This document shows, one piece after another, positions 1-64,000 of a stretch of DNA of 64,000 nt; within the stretch, counting starts at the first letter, position 1, and every line of letters starts with the position of its first letter. The translations under genes and the position numbers were made by a program. Location: positions 1 through 64,000 of the forward strand of contig NZ_JAKZLA010000009.1 of NCBI RefSeq assembly GCF_022808775.1, given 5' to 3'. The notes beneath the pieces were generated by a model. It saw only the letters and a list, made by a program, of their open reading frames with translations, was not told the DNA's origin and searched no databases. This stretch comes from Geothrix terrae. GTDB taxonomy: Bacteria > Acidobacteriota > Holophagae > Holophagales > Holophagaceae.

Positions 1-43
1 CGTCGGAGAAGCCCTCCAAGCTCTCATCTCTCCCTGCATCACC

Positions 44-68
44 AAAAAGGCCCCGCAACCGCGGGGCC
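44..68 (-). terminator. Duplicate of the groEL terminator
   Basis: Exact copy of the hairpin at 389-413, carried along in the duplicated segment. The stem is GGCCCCGC/GCGGGGCC with a 4-base loop and a run of five U on the minus-strand transcript. Confidence 0.75.
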
Positions 69-95
69 TTTCCACGAACCGCAAGTCGCGGCTGA

Positions 96-274
96 TCAAT
101 ACATGTCTTCCATGCCGCCCATGCCGGGGCCCGCGGGGGCGGGCGCCTTGGGCTCGGGGAGCTCAGTGATGATGGCTTCGGTGGTCAGCATCATGGCGGC
201 CACGGAGGCGGCGTTCCGCAGGGCGGACTTGGTCACCTTGGCGGGATCGACCACGCCGAACTTCACCATGTCGC
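96..274 (-). pseudogene. Truncated duplicate of the groEL 3' end
   Basis: Positions 1-274 repeat 346-619 without a mismatch, at an offset of 345 bases. The copied part holds the last ~59 codons of groEL, its stop codon and its terminator. Homology stops at 275, in the middle of a codon, so this is a fragment with no start codon. The repeat runs into the left window edge and may continue further. A 71-base unrelated spacer (275-345) separates it from the intact gene's terminator region. Confidence 0.9.
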
Positions 275-345
275 GACCATGTGGGTCGCGAAGCAGGCTC
301 CAGTGGAGCCTGCGAAGCGGGGCCCCACAGGGAGCGAATCACCAC
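275..345. repeat. Spacer with hairpin between the two groEL ends
   Basis: This 71-base segment separates the direct repeats. It holds a perfect 9-bp stem GCAGGCTCC/GGAGCCTGC (293-301 and 305-313) with loop AGT. The flanking GTGGG and CCCAC could extend the fold in REP-like fashion. It also holds the palindromic string GGGGCCCCA (319-327), which recurs at the comparable duplication near 11370. No coding potential is apparent. Confidence 0.55.
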
Positions 346-388
346 CGTCGGAGAAGCCCTCCAAGCTCTCATCTCTCCCTGCATCACC

Positions 389-413
389 AAAAAGGCCCCG
401 CAACCGCGGGGCC
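389..413 (-). terminator. Intrinsic terminator of groES-groEL
   Basis: Read on the minus strand, an 8-bp GC stem (GGCCCCGC/GCGGGGCC) with a 4-base loop is followed by five U. It lies 28 bases downstream of the groEL stop codon. Confidence 0.85.
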
Positions 414-440
414 TTTCCACGAACCGCAAGTCGCGGCTGA

Positions 441-2439
<1,999 letters not shown>

Positions 2440-2480
2440 GGGACCTCCTTGGAAAGAAGAGAAAGAAACGAATGGGACTG

Positions 2481-2507
2481 TTAGCACTCAGCCACAGCGA
2501 GTGCCAA
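2481..2507 (-). promoter_or_regulatory. CIRCE operator (HrcA binding site)
   Basis: Half-sites TTAGCACTC (2481-2489) and GAGTGCCAA (2499-2507) are separated by exactly 9 bases. This is the CIRCE layout with one mismatch to GAGTGCTAA. It lies in the groES leader, so HrcA repression with heat-shock release is expected. hrcA itself is not in the window. Confidence 0.95.
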
Positions 2508-2535
2508 GTCTGTCATCGGCCCACGACCTGGTCAA
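2507..2535 (-). promoter_or_regulatory. Probable groES promoter
   Basis: On the minus strand, TTGACC (2530-2535) is followed after 17 bases by CAGACT (2507-2512), directly upstream of CIRCE. The -10 box is a weak match (3 of 6). The placement next to the operator supports it more than the sequence does. Confidence 0.45.
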
Positions 2536-2651
2536 GCAGGATCTTCCCGAATTGTCCAAAATTTTAGTGTATTCAATTCATATTTTCTTCTATCAAATGT
2601 CAGATATCCAAATGCGAACCAGGAGCCTCGGCAGGGTGTAGCCTCAATTTC

Positions 2652-3350
2652 ATGGAACACCTCGCCATCCTGCGCGACCTGCAAGCCACCCTGGACTATC
2701 TTCGGACCATTGAGCGCGACCTGTCGGCCCTGCCTCCTGATCTGGCGGTCCTGGACACTCGGCTCAAAGCCATCGAGAAGCAGACGGCGGAAAAGACCAA
2801 GGCCCTGGATTCGGCCCGGATCCACATCCAGGTGAAGACCAAGGAATTGGCCCAAGCCCAGAAGGAAGAAGACCGGGCCCGCGCCGCCGTGAAGACCACC
2901 AGCCAGAAGGTGCAGTACGCGGCAGCCATCCGCGAGCTGGACGAGAAAGAGCGGCTGAAGGCCTCCATCGCCAAGCCCCTGAAGGCCCTGGAGACCGAGG
3001 CGAAGGCCCTGGAGCAGGCCCTGGAGGCTCTGGAAGCCGAGCGGGCCACCCTCAAGGTGAAGTTCGACGAGCTCCACTCGGTGTTCCTGGGCGAGCATGC
3101 CAACCAGGTGGAGGGACGCAAGCAGCTCCAGACCAAGCAGGCGCAACTGGAAGCGAAGCTCTCGGCTCCGGAGGTCACGCGCTTCCATCGGCTCGCCGGC
3201 GCCCGTCAGGGACGGGTGGTGGTGCCCGTGGAGAACGGCGCCTGCACCGGCTGCCACGTCAAGCTGCGCGGCCCCTTCCTCTTCCAGCTGAAGGAGGCCA
3301 AGGGTCCCGTGGCCTGCGAATCCTGCCAGCGGATTCTCTTCCTGCCGTGA
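2652..3350 (+). CDS. Coiled-coil protein with C4-type zinc ribbon
   Basis: 232 residues. Residues ~1-180 are a long Lys/Glu/Ala-rich helical coiled coil. The C-terminus carries two CxxC knuckles (CTGC and CESC about 25 residues apart) in the layout of the C4-type zinc-ribbon family (DUF164/CT398-like). Family members are proposed to bind nucleic acid or act as scaffolds, but no reaction is known. The TGA overlaps the GTG start of yggS (GTGA), so the pair is translationally coupled. Confidence 0.85.
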   Translation: MEHLAILRDLQATLDYLRTIERDLSALPPDLAVLDTRLKAIEKQTAEKTKALDSARIHIQVKTKELAQAQKEEDRARAAVKTTSQKVQYAAAIRELDEKERLKASIAKPLKALETEAKALEQALEALEAERATLKVKFDELHSVFLGEHANQVEGRKQLQTKQAQLEAKLSAPEVTRFHRLAGARQGRVVVPVENGACTGCHVKLRGPFLFQLKEAKGPVACESCQRILFLP

Positions 3351-4018
3351 GCCTGGCGGACCGGGTCGAGGCCCTGCAGGCCCGCATCACCCGCGCCTGC
3401 GAGGCTGGGAGCCGGGATCCCGGAAGCATCGAACTCCTGCCCGTGTCGAAGAAGCAGCCGCTCGCGCTGATCCAGGAGGCCGCCGCCCTCGGTTTCACGC
3501 GGTTCGGCGAGAACTACGTGCAGGAAGGCGCCGACAAGGCTGTGGTCCTGCCCGATCTGGCCTTCATCCTCCTCGGCCCGCTCCAGCGCAACAAGGTCAG
3601 GCCCGCCCTCCAGCACTTCGCGGAAATCCAGAGCCTGGACCGCCCCGAGCTGGCGGAACGCCTGCGCCGGCTGGCGGAGGAGCTCCAGGTGGTGCGCCCC
3701 GTCTGGATCCAGGTGGACCTCTGGAACGAAGCCACCAAGCTCGGCGGCTGCGCCGAGGCGGATCTGCCCGCCTTGATCGGGGCCCTGGGCGACGATCCCC
3801 GCTTGCCCCTGCGCGGGCTCATGGCCATCCCCCCGCCGGAAGACGACGGCGCCTTCGCCCAGCTTGCGGCCCTGCGGGACCGGCTGCAGCAGGATCTGGG
3901 CCGGCCCCTGCGCCTCAGCATGGGCATGAGCGCCGACCTGGAGGCGGCCATCGCCGCGGGATCGGACCAGATCCGCATCGGCACTGCGTTCTTCGGCGAG
4001 CGGGTGTACGCCCGGTGA
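3347..4018 (+). CDS. yggS: YggS-family pyridoxal phosphate homeostasis protein
   Basis: 223-residue TIM-barrel PLP-binding protein of the YggS/PLPBP family, which buffers intracellular PLP and affects amino-acid pools. PLP-lysine context: ELLPVSKKQPLALIQEA near residues 29-45. The FGENYVQEG motif and the C-terminal MGMSADLEAAIAAGSDQIRIGTAFFG phosphate-binding region are present. GTG start overlapping the previous stop. Slightly shorter than many homologues (~230). Confidence 0.93.
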   Translation: MSLADRVEALQARITRACEAGSRDPGSIELLPVSKKQPLALIQEAAALGFTRFGENYVQEGADKAVVLPDLAFILLGPLQRNKVRPALQHFAEIQSLDRPELAERLRRLAEELQVVRPVWIQVDLWNEATKLGGCAEADLPALIGALGDDPRLPLRGLMAIPPPEDDGAFAQLAALRDRLQQDLGRPLRLSMGMSADLEAAIAAGSDQIRIGTAFFGERVYAR

Positions 4019-4095
4019 GCCATCCTGTCCGGAGGTAGGGCCTCGCGGCCCTGCCCGCTTCGTGGTTCGATGATTCCTTCGTCCCCGGAGTCCCC

Positions 4096-4518
4096 ATGAC
4101 CACGATCAAGACCGCCACGGCCTCGCTGCCCGTCTCCGCTGAAGCGCTGTACGCCTTCCTCTCGGACCTGTCGAAGCACCGCGCCTTCCTGGAACCGGCC
4201 GCCATGAACTTCCAGGGGGAAGCCGACCGGCACAGCTACGTCATCGAGGTCATGGGCATGAAGATGCCCCAGGAGCTGGTGGTGAAGGAGCGTGTGCCCG
4301 GCCAGCGGGTGGTGCTGGTGCCCGGCGCGAAGAAGATGTTCGACCACGAGCTGCGCTTCGAGATCGTCCCGGCCGGCGAAGGCTGCACCCTGCGCCTGGT
4401 GGACGAGGCCGACATCCCCATGATGATGGCCATGATGGGCGCCGAGAAGCTCCTCCAGGCCCAGCTGGACAGCGGCCTGGCCCGCATCCAGGAGCTGGCG
4501 GCCAGCGGAACCCTTTAA
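4096..4518 (+). CDS. SRPBCC-fold (START-like) protein
   Basis: 140 residues with the polyketide-cyclase/START-like pattern. It opens with ATASLPVSAEALYAFLSDL, followed by alternating beta strands and a long C-terminal helix (AEKLLQAQLDSGLARIQEL). Such proteins bind hydrophobic ligands or lipids, but the ligand cannot be read from sequence. It stands alone between yggS and a repeat copy. Family membership is fairly certain and function is open. Confidence 0.7.
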   Translation: MTTIKTATASLPVSAEALYAFLSDLSKHRAFLEPAAMNFQGEADRHSYVIEVMGMKMPQELVVKERVPGQRVVLVPGAKKMFDHELRFEIVPAGEGCTLRLVDEADIPMMMAMMGAEKLLQAQLDSGLARIQELAASGTL

Positions 4519-4603
4519 ACACCCGCAGAGGATGCGGAGGATGAGCCTTTGCCTTCTCCGTATCCTCCGCTTCCTCAGCGATCTCCGCGAAAGTTTTTAT
4601 CTT
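4519..4603. repeat. Dispersed intergenic palindromic repeat, copy A
   Basis: Built of GAGGATGCGGAGGAT and the complementary TCCTCCGC...TCTCCGCGAAAG, so the transcript can fold back on itself. It begins right after a stop codon. Related copies are at 47847-47960, 50040-50155 and 57110-57225. Confidence 0.65.
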
Positions 4604-4680
4604 TCCCGTGAAAGGCGCCTCTGTCTCGCGACATCACCAGGTATCGTGCCCTAGCCCGGCACCCATCTCCTGGAGGTCCC

Positions 4681-6111
4681 ATGCGCCCCACCCTGCTGCT
4701 TGCCGCCCTGCCCTCGCTCCTGATCGCCCAGGAGTCCGTCACCACGCTGAAGGACCAGAAGGCCCTGGCGGTGACCATCTACAACGACAACCTGGCCCTG
4801 GTGAAGGACACCCGGGAGGTGCGGCTGGGGAAGGGCGAGTCCCGCCTGGCCTTCCAGGAGGTGTCGGCCCAGATCCGGCCCGAGACGGCGTTGCTGCGGA
4901 ACCTCACCCACCCGAAGGACTTCTGGGTGGCCGAGCAGAACTTCGACTTCGACCTGCTCACGCCCCAGAAGCTGCTGGAGAAGTATGTGGGCGAGAAGGT
5001 GACCGTGGTGCGCGGCGTGCCCAACGAATCCGGCGCGGGGGCGAGGGAGGTCCGCGAGGAGGCCACGGTGCTGGCCACCAACAATGGCACGGTGCTCCAG
5101 TTCGCGGACCGCATCGAGACCAGCGTGCCCGGCCGCCTCGTCTTCCCCAAGGTGCCCGGCACCCTGCGGGCCCGGCCCACGCTGGTGATCAGCCTCAACA
5201 GCGGCGTCGACCGGGAGCAGAAGCTGGAGCTGAGCTACCTCACGGGTGGCCTCTCCTGGCGGGCCGACTACGTGGCCAACCTGGCGCCGGACGAGAAGAC
5301 CCTCGACCTCAGCGGCTGGGTGACCCTCACCAATCAGAGCGGCGCAGCCTACCCCAACGCCACGCTCCAGCTGGTGGCGGGGGATGTGAATCGGGTCCAG
5401 CAGCGTCCGGAGCGTGCCTATGCCGCCGTGGAAGTCCTGGCCAGGGCCGCTCCCGCCCCGCCGAAGATGGCCGAGGAGAGCCTCTTCGAGTACCACCTCT
5501 ACACCCTGGACCGCCCCACCACCCTGGCGGTGAACCAGACCAAGCAGGTGGCCCTGCTCAGCGCCAGCGCCGTGCCCGTTCGCAAGGAGTACCTGCTCCA
5601 GGGGCAGACCTACTACTACACCGGCAGCTACGGCGACCTGGGCGACAAGCAGAAGGTGGGCGTGTTTGTCGAGTTCGACAACAAGGAAGCCAGCCGCCTG
5701 GGCATGCCGCTCCCCAAGGGCATCGTCCGCGTCTACAAGCGGGATAGCGAGGGCCGCGCGCAGTTCGTGGGCGAGGACAGCGTGGACCACACCCCGAAGA
5801 ACGAATTGGTCCGCCTGAAGCTGGGCGATGCCTTCGACGTCACGGCGAGGCGCAAGCAGACCGACTACAAGAGCCTGGGCCGGCAGGGGAAATACGGCTT
5901 CGTCCACGAGTCCGCCTTCGAGATCGAGCTGAAGAACGCCAAGAAGGAGCCCATCACCGTTACCGTGCTGGAGCCCATGCCAGGCGACTGGGAGGTGCTC
6001 CAGAGCAGCCACCCCTGCACCAAGGCCGCCGCCGGCACCGGAAAGTTCCAGGTGGCCGTCCCGGCAGAAGGCAAGGCCACGCTGACCTATCGGGTGCGGG
6101 TGAAGTGGTAG
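4681..6111 (+). CDS. Secreted DUF4139 domain protein
   Basis: 476 residues with an N-terminal signal peptide (MRPTLLLAALPSLLIAQ). The mature start, KALAVTIYNDNLALVKDTREV, is typical of DUF4139/MuiA-like proteins. Later hallmark pieces include SWRADYVANL, a YHLYTLDRPTTLAVNQTKQV segment and a C-terminal immunoglobulin-like strand set ending LTYRVRVKW. Family function is poorly known; the name comes from a mucoidy inhibitor homologue. Unlike MuiA it has no evident coiled coil. TGGAGGT lies just before the start. Confidence 0.85.
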   Translation: MRPTLLLAALPSLLIAQESVTTLKDQKALAVTIYNDNLALVKDTREVRLGKGESRLAFQEVSAQIRPETALLRNLTHPKDFWVAEQNFDFDLLTPQKLLEKYVGEKVTVVRGVPNESGAGAREVREEATVLATNNGTVLQFADRIETSVPGRLVFPKVPGTLRARPTLVISLNSGVDREQKLELSYLTGGLSWRADYVANLAPDEKTLDLSGWVTLTNQSGAAYPNATLQLVAGDVNRVQQRPERAYAAVEVLARAAPAPPKMAEESLFEYHLYTLDRPTTLAVNQTKQVALLSASAVPVRKEYLLQGQTYYYTGSYGDLGDKQKVGVFVEFDNKEASRLGMPLPKGIVRVYKRDSEGRAQFVGEDSVDHTPKNELVRLKLGDAFDVTARRKQTDYKSLGRQGKYGFVHESAFEIELKNAKKEPITVTVLEPMPGDWEVLQSSHPCTKAAAGTGKFQVAVPAEGKATLTYRVRVKW

Positions 6112-6161
6112 GCCGAAGAGGGGCATGAACGCGACGCGATCCTCGGCCATACTGAACCCCC

Positions 6162-6926
6162 ATGCCCCTCCCCGCCCGCTTCCTCGCCCGCCTGCGACGC
6201 CTGCCTCTGCGCCTCCGCGGGCGGCTGGGCGGCGGCACCGAGGGCCTGCATCCTTCGAAGCTCAAGGGCGCCGGACTCACCTTCGTGGAGAACCGGCCCT
6301 ACGTGCCCGGGGACGACCCGCGCTTCATCAACTGGCCCCTGACTGCCCGCACGGGCGAGCCGATCATGAAGCGCTTCGAGAGCAGCCGCGACCTGGTGCT
6401 CTGGCTGGTGGTGGATCCCTCGCCCTCCATGTTCCTGGGTGATCCCGTTTCGCCGCTGCGCTGGGCCCTGGAGCTCTGCGGCGCCGCCTTCGCCACCCTC
6501 CAGGCCACCGGCGACCGCCTGGGCCTCATCGTCCCCGGCGACGGCCGCACCCCGGCCCTGCGCATCGCACCCAAGCGGGGCCGCATCCACGGCCTGCGCA
6601 TCCTGGAGACCCTGGCCGAGCGCGGCCCCTCCATTCCCACGGAGGCCGCCTGGCGCGAGGCCCTGGGCCACTGGGGTGAGCATGGCAAGGGGCACCGCCT
6701 CTGGCTCTTCAGCAACGGCGCGGGCCTGCAGGGCCTGGCGCCCCTCCTGAAGCCCCTGGCCACGCGGCACCGGCTGGTCTGGTTCCAGCCGGAGACGCCC
6801 GAGGGGCCCAAGGCCCCGACCTGGCCCGACCCGGGCTTCTCCCCTGCCATCGAGCGGCAGCGCTGGAACCTCCTGGAGGATCCCATCGTGAAGCTGAACG
6901 CCTGGCTGCGGGCGGGGGGGGCCTAG
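6162..6926 (+). CDS. DUF58 domain protein
   Basis: 254 residues with the DUF58 signature: GLHPSKLKGAGLTFVENRPY, YVPGDDPRFINWPLTAR, then a von Willebrand-like fold with VVDPSPSMFLG (a DxSxS-like metal site). These proteins normally work with a MoxR AAA+ ATPase and BatA/BatB membrane proteins in envelope stress or metalloprotein maturation. It is the first gene of a four-gene set (6162-10241). No MoxR gene is present on this side. Confidence 0.9.
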   Translation: MPLPARFLARLRRLPLRLRGRLGGGTEGLHPSKLKGAGLTFVENRPYVPGDDPRFINWPLTARTGEPIMKRFESSRDLVLWLVVDPSPSMFLGDPVSPLRWALELCGAAFATLQATGDRLGLIVPGDGRTPALRIAPKRGRIHGLRILETLAERGPSIPTEAAWREALGHWGEHGKGHRLWLFSNGAGLQGLAPLLKPLATRHRLVWFQPETPEGPKAPTWPDPGFSPAIERQRWNLLEDPIVKLNAWLRAGGA

Positions 6927-6928
6927 GC

Positions 6929-7759
6929 ATGGGTGGTTCCGTCCATCGCCCGTCCTGGTTCGGAATCCGCGCGCGGATTCCGGGATATCAAAAGATCACA
7001 TGCTTGATGGCGATGGGCCTCTGGGCCGGGGCCGCGCCCGCCTGGAAGGCGCCGGGTCAATTGAAGCTCGGGGAGTTGCAGGTGCTGGAGCTGCGGGAGG
7101 AGGATCCTGCGGCGCCCGCCCCGCCGCGGCCCACGGTGGAGGATCGCCTGGGGCCCCTGCGCCTGCGTTCCATGGAGCCCCTGCCGGACGGGCGCGGCTG
7201 GCGCTTCCAGGTGCAGGCCCTGGAGCCGGGGCTGGCGGTGATCCCCGCCCTGGACCTGGGCAATGGCCAGCGGGCTCCGGAGCTGCGGCTGGACGTGCCC
7301 CGCACCATCCCCTACGGCGGGCCCTGGGTGGGCTTCGGCGGCGGGAACGAGGATCTCCTGCCGGCCATCCCCTTTCCCTGGGCCTGGGCCAGCCTCCTGC
7401 TGCTGCCCCCGCTCGCGCTGGCCTTCTGGGCCATCCGCCGCTGGCGGAAGGGCTCGGCCAAGCGCCGCCTGCACCACGCGGCCCAGGTCTTCCGCCGGCA
7501 CTGGCCGCCGGCCCAGCGGGACCGCACCGCCCTCGACGCCGCCCACGCCTTGGGCCGCGACCTGCTGGCCGCCCGCTTCGGGGACGCCGCCCGCGCCTGG
7601 GGTCCCGCGGAGTTCCAGGCCCGCAACCTGGGCCCCTGGGACCAGTGGACCAGGAGCCTGGATGCGGCCCGCTTCGGCCGGACCGAACCGCCCTTCCCGG
7701 CCCCGGAGCCGCTGGTGGCCGCCCTGGATGCCCGCGGCGACCAGAAGGGAGACGCATGA
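6929..7759 (+). CDS. Membrane protein of the DUF58-Bat operon
   Basis: 276 residues, not recognised by sequence. The N-terminal part has a hydrophobic or signal-like stretch (LMAMGLWAGAAPAW), then a beta-rich periplasmic region, one membrane segment near residues 150-170 (AWASLLLLPPLALAFWAI) and a basic, helical cytoplasmic tail. This topology and position match the small DUF4381/BatD-like partners of Bat operons, but that is inference. The start is uncertain; ATG at 7006 would place the signal sequence at the N-terminus. It overlaps the next gene by ATGA. Confidence 0.65.
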   Translation: MGGSVHRPSWFGIRARIPGYQKITCLMAMGLWAGAAPAWKAPGQLKLGELQVLELREEDPAAPAPPRPTVEDRLGPLRLRSMEPLPDGRGWRFQVQALEPGLAVIPALDLGNGQRAPELRLDVPRTIPYGGPWVGFGGGNEDLLPAIPFPWAWASLLLLPPLALAFWAIRRWRKGSAKRRLHHAAQVFRRHWPPAQRDRTALDAAHALGRDLLAARFGDAARAWGPAEFQARNLGPWDQWTRSLDAARFGRTEPPFPAPEPLVAALDARGDQKGDA

Positions 7760-8712
7760 TCGCCCTGCGCCAGCCCCTCCTTCTGCTGGTGGCCGTGCCC
7801 CTGCTGGTCTGGGCCTGGCGAGTGGTCTACCGCTGGGGCATCCCCTCGTCGCGACCCTCCAGCGCCCTGGCGCGCCTCAGCTCCCACTGGCTGCCGCCGG
7901 TGTTGGCCCTGGCCCTGGGCCTGGCCGCGGCGGGTCCCGAGTGGCGCCGACCCGTGCGGGGCGAGGCCCCCGTGGTGGACTTCGCCGTGGTGCTGGACGG
8001 CAGCAGCAGCATGAAGATCCTCGACCGGCCGGACGAGGACCGCTGGCACGCGGCCCGCCGGACCCTGGCCCAGTTCGTCCAGCGCCGGCCCGATGACCGC
8101 TTCGCCCTCATCCTCTTCAGCGCCCATCCGGTGACCCTGAGCCCCCTCACCGCCGACCACACGCGCCTGCTCCGCATGCTGGCCCGCCTCGACCTCGACA
8201 GCCGCGACGACGGCACGGCCATCGGCTCCGCCCTCATGACCGCCGTGCGGCGCCTGGAGGACAGCCCCGCCCGCAGCCGGGTGATCCTCCTCATCACGGA
8301 CGGCGTGCAGAACCGCGGCCGGGTGACGCCCGTGGAGGCCGCGGAAGAGGCCCAGCGCAACGGCATCCGCATCCACGCGGTGGCCATCGGCACCGACGGC
8401 GAGAGCCTGGTGCCCCTCGAGGGCGGCGGCTTCGCCCGCCTCCGCGTGGAGGTGGACCATGCCACCCTGAAGCAGGTGGCGCACCTCACCGGTGGCGAGT
8501 CCTTCAGCGCCGAGGATCCCGGCGGCCTGGCCCGCAGCCTCGCCTCTGTCGACCAGCTGGAGAAGACGCTCCTGCCCGTGGATCAGCCCACGGAAGGCGA
8601 GCCCCTGGCGCGCTGGTTCCTCCTGGCGGCGGCCCTCCTGGCGCTGCCCCTGGCCGCGGACCTCGCCTTCAAGCGCGGCAAGCCGCGGCCCGCCTGGGTG
8701 GAGGGACCATGA
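7756..8712 (+). CDS. BatA-like von Willebrand factor A membrane protein
   Basis: 318 residues: N-terminal membrane segment (RQPLLLLVAVPLLVWAWRVVY), a second one near 45-65, then a VWA domain with the MIDAS motif DGSSS (VVLDGSSSMK) and the downstream ITDG motif. A C-terminal membrane helix (WFLLAAALLALPLAADLAF) follows. The layout is that of BatA/aerotolerance proteins, which bind a divalent metal and protein partners at the membrane. Start and stop overlap both neighbours by 4 bases, a strong sign of co-translation. Confidence 0.9.
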   Translation: MIALRQPLLLLVAVPLLVWAWRVVYRWGIPSSRPSSALARLSSHWLPPVLALALGLAAAGPEWRRPVRGEAPVVDFAVVLDGSSSMKILDRPDEDRWHAARRTLAQFVQRRPDDRFALILFSAHPVTLSPLTADHTRLLRMLARLDLDSRDDGTAIGSALMTAVRRLEDSPARSRVILLITDGVQNRGRVTPVEAAEEAQRNGIRIHAVAIGTDGESLVPLEGGGFARLRVEVDHATLKQVAHLTGGESFSAEDPGGLARSLASVDQLEKTLLPVDQPTEGEPLARWFLLAAALLALPLAADLAFKRGKPRPAWVEGP

Positions 8713-10241
8713 ACCTGCCCTTCGCCCTACCCTTCACTCACCCTTGGTTTCTGGCGCCCTTCGGCGCCGCGGCGGCCGTGGCCCTCGCCCTCGCCCTGCG
8801 CGCCCACCTGCGGCCGGGCCTGGGCGTGCAGGTCGTGGGCCAGCGCCCGCTCTGGCAGGGCCTGGGCATGGCGTTGATGCTGGCGGGCCTGGGGCTCGGC
8901 CTGGCGGAACCCCGCTGGGGCCTGCCGGAGTTCCCGAGGCTGACCGTGCACGTGGTGCTGGACGCCAGCCGGTCCATGACCGTGCCCGATGCGGGGGGCC
9001 GCTCGCGCTGGGACGCCGCCGTGGCCGCCCTGGACCGCATCTGGTCCCAGCCCCAGGCCGGCCTGCGCTGGAGCCTGGATCTGCTCACCGGCGACGACAT
9101 CCCCCTCCAGCCCCCTGGCGAGGACCGCACCCTGCTCCGCGAGGCGCTGCGGGCCGTGGTGCCCGGCGAGGTGGGCTCTCCCGGCACCAGCCTGGGCCGG
9201 GGCCTGCCCCAGGTGGCCGCCCAGGCCGACCGGGACACGCCCGCCGTGATCCTCCTGCTCAGCGACGGCGAGGAGACCTGGGAAGCCCCCGAAGCGGCCA
9301 TGGACCGCGCTGTCGAAACCTTGAAGAAGGCGAAGCTCCCGGTTTGCGTGCTGGCCTTCGGCGACGGCCAGCCCCACGCCGTGCCTGCCAAGCCCAGCCC
9401 AGAGGGCCAGCCTCCGGCCCAACCCACCTCGGCGGAACCCGCCGTGAGCACGGCCCATCCGGAGTTCCTGGCCCGCCTGGCCCAGGCCACCGGGGGCCAG
9501 GTGTTCACGAACGGCGAGACGGCCGCCGCGGGGCTCCAGTCCCTCGCCGCCGGCAAGCTGCCCCTGCCCGCCCGGCGTTCCCTCCAGCCCGCCCATCCCG
9601 AGGTGGGTGCCTGGCTGGCCCTGGCGGGACTGGCCCTCTGGCTGGCCTTCGCCGGCAAGCCCATGGCCCGGTGGCGGCCCGCCCTGCTCTTCCTGCTGGC
9701 CCTGGCCGCGCCCCTCCGCGCCCAGTCCGGGAAGGCCTGGGCGCCCCCCAGCGTGAAGGCCTGGTTCGCCCAGCGGGCCCTGGAGAACGGGGATCTGCCC
9801 GGGGCCCGCCGGTGGCGTCCGGACGACGCCAAGCCATCTCATGTGCTCTTGGCCGCCCAGATCGACCTGAGGACCGGCCTTCCCGAAGATGCCCTGAAGG
9901 CGCTGTCTCCCCTGGTGGGCCAGGGAGCCCCGCGACCCCTGCCGCCCTGGCGCACACCCGCCCTGCTCCTGGCTGCCCGGGCGCACTGGTCGGCCAACCG
10001 CCCCGCCGAGGCCCGGGCCCTGCTGGAACGCCTGCTGCTGGAGCATCCGGGCCAGCCGGACGCCATCCACGATCTGCAGACTCTGGTGAAGGACGCCACG
10101 CCGCCACCGCCCAATCCGAAGACCCCTCCGCCGCCCCCGCCGCCCCGTCCCAGCATGGGCGCCCAGCAGGACGAGCTGGAGGGCATCAAGCAACGCCTGC
10201 CCAAGCCCCCGAAGACCCCGGGAGGCGTGAAGGATTTGTAA
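8709..10241 (+). CDS. BatB-like VWA protein with repeat-like C-terminal region
   Basis: 510 residues. N-terminal membrane helices, then a VWA domain with DASRS (VVLDASRSMTV) and LLLSDGEE. A further hydrophobic helix pair lies near residues 295-340. The C-terminal ~160 residues look like helical TPR-type repeats (LARLA-style helices, SANRPAEARALLERLL), and the protein ends in a proline-rich tail (PPPNPKTPPPPPPP). The architecture resembles BatB fused to a BatC-like TPR part. It is the last gene of the operon, and a hairpin follows at 10266-10287. Confidence 0.85.
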   Translation: MNLPFALPFTHPWFLAPFGAAAAVALALALRAHLRPGLGVQVVGQRPLWQGLGMALMLAGLGLGLAEPRWGLPEFPRLTVHVVLDASRSMTVPDAGGRSRWDAAVAALDRIWSQPQAGLRWSLDLLTGDDIPLQPPGEDRTLLREALRAVVPGEVGSPGTSLGRGLPQVAAQADRDTPAVILLLSDGEETWEAPEAAMDRAVETLKKAKLPVCVLAFGDGQPHAVPAKPSPEGQPPAQPTSAEPAVSTAHPEFLARLAQATGGQVFTNGETAAAGLQSLAAGKLPLPARRSLQPAHPEVGAWLALAGLALWLAFAGKPMARWRPALLFLLALAAPLRAQSGKAWAPPSVKAWFAQRALENGDLPGARRWRPDDAKPSHVLLAAQIDLRTGLPEDALKALSPLVGQGAPRPLPPWRTPALLLAARAHWSANRPAEARALLERLLLEHPGQPDAIHDLQTLVKDATPPPPNPKTPPPPPPPRPSMGAQQDELEGIKQRLPKPPKTPGGVKDL

Positions 10242-10318
10242 GGCTGTCAGCTCTCAGCTAATGAAACGGCGGCCCGTAGGCCGCCGTGCTTTGACCGATG
10301 GCTGACAGCTGATAGCTA
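10242..10318. repeat. Repeat pair flanking a bidirectional hairpin
   Basis: GGCTGTCAGCTCTCAGCTA (10242-10260) and GGCTGACAGCTGATAGCTA (10300-10318) are imperfect direct repeats. They frame the hairpin ACGGCGGCC/GGCCGCCGT (10266-10287), which can end transcripts from both convergent genes. The right repeat includes the stop codon of the thioredoxin-like gene. The same word family occurs at 2110-2141. Confidence 0.6.
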
Positions 10319-10723
10319 CTTCTGTCCCAGCCAGGCCGCGAACTCGGCGCCGGTGCGGAAGGCGCCCACCTGGCGGCGGACCTCCTTGCCGTTGGCGTCG
10401 AGGATCACCATGGTCGGGAAGGCTTCGAGGCCGAACTTGTCGGCCAGCTTCTTCCCCTCGGGCAGGGGGGTGCGGTCCCGCTTCTCCACGAGGGCGGAGA
10501 AGGGCACCACCTTGGCGAGGGCGGCCTGGCCCTCGGCGCTGGGGAAGACGCTCTTCTGGAGGTACTGGCAGGGCGGGCACCACTCGGTCCAGAGGTCCAT
10601 GAAGATGACCTTCTTTTCGGCCTTGGCGCGCTTGAGGGCGGCCTGGTAGTCGTGCTCCCACTTCACGGGTCCCTGGGCCACCAGGGGCGCGGCGATGAGC
10701 AGGAGGGCGGCGAGAGCTTTCAT
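10316..10723 (-). CDS. Secreted thioredoxin-fold protein
   Basis: 135 residues: signal peptide (MKALAALLLIAAPLVAQ), then a thioredoxin fold with active site WCPPC at residues 48-52 and the cis-proline in AFPTMVI. The WTEWCPPCQYLQKSVF context resembles the DsbD-gamma/DUF255-like class of periplasmic thiol reductases. The ATG at 10723 was chosen because it opens a clean signal peptide and has CCGGAG upstream; an earlier in-frame start adds 24 non-conserved residues. The redox partner is not encoded nearby. Confidence 0.88.
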   Translation of the reverse strand: MKALAALLLIAAPLVAQGPVKWEHDYQAALKRAKAEKKVIFMDLWTEWCPPCQYLQKSVFPSAEGQAALAKVVPFSALVEKRDRTPLPEGKKLADKFGLEAFPTMVILDANGKEVRRQVGAFRTGAEFAAWLGQK

Positions 10724-10891
10724 GCTGGAACTCCGGAGAGAGGGCGGATGCACCGCACAGGACGTTGGATGGAGCCAACCGGGCTTCCGTTCCATCTCCC
10801 AGGATACCCGGGCTAATCCGGCGGGTCAGAACCCCGTAATCCCAGGTGAATCGGCGAGTGCCGAACCCCTTTCCTTCCAAGGAGGCCGCCC

Positions 10892-11239
10892 ATGCGCGCC
10901 GTCATGATCCCGCTGGCCCTGGCGGCCAGCCTCAGTCTTCCTCTGGCCGCGCAGACCGCGCGGTTCCTCAAGGTGGACATCGTCTCCAAATCCTTCCAGC
11001 ACCATGCCAGGCACAAGGACATGGACGGCCCCACCGAGGTGCATGTCCGCATGCCCATCAGCCTGGCGAGCGGCATCCTCGACATGGCCGGACAGGGTGA
11101 GATCAAGATCAACGGAGAGACGAAGAAGGGCATGAAGCCCGAACAGCTCCAGAAGCTGTTGGCCGACGCCAAGCCGGGCGACCTGCTCCTGGAAGTCACC
11201 ACGGACAAGGGCGATCACATCCGCGTCACCATCGAGTAG
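10892..11239 (+). CDS. Small secreted protein of unknown function
   Basis: 115 residues with a signal peptide (MRAVMIPLALAASLSLPLAAQ). The mature part has strands with VHVRMPISLASGILDM and LLLEVTTDKGDHIRVTIE, suggesting a small alpha/beta domain. Similar short exported proteins are common in soil Acidobacteria, but I cannot name a family. AAGGAGG lies 8 bases upstream of the ATG. Intrinsic terminator follows. Confidence 0.7.
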   Translation: MRAVMIPLALAASLSLPLAAQTARFLKVDIVSKSFQHHARHKDMDGPTEVHVRMPISLASGILDMAGQGEIKINGETKKGMKPEQLQKLLADAKPGDLLLEVTTDKGDHIRVTIE

Positions 11240-11263
11240 CCGGGAGCCCCTCCGTGCATCTCA

Positions 11264-11287
11264 AGGCCCCGCCAGGCGGGGCCTCTT
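11264..11287 (+). terminator. Intrinsic terminator
   Basis: GGCCCCG / CGGGGCC hairpin followed by TCTTTGT, 25 bases after the stop of the small secreted protein. Confidence 0.7.
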
Positions 11288-11303
11288 TGTGTCCGCTGGA
11301 GCC

Positions 11304-11370
11304 GTGGAATCGCTGACCGAACTCCGAGTGCGCTATGCCGAGACGGATGCCATGGGCATCGTCCACCACG
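11304..11370 (+). pseudogene. Truncated duplicate of the thioesterase 5' end
   Basis: 11305-11370 is identical over 66 bases to 11472-11537, the first 22 codons of the thioesterase gene, with GTG in place of the ATG. Similarity ends at 11371, where the sequence changes abruptly. The fragment would encode only the active-site opening (ESLTELRVRYAETDAMGIVHH) and then unrelated sequence. Confidence 0.88.
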
Positions 11371-11470
11371 GGGCCCCATCCGCGATCGCAAGCGCAGCGC
11401 CGCGGGAGCGGGAGGACAGCGCGGGGCGCTGTCCGATATGGGGGTAGTCAGAGTGGTGGATAATCCAGCC
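11371..11470. repeat. Spacer with hairpin between the two thioesterase starts
   Basis: About 100 bases, non-coding. It has a perfect 9-bp stem GGACAGCGC/GCGCTGTCC (11414-11422 and 11426-11434) with a GGG loop. GGGGCCCCA (11370-11378) sits at its left border. The last part supplies the leader of the intact gene. Confidence 0.55.
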
Positions 11471-11863
11471 ATGGAATCGCTGACCGAACTCCGAGTGCGC
11501 TATGCCGAGACGGATGCCATGGGCATCGTCCACCACGCGACCTACCCGGTGTGGATGGAGCTGGGCCGCAGCGATTTCCTGCGGGAGCTGGGCCAGAGCT
11601 ATGCGGATTGGGAGGCCCGGGGCGTGCGCCTGGTGGTCAACGAGATCCGCGTCCGCTTCCGCTCGCCGGCGCGCTATGACGAGCTGGTGCAGGTCCACAC
11701 CTTCCTCCGCGAGGCTGGCCGGCGCCGCGTGGTGTTCGGCTACCGCATTCAGCGGGACGGGACGTTGCTGGCCGAGGGCGAGAGCACCCACCTGGTGGCC
11801 GGCTCGGACAACCGGGCCCGGGTGCTTCCGGATGATCTCCTGGAGCTGATTCAGCGCCCCTGA
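11471..11863 (+). CDS. YbgC/FadM-type acyl-CoA thioesterase
   Basis: 130-residue hotdog-fold thioesterase that hydrolyses acyl-CoA. The catalytic motif RVRYAETDAMGIVHHATYPVW (residues ~7-27, Asp in ETD) is exact for the 4HBT/YbgC class. The ATG at 11471 begins the conserved domain. Its leader comes from the spacer after the duplicated 5' fragment, so its native promoter may have been displaced. The 3' end overlaps the convergent GAF gene by 13 bases. Confidence 0.92.
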   Translation: MESLTELRVRYAETDAMGIVHHATYPVWMELGRSDFLRELGQSYADWEARGVRLVVNEIRVRFRSPARYDELVQVHTFLREAGRRRVVFGYRIQRDGTLLAEGESTHLVAGSDNRARVLPDDLLELIQRP

Positions 11864-12504
11864 AGCTCCGTCTGCAGGCACAGGCAATTGGACATCAGGG
11901 CCGCCAGGGCATCCATGACCCCCCGCCGGCTCTCGCTGAAGGCATCGGTCTGGAAGCTCTGGAAGCTCACCAGACCCACAGGCCGCCCGCCCGTTCCCAG
12001 CGGGATGCCGTACCAGGAATGGGGGATGAGGCCCGTGGCCTGTTCCGCGGCGGTCAGCAGGCTTCCGGCCGCCTGCCCCTCCTCCATGGTCCGGATGTAG
12101 ATGGCCCGGTGGCCGGAGAGCACACGTTCGGACAGCCCCGCCCGTTCGGAGAGCCGGCGCGAGGGATGCTGCCGGACGCGCCCGCCTTCGTGGTAGAGCA
12201 CGAAGTCCAGCTGATCGTGGTCCCAATCCGCGAGGGCCACGTAGAAGCAGGCCAGGCCCAGGGGCTTGAAGCAGACCTCCATGAGGGCCTCCCCCAGCTC
12301 GCGGGGGGAAAGGCCGGGGCGAAGGCGCTTCGCGGCGCCCAGGAGGAGATCCCGATCCTCGTCCAGATGCCGCACCAGCTCCTGGGTCTCCTCCATGCGG
12401 TTCCGGAGCGCCCGGTTCTCCTCCTCAAGCTGACGCAGCCGCTCCTCCCGTCCCACCGACGCGAGGTCCCTGGTCTTTCCGCCGAAGAAACCCATGGGGC
12501 ACAC
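11851..12504 (-). CDS. Coiled-coil plus GAF domain protein
   Basis: 217 residues. Residues ~15-55 form a Glu/Arg-rich coiled coil, followed by a GAF-type domain (~60-210, with PLGLACFYVALADWDHDQLDFVLYHEGG and SWYGIPLGTGGRPVGLVSFQS). No output domain is attached, so it probably senses a small ligand and signals through dimer contacts. The start is ambiguous: GTG 12504 is 4 bases from GAAGG, while ATG 12495 lies further away. Confidence 0.75.
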   Translation of the reverse strand: MCPMGFFGGKTRDLASVGREERLRQLEEENRALRNRMEETQELVRHLDEDRDLLLGAAKRLRPGLSPRELGEALMEVCFKPLGLACFYVALADWDHDQLDFVLYHEGGRVRQHPSRRLSERAGLSERVLSGHRAIYIRTMEEGQAAGSLLTAAEQATGLIPHSWYGIPLGTGGRPVGLVSFQSFQTDAFSESRRGVMDALAALMSNCLCLQTELQGR

Positions 12505-12545
12505 GAAGCCTTCAGAAGAACCGATAAAGATGGTTACCTAGTGCC

Positions 12546-13994
12546 ATGAAGATGCGGCGGCCGATCTCCCTTTTCAACACCCTGACCCGAAAGATCGAAC
12601 CCGTGGTGCCTGTGGTGCCTGGGTCACTCTCGTTGTACACCTGCGGTCCCACGGTCTACAACTACGCACATATTGGAAATTTACGGACGTTCCTCTTCCA
12701 GGACCTGCTCAAGCGGACCTTCCAGGCCGCTGGCCATGAGGTCCGCCACTGCATGAACATCACGGATGTCGAAGACAAGATCATCCGGGATTCCCAGGGT
12801 GGCCTGCCCGCGGACGCCTCCAACGAGGCCCGCCACAGGGCCATGACGGCCCTCACCGAGCGCTTCACGGCCATCTTCTTGGAGGACCTGGACACCCTCC
12901 GCATCCGGAAGGCGGACTTCCTGCCCCGGGCCACCGCCTACATCCCCCAGATGATCCGCCTGGTGCAGGACCTCGAAGCCAAGGGCCTGGCCTATGCCCG
13001 TGAAGGCAGCGTCTACTACCGCATCGCCGGCCTGCCCCAGTACGGCTGCCTGGCCCACCTGGACCGGGAGGGCATGCAGGCGGGCGCCTCCGTGGACGCC
13101 GACGAATACGAACGGGACTCCGTCACCGACTTCGTCCTGTGGAAGGCCGCCAAGCCCGGCGAGCCCTCCTGGGACAGCCCCTGGGGGCCCGGCCGGCCCG
13201 GCTGGCACATCGAGTGCTCGGCCATGGGCATGGAGCTGCTGGGCGAGCGGGTGGACATCCACAGCGGGGGCGTTGATCTGATCTTCCCCCACCACGAGAA
13301 CGAGATCGCCCAGAGCGAGGGCTGCCTGGGCCACCGCTGGGTGAACCACTGGGTCCACGGCGAGTTCCTGCTGGTGGAAGGCCAGAAGATGTCCAAGAGC
13401 CTCGGGAACTTCTTCACCCTGCGCGACCTCATCGCCAAGGGCGTGGACCCCATCGCCCTGCGCTACGCCATCCAGAGCAACCACTACCGCAAGGTGCTGA
13501 ACTTCAGCTTCGAGGGCCTGCGCGCCGCCGATAACTCCCTCAAGCGCATCCGGGCCTTCCGCAAGCGCATGGAGGGCGAGGGCCAGGCCGGCGGTGGCCC
13601 CTGGGCGGAAGCCATCGATCCCATGACCCGCCTGGACCAGGCGCGTGAAGCCTTCTGGGCGGCCATGGCCGACGACCTCAACACCCCCGAGGCCCTGGCG
13701 GCCATCTTCACCCTCATCAGCGACTTCAACGCCCAGGACGACCACGTGGCCCTCACCCGTGAGGAGCGCGGCGCCGTGCTGGCCTTCCTAGACGAGGCCG
13801 ATGCCATCTTCGCCGCCTGGCCTCACGAGGAGGCCAGCCTCGACGCCGAGGTGGAGGCGCTCATTGAGGCCCGGAAGGCCGCCAAGGCCGCGAAGAACTG
13901 GGCCGAAGCCGACCGCGTCCGCGACCAGCTCAAGGCCATGGGCATCGTGCTGGAAGACCGCAAGGACGGAACGGTCGGTTGGCGGAAGGGGTAG
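12546..13994 (+). CDS. cysS: Cysteinyl-tRNA synthetase
   Basis: 482-residue class I aminoacyl-tRNA synthetase that charges tRNA-Cys. Zinc-ligand and signature region YTCGPTVYNYAHIGNLRTF with Cys33 and HIGN at 42-45. The GWHIECSAMG and HSGGVDLIFPHHENE zinc and cysteine-recognition motifs are present, and KMSKS is at 281-285. C-terminal DALR-like helices are intact. Length is normal. A strong terminator follows. Confidence 0.98.
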   Translation: MKMRRPISLFNTLTRKIEPVVPVVPGSLSLYTCGPTVYNYAHIGNLRTFLFQDLLKRTFQAAGHEVRHCMNITDVEDKIIRDSQGGLPADASNEARHRAMTALTERFTAIFLEDLDTLRIRKADFLPRATAYIPQMIRLVQDLEAKGLAYAREGSVYYRIAGLPQYGCLAHLDREGMQAGASVDADEYERDSVTDFVLWKAAKPGEPSWDSPWGPGRPGWHIECSAMGMELLGERVDIHSGGVDLIFPHHENEIAQSEGCLGHRWVNHWVHGEFLLVEGQKMSKSLGNFFTLRDLIAKGVDPIALRYAIQSNHYRKVLNFSFEGLRAADNSLKRIRAFRKRMEGEGQAGGGPWAEAIDPMTRLDQAREAFWAAMADDLNTPEALAAIFTLISDFNAQDDHVALTREERGAVLAFLDEADAIFAAWPHEEASLDAEVEALIEARKAAKAAKNWAEADRVRDQLKAMGIVLEDRKDGTVGWRKG

Positions 13995-14004
13995 TCCTTC
14001 CCCA

Positions 14005-14046
14005 CGCAGAAAGGCCCTCGTGCCTGGGCACGAGGGCCTTTCTGCG
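14005..14046. terminator. Bidirectional terminator between cysS and the PstS-like gene
   Basis: Perfect 20-base inverted repeat (CGCAGAAAGGCCCTCGTGCC and its complement) between two convergent genes, with TTTCT on either transcript. It serves both strands. Confidence 0.85.
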
Positions 14047-14054
14047 CGACGGTC

Positions 14055-15053
14055 TCAGCGGCTGAGGCGCTTCAACGCGATCTGGATGAATTCCGGGGGG
14101 CCGGGGAGGAGGCCGGAATCCGCCACGGCGTTCTGGCCCTCCTGGGTCAAGAGGAAGTGGATCACCTCGTTGACGGCGGGTGGGAGGGGCTGGCCGGGGG
14201 TCCGGTTCAGGTAGGCGTAGAAGAGCCGGGGCATGGGGTACTTGCTGGTGGTGACCGCCTCCTGGTTCGGGAAGCGGGCGTCTTCGATGTGGTAGGGCGT
14301 CACCGGCAGCACCTTGTTGGCGAAGTACCAGGAGGCCATGGTGCCGAAGGCGATGCCCGCCCGGTCGGTCATGACCGCCTCGGCCAGCGCCGAGGAATCG
14401 CCGCGTTCCTGGATGCCGGGCCGGTACTCGCCCTTGAGCATGGCCTGGGTGGCGAAGGAGGTGCGGGTGTTCGTCCCCTCGGCCCGCGCATAGGCGACGA
14501 TGGGCATCTTGGCCCACTCCCCCTTGACTCCGAGGTCACCCCAGGTGAGGGCCGGCGCCTTGCCGCCGCCGAGGCGGGTCCGGGAGTAGATGGCGTCCAG
14601 CTGCTCCATGGTGATGGAAGTGATCGGATTGGCCTTGTTGACGAAGACGATGTTCGCGTCCAGGCAGACGGGGATGCGCATGGGCATGTAGCCGAACTTC
14701 GTCTGGAAGGCCTTGGTCTCTTCAGGCGTGAACTCGCGGTCGGCGAGGATGAGCAGGGCGGTGCCGTCCTGGAAGTCCTTGACCGCCTCCTTCGTGAGCT
14801 TCGACCGGTAGATCAGATTGGCTTCGGGATGGAACTTCCGGAAACCGGCGGACCATTCGTCGCCGAGATCCATGAGCTCGTCCGCCCCCGGCAGGTCGAT
14901 GGGGCCTTTCACCGCGGCCTGGGCCTGGTAGCGGGGAATCGAGACGGGCACCTTCGCCCGGGTCTGGGCCGTCTGGGCCTTGAGCCCAGTGAAACAGCAC
15001 ATCCCCAGTGCCACGGCCATGCCCGCGACGAGGTAGGTGTGATTCCCTCTCAT
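14055..15053 (-). CDS. PstS-like phosphate-binding periplasmic protein
   Basis: 332 residues: signal peptide (TYLVAGMAVALGMCCFTGLKAQ), then a PBP-like domain of the phosphate ABC transporter type. Matching stretches are VCLDANIVFVNKANPITSITMEQLDAIYS, GTNTRTSFATQAML and a C-terminal LFYAYLNRTPG...FLLTQEGQNAV. No PstA/B/C genes are adjacent, so it may act as an orphan binding or sensing protein rather than a full transporter part. AAGGGG precedes the ATG. Confidence 0.85.
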   Translation of the reverse strand: MRGNHTYLVAGMAVALGMCCFTGLKAQTAQTRAKVPVSIPRYQAQAAVKGPIDLPGADELMDLGDEWSAGFRKFHPEANLIYRSKLTKEAVKDFQDGTALLILADREFTPEETKAFQTKFGYMPMRIPVCLDANIVFVNKANPITSITMEQLDAIYSRTRLGGGKAPALTWGDLGVKGEWAKMPIVAYARAEGTNTRTSFATQAMLKGEYRPGIQERGDSSALAEAVMTDRAGIAFGTMASWYFANKVLPVTPYHIEDARFPNQEAVTTSKYPMPRLFYAYLNRTPGQPLPPAVNEVIHFLLTQEGQNAVADSGLLPGPPEFIQIALKRLSR

Positions 15054-15365
15054 ATGGACCCCTTGTTGAATCAGGCATTCCGACCGGGATCCCCCCCTGC
15101 CGGTCCCCTGAGTGTTCCCTGGTTAACTACCAATGACCTGGAAAGATGCCGCCATAAATGCCCTTTAGGTCGCCATCGTACACCCGAACCCCAATCCCCC
15201 CGGTCCCCACATGGAAACGTGACCCGGATCACGCCGGAGGCAAAAACGCCCTCCAGGTCTGCATCTACGGAACCGCCCTGGATTCTGTCCTCTGGATCGG
15301 GATCCAGCCTCCGGTAGACTGCTCGTGAATCTGGCGGCCCCGCCCCGCCGGCCCGAGGGATCGCC
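15054..15365. other. Gene-free 312-base divergent region
   Basis: Separates the PstS-like gene (minus) from the tetraheme cytochrome gene (plus), so it must hold both promoters. I see no open frame, no confident sigma-70 pair and no recognisable riboswitch. There are short inverted repeats such as GACCGGGATCC...GGTCCCC near 15080-15110. Confidence 0.5.
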
Positions 15366-15722
15366 ATGGCACTTGCCCGTTGTCTAGCCAGTCTGCTCTG
15401 CGGCCTGCTCATGGCGGCTCCGATGTCGGCCCAGGATCCAGCCACCCACAAGCTGCCGGAGCACCATGCGAAGGCGGGCGTCCACTGCTTCGACTGCCAC
15501 CACGAGGAGAAGCCCACCAAGAAGGCCGTGGCTTCCGATTCGTGCATGACCTGCCACGGCGACTACCCCGCCATGAAGGCCATGACCAAGGACGTGAAGC
15601 CCAACCCCCACGATTCGCACCTGGGCGAGATTCCCTGTACGGAATGCCACCGCCAGCACCAGGCTCCCAAGGTGAAGTGCCTGGAATGCCACGAGGGCAA
15701 GTTCAAGTTCAATATCCGCTGA
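15366..15722 (+). CDS. Secreted tetraheme cytochrome c (c3/c7 type)
   Basis: 118 residues with a signal peptide (cleavage near MSAQD). Four CxxCH heme sites at residues 41-45, 60-64, 91-95 and 105-109, with extra histidines (HKLPEHH, HDSHLG, RQHQ) suited to bis-His ligation. The size and spacing are those of small periplasmic tetraheme cytochromes that shuttle electrons across the periplasm, for example in metal-reducing bacteria. No partner cytochromes are adjacent. Its 3' end overlaps the convergent glycosyltransferase by 14 bases. Confidence 0.93.
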   Translation: MALARCLASLLCGLLMAAPMSAQDPATHKLPEHHAKAGVHCFDCHHEEKPTKKAVASDSCMTCHGDYPAMKAMTKDVKPNPHDSHLGEIPCTECHRQHQAPKVKCLECHEGKFKFNIR

Positions 15723-16713
15723 GGTTTCCCGGCGGTTCCAGGAGGGCTGCGCGCACCACCTCCGGGGCCAGTTCCTCCAGGCACTGGCGCCGCTGGCAAG
15801 CGCGCTCCCGGCACGGGGAGCAGCTGATGCCTGTGCGGAGCACGCGTCCGGCACCCACGGGCAGGCCGGCCACCACGGGGTCGCTGGAGCCGTAGAGGCC
15901 CAGGGCCGGCACGCCCAGGACGACCGCCAGGTGCAGGAGGCCCGTGTCCGGCGCCACCACCCGATCCGCCTGCCGCAGGGCCGCCGCCAGCTGCCAGAAG
16001 CCCAGGCGGGGCAGGGATGGAACTCCTGTCTCTCCAGGCAGCCAGCCGCGGAGGTCCTCCTCCTCGGGGCCCAGGGACCACCGCAGGTCCCACCGGTCCT
16101 TCAGCATCCGGGCGAGGGTGATCCAGTGGCGCAGGGGCCAGCGCTTGATGGCGCCGCGGCGGGAGGCGCCGGGCACCAGCACGGCCCGGGGTCTGGTCCC
16201 TTCCGACCAGGCCTCGCCAGGATCCGGCAGATCCACCGCCTGGAGCACGGGCCTGAAGCGGCCCAGGCCCGGAACGCCCCGGTCCCGCCCGAAGGCCTCG
16301 GCCAGCCCCAGGGCCTGGTCGTACCGGGTCTGACGGCGGAAAGGAAGCGGATGAGTCTGGAGCGATCCCCCGAACTCTTTGGTGACGCCATCGCCCCAGC
16401 GCTCGGGGATGGCCGCCAGCTTCGGGATGAGGGCCGCCTTGAGGATGCCGTGGAAATCCAGGCTGGCTTCGGCATCCCGCACCAGGCCTGCCACGCGCCG
16501 CAGCTCCGGCAGGGCCGACAGGGGGTTCGAGAGACGCTTCCGGCGCACGATCACTGGTTCCAGCCAGGGGAGCGGTTCCAGCAGGAACGCGTGGCGGTCC
16601 TCCACCACGGCCCGGAAGCGCGCTCCGGGGAAGGCCTCCTGGAGGTTGGCCCAGGCCGGCATCACCCGGAGGATGTCGCCGAGGGCGGAGAGGCGGAGCA
16701 GGACCAGATCCAT
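15709..16713 (-). CDS. Glycosyltransferase family 9 (heptosyltransferase-like)
   Basis: 334 residues, GT-B fold. The N-terminus MDLVLLRLSALGDILRVMPAW matches the LPS heptosyltransferase pattern. The C-terminal donor site is present as VLVPGASRRGAIKRWPLRHW and DRVVAPDTGLLHLAVVLGVPALGLYGSSDP. It likely adds a heptose or related sugar to the lipopolysaccharide core. The specific sugar cannot be read from sequence. Confidence 0.92.
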   Translation of the reverse strand: MDLVLLRLSALGDILRVMPAWANLQEAFPGARFRAVVEDRHAFLLEPLPWLEPVIVRRKRLSNPLSALPELRRVAGLVRDAEASLDFHGILKAALIPKLAAIPERWGDGVTKEFGGSLQTHPLPFRRQTRYDQALGLAEAFGRDRGVPGLGRFRPVLQAVDLPDPGEAWSEGTRPRAVLVPGASRRGAIKRWPLRHWITLARMLKDRWDLRWSLGPEEEDLRGWLPGETGVPSLPRLGFWQLAAALRQADRVVAPDTGLLHLAVVLGVPALGLYGSSDPVVAGLPVGAGRVLRTGISCSPCRERACQRRQCLEELAPEVVRAALLEPPGNLSGY

Positions 16714-16751
16714 GTCCCCATGCTACCTGCGGCTTTCGTTACGCTGGTGGC

Positions 16752-17573
16752 ATGAAGCCCTTCGCCATGGACCAGTCCAAGAATCCCCCGGCCCTCAACG
16801 GGTTGGACCGCCTGCTCCGCCGCTTCGGCAGGAGCGCCTACATGGTGGCGGTCCTGCTGATGTACGCCCTCGTCTCCACGGCGCTGGGCCTCGCCTTGGC
16901 GCCGGCCCTGTGGGCCTGGGCCCAGGTCCATCCGGGATTGCAGAGGCTCCCCGGCGTCCTGCCCTGGGTGGCCCAGGGGATTGTCCTGGCCGTCTGCTTC
17001 TTCATCTTCGGCCTGACCCTGCTGGTGGTGGTACCCCTCTACAACTGGCTGCTACCCACCCGGGTGAAGCCCTTCAAGGGCGGCTACTACACCTTGCATG
17101 CGGTGCCCTGGTTCCTCCACAACGGGCTCTTCTACCTGGTGCGCTACACCTTCCTGCCCTTCGTGACCCTCACGCCCTTCGGGGTGTGGTTCCTCAAGGC
17201 CATGGGCATGAAGGTCGGGCGCCATGCCTTCATCAACACGGAATACATCAGCGACCCCCAGCTCATCACCATCGGCGACGACGCGGCCCTCGGCGGCAGC
17301 GTGCGCCTCTGCGCCCATTACGGCGGCGCCGGGAATCTGGTCATCGCCCCCGTAACCGTCGGAAACCGCGCCACCCTCGGCCTGGCCTGCTGTGTCATGG
17401 GCGACGTGGTCATCGGCGACGACGCCACCATCCTGCCCGAGAGCGTGGTGTTGCCGGGAAGCCGGGTGGGGGCGGGGGAGACCTGGGGCGGTGTCCCCGC
17501 GCGGAGGATCGAGCGCGAGGACATGGCGAGGATCAAGGCCGAGATCCGGGGCCTGCCTGAAACCACCAGGTGA
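16752..17573 (+). CDS. Membrane-anchored hexapeptide-repeat acyltransferase
   Basis: 273 residues. Two membrane helices near residues 30-55 and 70-95, a hydrophobic linker, then a left-handed beta-helix (ITIGDDAALGGSVRLC..., VTVGNRATLGLACCVMGDVVIGDDATILPESVVLPG) of the LbH/serine-acetyltransferase class. The layout resembles the C-terminal module of Pls/EpsB-type surface-polymer enzymes. The substrate is unknown. It is divergent from the glycosyltransferase 9 gene with only 38 bases between starts, which suggests an envelope role. Confidence 0.82.
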   Translation: MKPFAMDQSKNPPALNGLDRLLRRFGRSAYMVAVLLMYALVSTALGLALAPALWAWAQVHPGLQRLPGVLPWVAQGIVLAVCFFIFGLTLLVVVPLYNWLLPTRVKPFKGGYYTLHAVPWFLHNGLFYLVRYTFLPFVTLTPFGVWFLKAMGMKVGRHAFINTEYISDPQLITIGDDAALGGSVRLCAHYGGAGNLVIAPVTVGNRATLGLACCVMGDVVIGDDATILPESVVLPGSRVGAGETWGGVPARRIEREDMARIKAEIRGLPETTR

Positions 17574-17718
17574 CACCGCCTGCGGTCTCCGATGCTCACC
17601 GCTCGCCGGGTGCCCGAAGCTTTGGGATAAGCCGAGATAAAAGGCAGGCTAGTCAAAGCTGGACCATGGAACCACAATGGACGTTTTCCCCCGGGGGACG
17701 CCCCCTCAACTTTGGGTC

Positions 17719-18612
17719 ATGCTGATGCGTACATTCGCCCTTCTTCCTGCCCTGCTCCTCCCCGCCGCCCTGATCGCCCAGGCGCCCGCCGCGTCCCTCG
17801 GGGACCGGCTGAAGGCAGAACGCCCGGCCGTGGACAAGCTGGTGGCGGACCTCCAGTACCCCGAGGCCATGAAGCGGGCCGAGAGCCTCCTTCCCGCCAC
17901 CAAGCCCGCGTTCGACAAGACCAACAACCAGACCATGGTCCAGAGTGCCGTGACCTACATGGACCTCGGCCAGGCCTACCGGATGGCCGTGGAGACCGCA
18001 GACGCGGCCGGCTACTGGGAAAAGGCCCTGGAATACGCGAAGACCGCCAAGGCCCTGGCCGTTGAAAGCTACGAGGCGATCAAGGAGCCCTTCGGCCAGA
18101 CCGTCACCTACTACACCCAGGCCGGCGCCCGGGCCAAGCAGGTGCTCGAGGAGAACGACGCCCGCATCAAGGAGCTGAAGGGGAAGAGCGTCCTCGATCC
18201 CGGCGAGCGCCAGGAGCTGGACCTCGCTCTGGGGGTGGAGAAGGAACAGGCGGATGACGCCAAGTGGGTGAAGTTCTTCCAGACCTATCTCGACGTCACC
18301 AAGCGCGAGACCGAGGCCTATGATCCCCTGGTGAAGGTCATGGAGGAGAAGCTCAAGGGCGAGGCCAACCAGGTGGAGGAGTACAAGGCCGGCAAGGGCG
18401 ACAAGCTCAAGTGGGTCGAGGCCGTGGTCTCCAGCCCGGCCTACCTCGAAGCCCAGGGCGACAAGGCTGGCAAGGCGCGCTTCCTGTACCGCCTGTCCGT
18501 CGTGGACCCCGAGAGCAAGAAGGTCCAGCACCAGCTCGACGTCCTGTTCGGGAAGGCCCCGGCCACGCCCGTGAAGCCCGCCAAGCCCGTCAAAAAGGGA
18601 AAGAAGGGCTGA
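17719..18612 (+). CDS. Secreted helical protein of unknown function
   Basis: About 297 residues with a signal peptide (MRTFALLPALLLPAALIAQ). The rest is almost wholly helical and charged (LKGKSVLDPGERQELDLALGVEKEQADD), suggesting a TPR-like or coiled-coil periplasmic protein. It ends in a Lys/Pro tail (PVKPAKPVKKGKKG). Start choice is unsure: 17719 and 17725 both fit the signal peptide, and no clear ribosome site is seen. No family recognised. Confidence 0.65.
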   Translation: MLMRTFALLPALLLPAALIAQAPAASLGDRLKAERPAVDKLVADLQYPEAMKRAESLLPATKPAFDKTNNQTMVQSAVTYMDLGQAYRMAVETADAAGYWEKALEYAKTAKALAVESYEAIKEPFGQTVTYYTQAGARAKQVLEENDARIKELKGKSVLDPGERQELDLALGVEKEQADDAKWVKFFQTYLDVTKRETEAYDPLVKVMEEKLKGEANQVEEYKAGKGDKLKWVEAVVSSPAYLEAQGDKAGKARFLYRLSVVDPESKKVQHQLDVLFGKAPATPVKPAKPVKKGKKG

Positions 18613-18641
18613 ACCCCTCCTGGGCCTTGTACCCTGAGGAC

Positions 18642-20942
18642 ATGGCCCGCCGTTCCGCCTCCCGCATCCCCGTCCGTCCCCCGGCCCGCACGCCCGATCG
18701 GCGGGAAGCCCCGAAAGCCCCGCGGCCTGCCGCGGGGCTTCGTCCGTACGAAACCTTCGAGGCCACCTTCCTGGGCCATCCCGAAGGCGCCGGAGGGTTC
18801 CTGCGGCTGGCCGGAATGCCCAAGGGCCCGGGCATGGATCTCCTCGTGGACTGGCGGGATGCCCACGGCGCGATCCATGGCGACAGGGTCCTGGCCGAAA
18901 TCTGCGGCGAAGGCTGGGATGGGCGCCTCAAGGCCCGGGTGCTGGAGGTCCGGGGCCGCGGCGAGATCCCCCTGCCCGGCACGCTCCAGAAGCAGCCCTG
19001 GGGCTGGCGCGTGGTGCCTCTGGAACCGCGGCTCTCCCAGATCATCTCCGTGCCGCCCACGGACCTGGCCGAGGACGGCGAGCTGGTCAGCGTTCGGCTG
19101 GATCCCGATCCCGAGGCCAAGCAGCTGCGCGGCACCGTGGTGGCCCGCCTCGGGAAGAAGACCGACCTGAAGATCGAGAACAAGCTCACGGCGGCCCTCT
19201 TCAACCTGCGCACGGCCTTCCCGGACGCCGTGATGAAGGAGCTGGCGCCCTTCCCCACGGCCATCCCCACCGAGTGGACCCAGGGGCGGGAGGACCTGCG
19301 GGAGACGCTCACCTGCACCGTGGACCCGCCCACCGCGAAGGACTTCGACGACGCCATCAGCCTGGAGGCGCTCCCCAGATCCGAGGGCGGCGGCTGGCTC
19401 CTGGGCGTCCACATCGCGGACGTGAGCCACTACGTCGCCGAGGGGGGGCCCCTGGACGAGGAGGCCCGGCTGCGGGGCACCTCCGTCTACTTCCCGGACG
19501 AGGCCATCCCGATGATTCCGGACCGCCTCAGCGGCGATCTGTGCAGCCTGCGCGAAGGCGTGGACCGGCTGACCATGACGGCCTGGATGACCATCTCGCC
19601 CGAGCTTGACGTGGTGGAGACGCGCCTCTCCGAGAGCGTCATCCGCAGCGCGAGGCGCCTCACCTACGACGAGGTGAAGGAGGCCAGCATCGATCTCTCG
19701 ACGCGGAAGCGCGCCGACCTGGGCGAGGATCTCTGCGCCCTGCTGGACGAGTCCCTGGTGCTGTCGCGGCGGCTCACGGAGGCCCGCCTGGGCCGGGGCG
19801 CCATGAACCTGGACACCGAGGAGGCCGAGTTCATCTTCGACGCGGAGGGCCGCCCCGTGGACGCCCGCCGCTATCCGCGCCACGACGCCCACCGCATGAT
19901 CGAGGAGTTCATGCTGCTGGCGAACGAGACCGTGGCCCAGTTCTTCACGCGGAAGAAGGTTCCCACCATCTACCGCATCCACGACGAGCCCGACCCGCTG
20001 AAGCTGGAGATCTTCGCGGAGGTGGCGCGCACCTTCGGGCTGCTGAAGCCCAAGGAGACGCCCACGCCGGAACACCTCAACGCCATGCTCGACAAGATCC
20101 GCGGCGGCCCCCTGGAGGCCATGATCAACACCCTGCTGCTGCGCAGCCTCAAGCGGGCCGAGTACAGCGCCGAGAACATCGGCCACTCCGGCCTGGCGCT
20201 CCAGGACTACCTGCACTTCACCAGCCCCATCCGCCGCTACCCGGACCTCATCGTCCACCGGCTGCTGCGCAAGGTGCTTCGCGGCGAGCGCCTGCCCGAG
20301 TCCCTCCAGAGCCACCTGGCCGTGCTGGCCAAGGGCGCCAGCGACGCCGAGCAGAAGGCCACCGAGGCCGAGCGCGAGAACGACAAGTGGAAGGCCTGCC
20401 TGCTGATGAAGTCCCGCATCGGGCAGCGCTTCAGGGGCCGCATCCAGGGCTTCTCCGCCAAGGTGGTGTTCATCACCCTCGACGCCCCTTTCGTGGAGGT
20501 GGGCGTGCCCCTGGCGGCCCTGGGCGGCGGCTTCTGGATCGACGAGCACCGCACCAAGGCCACGGGCCTTCGCGGGTCCGTGGTGCTCACCATCGGCGAT
20601 GCCGTGGAGGTGGAGCTCACGGCCGTGGACGAGGATCTGCGACGCATCAGCGCCTGGATGACCGAAGCCAAGGCCCAGGACGCCCACGGCAAGGCCTTCA
20701 CCTTCGTGCCGACGCTCGCGGCGCCTGCGACGCTGCGAGAAGGGGACTTCGAAAAACCGAGGCGGGGAGGCGGGGGCCGGGCGAAGGAGCCCAGGGCGCG
20801 CCACGAGGCGCCGAAGGGCCGGCCACCGAAAAAGGCCCGGGCGGGTGGGAAGGCCCGCGAGGTGGGCGGGAAGCGCCGGGAAGCGAGCCCCAAGCCTCCG
20901 AAAGGCAGCGTCCTGGGCACCGGCAAGCGGAAGGGTCGATGA
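18642..20942 (+). CDS. rnr: Ribonuclease R (RNB-type 3'-5' exoribonuclease)
   Basis: 766 residues. Basic N-terminal tail, cold-shock/OB segments to ~180, then the RNB catalytic domain with PPTAKDFDDAIS (Mg ligands DFDD at 234-237) and YLHFTSPIRRYPDLIVHR. A C-terminal S1 domain follows (RIGQRFRGRIQGFSAKVVFITLD). A ~60-residue Lys/Arg/Gly-rich tail, typical of RNase R, aids structured-RNA degradation. The stop overlaps the ruvC start (ATGA), so they are co-translated. Confidence 0.96.
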   Translation: MARRSASRIPVRPPARTPDRREAPKAPRPAAGLRPYETFEATFLGHPEGAGGFLRLAGMPKGPGMDLLVDWRDAHGAIHGDRVLAEICGEGWDGRLKARVLEVRGRGEIPLPGTLQKQPWGWRVVPLEPRLSQIISVPPTDLAEDGELVSVRLDPDPEAKQLRGTVVARLGKKTDLKIENKLTAALFNLRTAFPDAVMKELAPFPTAIPTEWTQGREDLRETLTCTVDPPTAKDFDDAISLEALPRSEGGGWLLGVHIADVSHYVAEGGPLDEEARLRGTSVYFPDEAIPMIPDRLSGDLCSLREGVDRLTMTAWMTISPELDVVETRLSESVIRSARRLTYDEVKEASIDLSTRKRADLGEDLCALLDESLVLSRRLTEARLGRGAMNLDTEEAEFIFDAEGRPVDARRYPRHDAHRMIEEFMLLANETVAQFFTRKKVPTIYRIHDEPDPLKLEIFAEVARTFGLLKPKETPTPEHLNAMLDKIRGGPLEAMINTLLLRSLKRAEYSAENIGHSGLALQDYLHFTSPIRRYPDLIVHRLLRKVLRGERLPESLQSHLAVLAKGASDAEQKATEAERENDKWKACLLMKSRIGQRFRGRIQGFSAKVVFITLDAPFVEVGVPLAALGGGFWIDEHRTKATGLRGSVVLTIGDAVEVELTAVDEDLRRISAWMTEAKAQDAHGKAFTFVPTLAAPATLREGDFEKPRRGGGGRAKEPRARHEAPKGRPPKKARAGGKAREVGGKRREASPKPPKGSVLGTGKRKGR

Positions 20943-21433
20943 TCGTCGCGCCCTCCCCCGTGCGCTGCCTGGGCGTGGACCCGGGCTCCCTGGCCTGCGG
21001 CTGGGCGGTGGTGGAGCGCTTCGGTTCGCGGCTGACCTTGGTGGAGGCGGGCGTCATCCGCAGCCCCCGGGGCGCGGATTTCGATCAGCGGGCCCTGCGC
21101 ATCCACGAGCGCCTGGCGGAGGCCATCGCGGCCCACGGGCCGGGCTTCATGGCCGTGGAGTCCCCCTTCGTGGAGAAGAACGCCGCCACCGCCCTGAAGC
21201 TGGGCCAGATCCGGGGTGGCATCCTGCTGACGGCTGCGCTCCACGGCCTGCCCGTGGGCGACTACAACCCCATGCAGGTGAAGAAGGCCGTCAGCGGCTA
21301 CGGCTGGGCGGACAAGACCCAGGTGGGGAAGATGGTCATGACCCTGCTGAACCTGCGGGAGCCGCTGGCCGCCGATGCGGCCGACGCCGCCGCCGTGGCC
21401 ATCGGCCATCTCCTGGCCACCCGGCGGGTCTGA
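20939..21433 (+). CDS. ruvC: Holliday junction resolvase RuvC
   Basis: 164-residue RNase H-fold nuclease that resolves four-way junctions with RuvAB. The first catalytic aspartate is in CLGVDPGSLACGWAVV, the glutamate in MAVESPFVEKN, and the last acidic pair in PLAADAADAAAVAIGH. The start is set by the ATGA overlap with rnr. ruvA and ruvB are not in the window, unlike the common ruvCAB order. Confidence 0.96.
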   Translation: MIVAPSPVRCLGVDPGSLACGWAVVERFGSRLTLVEAGVIRSPRGADFDQRALRIHERLAEAIAAHGPGFMAVESPFVEKNAATALKLGQIRGGILLTAALHGLPVGDYNPMQVKKAVSGYGWADKTQVGKMVMTLLNLREPLAADAADAAAVAIGHLLATRRV

Positions 21434-21483
21434 TCCGCCCCGTTGACAACCTGAATGTCATGTTTTTCAAGGGCTTCCGGAAT

Positions 21484-21502
21484 TGTCATGGCGACCATGA
21501 CA
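21484..21502. promoter_or_regulatory. TGTCATG inverted repeat upstream of the small gene
   Basis: A perfect 7-bp dyad TGTCATG-N5-CATGACA, with further TGTCAT/GTGACAT words at 21456 and 21521. It looks like an operator for a dimeric regulator acting on the gene at 21600. The regulator is unknown. Confidence 0.45.
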
Positions 21503-21599
21503 AAAATGTTCGTAACTCGTGACATTTCTTGTGATGTCTATCACTAGCATTGGGAATCATCAAAGACGATGATGATGTCCAGCAAGCAGTGGAGTGGCC

Positions 21600-21800
21600 A
21601 TGCACATGGATGCCAGCGTTCGACAGCACAACCCCGCCTTCTGGACCACCGCCGAGCGGCTGCACGAGGTCTTCAACCAGCTCGAATCCAAGATGAGCGC
21701 CTCCCCGCGCGGCCTCGCCGTCCTCCGCCAGGTCCAGGCCCTCGAAGCCGAACTCGAGGCCGAGGTCATGCACCGCAGCCATCGGACCTTCGCGGCCTAA
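21600..21800 (+). CDS. Small helical protein of unknown function
   Basis: 66 residues, mostly helical (RLHEVFNQLESKM, LAVLRQVQALEAELEAEVM), with no signal or membrane segment. GGAG lies 5 bases before the ATG at 21600. It sits alone, with a dyad-rich leader upstream and a strong terminator downstream, so it is probably a separately regulated real gene. Family not recognised. Confidence 0.6.
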   Translation: MHMDASVRQHNPAFWTTAERLHEVFNQLESKMSASPRGLAVLRQVQALEAELEAEVMHRSHRTFAA

Positions 21801-21813
21801 GACCGATTTCGAT

Positions 21814-21846
21814 GCAGAACGGCCCGGCGATGCCGGGCCGTTCTGC
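21814..21846. terminator. Bidirectional terminator
   Basis: 15-bp perfect stem (GCAGAACGGCCCGGC and its complement) with a 3-base loop, between the small gene and the convergent M56 gene. Confidence 0.8.
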
Positions 21847-21859
21847 GTACGGGAAAGCC

Positions 21860-23599
21860 TTATGGCTTCTTCATCTGGAAGGTGAAGGTCTTCCAGGGGC
21901 CATCCAGCGGCACATGCGTCTCGCCCGACCAGCCCGAGTCCGGATCCTCACAGCGGATCACCAAGTGCGCCCCGGCTTCTGAAGTGTCCAAGACCACGTT
22001 CGGCCTGGATTCGATCCAGACCTCCGGTCTGGTGCTGATTCCTCCCTGCGGAAGGCCGATGTGGATGGTCCCGAGCACGCGATCAGCTTCGGATCGGACC
22101 TCCGTGAGGAGGCCCCCCCTGTGGCTGGCGCGCAGCGTGAGGATCACCCGCCCCTTGGCGCCGCGAAGCACCCCTTGGACTTCGCCCTCGGCCAGCGGAG
22201 CCTCCGGCTGCACGGCCTTCGCGGCCAGCACATCCATCACCAGCGCCCGGTAGCGGGTGGCCTCCTCGGTGATGCGCCCCTCGTCCAGGGCCTTTTCGCC
22301 GCAGTTGTAGGCGGCCACCGCCTTCTGGACGTCCCCCTGGTAGCGGTCCAGCAGGAAGCGCAGGTACTTCGCGCCGGCCGCCATGATCTGGGCGGGATCG
22401 TCCAGGTCCATCGCGCCGTATTTCCGGGCTGTCTCGGGCATGACCTGGAGCAACCCCGTGGCGCCCCGGGGGCTCTTGGCCTTGGCGTTGAAGCCGCTCT
22501 CCACCCAGGCCATGCTGCGGAGCAGCTGGGGATCCAGGCCCTCGCGGACCGCCAGGGCATCCAATTGGGCGATCGCCGCGGCCGGAGCCCCGATGGGTGG
22601 GAACGCCGGAGCCGCCGCCCGCAGGGCGAGCGCCAGGCCGGGGATCAGCAGGAGGGCCAGGGTGCCTCCGAGGGGGCCCCTGACAGGTTTCGGAGAGAGC
22701 AGACGCTCGATGCGCGTGAGCAGATGTCCTCCTCGGGCCGCGAGGGCCGGGAACAACAGGTGGGGAAAGGGTCGCTGGAGGTCGTCCAGCGCGTTGAGGG
22801 CCAAGGCCAGGCGCCGCGGATCGCCGAGCATCTCGGCCGCCAGGTCATCGGAGAGCTCTTCGCGTTCAGCCCGGATCCTGGCCGAAATCCACCAGACGGC
22901 GGGATGGAAGAAGAGGAGGGTCTCCGCGATGCCCTGGAGGAGGTTGGCCAGGTAGTCCAGGCGGCGCACGTGAGCCAATTCATGGGCCAGGAGGGCCTCA
23001 AGGTAGCCAGGCGGGAGGCCCGTGAGCAGGGTCGCCGGCAGGAGCACCACTGGCTTCCAGAGCCCGAGGGCCACGGGCGATTGGCCCTGCCCTACCAGGA
23101 GAAGCCGGACCTTGCGCAGGATTCCCAGGCGTCGGGCCAGATCATCGAGCCTGCCCTGCCAGTCGCGGGGGGCCGGGACGCCCCTCCGCTTCCAGCCCAG
23201 GCTGAGGGCATACCCGCCACCCAGGCGAACGGCCATGAGACTCGCTCCCACCGCCCAGAGAACCACCAGGAGGGGCAGACGGGGCTGGAGCGCGGCCTCC
23301 AGCCGCACCAGCAGGGGTCTGGAGGCCCTGTCCGCCCGGGGCAGGAACGCGGCCGGGCCGCCTTGCGCGACTTCGGCCACCTGGATCGAACTGGCCCCCA
23401 GCGGGGCCGCACGGTGGAAGTGCCAGGCCGTGGCCGCAGGCAGCCCCAAACAGAGAGCCAGGATCAGGCCATTCATGGCGTGCCGGGCGCGACCTCGGAA
23501 AACGAGCCCGCCCAGGGCCGCCAAGGCCGCCAGCAGGCCGTCCTCCCAGAGGGCGTGGACGAGGGCCCATCCCAGGAGCTGCACGACGGCGGCCATCAC
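21860..23599 (-). CDS. BlaR1-like M56 membrane peptidase fused to a lytic transglycosylase
   Basis: 579 residues. Residues 1-~330 are a BlaR1/MecR1-type zinc peptidase: several membrane helices, HELAH at 206-210, and a downstream glutamate in EREELSDDLA. Residues ~345-455 are a GH23 (SLT) lytic transglycosylase with catalytic Glu in AWVESGFN (367), GLLQVMP and AYNCGE. Residues 460-579 are a beta-rich region of unknown role. BlaR1 proteins normally carry a penicillin-binding sensor at this end. The ATG overlaps the blaI-like stop (ATGA), so the two are co-translated. Likely role (inference): senses or remodels peptidoglycan and relieves repression by the BlaI partner. Confidence 0.9.
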   Translation of the reverse strand: MMAAVVQLLGWALVHALWEDGLLAALAALGGLVFRGRARHAMNGLILALCLGLPAATAWHFHRAAPLGASSIQVAEVAQGGPAAFLPRADRASRPLLVRLEAALQPRLPLLVVLWAVGASLMAVRLGGGYALSLGWKRRGVPAPRDWQGRLDDLARRLGILRKVRLLLVGQGQSPVALGLWKPVVLLPATLLTGLPPGYLEALLAHELAHVRRLDYLANLLQGIAETLLFFHPAVWWISARIRAEREELSDDLAAEMLGDPRRLALALNALDDLQRPFPHLLFPALAARGGHLLTRIERLLSPKPVRGPLGGTLALLLIPGLALALRAAAPAFPPIGAPAAAIAQLDALAVREGLDPQLLRSMAWVESGFNAKAKSPRGATGLLQVMPETARKYGAMDLDDPAQIMAAGAKYLRFLLDRYQGDVQKAVAAYNCGEKALDEGRITEEATRYRALVMDVLAAKAVQPEAPLAEGEVQGVLRGAKGRVILTLRASHRGGLLTEVRSEADRVLGTIHIGLPQGGISTRPEVWIESRPNVVLDTSEAGAHLVIRCEDPDSGWSGETHVPLDGPWKTFTFQMKKP

Positions 23600-23967
23600 T
23601 CCTCCTTGCCCAGCAGCTCGCGGATGCGGGCCTTTTCTTCGGGACTGACGGGGCCGGAGCGGAGAGCCGCCAGCACCAGCGCGGCGGCGGACCCCCCGAA
23701 GAGGCGTTCGGTCAGGTCGGCCACCAGGCCCCCCTCCATGGCCGCCCGGCTGTGAGCCGGGGCGTAGACATGGCTGCGCTGCCGCTCGTCCCGGGTCACC
23801 AGGCCCTTGTCCAGCATCACCTGGAGCATCCGCAGGACGCCGGTGTAGGCGTACTCCTCCGTGAGGTTCAGGCGGGCATGCACCTCCTTCACGGTGGACG
23901 GCCCCAGGTCCCAGAGGACTCGCAGGAACTTGAGCTCCACGTCGGTCGGCTTGATCGGTCGCTTCAT
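23596..23967 (-). CDS. BlaI/MecI/CopY-family transcriptional repressor
   Basis: 123 residues. Winged-helix domain (PTDVELKFLRVLWDLGPSTVKEVHARL, AYTGVLRMLQVMLDKGLV) followed by the dimerisation helices. In the family the repressor is cleaved when its BlaR1 partner is activated. The ATG at 23967 opens the conserved domain; longer upstream reading adds unrelated sequence. A dyad operator lies just upstream, so autorepression of this two-gene operon is likely. Confidence 0.93.
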   Translation of the reverse strand: MKRPIKPTDVELKFLRVLWDLGPSTVKEVHARLNLTEEYAYTGVLRMLQVMLDKGLVTRDERQRSHVYAPAHSRAAMEGGLVADLTERLFGGSAAALVLAALRSGPVSPEEKARIRELLGKEE

Positions 23968-23974
23968 GGGGATC

Positions 23975-24006
23975 CTACACAAGATAGTGTAGACCATTTT
24001 GTGTAG
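23975..24006 (-). promoter_or_regulatory. BlaI-type operator array
   Basis: CTACAC-N6-GTGTAG (23975-23992) is a perfect dyad, and a third half-site GTGTAG lies at 24001-24006 in the same phase as the second. The TACA/TGTA core is typical of BlaI/MecI operators. It covers the predicted -10 box and start region of the repressor gene. Confidence 0.75.
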
Positions 24007-24023
24007 ATTCATCCCGTTGTCAA
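23996..24023 (-). promoter_or_regulatory. Promoter of the blaI-like / M56 operon
   Basis: On the minus strand, TTGACA (24018-24023) is followed after 16 bases by CAAAAT (23996-24001). The -35 box is perfect and the -10 box matches 4 of 6. It overlaps the operator half-sites. Confidence 0.6.
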
Positions 24024-24060
24024 GGACCGCCCGGAGACGAAACGCCGTTGGGCCAGGGAA

Positions 24061-24089
24061 AGTGCAAGCCCGGCGTTGCCGGGCTTGCA
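24061..24089. terminator. Hairpin downstream of the malic enzyme region
   Basis: GTGCAAGCCCGGC / GCCGGGCTTGCAC, a 13-bp perfect stem with a 3-base loop and a short T run on the minus side. Probably a backup terminator. Confidence 0.55.
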
Positions 24090-24137
24090 CGCGGGGGCCC
24101 GGGGGGATGCGCGCCAGCGCGGAACCCCCGGACAACA

Positions 24138-24160
24138 AAAGGGCACCCCGAAGGGTGCCC
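24138..24160 (-). terminator. Intrinsic terminator downstream of malic enzyme
   Basis: Minus strand: GGGCACCC-TTCG-GGGTGCCC followed by TTTTGTTG. It lies about 140 bases after the malic enzyme stop. Confidence 0.8.
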
Positions 24161-24301
24161 AATTGTCTCGGCCACTAGGATCACGGGCCGGAAGGGGCTG
24201 GCGTGAACGGTCGCCCCGTGGGAGGAAAGAGAAACTCTTCCCGACTCACAGGCTAGGCCGGCCTCCACCCCTCTCAAGGGGAAAAACTGTCCCGGCAGCC
24301 A
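24161..24301 (-). other. Structured 3' region, possible small RNA
   Basis: Between the malic enzyme stop and its terminator lie ~140 bases with several hairpins: CCCCT-TGAG-AGGGG near 24270, GGAAGAG-TTT-CTCTTTCC near 24230, and GC-rich arms near 24190. This is long for a plain 3' UTR and could be a 3'-derived small RNA. It matches no RNA family that I can name. Confidence 0.25.
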
Positions 24302-26032
24302 TCAGTCGATCAGGCCCGGCGCGCCGGCCCGGTAGGTGGTGTAGTGCGGCTCCCACTGGGCCTTGGTGACGATGGACTCCAGCTGGTCGTCGTCGAGCAG
24401 ACGGCCGAGGCCGGCATTCCTGGCCTCGATGCCCACGGCCTTGGCCACGGCGGCGGAGACCTGGCGGATGTCCTTCATCTCCGGCAGCAACAGGCCGGTG
24501 GCTTCCTGCGCCGGCGTCACGAAGGTGCTGATGGCCTTGCTGGCCGCCAGGAACATGCTGTCCGTAATCCGGGTGGCCTTGCAGACCAGGGCGCCGAGGC
24601 CCACGCCCGGGAAGATATACATGTTGTTGCACTGGGAGGCCTGGAGGGTGCGGCCCTTCCAGTCCACGGGCGCGAAGGGGCTGCCCGTGGCCACCAGACC
24701 CTTGCCGTCCGTGGCCTTCCAGACCGCCTCCGGCGAGCATTCGCACTTGTGGGTGGGGTTCGAGAGCGCCAGCACGATGGGCCGTTCGGAATGCCTGGCG
24801 GTCTCCGCCAGGATGGCGTCGTCGAAGAGGTTCGGCTGGGCGGTGACGCCGATGAGCACCGTGGGATGCGCGTTGCGCACCACGTCCCGGAGACCGATGC
24901 GGGAGGGTTCGTCCAGCTTCCAGCCCTCCACGGCGGACCGGCACTGGGCCAGCGGCAGCTGCGGGCCCTCCAGCAGCGGATCGCCTTCGATGAGCAGGCC
25001 CTGCATGTCCACGGCGTAGATGCGCTTGCGGGCCTCCTCATCCGAGAGTCCTTCCGCCTTCAGCGCGGCGCGGATATTCATGGCGATGCCGGTGCCGGCC
25101 TGGCCCATCCCCACGATGACGTAACGCTCGTCCTGGAAGCGGCTCTTCTTGATGCGCATGGCCGTCATCAGCGCCGCCAGGGCCGTCGAGCCCGTGCCCT
25201 GGATGTCGTCATTGAAAGAGAGGATCCGCTCGCGGTACCGGTCCAGGTTCTTGAAGGCCGTGTGCTTGGCGAAGTCCTCCCACTGGAGCAGGGCGCCGGG
25301 GAAGTTGCGCTTCACGCCGAGGACGAACTTCTCGACGAGTTCCTCGTACTCCGCGCCACGGAGCCGGGGCTTGCGGATGCCCAGGTAGAGCGGATCCTCC
25401 AGCAGCCGGGGGTTGTTGGTGCCCACATCCAGCGTGACGGGCAGGCAGACACCCGGGTGGACGCCGCCGGCGGCCACGTAGAGGCTCACCTTGCCCACCG
25501 GGATGCCCATGCCGTCCGAACCCAGGTCCCCCAGGCCCAGGATGCGCTCGCCATCCGTCACCACGATGAGGTTCACCTGGGGCTGGGAGAGCCCGTGGAA
25601 GATCTGGTCGATGTTCCCGATGTTCTCCGGCGTGATGTAGATGCCCCGGTAGCGCCGCTGGATGTGGCTCAGCTGGAGGCAGGCCTGGCCGACGGTGGGC
25701 GTGTAGACGATGGGCACCATCTCGTCCAGATGGTCCACCAGAAGGCGGTAGAAGAGGACCTCGTTCCGGTCCAGGAGGCCCGACAGGTAGATGTACTTCT
25801 CCAGGTCGTCGGTCTTGCGCAGGAACGCCTCGTAGGTCCGGTCCAGCTGGGATTCCAGGGTGGAGATGCCGGGCCGCAGCATGCCGTCCAGGCCCAGCCC
25901 CAGGCGCTCCTCCTTGGTGAACGCCGAGGCCTTGTTCAGATGCGGATTGTTCAGCAGCTGCCGGCCCCGGACGTAGACCTCGTAATATTCCTCGCCCGTC
26001 AGCGGGTCGATCTTCAGCGTGAAGGTCTTCAT
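24302..26032 (-). CDS. NAD-dependent malic enzyme
   Basis: 576 residues, the long bacterial/mitochondrial-type malic enzyme that decarboxylates malate to pyruvate. Supporting stretches: VPIVYTPTVGQACLQ with the catalytic Tyr, LGDLGSDGMGIPVGKVSLYVAAGGV, the Asp-rich FNDDIQGTGSTALAAL metal/Lys region, and the nucleotide site VIVGMGQAGTGIAMNI. The start at 26032 was chosen because earlier residues are not conserved. Cofactor preference (NAD over NADP) is inferred from the long form. Confidence 0.95.
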   Translation of the reverse strand: MKTFTLKIDPLTGEEYYEVYVRGRQLLNNPHLNKASAFTKEERLGLGLDGMLRPGISTLESQLDRTYEAFLRKTDDLEKYIYLSGLLDRNEVLFYRLLVDHLDEMVPIVYTPTVGQACLQLSHIQRRYRGIYITPENIGNIDQIFHGLSQPQVNLIVVTDGERILGLGDLGSDGMGIPVGKVSLYVAAGGVHPGVCLPVTLDVGTNNPRLLEDPLYLGIRKPRLRGAEYEELVEKFVLGVKRNFPGALLQWEDFAKHTAFKNLDRYRERILSFNDDIQGTGSTALAALMTAMRIKKSRFQDERYVIVGMGQAGTGIAMNIRAALKAEGLSDEEARKRIYAVDMQGLLIEGDPLLEGPQLPLAQCRSAVEGWKLDEPSRIGLRDVVRNAHPTVLIGVTAQPNLFDDAILAETARHSERPIVLALSNPTHKCECSPEAVWKATDGKGLVATGSPFAPVDWKGRTLQASQCNNMYIFPGVGLGALVCKATRITDSMFLAASKAISTFVTPAQEATGLLLPEMKDIRQVSAAVAKAVGIEARNAGLGRLLDDDQLESIVTKAQWEPHYTTYRAGAPGLID

Positions 26033-26151
26033 GGCAGCCCCTATATCACATGATCGCGCGAACGCGCCGGCATCCCGTGGATACTCACGCGAATGACCAC
26101 CCCAGTGTAGCCAATCCACCCCAGGGCAAGGGGTCACATCCGGAAGGCCGG

Positions 26152-28146
26152 TCAGTGGAGGAGTGAGGCCAATTCCACCGGTGATGTCACAGGCCGGGCG
26201 CAGGTGCGGCCCCGGCAGACGAAGGCGAAGGGGCCCTCCTTGGAGGCGGCGCGTTCCTCATGCAGGGGGAGGAGCTGATCCTCCGACACAGACAGGACCC
26301 GCCCGGGCAGGTGGCAGCGATGGACCTCAGCCAACAAGGCCTGCACCGCGGAGCTCCGCGGGTTGCCGGAGATGGCCACCTCCACCGGCTCGCGCAGCGC
26401 CAGGTCGAACACGCCGAGCATTCCCAGGAAAGCCCGGGGCGCCCGTCGCATCCAGGGCGCGAAGCAGCGGAGCGCGCCCTCGGCGGCCTGCCGGAAGTCC
26501 TCCCGCTGGAGGTGGCGTGACAATCGCAGCAGGGCCCGCGCCGCCAGCGTGTTGCCTCCCGGGATGGCGTTGTCGAACCCCGGCTTCAGGCGGAAGAGGA
26601 GGTCCGCCTGATCCGCCTCTGTGCTGAAGAAGCCGCCGTCGGCCTGATCCTGGAACCGCGCCAGCAGCCCCTCGGCCAGCGATTCCGCCCAGCGCAGCCA
26701 GGCGGGGTCGAAACCCGCTTCATAGAGGTCCACCAGCCCTTCCACCACGGCGGCGCTGTCCTCCAGGAAACCCGGGGTGTGGGCCTGCCCTCGCCGCCAG
26801 ACGCGCAGCAGATGCCCGTCCCGCCAGAGTTCCCGGCGCAGGAAGGCGGCGCAAGCCGTGGCCGTCTCGAGGTAGCGGGCCTCGCCCAGGACCTGGAAGC
26901 CCCGGGCCAGGGCAGAGAGCGCCAGCCCGTTCCAGGAGGCCAGCACCTTGTCGTCCTTGCCTGGACGCACGCGGCGGTCGCGCCAGAGGCGCAGCTTCTC
27001 GCGCAAAGCCCGGTCCTCGGCCTCCGGCAGCCGCGCGCTGGCCGGGCAGGAGAACCGGTGGACCACGCTGCGGCCATGCTCGAAGGTGCCGCCCTCCGTG
27101 ATGCCGAAGACCGCGCAGAAGCGCGGGCCATCCACCTCACCCAGGGCTTCGCGGACCTCGGCGGGCGTGAAGACGTAGAACTTCCCCTCCTCGCCCTCGC
27201 TGTCCGCATCCTCGCTGGAGTGGAAGCCGCCGGCGGGATCGCGGAGTTCCCGGAGCAGGTAGTCCAGCGTGTCGCGGGCCACCTGGCCGTAGCGGGGCTC
27301 CCCCGTGGCCTGGAAAGCCTCCAGGTAGGCGCAGGCAAGCTGGGCGTTGTCGTACAGCATCTTCTCGAAGTGGGGAACCAGCCACTGGCCGTCCACGCTG
27401 TAGCGGGCGAAGCCGCCGCCCAGGTGATCGTACATGCCGCCCTCCCACATGGCGTCCAGCGTGCGCAGGGCCATGGTCCGGTCCTCCGCCGCGCCCCGGG
27501 CCAGGATCAGTTCCACGGCCATGGACTGGGGGAACTTGGGAGCCGGGCCGAAGCCGCCCCAGCGGGGGTCGAACGCGGCCCGCAGCTGGGCCAGGGCCTC
27601 GTCGAGCACCGCCTCGCCCGGAAGCTCCGCGCCTGATTCCACCCCCGCCTGCCGCCGCAGCTCCGTCGTCAGGCGGCCCGCCTGTCCCACCACGCCCGCC
27701 CGGTCCTCCCGCCACGCCTCGGCGATGCGCCGCAGCAGGGGGACGAATCCCGGCATGCCGCCCCGGGGTTCCGGCGGGAAGTAGGTGCCCCCGTAGAAGG
27801 GCTCCAGATCCGGCGTGAGCCAGACGCTCATGGGCCAGCCTCCCCGGCCGGTCATCGCCTGCACGGCGTCCATGTAGAGATCGTCCAGATCGGGCCGCTC
27901 CTCCCGGTCCACCTTGATGCTCACGAAGTGGGCGTTGAGCACCTCGGCCACGGCCGGGTTCTCGAAGCTCTCCCGCTCCATGACGTGGCACCAGTGGCAG
28001 GCGCTGTAGCCGATGCTGAGGAAGATGGGTTTCTCTTCGGCCCGGGCCTTGGCCAAGGCCTCCTCTCCCCAGGGAAACCAGTCCACAGGGTTGTGGGCGT
28101 GCTGGAGCAGATAGGGGCTCAGGCTTCCAGCGAGATGATTGGACAT
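26152..28146 (-). CDS. YyaL/SSP411-like thioredoxin-domain protein (DUF255)
   Basis: 664 residues. The N-terminal DUF255 thioredoxin-like domain has the family-opening [22 protein letters not shown] and the CHWCHVM motif near residues 50-56. An (alpha/alpha)6-barrel resembling N-acylglucosamine epimerases or glycosidases makes up the rest ([18 protein letters not shown]). Found across bacteria and animals; its reaction is not established. Length is normal. Confidence 0.93.
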
Positions 28147-28249
28147 ATCCGGCTCCCCCGGACCGGATTATGCCCGAGGAAGCCTTTCACGACAGGGAAA
28201 TGCCCGGCCACACCGGTAGAATGGAATTTTCGTGCCGCTCCGGAGTCCC

Positions 28250-29608
28250 ATGTTCGACAGCCTCACCCAGAAACTCAGCCAGGCGATGAAGGCCCTCCGG
28301 GGCCAGTCGAAGCTGACGGAAGCCAACCTCGAAGCCGTGCTGCGCGAAGTGCGCATGGCGCTGCTGGAGGCCGATGTCCACGTGAGCGTGGCCCGCACCT
28401 TCCTCCAGCGGGTGAAGGAGAAGGCCCTCGGCGCCGAGGTCATGCAGGGCCTCAACCCCGCCCAGGCCTTCATCGACATCGTCCACCGCGAGCTGGTGGA
28501 GATCATGGGCGGCCAGGCGCCCGAGCACCCCATCGCCTTCGCTTCGAAGCCGCCGACGGTGGTGATGATGGTAGGCCTCCAGGGCGCCGGCAAGACCACC
28601 ACCTGCGGCAAGCTGGCGGTCTTCCTCAAGAAGCTGGGCCGCTCGCCCCTGCTGGTGCCTGCGGACGTCTACCGCCCCGCCGCCATCGAGCAGCTGCACG
28701 TGGTGGCCAAGGATGCCGGCGTGCCCTCCTTCCGCACGGAGGAGAAGGATCCCGTGGCCATCTGCGCCGCGGCCCTGGCCGAAGCGAAGCTCAAGGGCTG
28801 GGACACGGTCATCCTCGACACCGCGGGTCGCCTGCACCTGGACGACGTCCTCATGGACGAGCTGGTCCGCATCAAGGGCTCGGTCTCCCCGGACGAGATC
28901 CTCTTCGTGGCCGACGCCATGACGGGCCAGGACGCGGTCCGCAGCGCCACGGCCTTCCACGAGAAGCTGGGCATCACAGGCGTAGTGCTCACCAAGACCG
29001 ACGGCGACACCCGCGGCGGCGCGGCCTTCAGCATCAAGCAGGCCACCGGCCAGCCCCTGAAGTTCGTGGGCGAAGGCGAGAAGCTGGAGGACTTCCAGCG
29101 CTTCCACCCGGACCGCATGGCCCAGCGCATCCTCGGCATGGGCGATGTCCTCAGCCTCATCGAGCACGCCAAGGACAAGATCGACGAGAAGGAAGCCGAG
29201 GTCATGGCCAAGCGCCTGGCCAAGAACCAGTTCACCCTGGAAGACATGCGCAAGCAGTTCCAGCAGGTCCAGAAGCTGGGCTCCATGAACAAGATCCTGG
29301 GCATGCTGCCGGGCCTGGGGCAGATGAAGGACCAGCTCGCGAGCGTGGCCACGGACAAGCGCATCAAGCACCTGGAGGCCATCATCAATTCCATGACCCC
29401 CGCCGAGCGCGCCAACCACAACCTGCTGGACGGCAAGCGCAAACGCCGCATCGCCGCGGGCTGCGGCCGCCCCGTGAGCGAGATCAACCAGCTCATCAAG
29501 CAGTACGTGGAGACGAAGAAGATGATGGGCCAGATGAACGATCCCAAGTTCATGGCCCGCATGCAGCGCATGGCCAAAATGGGCGGTGGGCCGAACCTTC
29601 CCTTCTAG
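28250..29608 (+). CDS. ffh: Signal recognition particle protein Ffh
   Basis: 452 residues. N domain, then the GTPase G domain with P-loop GLQGAGKTTTCGKLA (109-123), DTAGR and TKTDGD, then the Met-rich M domain (SMNKILGMLPGLGQMKDQL, KMMGQMNDPKFMARMQRMAKMGG). It targets nascent membrane and secreted proteins with SRP RNA and FtsY. ATG 28250 begins the conserved MFDSLTQKL; a GTG six codons upstream is less likely. The SRP RNA gene is not seen here. Confidence 0.98.
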   Translation: MFDSLTQKLSQAMKALRGQSKLTEANLEAVLREVRMALLEADVHVSVARTFLQRVKEKALGAEVMQGLNPAQAFIDIVHRELVEIMGGQAPEHPIAFASKPPTVVMMVGLQGAGKTTTCGKLAVFLKKLGRSPLLVPADVYRPAAIEQLHVVAKDAGVPSFRTEEKDPVAICAAALAEAKLKGWDTVILDTAGRLHLDDVLMDELVRIKGSVSPDEILFVADAMTGQDAVRSATAFHEKLGITGVVLTKTDGDTRGGAAFSIKQATGQPLKFVGEGEKLEDFQRFHPDRMAQRILGMGDVLSLIEHAKDKIDEKEAEVMAKRLAKNQFTLEDMRKQFQQVQKLGSMNKILGMLPGLGQMKDQLASVATDKRIKHLEAIINSMTPAERANHNLLDGKRKRRIAAGCGRPVSEINQLIKQYVETKKMMGQMNDPKFMARMQRMAKMGGGPNLPF

Positions 29609-29645
29609 CCCTCCCTTCAAGCCTTCCCTTCCAGAGGTCCACCTG

Positions 29646-31130
29646 GTGCTTCCCCGGCCCCTGACGTCCGCAAGAACCTGGATGGTCTTCGGGGTGGTCC
29701 TGGCTGTCTGCCTGACCGGGGCATGGCTGTGGCGGTCCAACACCCACTCCGCGGGGGCGCGGCGGGTGCTCATCATCAGCTCCGAGCCTTCCCAGCAGAC
29801 CGAGGTGGACCTTGGTCTCGAAACCTTGATCTCGGACCACTTCGAAGTGCTGGCGGGGATCACGGTCACCCACGCCGCGGCCGTCCCCGCCCCGTCGGAC
29901 CTGCGGAAACTTCCGTCCGATCTCGCCCTGTTCCGCTTCCACGGACGCCGGGACGGCCAGCGGCTGGCCCTGACCACCCAGTGGACCACCCCCGCGGACC
30001 TGCTGGCGGGTCGCCCCTGGCGCCGGGACGCCCAGCCCCCCATGGATCCGGCCCAGGCCATGGAGACCTGGGTGGCACGGTGGCCCCTGGACCGGCGCCA
30101 CCGCTTCCGGGCCGAACTCTACCCCCGGGACCCCGGGCGGTTCTGGCAGCTCCTGCAGGCCATGGCCATCCGGGACGACCGGGAAGCCACGAGCCAGCTG
30201 CCCGCCACCCAGGCCCTGGCCGAAGCCGAACCCATGTGCGCCACGGCCTGGACCACGCTGGGAGATCACCTCTACCGCAGCCTGTGGGTGGACCCCGCCG
30301 AGGCCGGCATCGGCCTCAATTCCCGCACCCACAGGGCGTTCCAGCGAGCCGTGGAGCTGGTCCCGGGCCACCCCCGCGCCACCTTCCTCTGGTCCCTGAT
30401 GCTCACGGACACCGGAAACCAGGATGTGGCCCTGCGGGTCCTCGGCGAGGCCATGCGCCTGCGCCCGGAGGTTCCAGACATCTTCCTCGGCCTCACCTAC
30501 GCCGGCCGAACCTCGGGCCTGCTGGCCGGAGCCCGGTCGGCCATGATCCGACGGCAGGAGCTCCTCACCCCCTTGTCCCCCGCCTCCTCCTGGACCGTCG
30601 AGACCACCAACCTCTACATCGGTGACTGGTCGGCCTTCGAGCAGGACGTGCAGCAAGCGAGGACCCTGCGCGAGGATTCAGGCGTCCTGTTCTACCTGGG
30701 CTACCTGGCCCTGCTGAAGGGCGACCGCAAGACGGCCCTCGGGCGCATGAAGGACGCCGAGACGGCGGGGGGGTTCAGCCCCTTCCAGGACCTCGCCCGG
30801 GTCTACCGCGCCCTGCTGGAGGGGCGGACCGCGGACGGCCTGGCCGAGCTCCGGCGGATCGATGATGTCCGCGGGAAGCTCCGCATTCCCGACGGGGAAC
30901 TGACCTTCAAGCATGCGGAGGCCTATTCGCTCCTCGGCGATTCGGATCGGGCCGTGGATTGCGCCACGCGGGCCTTCGTCCAGGGGTTCAGCTGCGCCCG
31001 CTGGTACGAGTCCTCTCCCTTCCTCGAGAAGATGCGGACCCACCCCCGCTGGCCGACCCTCCGGCGGAACGTCCGGGAACGCCAGGCCGTCATGGAAGGC
31101 AGCTTCCCGCCCTCAAGCTTCGAGCCCTGA
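29646..31130 (+). CDS. Membrane-anchored TPR protein
   Basis: About 494 residues. One N-terminal membrane helix (WMVFGVVLAVCLTGAWLWR), a short alpha/beta part (RRVLIISSEPSQQTEV), then TPR-like helical repeats from ~170 on (AFQRAVELVPGHPRATFLWSLMLTDTGN, LYLGYLALLKGDRKTAL). GTG 29646 has AGAGGT upstream; an in-frame start at 29586 would overlap ffh. It is probably a periplasmic scaffold. Not recognised further. Confidence 0.7.
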   Translation: MLPRPLTSARTWMVFGVVLAVCLTGAWLWRSNTHSAGARRVLIISSEPSQQTEVDLGLETLISDHFEVLAGITVTHAAAVPAPSDLRKLPSDLALFRFHGRRDGQRLALTTQWTTPADLLAGRPWRRDAQPPMDPAQAMETWVARWPLDRRHRFRAELYPRDPGRFWQLLQAMAIRDDREATSQLPATQALAEAEPMCATAWTTLGDHLYRSLWVDPAEAGIGLNSRTHRAFQRAVELVPGHPRATFLWSLMLTDTGNQDVALRVLGEAMRLRPEVPDIFLGLTYAGRTSGLLAGARSAMIRRQELLTPLSPASSWTVETTNLYIGDWSAFEQDVQQARTLREDSGVLFYLGYLALLKGDRKTALGRMKDAETAGGFSPFQDLARVYRALLEGRTADGLAELRRIDDVRGKLRIPDGELTFKHAEAYSLLGDSDRAVDCATRAFVQGFSCARWYESSPFLEKMRTHPRWPTLRRNVRERQAVMEGSFPPSSFEP

Positions 31131-31138
31131 ATTAGCGC

Positions 31139-31167
31139 TTGGGAACGGTGGAATTCCGCGATACACT
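31139..31167 (+). promoter_or_regulatory. Promoter of the rpsP operon
   Basis: TTGGGA (31139-31144), 17-base spacer, TACACT (31162-31167), then 20 bases to the rpsP start. A good sigma-70 pair. Confidence 0.7.
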
Positions 31168-31187
31168 CTCCTGCTCAGGGAGTGCCC

Positions 31188-31430
31188 ATGCTTTCGATCC
31201 GACTTGCTCGCAATGGTGCCAAGAAGCGCCCGTTCTACCACATCGTCGTCTCCGAGAATGACCGCATCCCCACCGGCCGCGCCGTGGAGGTGCTGGGCTT
31301 CGTGAACCCCATCGCCGGCTCGGGCGAAGAGGTCCGCATCGACGCCGAGAAGGCCAAGTCCTGGCTCCAGAAGGGCGCCCAGCCCTCCAAGACCGTCCTC
31401 GATCTGTTCAAGAAGAACCAGATCCTGTAG
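31188..31430 (+). CDS. rpsP: 30S ribosomal protein S16
   Basis: 80 residues. The N-terminus MLSIRLARNGAKKRPFYHIVV is diagnostic for S16, and the body VEVLGFVNPIAGSGEEVRIDAEKAKSWLQKGAQPS is intact. AGGGAG lies 6 bases before the ATG. It heads the rpsP-khpA-rimM set. Confidence 0.98.
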   Translation: MLSIRLARNGAKKRPFYHIVVSENDRIPTGRAVEVLGFVNPIAGSGEEVRIDAEKAKSWLQKGAQPSKTVLDLFKKNQIL

Positions 31431-31446
31431 CCGGTTTCCGTTCCCC

Positions 31447-31475
31447 GAAAGCCGGGCCAGGGTCCGGCTTTCTTT
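31447..31475 (+). terminator. Terminator/attenuator after rpsP
   Basis: AAAGCCGG / CCGGCTTT stem with an 8-base loop, followed by CTTTGTT. It may let part of the transcription continue into khpA-rimM, adjusting S16 dosage against the downstream genes. Confidence 0.65.
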
Positions 31476-31490
31476 GTTCGTGGAGCGCCC

Positions 31491-31739
31491 ATGAATCCCG
31501 AAGCCTTCCTGCGCGACGTGCTGACCCCCCTGCTGGACCATCCGGAAGCCCTCCGGGTCGAGGTCAGCGGCGAGGGGCGGAAGCGTGATGTGCTGGTCTT
31601 CGCGGACCCCAGGGATCGCGGGCGCATCATCGGCAAGCACGGGCGCATGATCTCGGCGCTGCGCACCCTCTGCAAGGTCGCGGGCGAGAAGGCGGACCTG
31701 GTGGTGAACCTCGAACTGGATGACGAGGACGAGGCGTAG
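31491..31739 (+). CDS. khpA: KH-domain RNA-binding protein KhpA
   Basis: 82 residues. A single type II KH domain with the GxxG loop in RGRIIGKHGRMISALRTL. It has the usual location between rpsP and rimM. In other bacteria KhpA pairs with KhpB (Jag/EloR) in RNA-based control of cell growth. The stop is 5 bases before the rimM start. Confidence 0.93.
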   Translation: MNPEAFLRDVLTPLLDHPEALRVEVSGEGRKRDVLVFADPRDRGRIIGKHGRMISALRTLCKVAGEKADLVVNLELDDEDEA

Positions 31740-31743
31740 CGCC

Positions 31744-32289
31744 ATGCTGCTGGCAGGTCATCTGGCCAAGGTCCAGGGGCTCAAGGGCGAGTTCCTCTTC
31801 CACGCCGTCATGGACGAGCCGGAGCGGCTGGACGGCATGGCCGGACTGGTGCTGGCGCCGCCTCAGATGGACCTTGAGCATGACGAGGCGGCCGCCCCGG
31901 CGCGGCCCGTGAAACTGCGGGGCTTCCGGTGGCACCAGGACCGCCCCTGCCTCGCCTTCGCCGAGGTGCCCGACCGCACCGCCGCCGAAGCCCTCAAGGG
32001 CTGGGCCCTGTGGATGCCTGAAGCGGCCGCGACCCTGGAGGAAGGCGAGAGCTTCCGGCACCAGTGGATCGGCTGCGAGGTCTTCATCGGGGGACGCAAG
32101 GTGGGCGAGGTGCTGCGCCTGGATCCCGGCCCGGCCGGCTACGACATGGTGGTGATGCGGGACCTGCGGCCCGGCCGCACGGGCCAGCGCGACATCCCCT
32201 ACATCAAGGCCTGGTGGACCCTGGACCTGCCGAACCGCCGCCTGGACCTGGATCCCCCGGAAGGCCTGCTGGACGTGAACCAGGTCTGA
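31744..32289 (+). CDS. rimM: Ribosome maturation factor RimM
   Basis: 181 residues: N-terminal RimM barrel (AGHLAKVQGLKGEFLFHAV, the AKVQGLKGE motif diagnostic), and a C-terminal PRC-like barrel (WIGCEVFIGGRKVGEVLRLDPGPAGYDMVVM). It assists 30S assembly at S19. The ATG at 31744 starts right after the khpA stop. trmD and rplS, usually next, are missing. Confidence 0.95.
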   Translation: MLLAGHLAKVQGLKGEFLFHAVMDEPERLDGMAGLVLAPPQMDLEHDEAAAPARPVKLRGFRWHQDRPCLAFAEVPDRTAAEALKGWALWMPEAAATLEEGESFRHQWIGCEVFIGGRKVGEVLRLDPGPAGYDMVVMRDLRPGRTGQRDIPYIKAWWTLDLPNRRLDLDPPEGLLDVNQV

Positions 32290-32305
32290 GCCTGACAATC
32301 GGAGG

Positions 32306-32791
32306 ATGTCCCCCCGATTCGAACGCATGAAACAGACCTTCGGCATGCGCCTGTTCGGGTGGCTGAAGATCCCCCTTCTGGCCTCGGTGCGCCCCAGCGT
32401 CGTCGAGCTGACGGACACGCGCTGCGTGGTGCGGATCCCGCTCCGCCGGTGGACGAGAAACCACCTGGGCTCCATGTACTTCGGCGCCCTGGCCATCGGC
32501 GCGGACTGCGCCGGGGGGCTGCTGGCCATGGACCAGATCAAGCGGTCCGGCCAGGCGGTATCCCTCGTCTTCAAGGCCTTCCAGGCCACCTTCCTCAAGC
32601 GCCCCGAGTCCGATGTCTACTTCATCTGCGAGGAGGGCGCCGCCATCCGCGACCAGGTGCGCCGCGCCCTGGCCTCCGAGGAGCGCCTCACGGAGCCCAT
32701 GCACATCCAGGCGGCGGTGAAGCTGCCGGACGGTTCCTTCGAGCCCGTGGCGGAATTCGCGCTGGAGCTGAGCCTCAAGCGGAAAGCCTAG
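32306..32791 (+). CDS. DUF4442 hotdog-fold protein (1)
   Basis: 161 residues, thioesterase-like hotdog fold of the DUF4442 family. Support: RNHLGSMYFGALAIGADCAGGLLAM and the strand-rich core FKAFQATFLKRPESDVYFIC. No acyl-CoA substrate is known for this class. A second family member lies at 39687-40151. It follows rimM by 16 bases, so it may be read with it, in the place usually held by trmD. Confidence 0.85.
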   Translation: MSPRFERMKQTFGMRLFGWLKIPLLASVRPSVVELTDTRCVVRIPLRRWTRNHLGSMYFGALAIGADCAGGLLAMDQIKRSGQAVSLVFKAFQATFLKRPESDVYFICEEGAAIRDQVRRALASEERLTEPMHIQAAVKLPDGSFEPVAEFALELSLKRKA

Positions 32792-33396
32792 GCCGCGCGC
32801 AGCTGCAGCACGAACTTCTGGATGCCCGCCAGCAGCATCTCGATGGCGATGGCCGTCAGCACCAGGCCCATGAGCCGCTCGAAAGCCAGGGTGACCTTCT
32901 CCCCCAGGAACGCGGCGATCTTCTCCGCGAACCCGAGCACCACCGCCGAGATGGCCATGGCCACGGACAGGGCGCCCAGCCATTCCCAGAGCCGATGGGG
33001 TTCGCGGCTCACCAGCAGCAGCACCGTGGCGATGGCCGATGGCCCGGCGATGAAGGGGATGGCCAGCGGCACGAGGAAGGGCTCCCCGTGCACGGGGAGA
33101 TCCGCCGGGCCCTCCGAGTGGGGGAACACCATCTTCAGCGCGATGAGGAAGAGGATCACGCCGCCGGCGATGCCCAGCGACGTGTCCGTCAGGTGCATGA
33201 GGCGCAGCACCTTCTGGCCGAAGAGCGCGAAGAAGAGCAGGATGGCGAAGGCGAACAGCACCTCGCGGATGATGATCCGCTGGCGCCGGGCCGGATCCAC
33301 CTGGCGCAACAGCCCGATGAAGACCGGGATGTTGCCCAGGGGATCGGTCACCAGCACCAGCAGGACGATGGCCGAGACGAAGGAGGCCGAGTCCAC
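32788..33396 (-). CDS. MarC-family integral membrane protein
   Basis: 202 residues, six predicted membrane helices. The MarC/NAAT hallmark LLVLVTDPLGNIPVFIGLLRQ opens it, and AIPFIAGPSAIATVLLL follows. Function in bacteria is unsettled; the antibiotic link proposed for E. coli MarC was not confirmed. Converges with the DUF4442 gene, overlapping by 4 bases. Confidence 0.92.
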   Translation of the reverse strand: MDSASFVSAIVLLVLVTDPLGNIPVFIGLLRQVDPARRQRIIIREVLFAFAILLFFALFGQKVLRLMHLTDTSLGIAGGVILFLIALKMVFPHSEGPADLPVHGEPFLVPLAIPFIAGPSAIATVLLLVSREPHRLWEWLGALSVAMAISAVVLGFAEKIAAFLGEKVTLAFERLMGLVLTAIAIEMLLAGIQKFVLQLRAA

Positions 33397-33399
33397 GGG

Positions 33400-35172
33400 C
33401 TATTTCAGCTCGAGTTCGAAGGGCAGCCGGGCGTAGACGCCCTGCGGGTCGTTCAGGGCGGTCAGGAGGTCCAGCTGGTGGCGGAAGGAATCCACCAGCC
33501 CATCCACCGGGCCGGGCTTGGCGAGCTTCCTGGGCTTGCCGCCCAGGTTCTTCAGGATCTCCCGGAGGGTGTCCGGCTCCCGCTCGGGCCCCACGACCTG
33601 GTAGTCGTCACCCGCCTTGATCCGGCCGGCCGCGTACTTCACCGCCGCATCCAGGCCGCCGACCTCGTCCACCAGGCCCAGCTTCACGGCCTCCTGGCCG
33701 GACCACACGCGGCCCTGGGCGATCTCGTGGACCGCCTCCTTCTTCATCTTGCGGCTGTCGGCCACCTTGGCCACGAACTGCTCGTAGATGCGGTCCACCA
33801 GGCCCTGGATGCGGGCCAGCTCCAGGTCGTTCTTGGGCCGGGCCAGGGTCATGGGGTTGGCCAGCTTGGCCGTCTGCACGCTGTCCCAGGTGATGCCGTG
33901 GTCGTTGGCCAGCTTCTTCACGTTGGGCAGCAGGCCGAAGACGCCGATGGAGCCCGTGATGGTGCTGGGCTCCGCGAAGATGCGGTCTCCGTAGGTGCTG
34001 ATCCAGTAGCCGCCGGAGGCCGCCAGGTGGCCCATGGAGACCACCAGGGGCTTCACCTTCTTGGTGAGGATGACCTCGCGCTGGATGAGCTCGGAGGCCG
34101 CCGCGCTGCCGCCGGGGCTGTTCACGCGGAGGACCACCGCCTTGATGCGGTCGTCCAGGCGCAGCTTGCGGAGTTCGCGGCTGAGGCGCTCGCCTCCCAC
34201 CTGGTTGGCCTTGCCTTCGCCATCCACGATCTCGCCTTCGGCCACGACCACGGCGATGCGGGTCCTGCCGGTCTTCGCTTCCCCGGGGATGCCCGCATAG
34301 GTGGCCAGGGCGATCTGGGGGAAGTCCTTGTCCTTGGGCTGCTTCCCGGCCAGTTTCTTCAGCTCGTCCAGCACCTCGTCATAGGCGGCGACGCGGTCCA
34401 CCAGGCCCAGCTTCTTGGCTTCATCGGCCTCCACAAGCCCCTTCTCGTCGGCAATGGTCTGGAGATCGTCGGGCGACTTCTTGCGGTCCTTGGCCACCGT
34501 CGTCTTCCACTCGCCCCAGATGTCCTCCAGCAGCTTCTGCACCTGCTCGCGGTTGGGTTCGCTCATGCGGTCGGTGATGAAGGGCTCCACCGCGCTCTTG
34601 TACTTGCCCACGCGGGTGACCTGCACCTCCACGCCGTACTTCTTGAAGGCCTCGCCGAAGAACATGGGCTCGCTGGCCAGGCCGTTCACCTCCATCTCGC
34701 CGAAGGGGTTGATGAACACCGTGCTGGCGCCCGCGGCCAGGTAGTAGTCCCGCTTGCTCCAGCCCTGGTTGTAGGCCAGCACGGGCTTCTTCGCCTTGAA
34801 GCGCTGGATCGCCTCCCTCAGCTCCCGGAGCTGGGCGGGGCCGGCCCCCTGAAGGTTGCCCGTGAGGAACAGCGCCGTGATGCGGCTGTCGGAGGCGGCC
34901 CGGTCCAGGGCCTCAATGGCCGCCGGCAGGGACTGGGCATGCCCACCCCCGCCGCCCAGGGCTTCGCTGAGCGCCTCGCTGGGCTCGGGCTCGCGGTCCG
35001 CGTCGGACAGGCTGGTGTCCAGGTCGAACACCAGCACGGCCTTGCTGGGCACCACGGGCTTCCCGGAGGAGCCGAGGGCTGCCAGGACGCCCAGGAACAG
35101 GACGAAGGCCAGCGCACCGGCCACCATCAGGGCCAGCAGGGCGGCGAAGAAAGTCTTGAAGAAATCCTTCAT
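33400..35172 (-). CDS. sppA: Signal peptide peptidase SppA, long (67K) type
   Basis: 590 residues. One N-terminal membrane anchor (TFFAALLALMVAGALAFVLFL), then tandem ClpP-like domains. The catalytic Lys lies in VGKYKSAVEPF (Lys192) and Ser in SMGHLAASGGYW (Ser386). It degrades cleaved signal peptides in the membrane as a tetramer. Length and both catalytic residues fit the double-domain form. Its stop lies 3 bases from the marC start, suggesting one transcript (sppA-marC). Confidence 0.96.
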   Translation of the reverse strand: MKDFFKTFFAALLALMVAGALAFVLFLGVLAALGSSGKPVVPSKAVLVFDLDTSLSDADREPEPSEALSEALGGGGGHAQSLPAAIEALDRAASDSRITALFLTGNLQGAGPAQLRELREAIQRFKAKKPVLAYNQGWSKRDYYLAAGASTVFINPFGEMEVNGLASEPMFFGEAFKKYGVEVQVTRVGKYKSAVEPFITDRMSEPNREQVQKLLEDIWGEWKTTVAKDRKKSPDDLQTIADEKGLVEADEAKKLGLVDRVAAYDEVLDELKKLAGKQPKDKDFPQIALATYAGIPGEAKTGRTRIAVVVAEGEIVDGEGKANQVGGERLSRELRKLRLDDRIKAVVLRVNSPGGSAAASELIQREVILTKKVKPLVVSMGHLAASGGYWISTYGDRIFAEPSTITGSIGVFGLLPNVKKLANDHGITWDSVQTAKLANPMTLARPKNDLELARIQGLVDRIYEQFVAKVADSRKMKKEAVHEIAQGRVWSGQEAVKLGLVDEVGGLDAAVKYAAGRIKAGDDYQVVGPEREPDTLREILKNLGGKPRKLAKPGPVDGLVDSFRHQLDLLTALNDPQGVYARLPFELELK

Positions 35173-35209
35173 GGCGGCTCCGGAGAGGACAGTTCAGGAT
35201 CGCACGAAC

Positions 35210-35755
35210 TCACTCGGGGTGAAGCCGGGCCGCCAGGGCCAGGAACCCCGCCAGTGTCTTCGAGACGGAGGCGGCGGTGCGGGGATCGGTCGGGGCGCCG
35301 TGTTCATCGAGCTGCTGGTCCGCGTGCGGGACCGTGATCGCGCCGGGGTAGGCCAGCGCCCCCATGTTCGCCAGCGTCGCCCGCCACGCCACCAGGCCAC
35401 GGGCCCCGCCGAAGGCACCCGGGCTCGCGGCGCACAGCAGCACCGGCAGCCCCTGCCAGGGACTGGGGGCCATGGTGCTGAGCCAGTCCACGGCATTCTT
35501 CAGGTGGCCTGGGATGCCCGAGTTGTACTCCGGCGAGACGATCACCAGGCCCTGGGCCTTGGTGAGGGCGCTGTGCAGCTCCCGGAGATCCGCCGTCGGC
35601 GCCTCCCCTTCTTCGTAGAGCGGGAGGCGGAGCGCAGGCCCGGCGAAGCTGGAAACCTCGTGGCCGTGAGCTTCCAGGTCGGCCGCCAGGTGATTCAGGA
35701 ATCGGGTGTTCAGGGATGCGGGACGCAGGCTTCCACCCAGCAGGACCAGTCGCAT
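35210..35755 (-). CDS. NAD(P)H-dependent FMN reductase
   Basis: 181-residue flavodoxin-like fold. The phosphate loop GGSLRPASLNTRFL and the active-site strand SPEYNSGIPGHLKNAVDWLS match the NADPH-dependent FMN reductase/azoreductase group (SsuE/ArsH type). CCGGAGGT sits just before the ATG. It is divergent from the bacilliredoxin gene, which suggests a shared redox-responsive control region. Confidence 0.9.
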   Translation of the reverse strand: MRLVLLGGSLRPASLNTRFLNHLAADLEAHGHEVSSFAGPALRLPLYEEGEAPTADLRELHSALTKAQGLVIVSPEYNSGIPGHLKNAVDWLSTMAPSPWQGLPVLLCAASPGAFGGARGLVAWRATLANMGALAYPGAITVPHADQQLDEHGAPTDPRTAASVSKTLAGFLALAARLHPE

Positions 35756-35787
35756 GAGACCTCCGGAAATGTGATCTGGATCAATCT

Positions 35788-35807
35788 TGACTTGATAGGT
35801 AAACTTT
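35788..35807 (+). promoter_or_regulatory. TGAC-N6-GGTAAACTTT motif upstream of bacilliredoxin
   Basis: TGAC (35788-35791), six bases, GGTAAACTTT (35798-35807), ending 21 bases before the start. The same words with the same spacing occur upstream of the NifU-like gene (53194-53213). The TTGAC/GGTAAA arms form an imperfect dyad like Rrf2/IscR-type operators. Confidence 0.5.
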
Positions 35808-35827
35808 TAGAACCCCTGGAGGCTGTG

Positions 35828-36256
35828 GTGTCGAACTACCCGGAATACATGGTCGCTCCGATGCGCGAGGAACTGGTCCAAGTGGGTTTCCGCCAGCTTC
35901 TGACGCCGGCGCAGGTGGACGAGGCCCTGCAGCTGCCCGGCACGACCCTCCTGCTGGTGAACAGTGTCTGTGGCTGCGCGGCGGCCGGGGCCCGGCCGGG
36001 CGTGACCGAGGCCCTCCGGACCCAGGGCCTGCACTTCGATCACCTGGTCACGGTCTTCGCCGGCATGGAGAAGGAAGCCACGGCCCAGGCCCGCGAGTAC
36101 TTCGAGGGCGCCATGCCCACGAGCCCCCAGGCCGCCATCTTCAAGGACGGGCAGCTGGTCCACCTCATGCAGCGCCAGGATTTCCTGGGCCACGAGCCCG
36201 GGGACATCGCGGCCACGCTGGTCGCGGCCTACCGCCGCACCGTGGCCGCCAGCTGA
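35828..36256 (+). CDS. Bacilliredoxin (BrxA/BrxB, DUF1094)
   Basis: 142 residues. The YPEYMVAPMREELVQVGFRQL opening and the CGC active site in LLVNSVCGCAAAGARPG define the family; it removes bacillithiol or other thiols from oxidised proteins. GTG 35828 has GGAGG 5 bases upstream and yields the usual N-terminus. In members outside Bacillota the thiol partner may differ; bacillithiol genes are not in this window. Confidence 0.93.
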   Translation: MSNYPEYMVAPMREELVQVGFRQLLTPAQVDEALQLPGTTLLLVNSVCGCAAAGARPGVTEALRTQGLHFDHLVTVFAGMEKEATAQAREYFEGAMPTSPQAAIFKDGQLVHLMQRQDFLGHEPGDIAATLVAAYRRTVAAS

Positions 36257-36299
36257 TCGCGGCCGGACACATGAAGTAGGCTGGGGATCGGAGAACCCG

Positions 36300-37418
36300 A
36301 TGCCCAAGCCCTTGTCCCACATCAGGATCGTGGATCTGTCCTGCGTGCTCGCAGGCCCCTTCTCGACCCAGCTGCTGGCGGATTTCGGGGCGGAGGTCCA
36401 GAAGCTGGAGCCCCCGGGCGGGGACCCTTCGCGGGGCTGGGGACCACCCTTCGAGCATGGCGAATCCGGCGAGAGTGCCTACTTCCGCTGCGCCAACCGC
36501 GGCAAGCGCAGTCGGGCCATCGATCTCCACACGGAGGACGGCAGGGCCGCCCTCTTCGAGTTGCTGAAGGACGCGGACGTGCTGGTGGAGAACTTCCGCG
36601 CCGATTCCGCGGATCGCCTGGGGCTCGGCTGGAAGCGCCTCCATGCCAGGTTTCCCAAGCTCATCCTGGCCTCGGTCCGCGGGTTCGCCTCGGATGTCAC
36701 GGCCTCCCGCCGGGCCGGGTACGACTTCATCATCCAGGCCGAGAGCGGGTGGATGGCCATCACCGGCGAGCCGGAGGGCCGCCCCATGAAGATGGGCGTG
36801 GCCCTGGTGGATGTGCTGGCGGGCCTCTACTGCGCCAATGGCATCCAGGCGGCCCTCCTCCACCGCGAGCGCACCGGCGAGGCCCTCCACATCGAGGTGC
36901 CGCTCATGGAGGCGGCCCTCGCGGGCCTGGTGAACGTCGGGGCCGGCGCCCTCATGACCTGCAAGACCCCGCAGCGCTGGGGCAACGCCCATCCCCAGAT
37001 CGTGCCCTACCAGACCTTCCGCTGTTCCGATGGCGACGTGGCCATCGCCGTGGGCAGCGACCGCCAGTTCGAGGTGCTGGCCATGTGGCTGGGCCTGGAC
37101 CTGGACGCGCGGCCCGAGTGGCGGCAGAACCGGGGCCGCGTGAAGGACCGGGAGGCGCTGGTGGCCCTCATCGAGGCCCGCACGCTGGCCAGCACCGTGG
37201 ACCGGGTGCTGGCCTTCTGCGAACCCAACGCCATCCCCGCCAGCCGCATCCGGACCGTGGACGAGGTGCTGTTCCGCCAGGGCGGCGAGCTCCACAACCT
37301 GCTCCAGCCCCTGTTCGAAGCCGAGACCAACGCCATGGTCCCCACCCTGGCCTCGCCCGTGCTGCTCAACGGCGAGCGGGCCTGCGCCCCCCTGCCCCCG
37401 CCCCGCTGGAAGCCATGA
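36300..37418 (+). CDS. CaiB/BaiF-family (class III) CoA-transferase
   Basis: 372 residues. The N-terminus IRIVDLSCVLAGPFSTQLLADFGAEVQKLEPPGGDPSRGWGPP is diagnostic, and the catalytic aspartate is in RRAGYDFIIQAESGWMAITG. It transfers CoA between carboxylic acids; the substrate is not deducible. It overlaps the next gene (ATGA). Confidence 0.93.
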   Translation: MPKPLSHIRIVDLSCVLAGPFSTQLLADFGAEVQKLEPPGGDPSRGWGPPFEHGESGESAYFRCANRGKRSRAIDLHTEDGRAALFELLKDADVLVENFRADSADRLGLGWKRLHARFPKLILASVRGFASDVTASRRAGYDFIIQAESGWMAITGEPEGRPMKMGVALVDVLAGLYCANGIQAALLHRERTGEALHIEVPLMEAALAGLVNVGAGALMTCKTPQRWGNAHPQIVPYQTFRCSDGDVAIAVGSDRQFEVLAMWLGLDLDARPEWRQNRGRVKDREALVALIEARTLASTVDRVLAFCEPNAIPASRIRTVDEVLFRQGGELHNLLQPLFEAETNAMVPTLASPVLLNGERACAPLPPPRWKP

Positions 37419-37822
37419 GCGCCGACCGCCGCCGCACCCCCCGTCTGGTGCCCCTGGGCGCCCGCCAGCCCGATCAGAAGGCCCTGGCGCGCCTGCGCGC
37501 CGCCTGGGCCTTCGTGGTGGGCCCCGCCCTGGCGGATCGCACCCGTCCCCTCCGGGTGGAGCGGAACGTGCTCGTGATGGGCTGCTGGGAGCTGACCCGG
37601 ATCGGCCCTCTGCGAGAGGCCACCACCGCCGTATGGCCCCAGATCCGCGATCGCATCCAGCGGGCCCTGAACCTCAGCCTGACCGGCCTCCAGATCACCC
37701 CCTGCGACCCACCCGTGGAAGCCCCCGCCCAGCCGGAGGATCCCGATCCCCTCCGCCGCGCCCTGCACCTCCTCGAAGCCCGCCGCCGGGAGCGCATCCG
37801 CCTCGGCCTGGAGTCCGACTAG
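37415..37822 (+). CDS. DUF721 (DciA-like) protein
   Basis: 135 residues. The KH-like DUF721 core, ALARLRAAWAFVVGPALADRTRPLRVERNVLVMGCW, matches DciA, the ancestral replicative-helicase loader. A basic C-terminal helix follows. Many bacteria without DnaC use this protein. Placement next to a CoA-transferase is not usual (dciA commonly neighbours secA or dnaN), so the assignment is moderate. Confidence 0.78.
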   Translation: MSADRRRTPRLVPLGARQPDQKALARLRAAWAFVVGPALADRTRPLRVERNVLVMGCWELTRIGPLREATTAVWPQIRDRIQRALNLSLTGLQITPCDPPVEAPAQPEDPDPLRRALHLLEARRRERIRLGLESD

Positions 37823-37828
37823 GCAGAC

Positions 37829-37857
37829 TGGACGCCTCGTTCCATTTCCAGTACAGT
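37829..37857 (+). promoter_or_regulatory. Promoter of tRNA-Pro
   Basis: TGGACG (37829-37834), 17 bases, TACAGT (37852-37857), then 11 bases to the tRNA 5' end. Fits a sigma-70 promoter for a short leader. Confidence 0.6.
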
Positions 37858-37867
37858 CAAACCTTCG

Positions 37868-37990
<123 letters not shown>

Positions 37991-38332
37991 ATGAAACGAA
38001 AGGAGGATTCGAACCTCCGAGTGGGATTTCGAAGGCGCCACTAGATGTGGCGCCGGAGAAAGACCGGCGGCTGGCGCAGCCAGACGCGTTCGAATCCGGG
38101 GCCCGGGTGGGTCGAAACCTCGGAAGGGTAAGCGGCCAACTTCCGAGTGGGCTTTCTCTGGCGGCGGCTCCCAACCGATGGTCCCCCAACGGACATCGCC
38201 CCCGACCTCCGAACCGCTGTGGTCAGACCGCGCGGAAGCCGCCACGACCCAAGCCAGGCGTTCGTGATCAACGGCGCCCCTGCCGGCACGATACAATGGC
38301 GGGTTCCGCCCGCCGGGCGGGGAGTCCACCCG
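37991..38332. other. Gene-free 342-base region with tRNA-derived debris
   Basis: It holds an inverted copy of the tRNA-Pro T-arm (38003-38020 complements 37916-37933) and two related strings, TCCGAGTGGGATTTC (38016-38030) and TCCGAGTGGGCTTTC (38142-38156), about 126 bases apart. No open frame, intact tRNA or promoter is evident except a weak promoter-like TACAAT at 38292 before cutA. Confidence 0.5.
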
Positions 38333-38659
38333 ATGAGCGACGCCTGCACCATCATGACCACCTGCGGCAGCGAGGAGACAGCTCTGACCATCGCCGCGGC
38401 CCTGGTGGATCAGGCCTATGCCGCCTGCGTGAACATCGTCCCCAGCATCAAGAGCTACTACTACTTCAAGGGCGAAACCCACCTCGACGAAGAGGTGATG
38501 CTCATCATCAAGACCACCAGGGAATTCTTCCCCCAGGTGTCGGAAGTGATTTCGGACCTCCACACCTACGAAGTCCCGGAGATCCTGATGTTTCCCGTGG
38601 AAGCCGGGTCCGAGGGCTTCCTCGACTGGATCCATCAGAGCGTGAACCGGCTCGCCTGA
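38333..38659 (+). CDS. cutA: Divalent-cation tolerance protein CutA
   Basis: 108 residues, trimeric ferredoxin-like fold. Family pattern TTCGSEETALTIAAALVDQAYAACVNIVPSIKSYYYFKGE, then EVMLIIKTT and HTYEVPEILMFPVEAGSEGFLDWI. GGGGAG lies 8 bases before the ATG. Linked to copper tolerance in E. coli, though its true role is unsettled. Confidence 0.95.
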   Translation: MSDACTIMTTCGSEETALTIAAALVDQAYAACVNIVPSIKSYYYFKGETHLDEEVMLIIKTTREFFPQVSEVISDLHTYEVPEILMFPVEAGSEGFLDWIHQSVNRLA

Positions 38660-38689
38660 GCCCATCCGACCAGCCTCCCGGAGCCCCCC

Positions 38690-39670
38690 ATGGAACAGAC
38701 CCTGTCCCTCGAATTCCTGCGCGTGGTCGAACAGGCCGCCATTGCCTGCGCCTCCTCCGTCGGCCACGGCCGGCGGAAGTACAGCGACCAGCTCGCAGTG
38801 GAAGCCATGCGCCACGCCATGGAGACCGTCCGCATGGACGGCACCATCGTCATCGGCGAGGGCGAGCGGGACGAGGCACCCATGCTCTTCATCGGCGAGA
38901 AAGTGGGCATGGGGGCGGACATGGATGGGGACCACCCGGCGGTGGACATCGCCGTGGACCCCCTGGAAGGCACGAACCTCTGCGCCACCGGCGCCCCCAA
39001 CGCCATCGCCGTGCTGGCGGCCACGGAAAAGGGCGGCCTGCTGCACGCGCCGGACCTCTACATGGAGAAGCTGGTCGTGGGTCCGGCCGCCAAGGGCAAG
39101 GTGAGCCTCAACGCGCCCGTGCAGGAGAACCTGGAGATCATCGCGAAGTCCCTAGACCGCAAGGTCGAGGAGATCACCGTCACCGTCCTCGACCGGGAGC
39201 GCCACGCCCAGCTCATCGCCGACATCCGCAAGGCCGGCGCCCGCATCCAGCTCATCGGCGACGGCGACCTCAGCGCCGCCATCAGCGCCGCCGTCAGCGG
39301 CACGGGCATTCACGCGGTCATGGGCACCGGCGGGGCCCCGGAGGGCGTGCTCTCCGCCGCCGCCCTCAAGTGCCTCAACGGCGAGATCCAGGGCCGCCTC
39401 AAGGTGGACACCAACACCGCCAGCCGCGAGAAGGCCGAGGCCATGGGCGTGGACTTCGACCGCATCTACTTCACGGACGACCTCTGCCCCGGCAAGCAGA
39501 TCGTGTTCGCGGCCTGCGGCGTCACCCACGGGAACCTCCTGAAGGGCGTGCTCCACTTCGGTCACGGCGTCCGCACCCAGAGCCTGGTGCTCACCTACCA
39601 GGACCGGAAGGTGCACTTCATCGACACCGTGCACATGAAGGAAGGCGAGAAGGTCACGGTCCGCTTCTAG
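38690..39670 (+). CDS. glpX: Class II fructose-1,6-bisphosphatase GlpX
   Basis: 326 residues. The gluconeogenic step fructose-1,6-bisphosphate to fructose-6-phosphate. Metal-site motifs [14 protein letters not shown] and [16 protein letters not shown], and the substrate region [10 protein letters not shown] with [16 protein letters not shown]. Length is standard. It is 30 bases after cutA and possibly co-read. Confidence 0.97.
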
Positions 39671-39686
39671 CCTCCTCCGGAATCTC

Positions 39687-40151
39687 TTGCGCGAATCCCT
39701 CCGCACCCGCCTCTTCCGCTGGGTCTTCAACTTCTGGCCCTGCTACCGGGGCACGGGGGCCCGGGTGGCCTTCATCGCCTCGGACTGGTCCGAGGTCCGC
39801 GTGCGCCTGCCCCTCTCCTGGCGGACCCGGAACTACGTGAGCACCATCTTCGGCGGCAGCCTCTACGCCGGAGCGGATCCCATCTACATGCTCATGCTGA
39901 TCCACCGGCTCGGACCGGAGTACGTGGTGTGGGACAAGGCCGCCTCCATCCGCTTCCGCAAGCCGGGCCGCAGCGCCCTCTTCGCCACCTTCCGGATCGA
40001 CGAGGCCGAGCTGGCCGAGATCCGCCACCTCCTCCGGGATCAGCCCAAGGTGGACCGCACCTACCCCGTGGAATGGCGGGATGCGGAAGGCACCATCCAT
40101 GCTGAACTGAAGAAAGTGGTTCACATATCACTTCGGAATCCTTCCTGGTAG
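39687..40151 (+). CDS. DUF4442 hotdog-fold protein (2)
   Basis: 154 residues, paralogue of the protein at 32306-32791: both have a short basic N-terminus, the RT/RN-rich WRTRNYVSTIFGGSLYAGADPIYML core (compare RNHLGSMYFGALAIGAD), and similar length. TTG start at 39687, 17 bases after glpX; no better start exists. Function unknown. Confidence 0.8.
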   Translation: MRESLRTRLFRWVFNFWPCYRGTGARVAFIASDWSEVRVRLPLSWRTRNYVSTIFGGSLYAGADPIYMLMLIHRLGPEYVVWDKAASIRFRKPGRSALFATFRIDEAELAEIRHLLRDQPKVDRTYPVEWRDAEGTIHAELKKVVHISLRNPSW

Positions 40152-40180
40152 GCTTTTAGCCTCAACTTACGAGGTTATTC

Positions 40181-42205
40181 ATGGCTTCCTCCCTGCGCGC
40201 CTCCCTCGGCCTTTGCCTGGGCCTTGCGGCCTTCTCCCTGGTGGCCCAGCCCAAGCCCGGCGTCGATCCGGCCAACCTGGACACCACCGTGAAGCCCTGC
40301 GACGACTTCTACCGGTTCGCCAACGGCGGCTGGCTCAAGTCCCACAGCCTGCCGGCGGACAAGTCCCGCTACGGCGCCATGGAAGAGCTGAGCGAACGCA
40401 ACCGCGCCATCCTCCATAAGATCCTGAACGAGACCAGCACGAAGACCACCTGGGCCAAGGGCAGCGTCCAGCAGAAGGTGGGCGATTTCTACGCCTCGGG
40501 CATGAACGAGGGCGCCATCGAGGCGCGCGGCCTGGCACCCATGAAGCCGATCTTCGCCACCATCGACGGCCTCAAGGACACGAAGCAGCTCCCCGCCCTG
40601 CTGGCGAAGCTGCACGCCCAGGGCCTGCCCGGCGGCTTCGGCTTCTTCGTGCGGCAGGACGCCAAAGCCTCCACCCAGTACCTGGGCTACCTGGGCCAGG
40701 GCGGCACGGGTCTGCCCGACCGCGACTACTACCTGAAGGATGACGCCCGCAGCCGGGACATCCGCGCCAAGTACGAGGCCCACATCGCCAAGATGCTGGA
40801 GTTGACCGGCGACGCGCCGGACCTCGCCCGGGTCCGCGCCAAGGTCGTGCTGGATCTGGAGACCCGCCTGGCCCAGGCCCAGTGGACCCGCGTGGAGCTG
40901 CGGAACCCCCAGAAGACCTACAACAAGCGCACCCTCGACCAGGTGGCGACCGAAGCCCCCGGCTTCGACTGGAAGGCCTATTTCGCGGCCCGCGGCGTGA
41001 AGCTCGCCGACCTGAACCTCAGCCAGCCCTCCTTCTTCCAGGCCTTCGGCAAGCTGGCCTCCGAGGTGCCTGCCCCCCAGTGGCGCACCTACCTGCGCTG
41101 GCATGCCCTCAGCGCCACCGCCAACCTGCTGCCCAAGGCCTTCGGCGAAGAGGCCTTCGCCTTCCACGGCAAGGTCCTGAACGGCACGCCCGAGCGGGAG
41201 CCCCGCGCCAAGCGCATCGAGGCCATGACGGACGGCACCCTGGGCGAGGCCCTGGGCCAGCTCTACGTGAAGGTGGCCTTCCCCCCCGAATCCAAGAAGA
41301 AGGTCCTGGAGCTGGTGGAGAACCTCCGCGTCGCCCTGCGGGAGCGCATCACGAACCTGGACTGGATGAGCCCCGAGACCAAGCAGCAGGCCCTCACGAA
41401 GCTCAATGCCTTCGGCGTGAAGATCGGCTACCCGGACAAGTGGAAGACCTACGCCTTCGACGTGAAGCGGGACGACTTCTTCGGCAACGTGCGCCGTGCC
41501 GCCGCCTTCCGCGTCCAGGAGAACCTCAAGAAGCTCGGCAAGCCCATCGACCGCACGGAGTGGGGCATGACGCCGCCCACCGTGAACGCCTACTACAGCC
41601 CCACCATGAACGAGATCGTGTTCCCGGCGGGCATCCTCCAGCCGCCCTTCTTCGACGCCAAGGCTGACGACGCGGTGAACTACGGCGCCCTGGGCTACGT
41701 CATCGGCCACGAGATGACCCACGGCTTCGACGACAGCGGGAGCCAGTTCGACGCGGAAGGCAACCTCAAGAACTGGTGGACCGAGGCGGACAAGAAGGCC
41801 TATCAGTCCCGCACGGACCTGGTGGTGAAGCAGTACGACGCCTACGAGCCCATCAAGGGTGAGCACGTCAACGGCAAGCTCACCTTGGGCGAGAACATCG
41901 CCGACATCGGCGGTCTCAAGATCGCCTTCGCGGCCTACCAGAACAGCCTCAAGGGCAAGCCCGCCCCGGCGTCCATCGACGGCTTCACCGGCCCCCAGCG
42001 CTTCTTCCTGGGCGCCGCGGCCGTGTGGCGCAACCACATCCGCGAGGCCGCCCTCTCCGTGCGCCTCAAGACCGATCCCCACAGCCCCGGCCGGGAGCGC
42101 GTGATCGGCCCCCTGTCCAACCTGCCGGAGTTCTACGACGCCTTCGGCTGCACCGATGGCCAGCCCATGAAGCGGGACGTCAAGGTGCGGCCGGCCATCT
42201 GGTGA
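40181..42205 (+). CDS. M13-family zinc metallopeptidase (neprilysin-like) 1
   Basis: 674 residues with a signal peptide. M13 N-terminal domain (VKPCDDFYRFANGGWL), catalytic HEMTH (His510-His514) in VIGHEMTHGFDDSGSQFD, and the third ligand in GENIADIGGLKIAF. The C-terminal RVIGPLSNLPEFYDAFGC motif is complete. It hydrolyses peptides outside the cytoplasm. It is the first of a tandem pair with the gene at 42257. Confidence 0.97.
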   Translation: MASSLRASLGLCLGLAAFSLVAQPKPGVDPANLDTTVKPCDDFYRFANGGWLKSHSLPADKSRYGAMEELSERNRAILHKILNETSTKTTWAKGSVQQKVGDFYASGMNEGAIEARGLAPMKPIFATIDGLKDTKQLPALLAKLHAQGLPGGFGFFVRQDAKASTQYLGYLGQGGTGLPDRDYYLKDDARSRDIRAKYEAHIAKMLELTGDAPDLARVRAKVVLDLETRLAQAQWTRVELRNPQKTYNKRTLDQVATEAPGFDWKAYFAARGVKLADLNLSQPSFFQAFGKLASEVPAPQWRTYLRWHALSATANLLPKAFGEEAFAFHGKVLNGTPEREPRAKRIEAMTDGTLGEALGQLYVKVAFPPESKKKVLELVENLRVALRERITNLDWMSPETKQQALTKLNAFGVKIGYPDKWKTYAFDVKRDDFFGNVRRAAAFRVQENLKKLGKPIDRTEWGMTPPTVNAYYSPTMNEIVFPAGILQPPFFDAKADDAVNYGALGYVIGHEMTHGFDDSGSQFDAEGNLKNWWTEADKKAYQSRTDLVVKQYDAYEPIKGEHVNGKLTLGENIADIGGLKIAFAAYQNSLKGKPAPASIDGFTGPQRFFLGAAAVWRNHIREAALSVRLKTDPHSPGRERVIGPLSNLPEFYDAFGCTDGQPMKRDVKVRPAIW

Positions 42206-42211
42206 TCCATG

Positions 42212-42235
42212 CTCCGGAATGCCGCGCATTCCGGA
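42212..42235. repeat. Hairpin between the two M13 genes
   Basis: 11-bp stem CTCCGGAATGC / GCATTCCGGAG with a 2-base loop. It is not followed by U in either direction, so it is more likely a stability or processing element than a terminator. Confidence 0.45.
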
Positions 42236-42256
42236 GATAGAAAATAAGGGAATGGT

Positions 42257-44263
42257 ATGAAGAACCGCTCTGTACTGCTCGTATTGGCGCTGATGGCGCC
42301 ACTCTCGGCCCAACTGCCCTACAAGGGCTTCAACCCGGCGAACCTCGACCCCACCGTGAAGCCCTGCCAGGACTTCTTCCAGTACGCCGTGGGCGGCTGG
42401 GCCAAGCGCACGACCATCCCCGCCGAATACGAGCGCTACGGCGTGGACCAGGAGATCGACACCCGGACCCACCAGATCCTGCGGGAGATCATGGAATCCG
42501 CGGCGGCCGCCAAGGCCGCCCCGGGTTCCGAGACCCGGAAGGTCGGGGACTTCTATGCCAGCGGGATGGACGAGGCGGGCATCGAGGCCGCGGGGCTCAA
42601 GCCCCTGGCTCCGCTGTTCGCGCGCATCGACGGCGTGAAGGACGCGGCCTCCCTGGTGGCCGTGCTGGCGGACCTGCACCGGCTGGGCGCCTTCGCGGGC
42701 TTCTATTTCGGCGTCGAGCAGGACGACAAGGAGAGCAGCCGCTATTCCATGGTGCTCGCCCAGGACGGCCTCGGCCTTCCGGACCGGGATTACTACCTGA
42801 AGGACGACCCCAAGTCGAAAGAGCTCCTCGCCGCCTACCGCGCCTATGTCGCGAAGATGATGGCCATGGCCGGCTTTCAGGCCGGGGATGCCGACCGCAT
42901 CCTCGACCTGGAGACGCGCCTCGCCAAGGCCAGCATGACCCGGGTGGAGCAGCGGGATCCCAACGCCGTCTACCACGCCATGACGCCCGCCCAGCTCAAG
43001 GCTGCCGCGCCCGGGTTCCCCACGGAGCTCTACCTGAAGGCCCTGGCAGCTCCTGCGCCGGACCGCTTCGTGGTGCGCCAGCCCGCCTTCATGGCCGAGC
43101 TGGGCCGCATGATCCAGGAGGTCCCCGCCGACCAGTGGCGCACGTACCTGCGCTGGACGCTTCTCAACGACGCCGCCCCGGGCCTGCCCAAGGCCTTCGA
43201 GCAGGCCTCCTTCGCCTTCTACGGCACAAAGCTCCAGGGCACCACCGCCCAGCATCCCCGCTGGAAGCGCGTGATGTCCGCCGCGGACCGCGGCCTGGGC
43301 GAGGCCCTGGGCAAGCTCTACGTCCAGCGCGCCTTCCCTGCCAGCAGCAAGGCCAAGGTGCTGGAGATGGTGGAGAACCTCCGCACGGCCCTGAAGACCC
43401 GCATCGACGGCCTCGCGTGGATGAGCGGCCCGACCAAGGCCAAGGCCCGTCAGAAGCTGGCCGCCATGCGGGTGAAGATCGGCTATCCGGATGTCTGGCG
43501 CGACTACACCCGGCTCGAAGTCAAGCGGCAGCCGTACGTGCTCAACCTCCTGGAGACCCGCCGCTTCGAGTTCCAGCGGCGCCTCGCGAAGCTCGGCGGC
43601 CCCATCGACCGCAACGAGTGGAGCATGACGCCGCAGACCAACAACGCCTACTACAGCCCCACCATGAATGAGATCGTCTTCCCGGCGGGCATCCTCCAGC
43701 CCCCCTACTTCGACGCGACGGCCGACGACGCGGTGAACTACGGGAACATCGGCGCCACCATCGGCCACGAGATGACCCACGGCTTCGACGACGAAGGCCG
43801 CCAGTTCGACGCCGACGGCAACCTCAAGAGCTGGTGGACCCCCGAGGACGAGAAGGCCTACAACGAACGCGCCGAGCTGGTGGTGAAGCAGTTCGATGCC
43901 TTCGAGCCCCTGCCCGGTCTCCACCTCAACGGGAAGCTCACCCTGGGCGAGAACATCGCCGACCTGGGCGGCCTCAAGATCGCGTGGGACGCCTGGAAGC
44001 TGAGCCAGAAGGGTAAACCTCCCGTGGGCAAAATCGGCGGCTTCACGCCTGGTCAGCGGTTCTTCCTGGGCTACGCCGAGACCTGGCGCACCCTCACGCG
44101 CGAGGAGGCCTTGCGCCTCCGGACCGTGACCGATCCCCACAGCCCGGCGAAGTTCCGCGTGAATGGCCCGCTCTCCAACCTGCCGGAGTTCTACGAGGCC
44201 TTCGGCTGCCAGGACGGCGACCCCATGAAACGGCCCGAGAAGGACCGGCCGGCCATCTGGTAG
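42257..44263 (+). CDS. M13-family zinc metallopeptidase 2
   Basis: 668 residues, tandem paralogue of the preceding gene, with the same layout: signal peptide, VKPCQDFFQYAVGGWA, HEMTH (His504-His508) in TIGHEMTHGFDDEGRQFD, GENIADLGGLKIAW, and a matching C-terminal FRVNGPLSNLPEFYEAFGC. The mature parts have clearly diverged, so the duplication is old. Confidence 0.97.
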   Translation: MKNRSVLLVLALMAPLSAQLPYKGFNPANLDPTVKPCQDFFQYAVGGWAKRTTIPAEYERYGVDQEIDTRTHQILREIMESAAAAKAAPGSETRKVGDFYASGMDEAGIEAAGLKPLAPLFARIDGVKDAASLVAVLADLHRLGAFAGFYFGVEQDDKESSRYSMVLAQDGLGLPDRDYYLKDDPKSKELLAAYRAYVAKMMAMAGFQAGDADRILDLETRLAKASMTRVEQRDPNAVYHAMTPAQLKAAAPGFPTELYLKALAAPAPDRFVVRQPAFMAELGRMIQEVPADQWRTYLRWTLLNDAAPGLPKAFEQASFAFYGTKLQGTTAQHPRWKRVMSAADRGLGEALGKLYVQRAFPASSKAKVLEMVENLRTALKTRIDGLAWMSGPTKAKARQKLAAMRVKIGYPDVWRDYTRLEVKRQPYVLNLLETRRFEFQRRLAKLGGPIDRNEWSMTPQTNNAYYSPTMNEIVFPAGILQPPYFDATADDAVNYGNIGATIGHEMTHGFDDEGRQFDADGNLKSWWTPEDEKAYNERAELVVKQFDAFEPLPGLHLNGKLTLGENIADLGGLKIAWDAWKLSQKGKPPVGKIGGFTPGQRFFLGYAETWRTLTREEALRLRTVTDPHSPAKFRVNGPLSNLPEFYEAFGCQDGDPMKRPEKDRPAIW

Positions 44264-44298
44264 CATCGCCCTTTCGTCCCGATTTCCAAAGGATCTCC

Positions 44299-45948
44299 AT
44301 GCGCATCCGCCCCCTCGTCCTCCTTGCCACCCTCCTGACCGCCGGCGCGGCCCTGGACGCCTGCACCAACCTGCTCGTGACCAAGGGCGCGACCAAGGAT
44401 GGGTCGACGATGATCACCTATGCCGCCGACAGCCACACGCTCTATGGCGAGCTCTACTTCAAGCCCGGCGGCAAGCACAGCCCCGGCGAGGTGCGCGTGA
44501 TCCGGGAGTGGGACAGCGGCTTCACCTTCGACACGGGCAAGGTCCTCGGCAGCATCCCCGAAGCCCCCGTGACCTACACCCGTGTCGGCAACATGAACGA
44601 GCACCAGGTCACCATCGCCGAGACCACCTTCGGCGGCCGCAAGGAGCTGCAGGTCCCCAGCGGCATCATCGACTACGGCAGCCTCATCTACATCGGCCTG
44701 GAGCGCGCGAAGACCGCCCGCGAGGCCATCCAGGTGATGACCACCCTCGCCGAGCAGTACGGCTACGCCTCCGAGGGCGAGAGCTTCTCCATCGCAGATC
44801 CCAACGAAGTCTGGATCCTCGAGATGATCGGCAAGGGCAAGGGGCAGACGGGCGCCCTCTGGGTGGCCTACCACCTGCCGGACGGCACCATCAGCGCCCA
44901 CGCCAACCAGTCCCGCATCCGCCAGTTCCCCCTGAACGACCCCAGCACCGCCATCTACAGCAAGGACCTCATCCCCTTCGCCCGCGAGAAGGGCTACTTC
45001 AAGGGGGCGGACAAGGACTTCAGCTTCGCCGACACCTACGCGCCCCTCACCTTCGGGGCCCTGCGCGCCTGCGAGGCCCGCGTGTGGAGCCTGTTCCGCC
45101 GCGCCGCGCCCAGCCAGAACCTCTCCATCGACTACGTCAAGGCCGTGAAGGGCGCCAAGCCCATGCCGCTCTTCATCAAGCCCGACCAAAAACTGAGCGT
45201 GCATGACGTCATGCAGCTCATGCGCGACCACTTCGAGGGCACCGAGTTCGACATGACCAAGGACGTGGGCGCCGGTCCCTACAAGCTGCCCTACCGCTGG
45301 CGACCCATGACCTGGAAGGTGGACGGCCAGGAGTACCTCCACGAGCGCGCCATCAGCACCCAGCAGACCGGCTTCTCCTTCGTGAGCCAGGCCCGCGGCT
45401 GGATGCCCGGTCCCGTGGGCGGTGTCCTCTGGTTCGGCGTGGACGACACCTACACCACGGTCTACCAGCCCATCTCCTGCGCCATCACGGCGCCCCCCAA
45501 GGCCTTCGCCATCGGCACGGGCAACTTCGATTCCTTCAGCTGGGACAGCGCGTTCTGGACTTTCAACTTCGTCAGCAACTACACCTACACCCGCTGGAGC
45601 GACATGATCGTGGACGTCCAGAAGGTGCAGCAGGAGCTCGAAGGCCGCTATCTGGCCGACCAGGCGGAGGTGGACCGCAAGGCCCTGGAACTCTACAAGC
45701 AGGATCCCGCCCAGGCCCAGGCCTACCTCACCCAGCGCGCCGCCGCCAACTCCGAGGAACTGATGGGCCGCTGGAAAAAGCTGGGCGAATCCCTCATCTG
45801 GAAGTACCTGGACGGCAACGTCCGCAACGGGAAGGGCGAGGTCACCCATCCCAAGGCCCCCGAGGACTGGCTTCGCTGCATCGTCAAGGACCACGGCGAC
45901 ACCATCAAGATGCGGAAGGTGGAGGGGTTGGCGCCGGACGAGGAATAG
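44299..45948 (+). CDS. C69-family secreted dipeptidase
   Basis: 549 residues. A signal-like N-terminus (LVLLATLLTAGAALDA) precedes Cys22, the expected N-terminal nucleophile after processing (ACTNLLVTKGATKDGSTMITYAADSH). Typical stretches are GESFSIADPNEVWILEMIGKG and WRPMTWKVDGQEYLHERAISTQQTGFSFVSQARGWMP. Hydrolyses dipeptides. It fits the peptide-degrading block. A strong terminator follows. Confidence 0.94.
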   Translation: MRIRPLVLLATLLTAGAALDACTNLLVTKGATKDGSTMITYAADSHTLYGELYFKPGGKHSPGEVRVIREWDSGFTFDTGKVLGSIPEAPVTYTRVGNMNEHQVTIAETTFGGRKELQVPSGIIDYGSLIYIGLERAKTAREAIQVMTTLAEQYGYASEGESFSIADPNEVWILEMIGKGKGQTGALWVAYHLPDGTISAHANQSRIRQFPLNDPSTAIYSKDLIPFAREKGYFKGADKDFSFADTYAPLTFGALRACEARVWSLFRRAAPSQNLSIDYVKAVKGAKPMPLFIKPDQKLSVHDVMQLMRDHFEGTEFDMTKDVGAGPYKLPYRWRPMTWKVDGQEYLHERAISTQQTGFSFVSQARGWMPGPVGGVLWFGVDDTYTTVYQPISCAITAPPKAFAIGTGNFDSFSWDSAFWTFNFVSNYTYTRWSDMIVDVQKVQQELEGRYLADQAEVDRKALELYKQDPAQAQAYLTQRAAANSEELMGRWKKLGESLIWKYLDGNVRNGKGEVTHPKAPEDWLRCIVKDHGDTIKMRKVEGLAPDEE

Positions 45949-45980
45949 GCCCGGAAGGTCTGAAAACCTGCAATTTTCAG

Positions 45981-46010
45981 CTAGGAGGCCCCGCTCGCGG
46001 GGCCTCCTAG
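45981..46010 (+). terminator. Terminator after the C69 dipeptidase gene
   Basis: CTAGGAGGCCCCGC and its complement (14 bases each), then TTGTG. A second small hairpin (CTGAAAA / TTTTCAG) precedes it. Confidence 0.75.
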
Positions 46011-46067
46011 TTGTGACGCTTGCCAATCCATACCCCGTGGGATGATGGCCGGTCTCCCGAGGTCCCC

Positions 46068-47846
46068 ATGCACCGCCCTGATCCGCATTCCCACTACGAT
46101 GCTGCCCAACCGAAGGCCCGGCGGCTTCGCCTGAAGCTGGAGGTGGACTTCGCCGCCAAGCGCATCGCTGGGGAGGTCGTGCTGGAGTTCGGCGGCCCGG
46201 TGTCGGGCCCGCTGGACCTGGACACCAAGGGGCTGGAGATCCTCGCGGTGGACGCGCCGGGCAAGGGGTCCCTCCCCTGGGAGCTGGGGGAAGCCGATCC
46301 CATCCTGGGCAGCCGCCTGCGGGTGACGGCGCCCGCGGGCACGCAGGAGGTGGCCATCCGCTACCGGACGGCCCCAGACGCCATGGCCCTCCAGTGGCTG
46401 GATCCGCAGCAGACCGAGGGCAAGGTGGCGCCCTACCTCTTCAGCCAGTGTCAGCAGATCCACGCCCGCACCATGGTGCCCTGCCAGGACACGCCCATCG
46501 CGCGCGTCTCCTACCAGGCGGAAGTCACCGTGCCGGAGGGTCTCACGGCCGTGATGTCCGCGGGCCCGGACGGCGATGAGGCCACCGGCGATGGCCGCCA
46601 CGTCTTCCGCTTCACCATGCCCCAGCCCATCCCCAGCTACCTGCTGGCCCTGGCCGTGGGGCGCCTGGAGTCCCGCGACCTGAGCCCCCGCAGCCGCGTG
46701 TGGGCGGAGCCCGAGACGGTGGAAGCCGCCGCCTGGGAGTTCGCGGGCGTGGAGGAGATGATCGTCAAGGCCGAGGGCCTCTTCGGGCCCTATCCCTGGG
46801 ACCGCTACGACATGCTCGTGCTGCCGCCTTCCTTCCCCTACGGCGGCATGGAGAACCCCCGCATGACCTTCCTCACGCCCACCCTGCTGGCGGGGGACCG
46901 CAGCCTGGTGGACGTGGTGGCCCATGAGCTGGCCCACAGCTGGACCGGCAACCTCGTCACCAACGCCAGCATGGAGCACTTCTGGCTGAACGAGGGTTTC
47001 ACCGTCTGGGCCGAGCGCAAGATCCTGCGCACCCTCCACGGGGACGACGCCGCGGCCCTGGGCTGGGCGACGGGCCAGAAGGCCCTGGAGGACAGCCTGG
47101 AGCGCTTCAAGAAGGAGCCCCACCTCACGGTGCTGCGGATGCACCTCGAGGGCATCGATCCCGACGACGCCTTCTCCAGCATCCCCTACGAGAAGGGCGC
47201 GCGCCTGGTGGCCGCCCTGGAGCGCGAGGTGGGCGAGGCGCGCTTCCAGCGCTTCCTCCGCGAGTACATGGACGCCTTCCGCTTCACGTCCATCACCACC
47301 GAGCAGTTCTGCGCCTTCGTGGGCGAGAAGCTGCCCGGCGCCCTGGCGGCCGTGAACGCCACCGCCTATCTGGGCGAGCCCGGGATGCCCGCCACGGCGC
47401 CCCAGTTCCACAGCGCCCAGCTGGATGGCCTCACGGCCCTGGCGGAAGGATGGGGGGGAGGTCAGCGACCCACCGAGGCCCAGATCGCGGCCTGGACGCC
47501 TTCGGAGCTGCTGGTCTACCTCCAGAAGCTGCCCCGGCAGCTCACCCAGGCCGACTGCGCCTGGCTGGACGCGCACTTCAAGCTGATGGATCGCGGCAAC
47601 CACGAGATCCTCGTGGAGTGGCTCACCTTGGCCGCGGCCGCCGACTACGAGCCGGCCTTCCCGCGCATCCGCGAGGTGCTGATCCGCGTGGGCCGCATGA
47701 AGTACCTGCGGCCCCTCTACGGCGCCCTGGGCCAGCACGCCCGCACCCGCGCCCTGGCCCGCGAGATCTTCGCCGCCGCCAGTCCCGGCTACCACGGCCT
47801 GTCGCGGCGCGTGGTGGCATCCGTGCTTGAGTCCTACCCCAGCTGA
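46068..47846 (+). CDS. M1-family aminopeptidase
   Basis: 592 residues without a signal peptide, so probably cytoplasmic. GGMEN (259-263), HELAH (286-290) in VAHELAHSWTGNLVTNASMEHFWLNEGF and the Glu309 ligand are intact. The C-terminal ARM-like helices resemble leukotriene-A4-hydrolase-type members. ATG 46068 has AGG upstream; the earlier in-frame codon adds a poorly conserved lead. It removes N-terminal residues from imported peptides. Confidence 0.96.
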   Translation: MHRPDPHSHYDAAQPKARRLRLKLEVDFAAKRIAGEVVLEFGGPVSGPLDLDTKGLEILAVDAPGKGSLPWELGEADPILGSRLRVTAPAGTQEVAIRYRTAPDAMALQWLDPQQTEGKVAPYLFSQCQQIHARTMVPCQDTPIARVSYQAEVTVPEGLTAVMSAGPDGDEATGDGRHVFRFTMPQPIPSYLLALAVGRLESRDLSPRSRVWAEPETVEAAAWEFAGVEEMIVKAEGLFGPYPWDRYDMLVLPPSFPYGGMENPRMTFLTPTLLAGDRSLVDVVAHELAHSWTGNLVTNASMEHFWLNEGFTVWAERKILRTLHGDDAAALGWATGQKALEDSLERFKKEPHLTVLRMHLEGIDPDDAFSSIPYEKGARLVAALEREVGEARFQRFLREYMDAFRFTSITTEQFCAFVGEKLPGALAAVNATAYLGEPGMPATAPQFHSAQLDGLTALAEGWGGGQRPTEAQIAAWTPSELLVYLQKLPRQLTQADCAWLDAHFKLMDRGNHEILVEWLTLAAAADYEPAFPRIREVLIRVGRMKYLRPLYGALGQHARTRALAREIFAAASPGYHGLSRRVVASVLESYPS

Positions 47847-47960
47847 AAAACACTCGCGGAGATCGCAGAGAAAGCGGAGAACCCAGAGGAGACAGCCATG
47901 TTTCTTTTCTCCGCAATCTCCGCCAGTCTCCGCGATCTCTGCGTGAGTCTTTGCCCTTCC
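47847..47960. repeat. Dispersed intergenic palindromic repeat, copy B
   Basis: ACTCGCGGAGATCGCAGAG on the left pairs with TCTCCGCGATCTCTGCG on the right, with AAAGCGGAGAAC and TTCTCCGC words between. It starts right after the M1 stop. It is the cleanest of four copies. Confidence 0.75.
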
Positions 47961-47984
47961 ATGGCCTGAACCCCAGGAGCCTCC

Positions 47985-50030
47985 ATGTCCCACGGATCCG
48001 AACCCCAGGAGATCAAGGGCCTGCCGGCGAACGCCCGGCGCGCCCTGTCTCCCGGCGAGAGCTACGTCCCCCTCGTCCCCCAGGACGGCGTGCCGGAGAC
48101 CACGCCCCGGGCCATCACCATGGGCCTCATCTTCTGCGCCATCTTCAGCATGGCCGCCGCCTACCTGGCCCTGAAGCTGGGCCAGGGCATCGAGGCCGCC
48201 ATCCCCATCGCCATCCTGGCCGTGGGCCTCTCGCGCTTCTTCCCCCGCAAGAACACGATCCTGGAGAACGTCATCGTCCAGAGCATCGGCGCCAACAGCA
48301 GCCATGTGGTCAGCGGCGCGGCCTTCACCATCCCCGCCCTCTACATCCTGGCCCAGACGCCCGGCAGCGGCGTGCCCACGCCCACGCTGTGGCAGGTGGT
48401 GCTGGTGAGCTTCCTGGGCGGCTGCATCGGCATCCTGTTCCTGGTGCCCCTGCGCCACCACTTCATGGTGGAGAACCACGGCATCTTCCCCTGGCCCGAG
48501 GCCACCGCCACCGCCGAGATCCTCGTGACCGGCGAGAAGGCCGGCAACCAGGCCAAGGAGCTGGCCATCGCCGCCGGCATCGGCGCCCTGTACGACGGCA
48601 TCACCTCGATCTTCCGCGGCATGGGCGAATACCTGCGCCTCGACCACGTCTGGGTGGGCCGCGCCCTGCGCGACAAGTTCATGAGCTTCAACTTCCTGAA
48701 CAGCGCGGCCACGCTGGGTATCGGCTACATCATCGGCCTGCGCTATTCCGCCGTCATCGCTGCCGGCTCCTTCTTCAGCATGTTCGTGCTGGTGCCCCTC
48801 TTCCACGCCATCGGCCAGCATGTGCCGGTGATCGTGCCGCCGGGCGCCAAGCTCATCGCCGACATGACGCCCGAGCAGGTCTTCTTCGCCTACGTGCGCA
48901 TCATCGGCGTGGGCGCCATCGCGGGCGCGGGCGTCATGGGCGTGCTGGCCTCCATGCCCAACATGATCCGCAGCATCATCAGCAACATGAAGGCCCTCAT
49001 GAACCGGGACGCGGCCGCCGAGTCCCCCAAGGCCGCCATCCGCACGGAGCGCAGCCTGGCGGGCTCCATGATCGCCGTGGGCCTCGTCACCAGCATGGTG
49101 GGCACGATGGCCTTCCTCAGTTTCGGCCTCGGCATCAAGCAGGCCCTGGTGCCGGCCCTCATCGCCACCCTCGTGGTGATGGTCATCTCCTTCTTCTTCG
49201 CCCCCGTCGCCGCCCGGGCCATCGCCACCATCGGCACCAACCCCATCAGCGGCATGACCATGCTGACCCTCGTCATCACCGGCGTGCTGATGCTGAGGCT
49301 GAACTTCACCGGCGGCTACGGCATGTTCCTCACCATGATGGTGGGCGGCATCGTCTGCACGGCCCTGGCGGCCTCCGGCGCCTTCAGCACCGACCTCAAG
49401 ATCGGCCACTGGATCGGGGCCACGCCCGCGCGCCAGATCGGCTGGAAGTTCGTGGGCACCTTCGTGGCGGCCCTCTTCACGGGCATCGCCATGTGGCTCA
49501 TGGCCAAGCAGGTGAACCTGGACGGCACCATGGCCCTGGGCACCTCCATCCCGGCGCCCCAGGCCAGCGCCATGAAGGCCATCCTCGAAGGCATCTTCGG
49601 CACCGTGTCCATGCCCCTGCGCTGGTACGCCTTCGGCCTCGGCGTCATGCTCTCCCTCGTGCTGCGCATGGTGGAGCTGCCCGCCCTGGGCTTCGCGCTG
49701 GGCATGTACCTGCCCATCGAGCTGAACACGCCCCTCTTCCTGGGCGGCATCCTGGCGCACCTGGTGAACCGGGCCAAGCCCGGTACCAGCGAAGCCGACG
49801 CCAAGGCCCGGGAGAACCGCGGCGTCCTCATCGCCAGCGGCCTCATGGCCGGCGGCGCCATCATGGGCGTGGTGGCCAGCTTCGTGAAGCTCAAGTGGAC
49901 CGAGGGCTTCCCCCTCCTCAGCACCCACCAGGCCGAAGGGGCCCTGGGCGAGTGGCTGGGCCTCGCCGCCCTCGTGGCCCTGTGCCTCTACGTCGTCGTC
50001 TACAGCCGGCGGGCCAAGGGCGAGGCGTAG
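47985..50030 (+). CDS. OPT-family oligopeptide transporter
   Basis: 681 residues, about 15 membrane helices. Features: TMGLIFCAIFSMAAAYLALKLGQGIEAAIPIAI, the polar ENVIVQSIGANSSHVVSGAAF substrate-path region, and NPISGMTMLTL. Imports small peptides by proton coupling. Follows the M1 aminopeptidase gene and fits the peptide-utilisation block. Confidence 0.95.
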   Translation: MSHGSEPQEIKGLPANARRALSPGESYVPLVPQDGVPETTPRAITMGLIFCAIFSMAAAYLALKLGQGIEAAIPIAILAVGLSRFFPRKNTILENVIVQSIGANSSHVVSGAAFTIPALYILAQTPGSGVPTPTLWQVVLVSFLGGCIGILFLVPLRHHFMVENHGIFPWPEATATAEILVTGEKAGNQAKELAIAAGIGALYDGITSIFRGMGEYLRLDHVWVGRALRDKFMSFNFLNSAATLGIGYIIGLRYSAVIAAGSFFSMFVLVPLFHAIGQHVPVIVPPGAKLIADMTPEQVFFAYVRIIGVGAIAGAGVMGVLASMPNMIRSIISNMKALMNRDAAAESPKAAIRTERSLAGSMIAVGLVTSMVGTMAFLSFGLGIKQALVPALIATLVVMVISFFFAPVAARAIATIGTNPISGMTMLTLVITGVLMLRLNFTGGYGMFLTMMVGGIVCTALAASGAFSTDLKIGHWIGATPARQIGWKFVGTFVAALFTGIAMWLMAKQVNLDGTMALGTSIPAPQASAMKAILEGIFGTVSMPLRWYAFGLGVMLSLVLRMVELPALGFALGMYLPIELNTPLFLGGILAHLVNRAKPGTSEADAKARENRGVLIASGLMAGGAIMGVVASFVKLKWTEGFPLLSTHQAEGALGEWLGLAALVALCLYVVVYSRRAKGEA

Positions 50031-50039
50031 CCGTTCGTC

Positions 50040-50155
50040 AGTCGAAAAGAATCCGATAAGCGGAGGAGGACAGAGAAGCTGAGGAAAGCGGAGAAAAGGT
50101 TTCTGGGTTGCTTTTCCTCCGCTTTTCTCTGTTCCTCGGCCGCCCTCCGCTTACA
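50040..50155. repeat. Dispersed intergenic palindromic repeat, copy C
   Basis: AAGCGGAGGAGGACAGAGAAG pairs with the later CTTTTCTCTGTTCCTCGGCC...CCGCTT. It lies between two convergent genes (OPT and the inositol monophosphatase gene), where it may double as a terminator. Confidence 0.7.
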
Positions 50156-50177
50156 TCACGCCTTCCCGCGAAGTCGC

Positions 50178-50954
50178 TCAGCCCTCCAGAGTCTCCAGCA
50201 GATCCTGCGCCACGCCCCGGGTGCCCACCACCAGGTTCCCGCTCTGGAACCAGCCCTGCCCACCGTTCCAATCGGTGATCACGCCGCCGGCCTCCTGCAC
50301 CAGCAGGGCGCCGGCGGCGAGGTCCCAGGGCTTGAGGCCCAGCTCGAAGTAGCCGTCGAAGATGCCGCAGGCCACGTGGGCTAGGTCCAGGGCGGCGCTG
50401 CCGGCGCGGCGGATGCCCTTGGCCCTCGGAAAGACGCGACCCAGGGCGGCGTTGAAGGTCGGCCAGCGCTCGCCCAGCTGGAAGGCGAAGCCTGTTGCGA
50501 GGAAGGCACCATCCAGGCCCTCCTGCTGAGAGACGTGCATGGGCTGGCCATTCCAGGTGGCGCCCATCCCACGCACGGCCAGGAAGCAGTCCTCCCGCAG
50601 GGGATCCAGCACACAGCCCACCACGGGGCCTTCCGCGTCCCACAGGGCCACGGACACGCACCAGTGGGGGAAGCCCTGGACGAAGTTCAGGGTGCCGTCC
50701 AGCGGATCGACAATCCAGCGGCGCTCGGTGTCCCCGGAAGCACCGCCCTCTTCACCCATAAAACCGTATTGCGGGAAACGGAAGTCCAGCTCGGCGTGGA
50801 TGGCGGTCTCGGCGGCGCGATCGGCCTCGCTCACCATGTCGTTCTTGGTCTTCTCGGTGATGGTGGCCGGATCGAGTTTCCGGAAGTAGCCGAGCAGCAC
50901 CTTTCCCCCGGCCTGGGCCGCAGCCAGGCAAGCCTCCCGTTGCGCGTCGTACAT
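50178..50954 (-). CDS. Inositol monophosphatase family protein
   Basis: 258 residues. Metal-site motifs GEEGG and WIVDPLDGTLNFVQGFPHWCVSVAL, and the C-terminal GLKPWDLAAGALLVQEAGGVITDWNG. SuhB-like fold that removes phosphate from inositol or other sugar phosphates. GGGAG precedes the ATG at 50954; earlier residues are not conserved. Confidence 0.94.
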   Translation of the reverse strand: MYDAQREACLAAAQAGGKVLLGYFRKLDPATITEKTKNDMVSEADRAAETAIHAELDFRFPQYGFMGEEGGASGDTERRWIVDPLDGTLNFVQGFPHWCVSVALWDAEGPVVGCVLDPLREDCFLAVRGMGATWNGQPMHVSQQEGLDGAFLATGFAFQLGERWPTFNAALGRVFPRAKGIRRAGSAALDLAHVACGIFDGYFELGLKPWDLAAGALLVQEAGGVITDWNGGQGWFQSGNLVVGTRGVAQDLLETLEG

Positions 50955-51009
50955 GTCAGGCTCCCTGGAGAAGTCATGACAAGACGCCACGGGGCCTTGT
51001 CATGACCCC

Positions 51010-52491
51010 TCAGATTCTGTCATGGGCCTCCGCCCGCTTCTTCAAAGCCCGGATCATGCCGGGGAACACGAAGAGGTGGAAGGGCAGCACGGAGTACCAG
51101 TAGATCAGACCGAGCACGCCGTGGGGCTCGAAGAAGGCGGTCTGCTCCAGGCGCGAGCCCGTTCCCTCGGGTCGCACGGTGAATTGGAGCCAGGCGTGGC
51201 CATCCAGCTTCATCTCGGACCGCAGGCGCAGGAGGCGGTCCTCCTCGACAGCCTCGACGCGCCAGAAATCCACGGGATCGCCCACCCGGAGCTGCCGCGG
51301 GTGCCGCCGCCCCCGGCGCATGCCCATGCCGCGGAACAGCCGGTCCAGGAAGCCGCGGATCTGCCACAGCCAGTTGCCGGCGGGCCAGCCGTTCTCGCCG
51401 CCCAGCGCGCAGAAGGTCTCGAACACCACGTGGGGCCGCGCTTTGACGTGCCGGTGGTGACGCTCCAGGAACATGCCCTCGTGGGAACCCAGGACCTCCT
51501 CCTCCTGCTCGCGGGAGAGGCTCGTGGCCCACGTGGTCTCCACCGCGTCCTCGTCCAGGCGCTGCAGGGCCAGGGCCAGGGCCTCCTTGTAGGCCATGGG
51601 GCGCACCCGGAAGACCTCCAGGGCGCGGGGGTCGCGCACCACCACCTCCGTGGTCATGCCTTCGATGAGGGGCTTGGCCAGAACCAGCGGGATGGGCGTG
51701 ACCAGGTCCACCCACAGGGCCGACAGGATCGGCAGCGGCACGCGCATGGGGAGGATGTAGCGGCGCAGGCCCCGGGCCTCGGCGTAGCCCAGCATCATCC
51801 GCCGGTAGTCGAGGACGTCGCGGCCGCCGATCTCGAAGATGCCCGACACATCGGGATGCTCCAGGGCCTCGGTCAGGTAACCCAGCACGTTGCGCACGCC
51901 GATGGGCTGGCAGCGGGTGTTGACCCAGCGCGGCGTGATCATGACGGGCAGGCGCTCCGTCAGGTGGCGGATCATCTCGAAGCTGGCGCTGCCGCTGCCC
52001 ACGATGACGGCCGCCCGGAACTCCAGCACCGGCACGCCCGTGGAGCCCAGGGCCGCGCCCACCTCCTGGCGGCTGGCCAAGTGCTCGCTGCGCTGGCGCG
52101 CCGGATCCCCCAGCCCGCCCAGGTAGATGATCCGCTGCACGCCCGCCTTGGCGCAGGCCGCGGCGAAGACCAGGGCATGGCCCAGGTCCCGGTCCCGGAA
52201 GTCCGGCCGGTCCTCGCCCATGGCATGGACCAGGTAGTAGGCCTGCGACACGCCCTCCAGGGCCACCGCCAGGGAGGCCGGATCGCTCACGTCCCCCTTC
52301 ACCGTCTGCACCCCCGGCCAGCTGCGCCCCGCCAGCCGGTCGGGGTTGCGCGCCATGCAGCGCACGCGGTGGCCCGCCGCGAGCAGACGGGGCACCAGGC
52401 GTCCACCGATGTAGCCCGTGGCGCCGGTCACGAGGATGAGCGGCCGGCCGGGGTCCATCAGGCTCGCGCCCGTGGGCTGCGGCGACGTCAT
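51010..52491 (-). CDS. SDR-type NAD(P)-binding protein with DUF2867 C-terminus
   Basis: 493 residues. The N-terminal Rossmann fold (LILVTGATGYIGGRLVPRLLAAGHRVRCMARNPDRL) is an atypical SDR/NmrA-like domain, and the ~200-residue C-terminal part (DFWRVEAVEEDRLLRLRSEMKLDGHAWLQF, YWYSVLPFHLFVFPGMIR) matches DUF2867. Substrate unknown. The ATG overlaps the stop of the upstream dph6-like gene (ATGA). Confidence 0.9.
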   Translation of the reverse strand: MTSPQPTGASLMDPGRPLILVTGATGYIGGRLVPRLLAAGHRVRCMARNPDRLAGRSWPGVQTVKGDVSDPASLAVALEGVSQAYYLVHAMGEDRPDFRDRDLGHALVFAAACAKAGVQRIIYLGGLGDPARQRSEHLASRQEVGAALGSTGVPVLEFRAAVIVGSGSASFEMIRHLTERLPVMITPRWVNTRCQPIGVRNVLGYLTEALEHPDVSGIFEIGGRDVLDYRRMMLGYAEARGLRRYILPMRVPLPILSALWVDLVTPIPLVLAKPLIEGMTTEVVVRDPRALEVFRVRPMAYKEALALALQRLDEDAVETTWATSLSREQEEEVLGSHEGMFLERHHRHVKARPHVVFETFCALGGENGWPAGNWLWQIRGFLDRLFRGMGMRRGRRHPRQLRVGDPVDFWRVEAVEEDRLLRLRSEMKLDGHAWLQFTVRPEGTGSRLEQTAFFEPHGVLGLIYWYSVLPFHLFVFPGMIRALKKRAEAHDRI

Positions 52492-53156
52492 GCGGGCACC
52501 AGGTCCGCGAAGACGAACCCGTCCCGTTCCACCACTTCGCCCCGTCGGACCGCCACCGGATGGCTGAACATGGGGCCGTCCCAGGCGAAGGTGTGGAACT
52601 CGCCCCGTTCCCCACAGGGATCCACGCCGGCCGGCAGGTCCGCCAGCAACCCGGCGTCGAAGGCCCGGCCCGCGAAGGAGGCATCCAGTGCCCGGAGGTC
52701 CACGCAGGTCAGGGTGGCCTTCAGGCCCGCGGTCACCATGGTCCGGGAAACCTCCGCGGTATCCGGATCCCAGATGGGGAACAAGGGCGCCAGGCCCGTG
52801 CCTGCCAGCTTCTGGATGCGGTAGTCCCGCACATCCTCCAGGAACAGGTCCCCGAAGGCCATGGCGCCGATGCCTGCGGCCACGGCCTCGGCGCAGACCT
52901 GGGCCATGCGGGCCTCGTAGGCCTCGTTGGGGCATGGCCAGGGCAGCGGCACCTTCCAGAGGGGCAGCCCCGCGGCCTCGGCCTGGGCCTCCAGCAGGGA
53001 TTCCCGCACCGCGTGCATGGCCACCCGCCCGAAGGCCTCATTGGTGGTGGTGAGGAGCCCCACCACCTCCACGTCCCCGGCCTGGCGGAGGGTGTGGAGG
53101 GTCCAGGCGGCGTCCTTGCCGCTGGACCAGCTCAGGAGGACCTTCGTCCGAGTCAT
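52488..53156 (-). CDS. Dph6-like ATP-binding protein (PP-loop)
   Basis: 222 residues. PP-loop SWSSGKDAAWTLHTLRQAG at the N-terminus and FGDLFLEDVRDYRIQKLAGTGL in the second half match the diphthine-ammonia ligase (Dph6/MJ0570) family. Bacteria lack diphthamide, so this homologue probably adenylates another substrate. It is read together with the SDR gene downstream. Confidence 0.88.
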   Translation of the reverse strand: MTRTKVLLSWSSGKDAAWTLHTLRQAGDVEVVGLLTTTNEAFGRVAMHAVRESLLEAQAEAAGLPLWKVPLPWPCPNEAYEARMAQVCAEAVAAGIGAMAFGDLFLEDVRDYRIQKLAGTGLAPLFPIWDPDTAEVSRTMVTAGLKATLTCVDLRALDASFAGRAFDAGLLADLPAGVDPCGERGEFHTFAWDGPMFSHPVAVRRGEVVERDGFVFADLVPA

Positions 53157-53193
53157 GGGATCTCCGGGTCCAAGTATGGGCCCTCGAAAATCC

Positions 53194-53213
53194 TGACGAA
53201 TTTGGTAAACTTT
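53194..53213 (+). promoter_or_regulatory. TGAC-N6-GGTAAACTTT motif upstream of the NifU-like gene
   Basis: TGAC (53194-53197), six bases, GGTAAACTTT (53204-53213), 15 bases before the start codon. Same words and spacing as at 35788-35807. A candidate operator for an Fe-S or redox regulator of the Rrf2 type. Confidence 0.5.
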
Positions 53214-53227
53214 CCTGGGAGCCTTCC

Positions 53228-53770
53228 ATGCCCAAGGTCATCAACATCGAACCCACACCCAATCCCGATGCCCTGAAGTTCCTGGTGCACCCGGCCATTC
53301 TCAAGGCCGGCTCCCGGTCCTTCAAGGATTTCGGGGCGGCCGTGGGCGATCCGCTGGGCTCGGCGCTCTTCGCCCTGGGCAAGGTGACCTCCGTGTTCTA
53401 CATGGACCGCTTCGTCACCGTGAACAAGGACCCCTCGGCCGAGTGGACCGATCTCATCGACCCCATCTGCGAATCCATCGAGGACCTGAAGCTGCCCGAG
53501 AACGACACCGGCGATGTGGCGCTGACGCCGGGCGGCGACGCGGACGCGACGCTGGAGCGCATCAACCAGCTGCTGGACTCCCGCATCCGGCCCGGCCTGG
53601 CGGGGGATGGCGGCGGCCTGGAGGTGATCTCCTTCGACGGCCAGACCCTCCAGATCAGCTACCACGGCGCCTGCGGCTCCTGCCCCTCCTCCACCAGCGG
53701 CACCCTGCGCTACATCGAGGGGCTGCTCCAGGAGGAGATCAGTCCCAGCCTCCGCGTGGTGAGCTGGTGA
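53228..53770 (+). CDS. NifU-family Fe-S scaffold/carrier (Nfu)
   Basis: 180 residues: N-terminal Nfu_N domain (TPNPDALKFLVHPAIL) and C-terminal NifU domain with the CxxC cluster site GACGSCPSS. Delivers Fe-S clusters to target enzymes. Ends in EEISPSLRVVSW, of which a degraded second copy lies at 53841-53877. Confidence 0.95.
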   Translation: MPKVINIEPTPNPDALKFLVHPAILKAGSRSFKDFGAAVGDPLGSALFALGKVTSVFYMDRFVTVNKDPSAEWTDLIDPICESIEDLKLPENDTGDVALTPGGDADATLERINQLLDSRIRPGLAGDGGGLEVISFDGQTLQISYHGACGSCPSSTSGTLRYIEGLLQEEISPSLRVVSW

Positions 53771-53840
53771 AAGGCCCGTCAGAGGCCTGGCCCATTCCCC
53801 GCCCACGGCGCCTCGGTCATGGCCGGAGGCCATGCCGAGT
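53770..53840. repeat. Spacer with hairpin after the NifU-like gene
   Basis: 71 bases between the gene end and its degraded copy. It holds CTCGG-T-CATGGCC / GGCCATGCCGAG (53812-53839): 12 pairs, one bulge and loop GGA. No coding potential is visible. Confidence 0.55.
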
Positions 53841-53877
53841 GGAGATCAGCCCCAGCCTCCGCGTGGCGAGTTGGTAG
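53841..53877 (+). pseudogene. Degraded duplicate of the NifU-like gene 3' end
   Basis: 53841-53876 matches 53734-53769 at 32 of 36 bases, including the end of the EISPSLRV(V/A)SW reading frame and a stop codon. The four changes suggest an older event than the exact groEL and thioesterase duplicates. Confidence 0.8.
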
Positions 53878-53948
53878 ATTCCTTCCAATCTCGACTCTTG
53901 CGTGACAGGGAAAATCCGGCACTCTAAGGATACCGACTGGAGACATGC

Positions 53949-54950
53949 GTGAGCCCTGGGAAGGCGGTCAAGCGTCGCAGTGCCAAGGGGAACCATCTTG
54001 CCGCGCTGGCGGACCTGCTCAACGCCAGCCGGGAGGACCCGGCCCGGCTCTTCGAGCATGGCCTCGCCCTGCTGGTGGACCGCCTCAATGTGGACCGCGC
54101 CCTGCTCACCCGGATCACTGGGCTGGGCTACGAGGTGTTCTGGTGGGCCGTGGCGGAGGGCGCCAGCATGAACGGCATCTTCGAGGCCCCCGAGAAGGGC
54201 TACTGTCCCTGGGTGATGACCCACCCGGACCGTCCGCTCACCATCCGGGACGCCTCGCTGGAACCGCGCTGGCGCAAGAGCCCCGGCTACCTGGAACTCG
54301 GCATCCGCGCCTACTCCGGCGTGGCCCTGAAGGAAGGCGACAACGTGGTGGGCACCCTGTGCGTCCAGTGCCACGCCCCCAGGACCTTCGACCGCGGCGA
54401 GACCGAGCTGATCCGCGCCATGGGACACCTCATGGCGCGCACCCTCGAATCGGAGAGCATGAAGCAGGAGCTCCGGGGGGCCCTGGACGCGCTGGAGCTC
54501 AGCGGCGCCATCGTGGAGGACAGTGCCCTCCAGAGCGCCCGCTCCGGCCTGCCCAACCGCCGCTACCTCGACATCTGGCTCCGCGCCTCGCTGTTCATGG
54601 CCCGCCGCCGCAAGGAACCCATCGCCCTCGCCCTCTGGTCCCAGCCCCTGGTGACGGGCACCCGCGGCCGCCTGGCCGCCGCCGCCTCCCATCTGCGGGG
54701 CGAGGATCTGCTCATCGAGCTGTCGGCGGACCAGTACCTGCTGATCATGCCCCACACCAGCGAGGAGGGCGCGGAGGTCCTGCTCACGCGGCTTCGCGGG
54801 ATCGTGGGCGAGCATCCCACCGGGGCGACGCTGTGGTTCCCCGGGGATGACGACATGACCTTGAAGTCGGCTTTGACGCGCGTCGGCAAAGCCTTCACTG
54901 AAGCCAATCGCGAGGGTACGAGCCTGATCTGGAGCCACCGCCGAGGGTGA
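53949..54950 (+). CDS. GAF domain protein with degenerate GGDEF domain
   Basis: 333 residues. A GAF sensor (residues ~20-165, with EKGYCPWVMTHPDRPLTIRDASLEPRW and LGIRAYSGVALKEGDNVVGTLCVQC), then a GGDEF-like fold. The signature GG(D/E)EF is replaced by LSADQYLLIM, so diguanylate cyclase activity is unlikely. Instead it may bind a ligand or act as an effector. GTG start with GGAG upstream. The gene is single. Confidence 0.82.
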   Translation: MSPGKAVKRRSAKGNHLAALADLLNASREDPARLFEHGLALLVDRLNVDRALLTRITGLGYEVFWWAVAEGASMNGIFEAPEKGYCPWVMTHPDRPLTIRDASLEPRWRKSPGYLELGIRAYSGVALKEGDNVVGTLCVQCHAPRTFDRGETELIRAMGHLMARTLESESMKQELRGALDALELSGAIVEDSALQSARSGLPNRRYLDIWLRASLFMARRRKEPIALALWSQPLVTGTRGRLAAAASHLRGEDLLIELSADQYLLIMPHTSEEGAEVLLTRLRGIVGEHPTGATLWFPGDDDMTLKSALTRVGKAFTEANREGTSLIWSHRRG

Positions 54951-55040
54951 ACGGCGACACGCACGCTGGCCCGTCGGGCAGGTCCATGGGAAGATGAAAA
55001 GCTCTGGCACAGCCGGTGGAACCCGGCCCCGTGGAGGTGG

Positions 55041-57104
55041 ATGTTGGAAACTCCGACCTTGGTGAAAGCGGCCCTCAATGCGCTGGAGGGCCCGGGCGCC
55101 CCCAGCCGCGAGGACCTCGCCCGATGGTACGAACTGATGCACCTCGGGCGCATCCTGGATGACAAGGCTCCGAACTACCTGAAGCAGGCCATCGGCTGGT
55201 CGTACCACGCCCCCTGCGCGGGCCACGACGGCATCCAGCTGGCCGCCGGGCTGGCCTTCCGCGCCGGCCAGGATTTCCTGTTCCCCTACTACCGCGACAT
55301 GATGACCTGCCTCGCCGCGGGCCTCACGCCCGAGGAGATCATCCTCAACGGCATCTCCAAGGCCACCGACCCCGCCAGCGGCGGCCGCCACATGAGCAAC
55401 CACTTCGCGAAGCCGTCCATCGGCATCCAGAACGTGTCCAGCCTCACGGGCAACCACACCCAGCACGCCGTGGGCCTCGCCCGCGCCGTGAAGTACTACG
55501 GCCGTGACAGCGTGGTGTTCTGCAGCCAGGGCGAGTCCTCGCTGTCCGAGGGCTACTGCTCCGAGAGCATCAACGGCGCCGACCGCGAGCAGCTGCCCGT
55601 GGTCTTCATCGTCCAGGACAACGGCTACGGCATCTCCGTGCCCAAGCACGACCAGAGCGCCAACGACTACATCTGCGACAACTTCAGCGGCTACTCCAAC
55701 CTGAAGATCATCAAGTGCGACGGATTGGACCTCCTGGATTCCATGCGCGCCATGGCGGAGGCCATCGCCCATATCCGCACCGGCCAGGGCCCGGCCATGG
55801 TCTACGCCATGTGCGTGCGCATCGGCAGCCACTCGAACTCGGACCGCCACGAGCTCTACCGCGACGACGCGGAGCGGGCCGAGGCCAAGGCCAAGGATCC
55901 CCTGCCGCGCTTCCGCGCCTACTGCCTGGCGCACGGCCTCGCGGAGGAGGAGCTGAAGGCCATCGAGACGGAGAACCAGGCCCGCTACCTGGCGGCCCAC
56001 GACCAGGCCATGGCCGCGCCGAATCCCGATCCCGCCACCATCCACGACTTCGTCATCCCCGAGGGCTGGATCTCCGCGCAGTATCCGGACGGCACGCACC
56101 ACGCCGAGGGCAGCCCCGTCAGCGTGATCACCGCCCTCAACCAGACCCTGAAGGAGGAGTTCCGCCACAACCCCGACACCTTCATCTGGGGCCAGGACAT
56201 GGCCAACAAGGAGAAGGGCGGAATCTTCAACGTGTCGAAGGGGATGCAGCAGGAGTTCGGCGAGAAGCGGGTCTTCAACGCCCCCATCGCCGAGGACTTC
56301 ATCGTCGGCACCGCCAACGGCTTCTCCCGCCTGGACGACAAGATCCGCGTGGTGGTGGAGGGCGCCGAGTTCGCCGACTACATCTGGCCCGCCGCCGAGC
56401 AGATCGTGGAATGCAGCCACGACTACTGGCGCAGCAACGGCCAGTTCGCCCCCAATGTCACCATCCGCCTGGCCTCCGGCGGCTACATCGGCGGCGGCCT
56501 CTACCACTCCCAGAATGTCGAAGGCTGGCTCACCACCCTGCCCGGCATCCGCGTGGTGGTGCCCGCCTTCGCCGACGACGCCGCGGGCCTCCTGCGCACG
56601 GCCCTGCGCAGCCGCGGCACCACCCTCTACCTCGAGCCGAAGTTCCTCTACAACGCGAAGATGGCCCAGGCCGTGGTGCCGCCGGACTTCGCCGTGCCCT
56701 TCGGCAAGGCTCGCGTCCGCCGCGAGGGCACGGACCTCACCATCCTGGCCTACGGCACGCCGGTCCACTTCGCCCTGGAAGCCGCCGCCAAGCTGGAGAA
56801 GGAAGGCAAGTCCGCCGAGGTGATCGACCTCCGCAGCCTCAGCCCTCTGGACACGCCCGCCATCCTCAAGTCCGTCAAGAAGACGCACCGCGTGCTCATC
56901 GCCCACGAGGACAAGGTCTTCGGCGGCTTCGGCGGCGAGCTGGCGGCCATCTGCGCCTCCGAGTGCTTCGTCTGGCTGGACGCGCCCGTCGAGCGCGTGG
57001 GCTCCGAGTTCACGCCCGTGGGCTTCAACCGCATCCTCGAGCGCGCCATCCTCCCCAACGCCGACAAGGTGCTGGCCGCCGCGCGCAAGGTGCTGGCGTT
57101 CTGA
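55041..57104 (+). CDS. Fused 2-oxoacid dehydrogenase E1 (alpha-beta), thiamine-dependent
   Basis: 687 residues. Residues 1-~345 are E1-alpha-like (FPYYRDMMTCLAAGL, SSLTGNHTQHAVGLARAVK, and FCSQGESSLSEGYCSESINGAD...QDNGYGIS as the thiamine site). Residues ~355-687 are E1-beta-like (NQTLKEEFRHNPDTFIWGQDMANKEKGG, PSASGGYIGGGLYHSQ-type strand, LDLRSLSPLDTPAIL-like strand). This matches the fused branched-chain/pyruvate E1 type. The usual GDG is GES here (164-166). E2 and E3 genes are not in the window. Confidence 0.93.
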   Translation: MLETPTLVKAALNALEGPGAPSREDLARWYELMHLGRILDDKAPNYLKQAIGWSYHAPCAGHDGIQLAAGLAFRAGQDFLFPYYRDMMTCLAAGLTPEEIILNGISKATDPASGGRHMSNHFAKPSIGIQNVSSLTGNHTQHAVGLARAVKYYGRDSVVFCSQGESSLSEGYCSESINGADREQLPVVFIVQDNGYGISVPKHDQSANDYICDNFSGYSNLKIIKCDGLDLLDSMRAMAEAIAHIRTGQGPAMVYAMCVRIGSHSNSDRHELYRDDAERAEAKAKDPLPRFRAYCLAHGLAEEELKAIETENQARYLAAHDQAMAAPNPDPATIHDFVIPEGWISAQYPDGTHHAEGSPVSVITALNQTLKEEFRHNPDTFIWGQDMANKEKGGIFNVSKGMQQEFGEKRVFNAPIAEDFIVGTANGFSRLDDKIRVVVEGAEFADYIWPAAEQIVECSHDYWRSNGQFAPNVTIRLASGGYIGGGLYHSQNVEGWLTTLPGIRVVVPAFADDAAGLLRTALRSRGTTLYLEPKFLYNAKMAQAVVPPDFAVPFGKARVRREGTDLTILAYGTPVHFALEAAAKLEKEGKSAEVIDLRSLSPLDTPAILKSVKKTHRVLIAHEDKVFGGFGGELAAICASECFVWLDAPVERVGSEFTPVGFNRILERAILPNADKVLAAARKVLAF

Positions 57105-57109
57105 TTTGA

Positions 57110-57225
57110 TTGAAAAGCAAACGACTCTCGCCGAGGGTCGCAGAGAGAGCGGAGGAACGCAGAGGAAGGCTGCTGTGGCTTTCTTCCCCGTGTCCTCTGC
57201 ATCCTCCGCGAGTGTTTTCAAACAG
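57110..57225. repeat. Dispersed intergenic palindromic repeat, copy D
   Basis: ACTCTCGCCGAGGGTCGCAGAG and GCGGAGGAACGCAGAGGAA on the left pair with TCCTCTGCATCCTCCGCGAGTG on the right. It lies between the E1 stop and the MBL gene start. Fourth copy of the family. Confidence 0.75.
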
Positions 57226-57233
57226 GAGTCTCC

Positions 57234-58088
57234 ATGCAGTTCGGTCCCTGGGATGTCCAGATCGTCAGCGGCGGCACGTTCCGGCTGGATGGCGGCGCCA
57301 TGTTCGGCACCGTGCCGAAGGTCGTGTGGAACAAGCTCTACCCCGCCGACGAGGAGAACCAGATCCTCATGGCCACCAACTGCCTGCTGATCCGCGGCGA
57401 GGTGGGCGGGAGGAGGCACGTCATCCTCGTGGACAACGGCAACGGCGACAAGGAGAGCGACGACTTCATGGCCCGCTTCAAGTTCGAGGGCCGCGGCGTG
57501 CTGGACGCGAACCTCGCGAAGCACGGCGTGAAGCCGGCGGACATCACCCTCTGCATCCTCACCCACCTGCACTTCGACCACGCGGGCGGCAGCACGCGCT
57601 TCGGCGCCGACGGCAAGCCCGTCCCCAGCTTCCCCAACGCCCGCTACGTCGTGCAGGCCAAGGATCTCGCGGACGCGAAGCACCCGCACCTGCGCGTGAA
57701 GGCCAGCTACCTCCCCCAGAACTGGGAGCCCCTGGAGGCCGCGGGCCTGCTGGAGACCGTGGACGGCATCGCCGAGCTGCTGCCCGGCATCTCCGTGCGC
57801 CCCGCCCCCGGCCACATCGAGGGCCTGCAGAACGTGATCGTCGAGGGCGGCGGTCGGCGCCTGGTCTATCTGGCGGACCTCATCCCCACCGCCCGCCACA
57901 TCCAGCCCGCCTGGTGCATGGGCTACGACCTGGACGTGGTCACCTGCGTGAACGAGCGCCAGAAGCTGCTGGATGAAGTGACCGGCACAGACACGGTGTG
58001 CGTCTTCGAGCACGACCCCGAGTTCCCCGCCGGCACCGTCAGCCGGGACGCCAAGGGGAAGTACCTGGTGGCGCCCGTCGGTTTCTAA
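57234..58088 (+). CDS. MBL-fold metallo-hydrolase (lactonase-like)
   Basis: 284 residues, metallo-beta-lactamase fold. The zinc motif THLHFDHAGG is intact, with later ligands in PAPGHIEGLQNV and LADLIPT. The layout resembles AHL-lactonase/quorum-quenching hydrolases, but the substrate could be another lactone or ester. GGAG precedes the ATG. It follows repeat copy D. Confidence 0.9.
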   Translation: MQFGPWDVQIVSGGTFRLDGGAMFGTVPKVVWNKLYPADEENQILMATNCLLIRGEVGGRRHVILVDNGNGDKESDDFMARFKFEGRGVLDANLAKHGVKPADITLCILTHLHFDHAGGSTRFGADGKPVPSFPNARYVVQAKDLADAKHPHLRVKASYLPQNWEPLEAAGLLETVDGIAELLPGISVRPAPGHIEGLQNVIVEGGGRRLVYLADLIPTARHIQPAWCMGYDLDVVTCVNERQKLLDEVTGTDTVCVFEHDPEFPAGTVSRDAKGKYLVAPVGF

Positions 58089-58228
58089 TCGAGCCGCATA
58101 AACCGGCTGTCCCGACAAATAGATTCGATTTATTCCAGGATTGGACTAGGCTGGATCGCCGTACCCGATCAGCCAGGGTCCACCCTGGGCCTTTGGCATC
58201 CCTCCCAACCTTTCTCTCTGGAGGCGTC

Positions 58229-58522
58229 ATGGCCACCAAGCAGATGAACGTCAAATCCGACGGGTTCAATCCGGACACGCTGTCGGTGAACAAGAACCAG
58301 GACTCGGTGCACTTCGTGCAGAGCGGCCAGGGGGCGCCCACCACGGTGACCCTCAGCAGCTCGGCGCTCTTCGGCCAGACCACCTGCACAGTGGACCCCA
58401 ACACGACCGGGACGAACATCTACCCGGTGCTGGCGACGGTCACCGACGGGGACTACATCGTGTCCCTGCCGCCTTCACCCAAGCTGACCAAGGACAGCGG
58501 CACCATCAACGTCACCGGCTGA
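58229..58522 (+). CDS. Small cupredoxin-like protein of unknown function
   Basis: 97 residues without a signal peptide. Strand-rich, with SDGFNPDTLSVNKNQDSVHFVQ and LFGQTTCTV, suggesting a small plastocyanin-like barrel but without the full set of copper ligands. TGGAGGC lies 6 bases before the ATG. It converges with the kinase gene, overlapping by 11 bases. No family could be named. Confidence 0.65.
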   Translation: MATKQMNVKSDGFNPDTLSVNKNQDSVHFVQSGQGAPTTVTLSSSALFGQTTCTVDPNTTGTNIYPVLATVTDGDYIVSLPPSPKLTKDSGTINVTG

Positions 58523-61500
58523 GGCGCACCACGCCGGCCGTCGCCGGTTCCCCGCGCTCCAGCCGCCGGGCCCGGTCCTCCCAGGAGGCGAGAACCCGCG
58601 CGAGATGCGGGTTCTCGCCCGTGGACGCGGCCAGGTCCTTCAGGGCCTCCCGAGCCCCTTCCCGGCGCCCCTCCCGCGGGGATCGCTCCGCTTCAAGCAG
58701 GCGCAGCGTGGCCCGGAGGGCCAGGGCCTCAGCCCAGCGGGGACGGGCCCGGAGAAGGGACTCCGCCTTGGCCCGCCCCTGGGCCAGGGCCGGGCCCGCG
58801 TCCCGTCCCCAGGCCTGTTCCCATTCGGCCTGGGCGCGCCAGAGCTGCCCGAGCGCCAGCAAGGATTCCTGCGAGGCGGGATCCACGGCCAGCGCGTGAT
58901 CGAAGGCTTCCCGTGCGACCACGAAATCCGCGTCCACCGCCCGGGCCCAGGTGGCCTTCCACTGGGCGTAGGCGGCCCGGAGCTGTCCCAGGTTGTGCCA
59001 GGTGTCGCGGTTCTTGGAGTCCATGGCCAGGGACTGGGCCAGGATGGTCTCTCCCGCCTGCACCTGGGCGCGGGGATCCGCCCCCGTGCGGACCGCCCAG
59101 GCCACCCGCAGGGCGCAGCAGTGACCGGCATTGTCGAGGAGCCCCTGGCTCCCCGGAGCCGCGCGGCGCCCCTGCTGCACCACCGCCTCGGCCTCCGCCA
59201 GGGTCCGCGGGGAAGCCGACCACCGGCTCTCGGTGATGAGCTGGTCGGAGAGGTTCAGGTAGCCGTAGGACTGGGCCGGGGCCGCCTGGATCGCCCGCCG
59301 GTAGCAGGCCTTCGCCCGATCGCTCCAGGAAGCCGGATCCTCCCCCCGCTCCCAGGCCTCCCGGGCCAGCTCGGACCAGGCCATGCCCTCCCCGTTGTGG
59401 AGGTTGGGGATCGCCGCATTGATGGCCAGCCCCTGGCGGTTCAGCTCGGCGGCGCGCTGCAGCAGCGGCCGGGCATCCTCCCCCCTCGCCCGGGCCCGGA
59501 GGGCCTGGGCATAGGCCACCTTCCCCAGCAGGAAGTAGGGGACGAAGTGTTTGGGATTCAGGGCGCGGGCCCGCTCCAGGACCTCGGCGGCGTCCTGGAG
59601 GTCCGCCTCGGGCCGGGTGGCGGCGGGAAGCCCGGCCCGCTGTTCCAGGCAGGCGCCGAGGTTGATCCAGGCCGGCAGGAGGTGCGGCTCCATCCGGGTG
59701 GCGGCCCGGAACCCCTCGATGGCCGCGCCGAGGTGCACGGAGGGATCCCGGCCCTGGCTGTCCTCGAACTGGGCGAGGGCCCGGCGCACCAGGCCGATGT
59801 GGTTCCACACCGAGTAGTCGCGCTTTTCCTCCGAGAGCCCGTCAAAGGCGGCGAGGGCCCGGGAGAGGGGCTCCGTCGGGTCGAGGTTGCGCTGGAGACG
59901 GGCATTCCCCAGCAGGTAGTAGGCCTTGCCCAGGGCCACCCGCGCGTCCGCCCGGGCGGGGCCCGCGGTCACGGCCTTCCAGCAGGCCGCCACCGCCTCC
60001 TGGGCGAGGTCCACGGCATCCTCGCCGCGGGTCGCCCGCACGTCCGCCAGGTTGCCCTGCAGCGCGGCCTGGAGGATCAGGGAAGGCACATGGTCCGGCT
60101 GGAGGCGCAGCGCAGTATCCAGGGCCGCCATGCCGCGGTCGAAGGGCCCCTGGACATCCCCCTGCCCGTACTTCTCCATGAAGAAGGCGTTGTTCTCCAG
60201 ATCGGCGGCCGTGGCGAACACCGCGGGCACGCTCCGCCCCGTAACGGCCGCGGCTCGCAGGGCCTGGCGCCCTTCCTCGAAGTCCCGATGCGCGCCCTCC
60301 CGGTCGCCCCGGTTCCACTTCTGCCAGGCCCGGGCCTGCAGCAGGGAGCCGCGCAGCAGCGGGGCCTCGTAGAACCAGGGCAGCTCGGTCCCCAGCGCCT
60401 CGAGCCGCGCCAGGGCCTCGTCCAGCCGCCCCTCGTAGAAGGCCAGCAGGGCCTCCAGGTAAGCAGGGGAGGGCACGTCCGCACCCCTGGCCTGGCGGAG
60501 GAAGGCGAGGGCGGGATCCCGCAGGGTGCGCTCCACCTCCCGCAGGCGGGCCTCCCGCTGATCCGCGGAGGCGATGCGCTCGGCCTCCAGCAGCTGGTCC
60601 CGGTACTGCCGGCCGAGGACCAGGCTCAGGGCATAGGCCACGCGGGGCTCCCGGTAGCCGGCGTCCCAGGCCATCTGCAGGTGCTCCCGGGCCTTCTCCA
60701 CGTCATCCAGCGTCCAATGGCCCAGGCCCAGAGCGTAGTGGCCCGGCCCATTGGCGATGGCGCCGGCCCGAGCCAGCTCGGCCTGGAGCTGGGTCATCTG
60801 CTCCCGCACGGCCTGCAGGTCTGGCCGGATATCGTGGGGCGGCGACAGGGCGGAGTAGCGAGCCAGGGAATCGATGCGGCCCGTGGCCTCGGTGAACTGC
60901 TGGGCGAGGCGCTCCCGGCGGCCGGCGTCGCGTCGCGTCTTCACCGCGACGCCCAGGGCCACCAGCACGGCCAGCGCGGCCGCGGCGCCCACGGCCGCCA
61001 GCTGCCGGTGCTTGCGGAGCTTGCGCTGGACGCGGTACCAGAGCCCCGTGGGGCGGGCGAGCACCGGGTCCCCGGCAAGGAAGCGGTCGAGGTCCTCGGC
61101 GAGGGCGCGGGCCGACTCGTAGCGGCGGCCGCGCTCCTTCTCCAGGCACTTGAGGGTGATGGCTTCCAGGTCCCGGGGAATGTCCAGGCCCGGCCCGCGC
61201 ATGGGCGGGACCTCCGCGGAGGCGATGGCGCCCAGGATCTCCAGCGGGTTGGCTCCGGTGACCGGCGGCCGCCCGGTCACCGCGTGGTAGAGCGTGGCGC
61301 CCAGGCTGTAGATGTCCGTGCGGCGGTCCAGGCGCGAGACCTCTCCGCGGGCCTGCTCCGGGGACATGTAGGACGGCGTGCCCAGCACCGAGCCCGTCTC
61401 GGTGACGTCCTGGTCCCAGTCCCGGGCGAGCCCGAAGTCCATGACGAAGGTGCGCAGAGCGCCGTCCTCCGTGCGCTCCACCATGATGTTGGAGGGCTTG

Positions 61501-62048
61501 AGGTCCCGGTGGATGATCCCCACCCGGTGGGCCTCCTGGACGCCCAGGGCCGCGTCCCGCACCACCATCGCCCGCTGCTCCAGCGACAGGTCGGCGGCCG
61601 CCAGGTCGAAGGGCCGCCCGCCGAGGCACTGCATGGCGATGAAGACCCGGCCCTCCACCTCGCCCACTTCGAAGACCTTGCACACGTGGTCGTGGTCCAC
61701 CCGGGCCTGGGCCCGGGCCTCCAGCATGAAGCGCGCGAGGTGGCGGTCGTCGTCCAGGCGCACGAACTTGATGGCCACCATGCGGCCCAGGCGCCGGTCG
61801 CGGCAGCGGAACACCTTGCCCATGCCGCCCTGCCCCAGGAAGCCCAGGCACTCGTATCGGTCCCAGCCCGGCACCGGGAAGGCCGGCGGCCCGGATCCGG
61901 CCGCGGGGACGGGCGCGTCCAGGGTCAGGCCGCTCCCCGCCGCGGGCCCAGGCCCGGGCTCAGGTTCGGGCTCGGGCTCGCGGCCGTCCAGGGTCTCGGC
62001 CCGGGACCACAGGGGATCCATCTGGCGCGCCTTCGGGTCTTCATCCAT
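58512..62048 (-). CDS. Membrane Ser/Thr protein kinase with long TPR-like C-terminal region
   Basis: 1178 residues. A Glu/Pro-rich linker, then a Pkn2-type kinase domain (GQGGMGKVF at 72-80, Lys94, HRDLKPSN at 180-187, DFG at 204-206, SPE). One membrane helix near 351-370, then ~800 residues of TPR-like helical repeats (ANGPGHYALGLGHWTLDDVEKAREHLQ). The kinase faces the cytoplasm and the repeats the periplasm. GGGAG lies 8 bases before the ATG at 62048. It follows a single-domain response regulator on the same strand. Confidence 0.95.
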   Translation of the reverse strand: MDEDPKARQMDPLWSRAETLDGREPEPEPEPGPGPAAGSGLTLDAPVPAAGSGPPAFPVPGWDRYECLGFLGQGGMGKVFRCRDRRLGRMVAIKFVRLDDDRHLARFMLEARAQARVDHDHVCKVFEVGEVEGRVFIAMQCLGGRPFDLAAADLSLEQRAMVVRDAALGVQEAHRVGIIHRDLKPSNIMVERTEDGALRTFVMDFGLARDWDQDVTETGSVLGTPSYMSPEQARGEVSRLDRRTDIYSLGATLYHAVTGRPPVTGANPLEILGAIASAEVPPMRGPGLDIPRDLEAITLKCLEKERGRRYESARALAEDLDRFLAGDPVLARPTGLWYRVQRKLRKHRQLAAVGAAAALAVLVALGVAVKTRRDAGRRERLAQQFTEATGRIDSLARYSALSPPHDIRPDLQAVREQMTQLQAELARAGAIANGPGHYALGLGHWTLDDVEKAREHLQMAWDAGYREPRVAYALSLVLGRQYRDQLLEAERIASADQREARLREVERTLRDPALAFLRQARGADVPSPAYLEALLAFYEGRLDEALARLEALGTELPWFYEAPLLRGSLLQARAWQKWNRGDREGAHRDFEEGRQALRAAAVTGRSVPAVFATAADLENNAFFMEKYGQGDVQGPFDRGMAALDTALRLQPDHVPSLILQAALQGNLADVRATRGEDAVDLAQEAVAACWKAVTAGPARADARVALGKAYYLLGNARLQRNLDPTEPLSRALAAFDGLSEEKRDYSVWNHIGLVRRALAQFEDSQGRDPSVHLGAAIEGFRAATRMEPHLLPAWINLGACLEQRAGLPAATRPEADLQDAAEVLERARALNPKHFVPYFLLGKVAYAQALRARARGEDARPLLQRAAELNRQGLAINAAIPNLHNGEGMAWSELAREAWERGEDPASWSDRAKACYRRAIQAAPAQSYGYLNLSDQLITESRWSASPRTLAEAEAVVQQGRRAAPGSQGLLDNAGHCCALRVAWAVRTGADPRAQVQAGETILAQSLAMDSKNRDTWHNLGQLRAAYAQWKATWARAVDADFVVAREAFDHALAVDPASQESLLALGQLWRAQAEWEQAWGRDAGPALAQGRAKAESLLRARPRWAEALALRATLRLLEAERSPREGRREGAREALKDLAASTGENPHLARVLASWEDRARRLERGEPATAGVVRLSR

Positions 62049-62217
62049 CTGCGCAGCTCCCAGGGCGAGAAGTTGGCGGCGGAGACCGATATTCAGAATC
62101 GAATCATGGCACGTTAGACCCACTCCATATCAATGGTCAATTTGTTAATTTAAGACCATGCGATCAGCGACCGTGCCGATCGGGACGGCCGTCCTTGTCT
62201 CCCACTCGCTCCTGCCA

Positions 62218-62631
62218 TCAGGCGAGGTGGCTCCTGAGGTCGGCCAGGCTGAAGGGCTTCGGCATCAGGCGCACCCCGGGGTAGCGCCCCACCAGCTCCA
62301 GGACGGCGTGGTTGACGCGGCCGGTCGAGATCACCACGGGAAGGTCCGGACGGAGGGCGCGAAGGCGTGGCAGCGTGCCAGCCCCGCCCAGTCCGGGCAT
62401 ATCCATGTCCAGGATCGTCACCACGGGCTGGAGTCCCCCCTCCAGGAGGTCCAGCGCCGCTTCCCCCGTGGCGGCTATGACGGGCTCGAAGCCCAGGAAA
62501 TCCAGGATGGCGCCCACGGAATCCTGGATGGAGGCATCGTCGTCCACAAGGAGGACCACGGCGCGCGAGGCAACGCGCGCACCAGGCAAAGCCGTCTCCG
62601 GGTCAGGCTCGGGTTTCCCGACTGCAGGCAT
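62218..62631 (-). CDS. Single-domain response regulator
   Basis: 137 residues. Receiver domain with acidic DDD at 30-32, the phospho-acceptor Asp75 in TILDMDMPG, a Thr in ISTG and Lys in PKPFS. No output domain, so it probably acts by protein contact (CheY-like). It lies upstream of the kinase gene and may be read with it. Confidence 0.93.
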   Translation of the reverse strand: MPAVGKPEPDPETALPGARVASRAVVLLVDDDASIQDSVGAILDFLGFEPVIAATGEAALDLLEGGLQPVVTILDMDMPGLGGAGTLPRLRALRPDLPVVISTGRVNHAVLELVGRYPGVRLMPKPFSLADLRSHLA

Positions 62632-62812
62632 GGGGGTCTCATCGATCTGTTGTCCAGTCTATCGTTAGGGTCCGAATGGCTCGATTCCAGGGTCACCGGG
62701 ACTGTTAGTCTTGTGATTATCGGCATTTACGTTGACGCCCCCAACAGCCGTTCTAGAAACCAGAGGCCTCGCCAACCGTATGGTGGGGACGGTGGAGAGG
62801 GGGGATCTCGTC

Positions 62813-63589
62813 ATGGACGAGCGGATGCGACTGTTGCGGGGCCTCGAGCCCAAGCACGCGGGCCAGGCCTCGTACACCGCCATCCTCGAGGCGGCCGCGG
62901 GCCTGTTCCGGCAGTTCCCCGCGGACGCCATCGCCCTGCGGGACATCCTCGCCCTGTCCGGCGTGGGCAACCAGACCCTGTACAACTACTTCCCCGCGGG
63001 GCGGGACGACGTGGCCATCGCCCTCTTCGACCGGCTCCGGCGCGCGGACGAACGGGCGTTCCGCCACCACGTCCAGACCGTGGCCTGGGATTCCCTGACG
63101 GAGGCCGAGGACATCACCATGGCGCTCAGCGCCGCCCTCGCGCGGGCCACGGTCGGGAACCTGAAGGGGAGCCTGCAGCTCCATGCGACGGTGAACGCCT
63201 ACCTGAAAGCCCATCGCCTGGGTTCCCTGGCCACCCCTGTCGAGGGTCTGGAGGAGGCCCTCCGGCAGGAGATCCTCCTGCGCTACGGAAGCCGCTTCTC
63301 CGAGCGCGCCCTGGCTCCAGTCGTGCACCTGAGCCTGCATGTCGTGCATGGCGTCGCCGACGTGGCCATGGCCCATCCCGCCTGCCCCCTCGGAGACCTC
63401 GAATCCATGGCGCGGAAACTTCTCCGGCCCATCCTGCAGTCCGGGCTGAGGCGCGAAACCCCGGTGAGTGGGGACCACCCGTTCGCCGCCGACGCGCCCG
63501 CCCCCGTGGCCATCACCGGGGCCCCGGTCGGCCCCTCCAGGCGGGAGGCCATCCTGGCGCGGATCTTCAAGCGCCAGCGGCCCCGGTAG
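62813..63589 (+). CDS. TetR/AcrR-family transcriptional regulator
   Basis: 258 residues. N-terminal HTH of TetR type (YTAILEAAAGLFRQF, ALRDILALSGVGNQTLYNYFPAGRDDVAIALF), then a ligand-binding helical domain. The C-terminal ~50 residues are a basic tail (RREAILARIFKRQRPR) beyond the usual fold. ATG 62813 has GGGGG upstream; an in-frame start at 62732 exists. The target is unknown; the divergent RR/kinase genes are candidates. Confidence 0.88.
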   Translation: MDERMRLLRGLEPKHAGQASYTAILEAAAGLFRQFPADAIALRDILALSGVGNQTLYNYFPAGRDDVAIALFDRLRRADERAFRHHVQTVAWDSLTEAEDITMALSAALARATVGNLKGSLQLHATVNAYLKAHRLGSLATPVEGLEEALRQEILLRYGSRFSERALAPVVHLSLHVVHGVADVAMAHPACPLGDLESMARKLLRPILQSGLRRETPVSGDHPFAADAPAPVAITGAPVGPSRREAILARIFKRQRPR

Positions 63590-63685
63590 CCCCGCGTCCG
63601 ATCCGGAGCCGCCAACCACGGTTCCAGCCGCGCCGACAGCAGACCTGGCAGGCGGTAGACTGGTACCCAGACGTGCGAGGTCCCC

Positions 63686-64000
63686 GTGTCATTCACCCCA
63701 GGCAGCAGGCGCGGCGCCATGGCCGACATCAACATGACCCCCCTCATCGACGTGATGCTGGTGCTGTTGATCATCTTCATGATCGCGGCCCCCATGATGA
63801 TGACGGGCGTGGACGTGAAGCTGCCGGAGAGCCGCACGGGCCGGAACCTGGAGAGTGAGGCCCTGACGGTCTCCATCACCTTCGACGGCCGCCTCCAGTT
63901 CGACCAGGCCTTCATGGCCCTGCCCGTGCTGGCCAACCAGCTGAAGGCCCGGGCCCAGTCCGGCGGCAAGCGGCCCGTGCTGGTGCGGGCCGACCACAAC
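63686..64000 (+). CDS. ExbD/TolR biopolymer transport protein (cut by window edge)
   Basis: The first 105 codons. Short N-tail, one membrane helix with the key aspartate in MADINMTPLIDVMLVLLIIFMIA, then the start of the periplasmic domain (MTGVDVKLPESRTGRNLESEALTVSI). It couples proton flow to TonB or Tol systems with ExbB. GTG start with AGG upstream. The 3' end lies outside the window. Confidence 0.93.
   Translation, partial: MSFTPGSRRGAMADINMTPLIDVMLVLLIIFMIAAPMMMTGVDVKLPESRTGRNLESEALTVSITFDGRLQFDQAFMALPVLANQLKARAQSGGKRPVLVRADHN

Follow-up and report, generated by a model that had tools for sequence, protein, structure and literature searches.

The window, meaning the whole 64,000-nucleotide stretch analysed here, sits in contig C14 of the Geothrix terrae genome (G000; 3.43 Mb, 97.7% complete) and carries on its minus strand a blaI-type repressor gene overlapping a second gene, whose product joins a BlaR1-type M56 membrane protease to an ectodomain of the lytic transglycosylase (SLT) type. 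The features considered below, in window coordinates and with the basis of each assignment in brackets, are:

23596..23967, minus strand: repressor gene of the blaI type, 123 aa, encoding a winged-helix protein (Penicillinase_R, PF03965)
21860..23599, minus strand: M56-SLT fusion gene encoding a BlaR1-type membrane protease, a transglycosylase-type ectodomain and a beta-sandwich (579 aa)
22844..23275, minus strand: M56 peptidase domain, residues 109-252 (PF05569, BlaR1 structural alignment)
22970..22984, minus strand: HELAH zinc motif, residues 206-210 (sequence; conserved in alignment)
22616..22666, minus strand: last transmembrane helix, residues 312-328, linking protease to ectodomain (hydropathy and model helix)
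22283..22552, minus strand: SLT (lytic transglycosylase) domain, residues 350-439 (PF01464, MltF structural alignment)
22499..22501, minus strand: codon of Glu367, the presumed catalytic residue (invariance, alignment to Slt)
21863..22192, minus strand: C-terminal beta-sandwich domain, residues 470-579 (model)
23976..23991, no strand assigned: predicted operator dyad 1, TACACTATCTTGTGTA on the minus strand (block before blaI that same-genus orthologues conserve)
23990..24005, no strand assigned: predicted operator dyad 2, TACACAAAATGGTCTA on the minus strand (same place in same-genus orthologues)
24018..24023, minus strand: -35-like TTGACA of the blaI promoter (sequence)

The fusion gene is read as 579 uninterrupted codons, and the TGA stop of blaI lies inside its GTG/ATG start, at GAGTGATGG. 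In Pfam searches, BlaI matched Penicillinase_R with 86.4 bits (cut-off 22.6), and the fusion protein matched Peptidase_M56 at residues 109-252 with 74.5 bits (cut-off 31) and SLT at residues 350-439 with 84.4 bits (cut-off 21.3). A preliminary description, made from the letters of the sequence alone, had proposed an M56 protein with a HELAH motif, co-translated with BlaI, a transglycosylase C-terminal part with a catalytic Glu367, and a further beta domain behind it, and all three are borne out: the genes overlap, HELAH occupies residues 206-210, Glu367 falls in the SLT match and is invariant, and the last ~110 residues, for which Pfam returned no match, are modelled as a beta-sandwich. The Pfam search found no penicillin-binding, transpeptidase or beta-lactamase domain anywhere in the fusion protein, which scored 43 bits against blaR1_generic (NF000326), well under the cut-off of 400, and no relevant PADLOC model was matched in a PADLOC search.

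We examined the protease half in a 29-sequence alignment, from which locus L027 was excluded for its broken frame and in which L034 was kept though it starts late. Residues H206, E207, H210, E247, D251 and R296 are invariant. The available part of PMC9834060 describes residues H201, E202, H205, D246 and R294 of BlaR1; fusion residues 171-261 align with BlaR1 166-256, with H206, E207, H210 and D251 falling on H201, E202, H205 and D246, and from their positions E247 and R296 would correspond to BlaR1 E242 and R294. The fold agrees as well, since BlaR1 (8exs) is a structural match to model residues 9-291 (Z 19.1, rmsd 3.5, 247 aligned). In the full-length model (mean pLDDT 79.8, pTM 0.52), helix 312-328 separates the protease from the SLT domain, and beyond it MltF (4oxv) matches residues 333-467 (Z 16.7, rmsd 2.5, 134 aligned), fold matches to MltF and Slt lying at Z about 16; the SLT fold, on whose presence in a structure prediction the preliminary description had staked its reading, is thus there in the model. 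Because the model aligns with BlaR1, then passes through helix 312-328 and then aligns with MltF, the SLT domain occupies the position of the penicillin sensor of BlaR1, and by the topology of the model and of BlaR1 the ectodomain would be periplasmic.

In the SLT domain, residues E367, S376, G382, Q385, Y431 and N432 are invariant in the 29-sequence alignment, and E367 pairs in a sequence alignment with the Glu of RQESAF in Pseudomonas aeruginosa Slt, which is E503 by chain numbering; E503Q of that protein is named as an inactive mutant in the title of a publication. Among 18 same-genus sequences, mean pairwise identity is highest for the SLT segment (0.81; M56 has 0.74, the C-terminal domain 0.53), and dN of the SLT segment is far below dS in four close sequence pairs. 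A degenerate, non-catalytic SLT domain is disfavoured by the invariance of Glu367 and the motif residues together with this highest identity of all segments. The domain has its fold and active-site Glu in common with the family 1 lytic transglycosylases Slt, MltF, MltC and MltE, which we take to be GH23, but differs from them in being fused behind a membrane protease, with an activity that is predicted. The C-terminal domain, modelled alone, forms a confident beta-sandwich (mean pLDDT 90.6) with no PDB match at E <= 0.001 (best E 0.03).

A search of 77 genomes of the order found the fusion in 21 of the 47 same-genus genomes, the copy in G016 being a fragment, as well as in several further genera; orthologues at 83-84% identity come from Geothrix paludis and Geothrix sp. 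SG200. A BlaI match stands beside the fusion in 29 of the 30 best orthologous loci kept. The one locus of the 30 without it, L015, has its start at the edge of a contig; in L016, blaI and the M56-SLT gene are parted by an insertion of 833 bp. SLT lies in the same open frame in 42 of 132 M56 loci, which were chosen by similarity to the query and at least nine of which duplicate another locus. Since other genomes of the order have full-length orthologues in a single ORF and SLT is in frame in those 42 loci, the fusion is no assembly or frame artefact, nor a chance joining; the two domains form one protein, as the preliminary description had it, and not two separate ones. A domain search across the phylum, which that description had also suggested, found M56-SLT beside BlaI in three distant genomes (G366, G132 and G288), there lacking the beta domain; as at most three candidates were scored in each of the 396 genomes searched, the rarity of the fusion in the phylum is not something this search can gauge. 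Among the best 80 of 563 M56 loci from GTDB contigs, 8 carry SLT and 72 do not, all 8 being in records titled Geothrix, Holophagaceae or Acidobacteria. A quick M56-domain tree (123 rows, with 9 duplicate loci excluded) needs five label changes for the SLT fusion, at least two of them forced, and carries long-branch warnings. The SLT-protease join is kept across genera, and the C-terminal beta-sandwich is variable or missing. The literature searched, consisting of titles and abstract openings among the matches listed and including few subscription papers, yielded no description of an M56/BlaR1-SLT fusion.

Upstream of blaI, dyads 1 and 2 are 16 bp each and have 2 bp in common, which sets their half-sites in a 14-bp phase. 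In the 150 bp before blaI, TTGACA is present at 19 of the 20 same-genus loci (TTGACG at the other, L024) and in none of nine loci of other genera, four of which have TTGACG. The CTACAC-N6-GTGTAG site predicted earlier is real, its TACAC-N6-GTGTA core occurring once in the whole genome, at 23976-23991. Known BlaI and MecI operators are of the TACA/TGTA type, and the dyads are predicted to be operators at which BlaI acts on its own promoter. The promoters of the two paralogous BlaI genes of G000 were seen by eye to carry TACGAA/TTCGTA, so that the dyad points to the M56-SLT-linked BlaI and cross-talk from the paralogues is disfavoured.

To look for further targets we used as the operator pattern the 16-bp dyad of the blaI promoter, TACACAAnnTTGTGTA. 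At one mismatch in nine genomes, all sites outside the blaI promoter precede the same polysaccharide deacetylase gene, with one each in G011, G021 and G013; G012 has no site of any kind at this stringency. At up to two mismatches, the 3.43 Mb of G000 hold three sites, two overlapping in the blaI promoter and the third at C8:289552, starting 40 bp before the G000 copy of this gene, which encodes a secreted-looking CE4 deacetylase; the site set of G013 is the same. The two-mismatch scan was extended to 18 of the 21 same-genus genomes with the fusion gene (G016, G027 and G032 being outside it) and gave 48 sites, of which 34 are in the blaI promoter, 6 before the deacetylase and 8 elsewhere, these last being one in G008 and seven copies of a single 16-mer in G024. 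A reversed control pattern gave 39 sites in the same 18 genomes, so the number of sites carries no weight and their location does, and we discarded the count as evidence. A large regulon is ruled out for strong sites (up to two mismatches, 18 genomes). In 12 of the 18 Geothrix genomes the sensor is present and the sites of the module lie solely in the operon's own promoter, so that the module also persists where it has no deacetylase target.

The link to the deacetylase is seen as well from the side of the target. Its orthologue (at least 72% identity) occurs in 6 of the 47 genomes of the genus, all six of which have the M56-SLT gene (hypergeometric 0.005, uncorrected for kinship), and the dyad is upstream of all six orthologues and of none of 19 lesser homologues examined from 42 lesser rows. 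The putative operator thus recurs at two places, the blaI promoter and the deacetylase promoter, and BlaI seems to govern no more than its own operon and a single secreted-looking deacetylase; this regulon is the new finding here.

In genus g6 the arrangement is more direct, with the deacetylase gene, whose product is about 75% identical to the G021 protein, divergent from blaI-M56-SLT at four loci of three genomes (G057, G058 and two of G059). The common promoter has GTAC half-sites repeating every 14 bp. SLT is truncated by the contig end at two of these four loci. G056, also of g6, has a detached deacetylase gene (60% identical) on another contig, with its own promoter and the same half-site array; this match contains one in-frame TGA. 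No operator was found before the deacetylases of G055, G052 and G053, and no M56-SLT was found in these genomes, an absence judged from search E-values (G055), one M56 locus (G052) or three (G053) in genomes that may be incomplete. Nor was one found before the distant deacetylase homologues (46-50% identity) of G066 and G070 despite the presence of the sensor; these homologues may be paralogues. Scored as a dyad within one mismatch of TACA-N8-TGTA, the site precedes all 11 orthologues in genomes with the sensor, none of three in genomes lacking it and neither of the two distant homologues. Taken singly, each of the five upstream regions that fit this loose pattern with one mismatch is matched by 1-6% of shuffles, and the case for the predicted regulon rests on recurrence, genome-wide scans and adjacency, not on single one-mismatch sites.

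The deacetylase matched Polysacc_deac_1 (PF01522; cut-off 23.1) with 65.9 bits in the G021 and 60.7 bits in the G011 orthologue, on which the Pfam profile was run. When the G000 copy was compared with PDB sequences, peptidoglycan GlcNAc deacetylases were the nearest (5o6y, with E 1.6e-11); a chitin deacetylase and PdaA came next. With the CE4 peptidoglycan GlcNAc deacetylases 5o6y and 4l1g it has in common the PF01522 domain and, in alignment, the TFDDG and NHTxTH stretches; unlike these, it has a BlaI-type operator upstream, tied to an M56-SLT sensor. CE4 enzymes act also on chitin and other polysaccharides, and peptidoglycan is, from these sequence relationships, the likely substrate.

Pairs of an M56 protease and BlaI are widespread among bacteria; to our knowledge, the signals and targets of these pairs outside beta-lactam resistance are mostly unknown. 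Here both ends can be named from sequence, an ectodomain of a peptidoglycan-cutting type as input and a single secreted deacetylase as output, and what non-penicillin relatives of BlaR1 sense becomes a testable question, now with a target gene. We hold with moderate confidence that the locus encodes a BlaR1/BlaI-type proteolytic switch that monitors the wall through its SLT ectodomain and induces wall deacetylation. BlaI would repress its own operon and, where present, one distant CE4 polysaccharide deacetylase gene; when the SLT domain encounters altered peptidoglycan, the last transmembrane helix would relay this to the M56 protease in the cytosol, and the protease would cut BlaI and so derepress the operon and the deacetylase gene; and the deacetylase would strip N-acetyl groups from the glycan of the wall, which muramidases or transglycosylases would then attack less readily. 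The fusion, the conserved catalytic residues of both its domains, its linkage to blaI and the dyad with its two recurrent places are read directly from the genomes; we infer the topology, that BlaI binds and is cleaved, that the state of peptidoglycan is the signal and that peptidoglycan is what the deacetylase acts on.

The available part of PMC9834060 describes the ectodomain of BlaR1 as signalling to the M56 domain, which cleaves BlaI directly, in Staphylococcus aureus between Asn101 and Phe102, and the protease residues that this route needs are conserved here. The sensor of BlaR1, according to the accessible part of PMC7593790, is class-D beta-lactamase-like. The likeness to BlaR1-BlaI of S. 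aureus and MecR1-MecI extends to the M56 catalytic residues and fold, the BlaI gene in the operon and a dyad in the repressor promoter, whereas here an SLT domain followed by a beta-sandwich stands in place of that sensor, and the recurrent target is a polysaccharide deacetylase where theirs is a beta-lactamase or PBP2a. We regard the module as a genuine and conserved variant of BlaR1/BlaI, whose predicted regulon is small. Because SLT replaces the penicillin detector and the predicted regulon consists of its own operon and a wall-type enzyme, the protein seems to sense the state of the wall and not antibiotics. In the economical reading, the SLT domain encounters the glycan of the wall and reports on its condition, and the output in turn changes this same glycan. 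More tentatively, turnover or stalling of SLT on glycan might itself be the signal that opens M56, with the induced deacetylase producing a poor substrate and ending the signal, in a self-limiting loop with an enzyme as receptor and substrate chemistry as memory; we entertain this as a possibility that we would not favour.

The SLT domain could instead be the effector, the operon being an autoregulated supply of membrane-anchored transglycosylase whose protease is triggered otherwise (by membrane stress, the beta-sandwich or another protein). SLT is the most conserved part of the protein and keeps its motif residues, and the sites of the module are confined to the operon's own promoter in 12 of the 18 Geothrix genomes; since the operon appears at this stringency to regulate itself alone in these, SLT may also act as an effector. 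As a full explanation, however, this is rather unlikely given that SLT sits at the sensor position of BlaR1, behind the last transmembrane helix, that it stays joined to the protease from genus to genus whereas the beta-sandwich is variable or missing, and that a second wall-type enzyme has an operator of this type before it.

The wall-state reading has also to be set against one in which beta-lactams or other wall antibiotics are sensed indirectly, through nascent glycan that builds up uncrosslinked once PBPs are inhibited, so that the protein would in effect still be an antibiotic sensor. Slt-type enzymes degrade uncrosslinked nascent strands under beta-lactams, and the ancestry in common with BlaR1 would fit; but the protein has no penicillin-binding domain, the sole non-self operator found in G000 precedes the deacetylase and, the G024 16-mer aside, no site recurs before another gene in the 18 genomes, which leaves an antibiotic signal quite improbable. 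We think it more improbable still that the regulon serves a polysaccharide other than peptidoglycan, such as a capsule or biofilm glycan that is deacetylated, with SLT as a lectin-like sensor. CE4 substrates are many, chitin deacetylases are among the PDB matches and the beta-sandwich weakly and insignificantly resembles sandwich domains of glycosidases, yet the closest solved relatives of the deacetylase are peptidoglycan GlcNAc deacetylases and the SLT residues are those of active lytic transglycosylases.

For the wall-monitoring switch, the coupling of peptidoglycan to proteolytic derepression put forward in the preliminary description is plausible. Its proposal of a cell-wall repair regulon holds in so far as the module is tied to a wall-type enzyme, the CE4 deacetylase; 'repair' is too specific, because the only recurrent non-self target is this deacetylase, which would modify glycan strands, and 12 of the 18 genomes have sites solely in the operon's own promoter.

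A system that works in a similar way is RsiV-sigmaV of Bacillus subtilis, which, according to the available part of PMC4183432, detects lysozyme and switches on resistance genes through regulated proteolysis. There too an extracytoplasmic sensor of attack on the wall leads through proteolysis to lysozyme resistance genes, but RsiV, as far as that source describes it, is an anti-sigma factor that signal peptidase and RasP cleave, with lysozyme itself as its ligand, and has no domain in common with the M56-SLT protein.

In comparisons of the source genome with its close relatives G004 and G013, the C-terminal domain of M56-SLT, the fusion of a BlaR1-type protease with a lytic transglycosylase, gave dS values of 0.84–1.07 (window 21863–22192), with about 0.12–0.40 for the remaining segments of the gene. 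Judged from this raised dS, the domain looks as if it had been exchanged through recombination. In G050 (genus g3), the tail of an M56 protein without SLT (L170 / L058) resembles, by eye, two copies of this domain, a predicted beta-sandwich; the quick M56-domain tree (123 rows, with long-branch warnings) placed this protein among SLT-bearing ones.

The source genome encodes two further M56 proteins, whose tails differ from that of M56-SLT:

C1:380613–381587, M56 protein (locus L002)
C8:407025–407966, M56 protein (locus L001)

One tail resembles by eye a TonB-type C-terminal domain and the other is long, proline-rich and charged. By eye, the blaI promoters of both loci carry TACGAA/TTCGTA sites.

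An AT-rich-looking insertion of 833 bp splits blaI from M56-SLT in G029 (L016, about 667–1501); within it is an open frame that would encode a small protein, hydrophobic in its N-terminal part and Cys-rich at its C-terminus. In G070 another blaI–M56 pair comes immediately after the M56-SLT gene (L025, 3293–4530). Within the window, a 66-aa open frame is present between M56-SLT and a ruvC-like gene:

21600–21800 (+), 66-aa open frame

The dyad scan of G024 returned an identical 16-mer, TACACCAATTTCTGTA, at seven places (contigs C10, C11 (two copies), C13, C21, C22 and C26), and may belong to a repeat or a mobile element; two of the seven copies sit 104 bases from a contig start.
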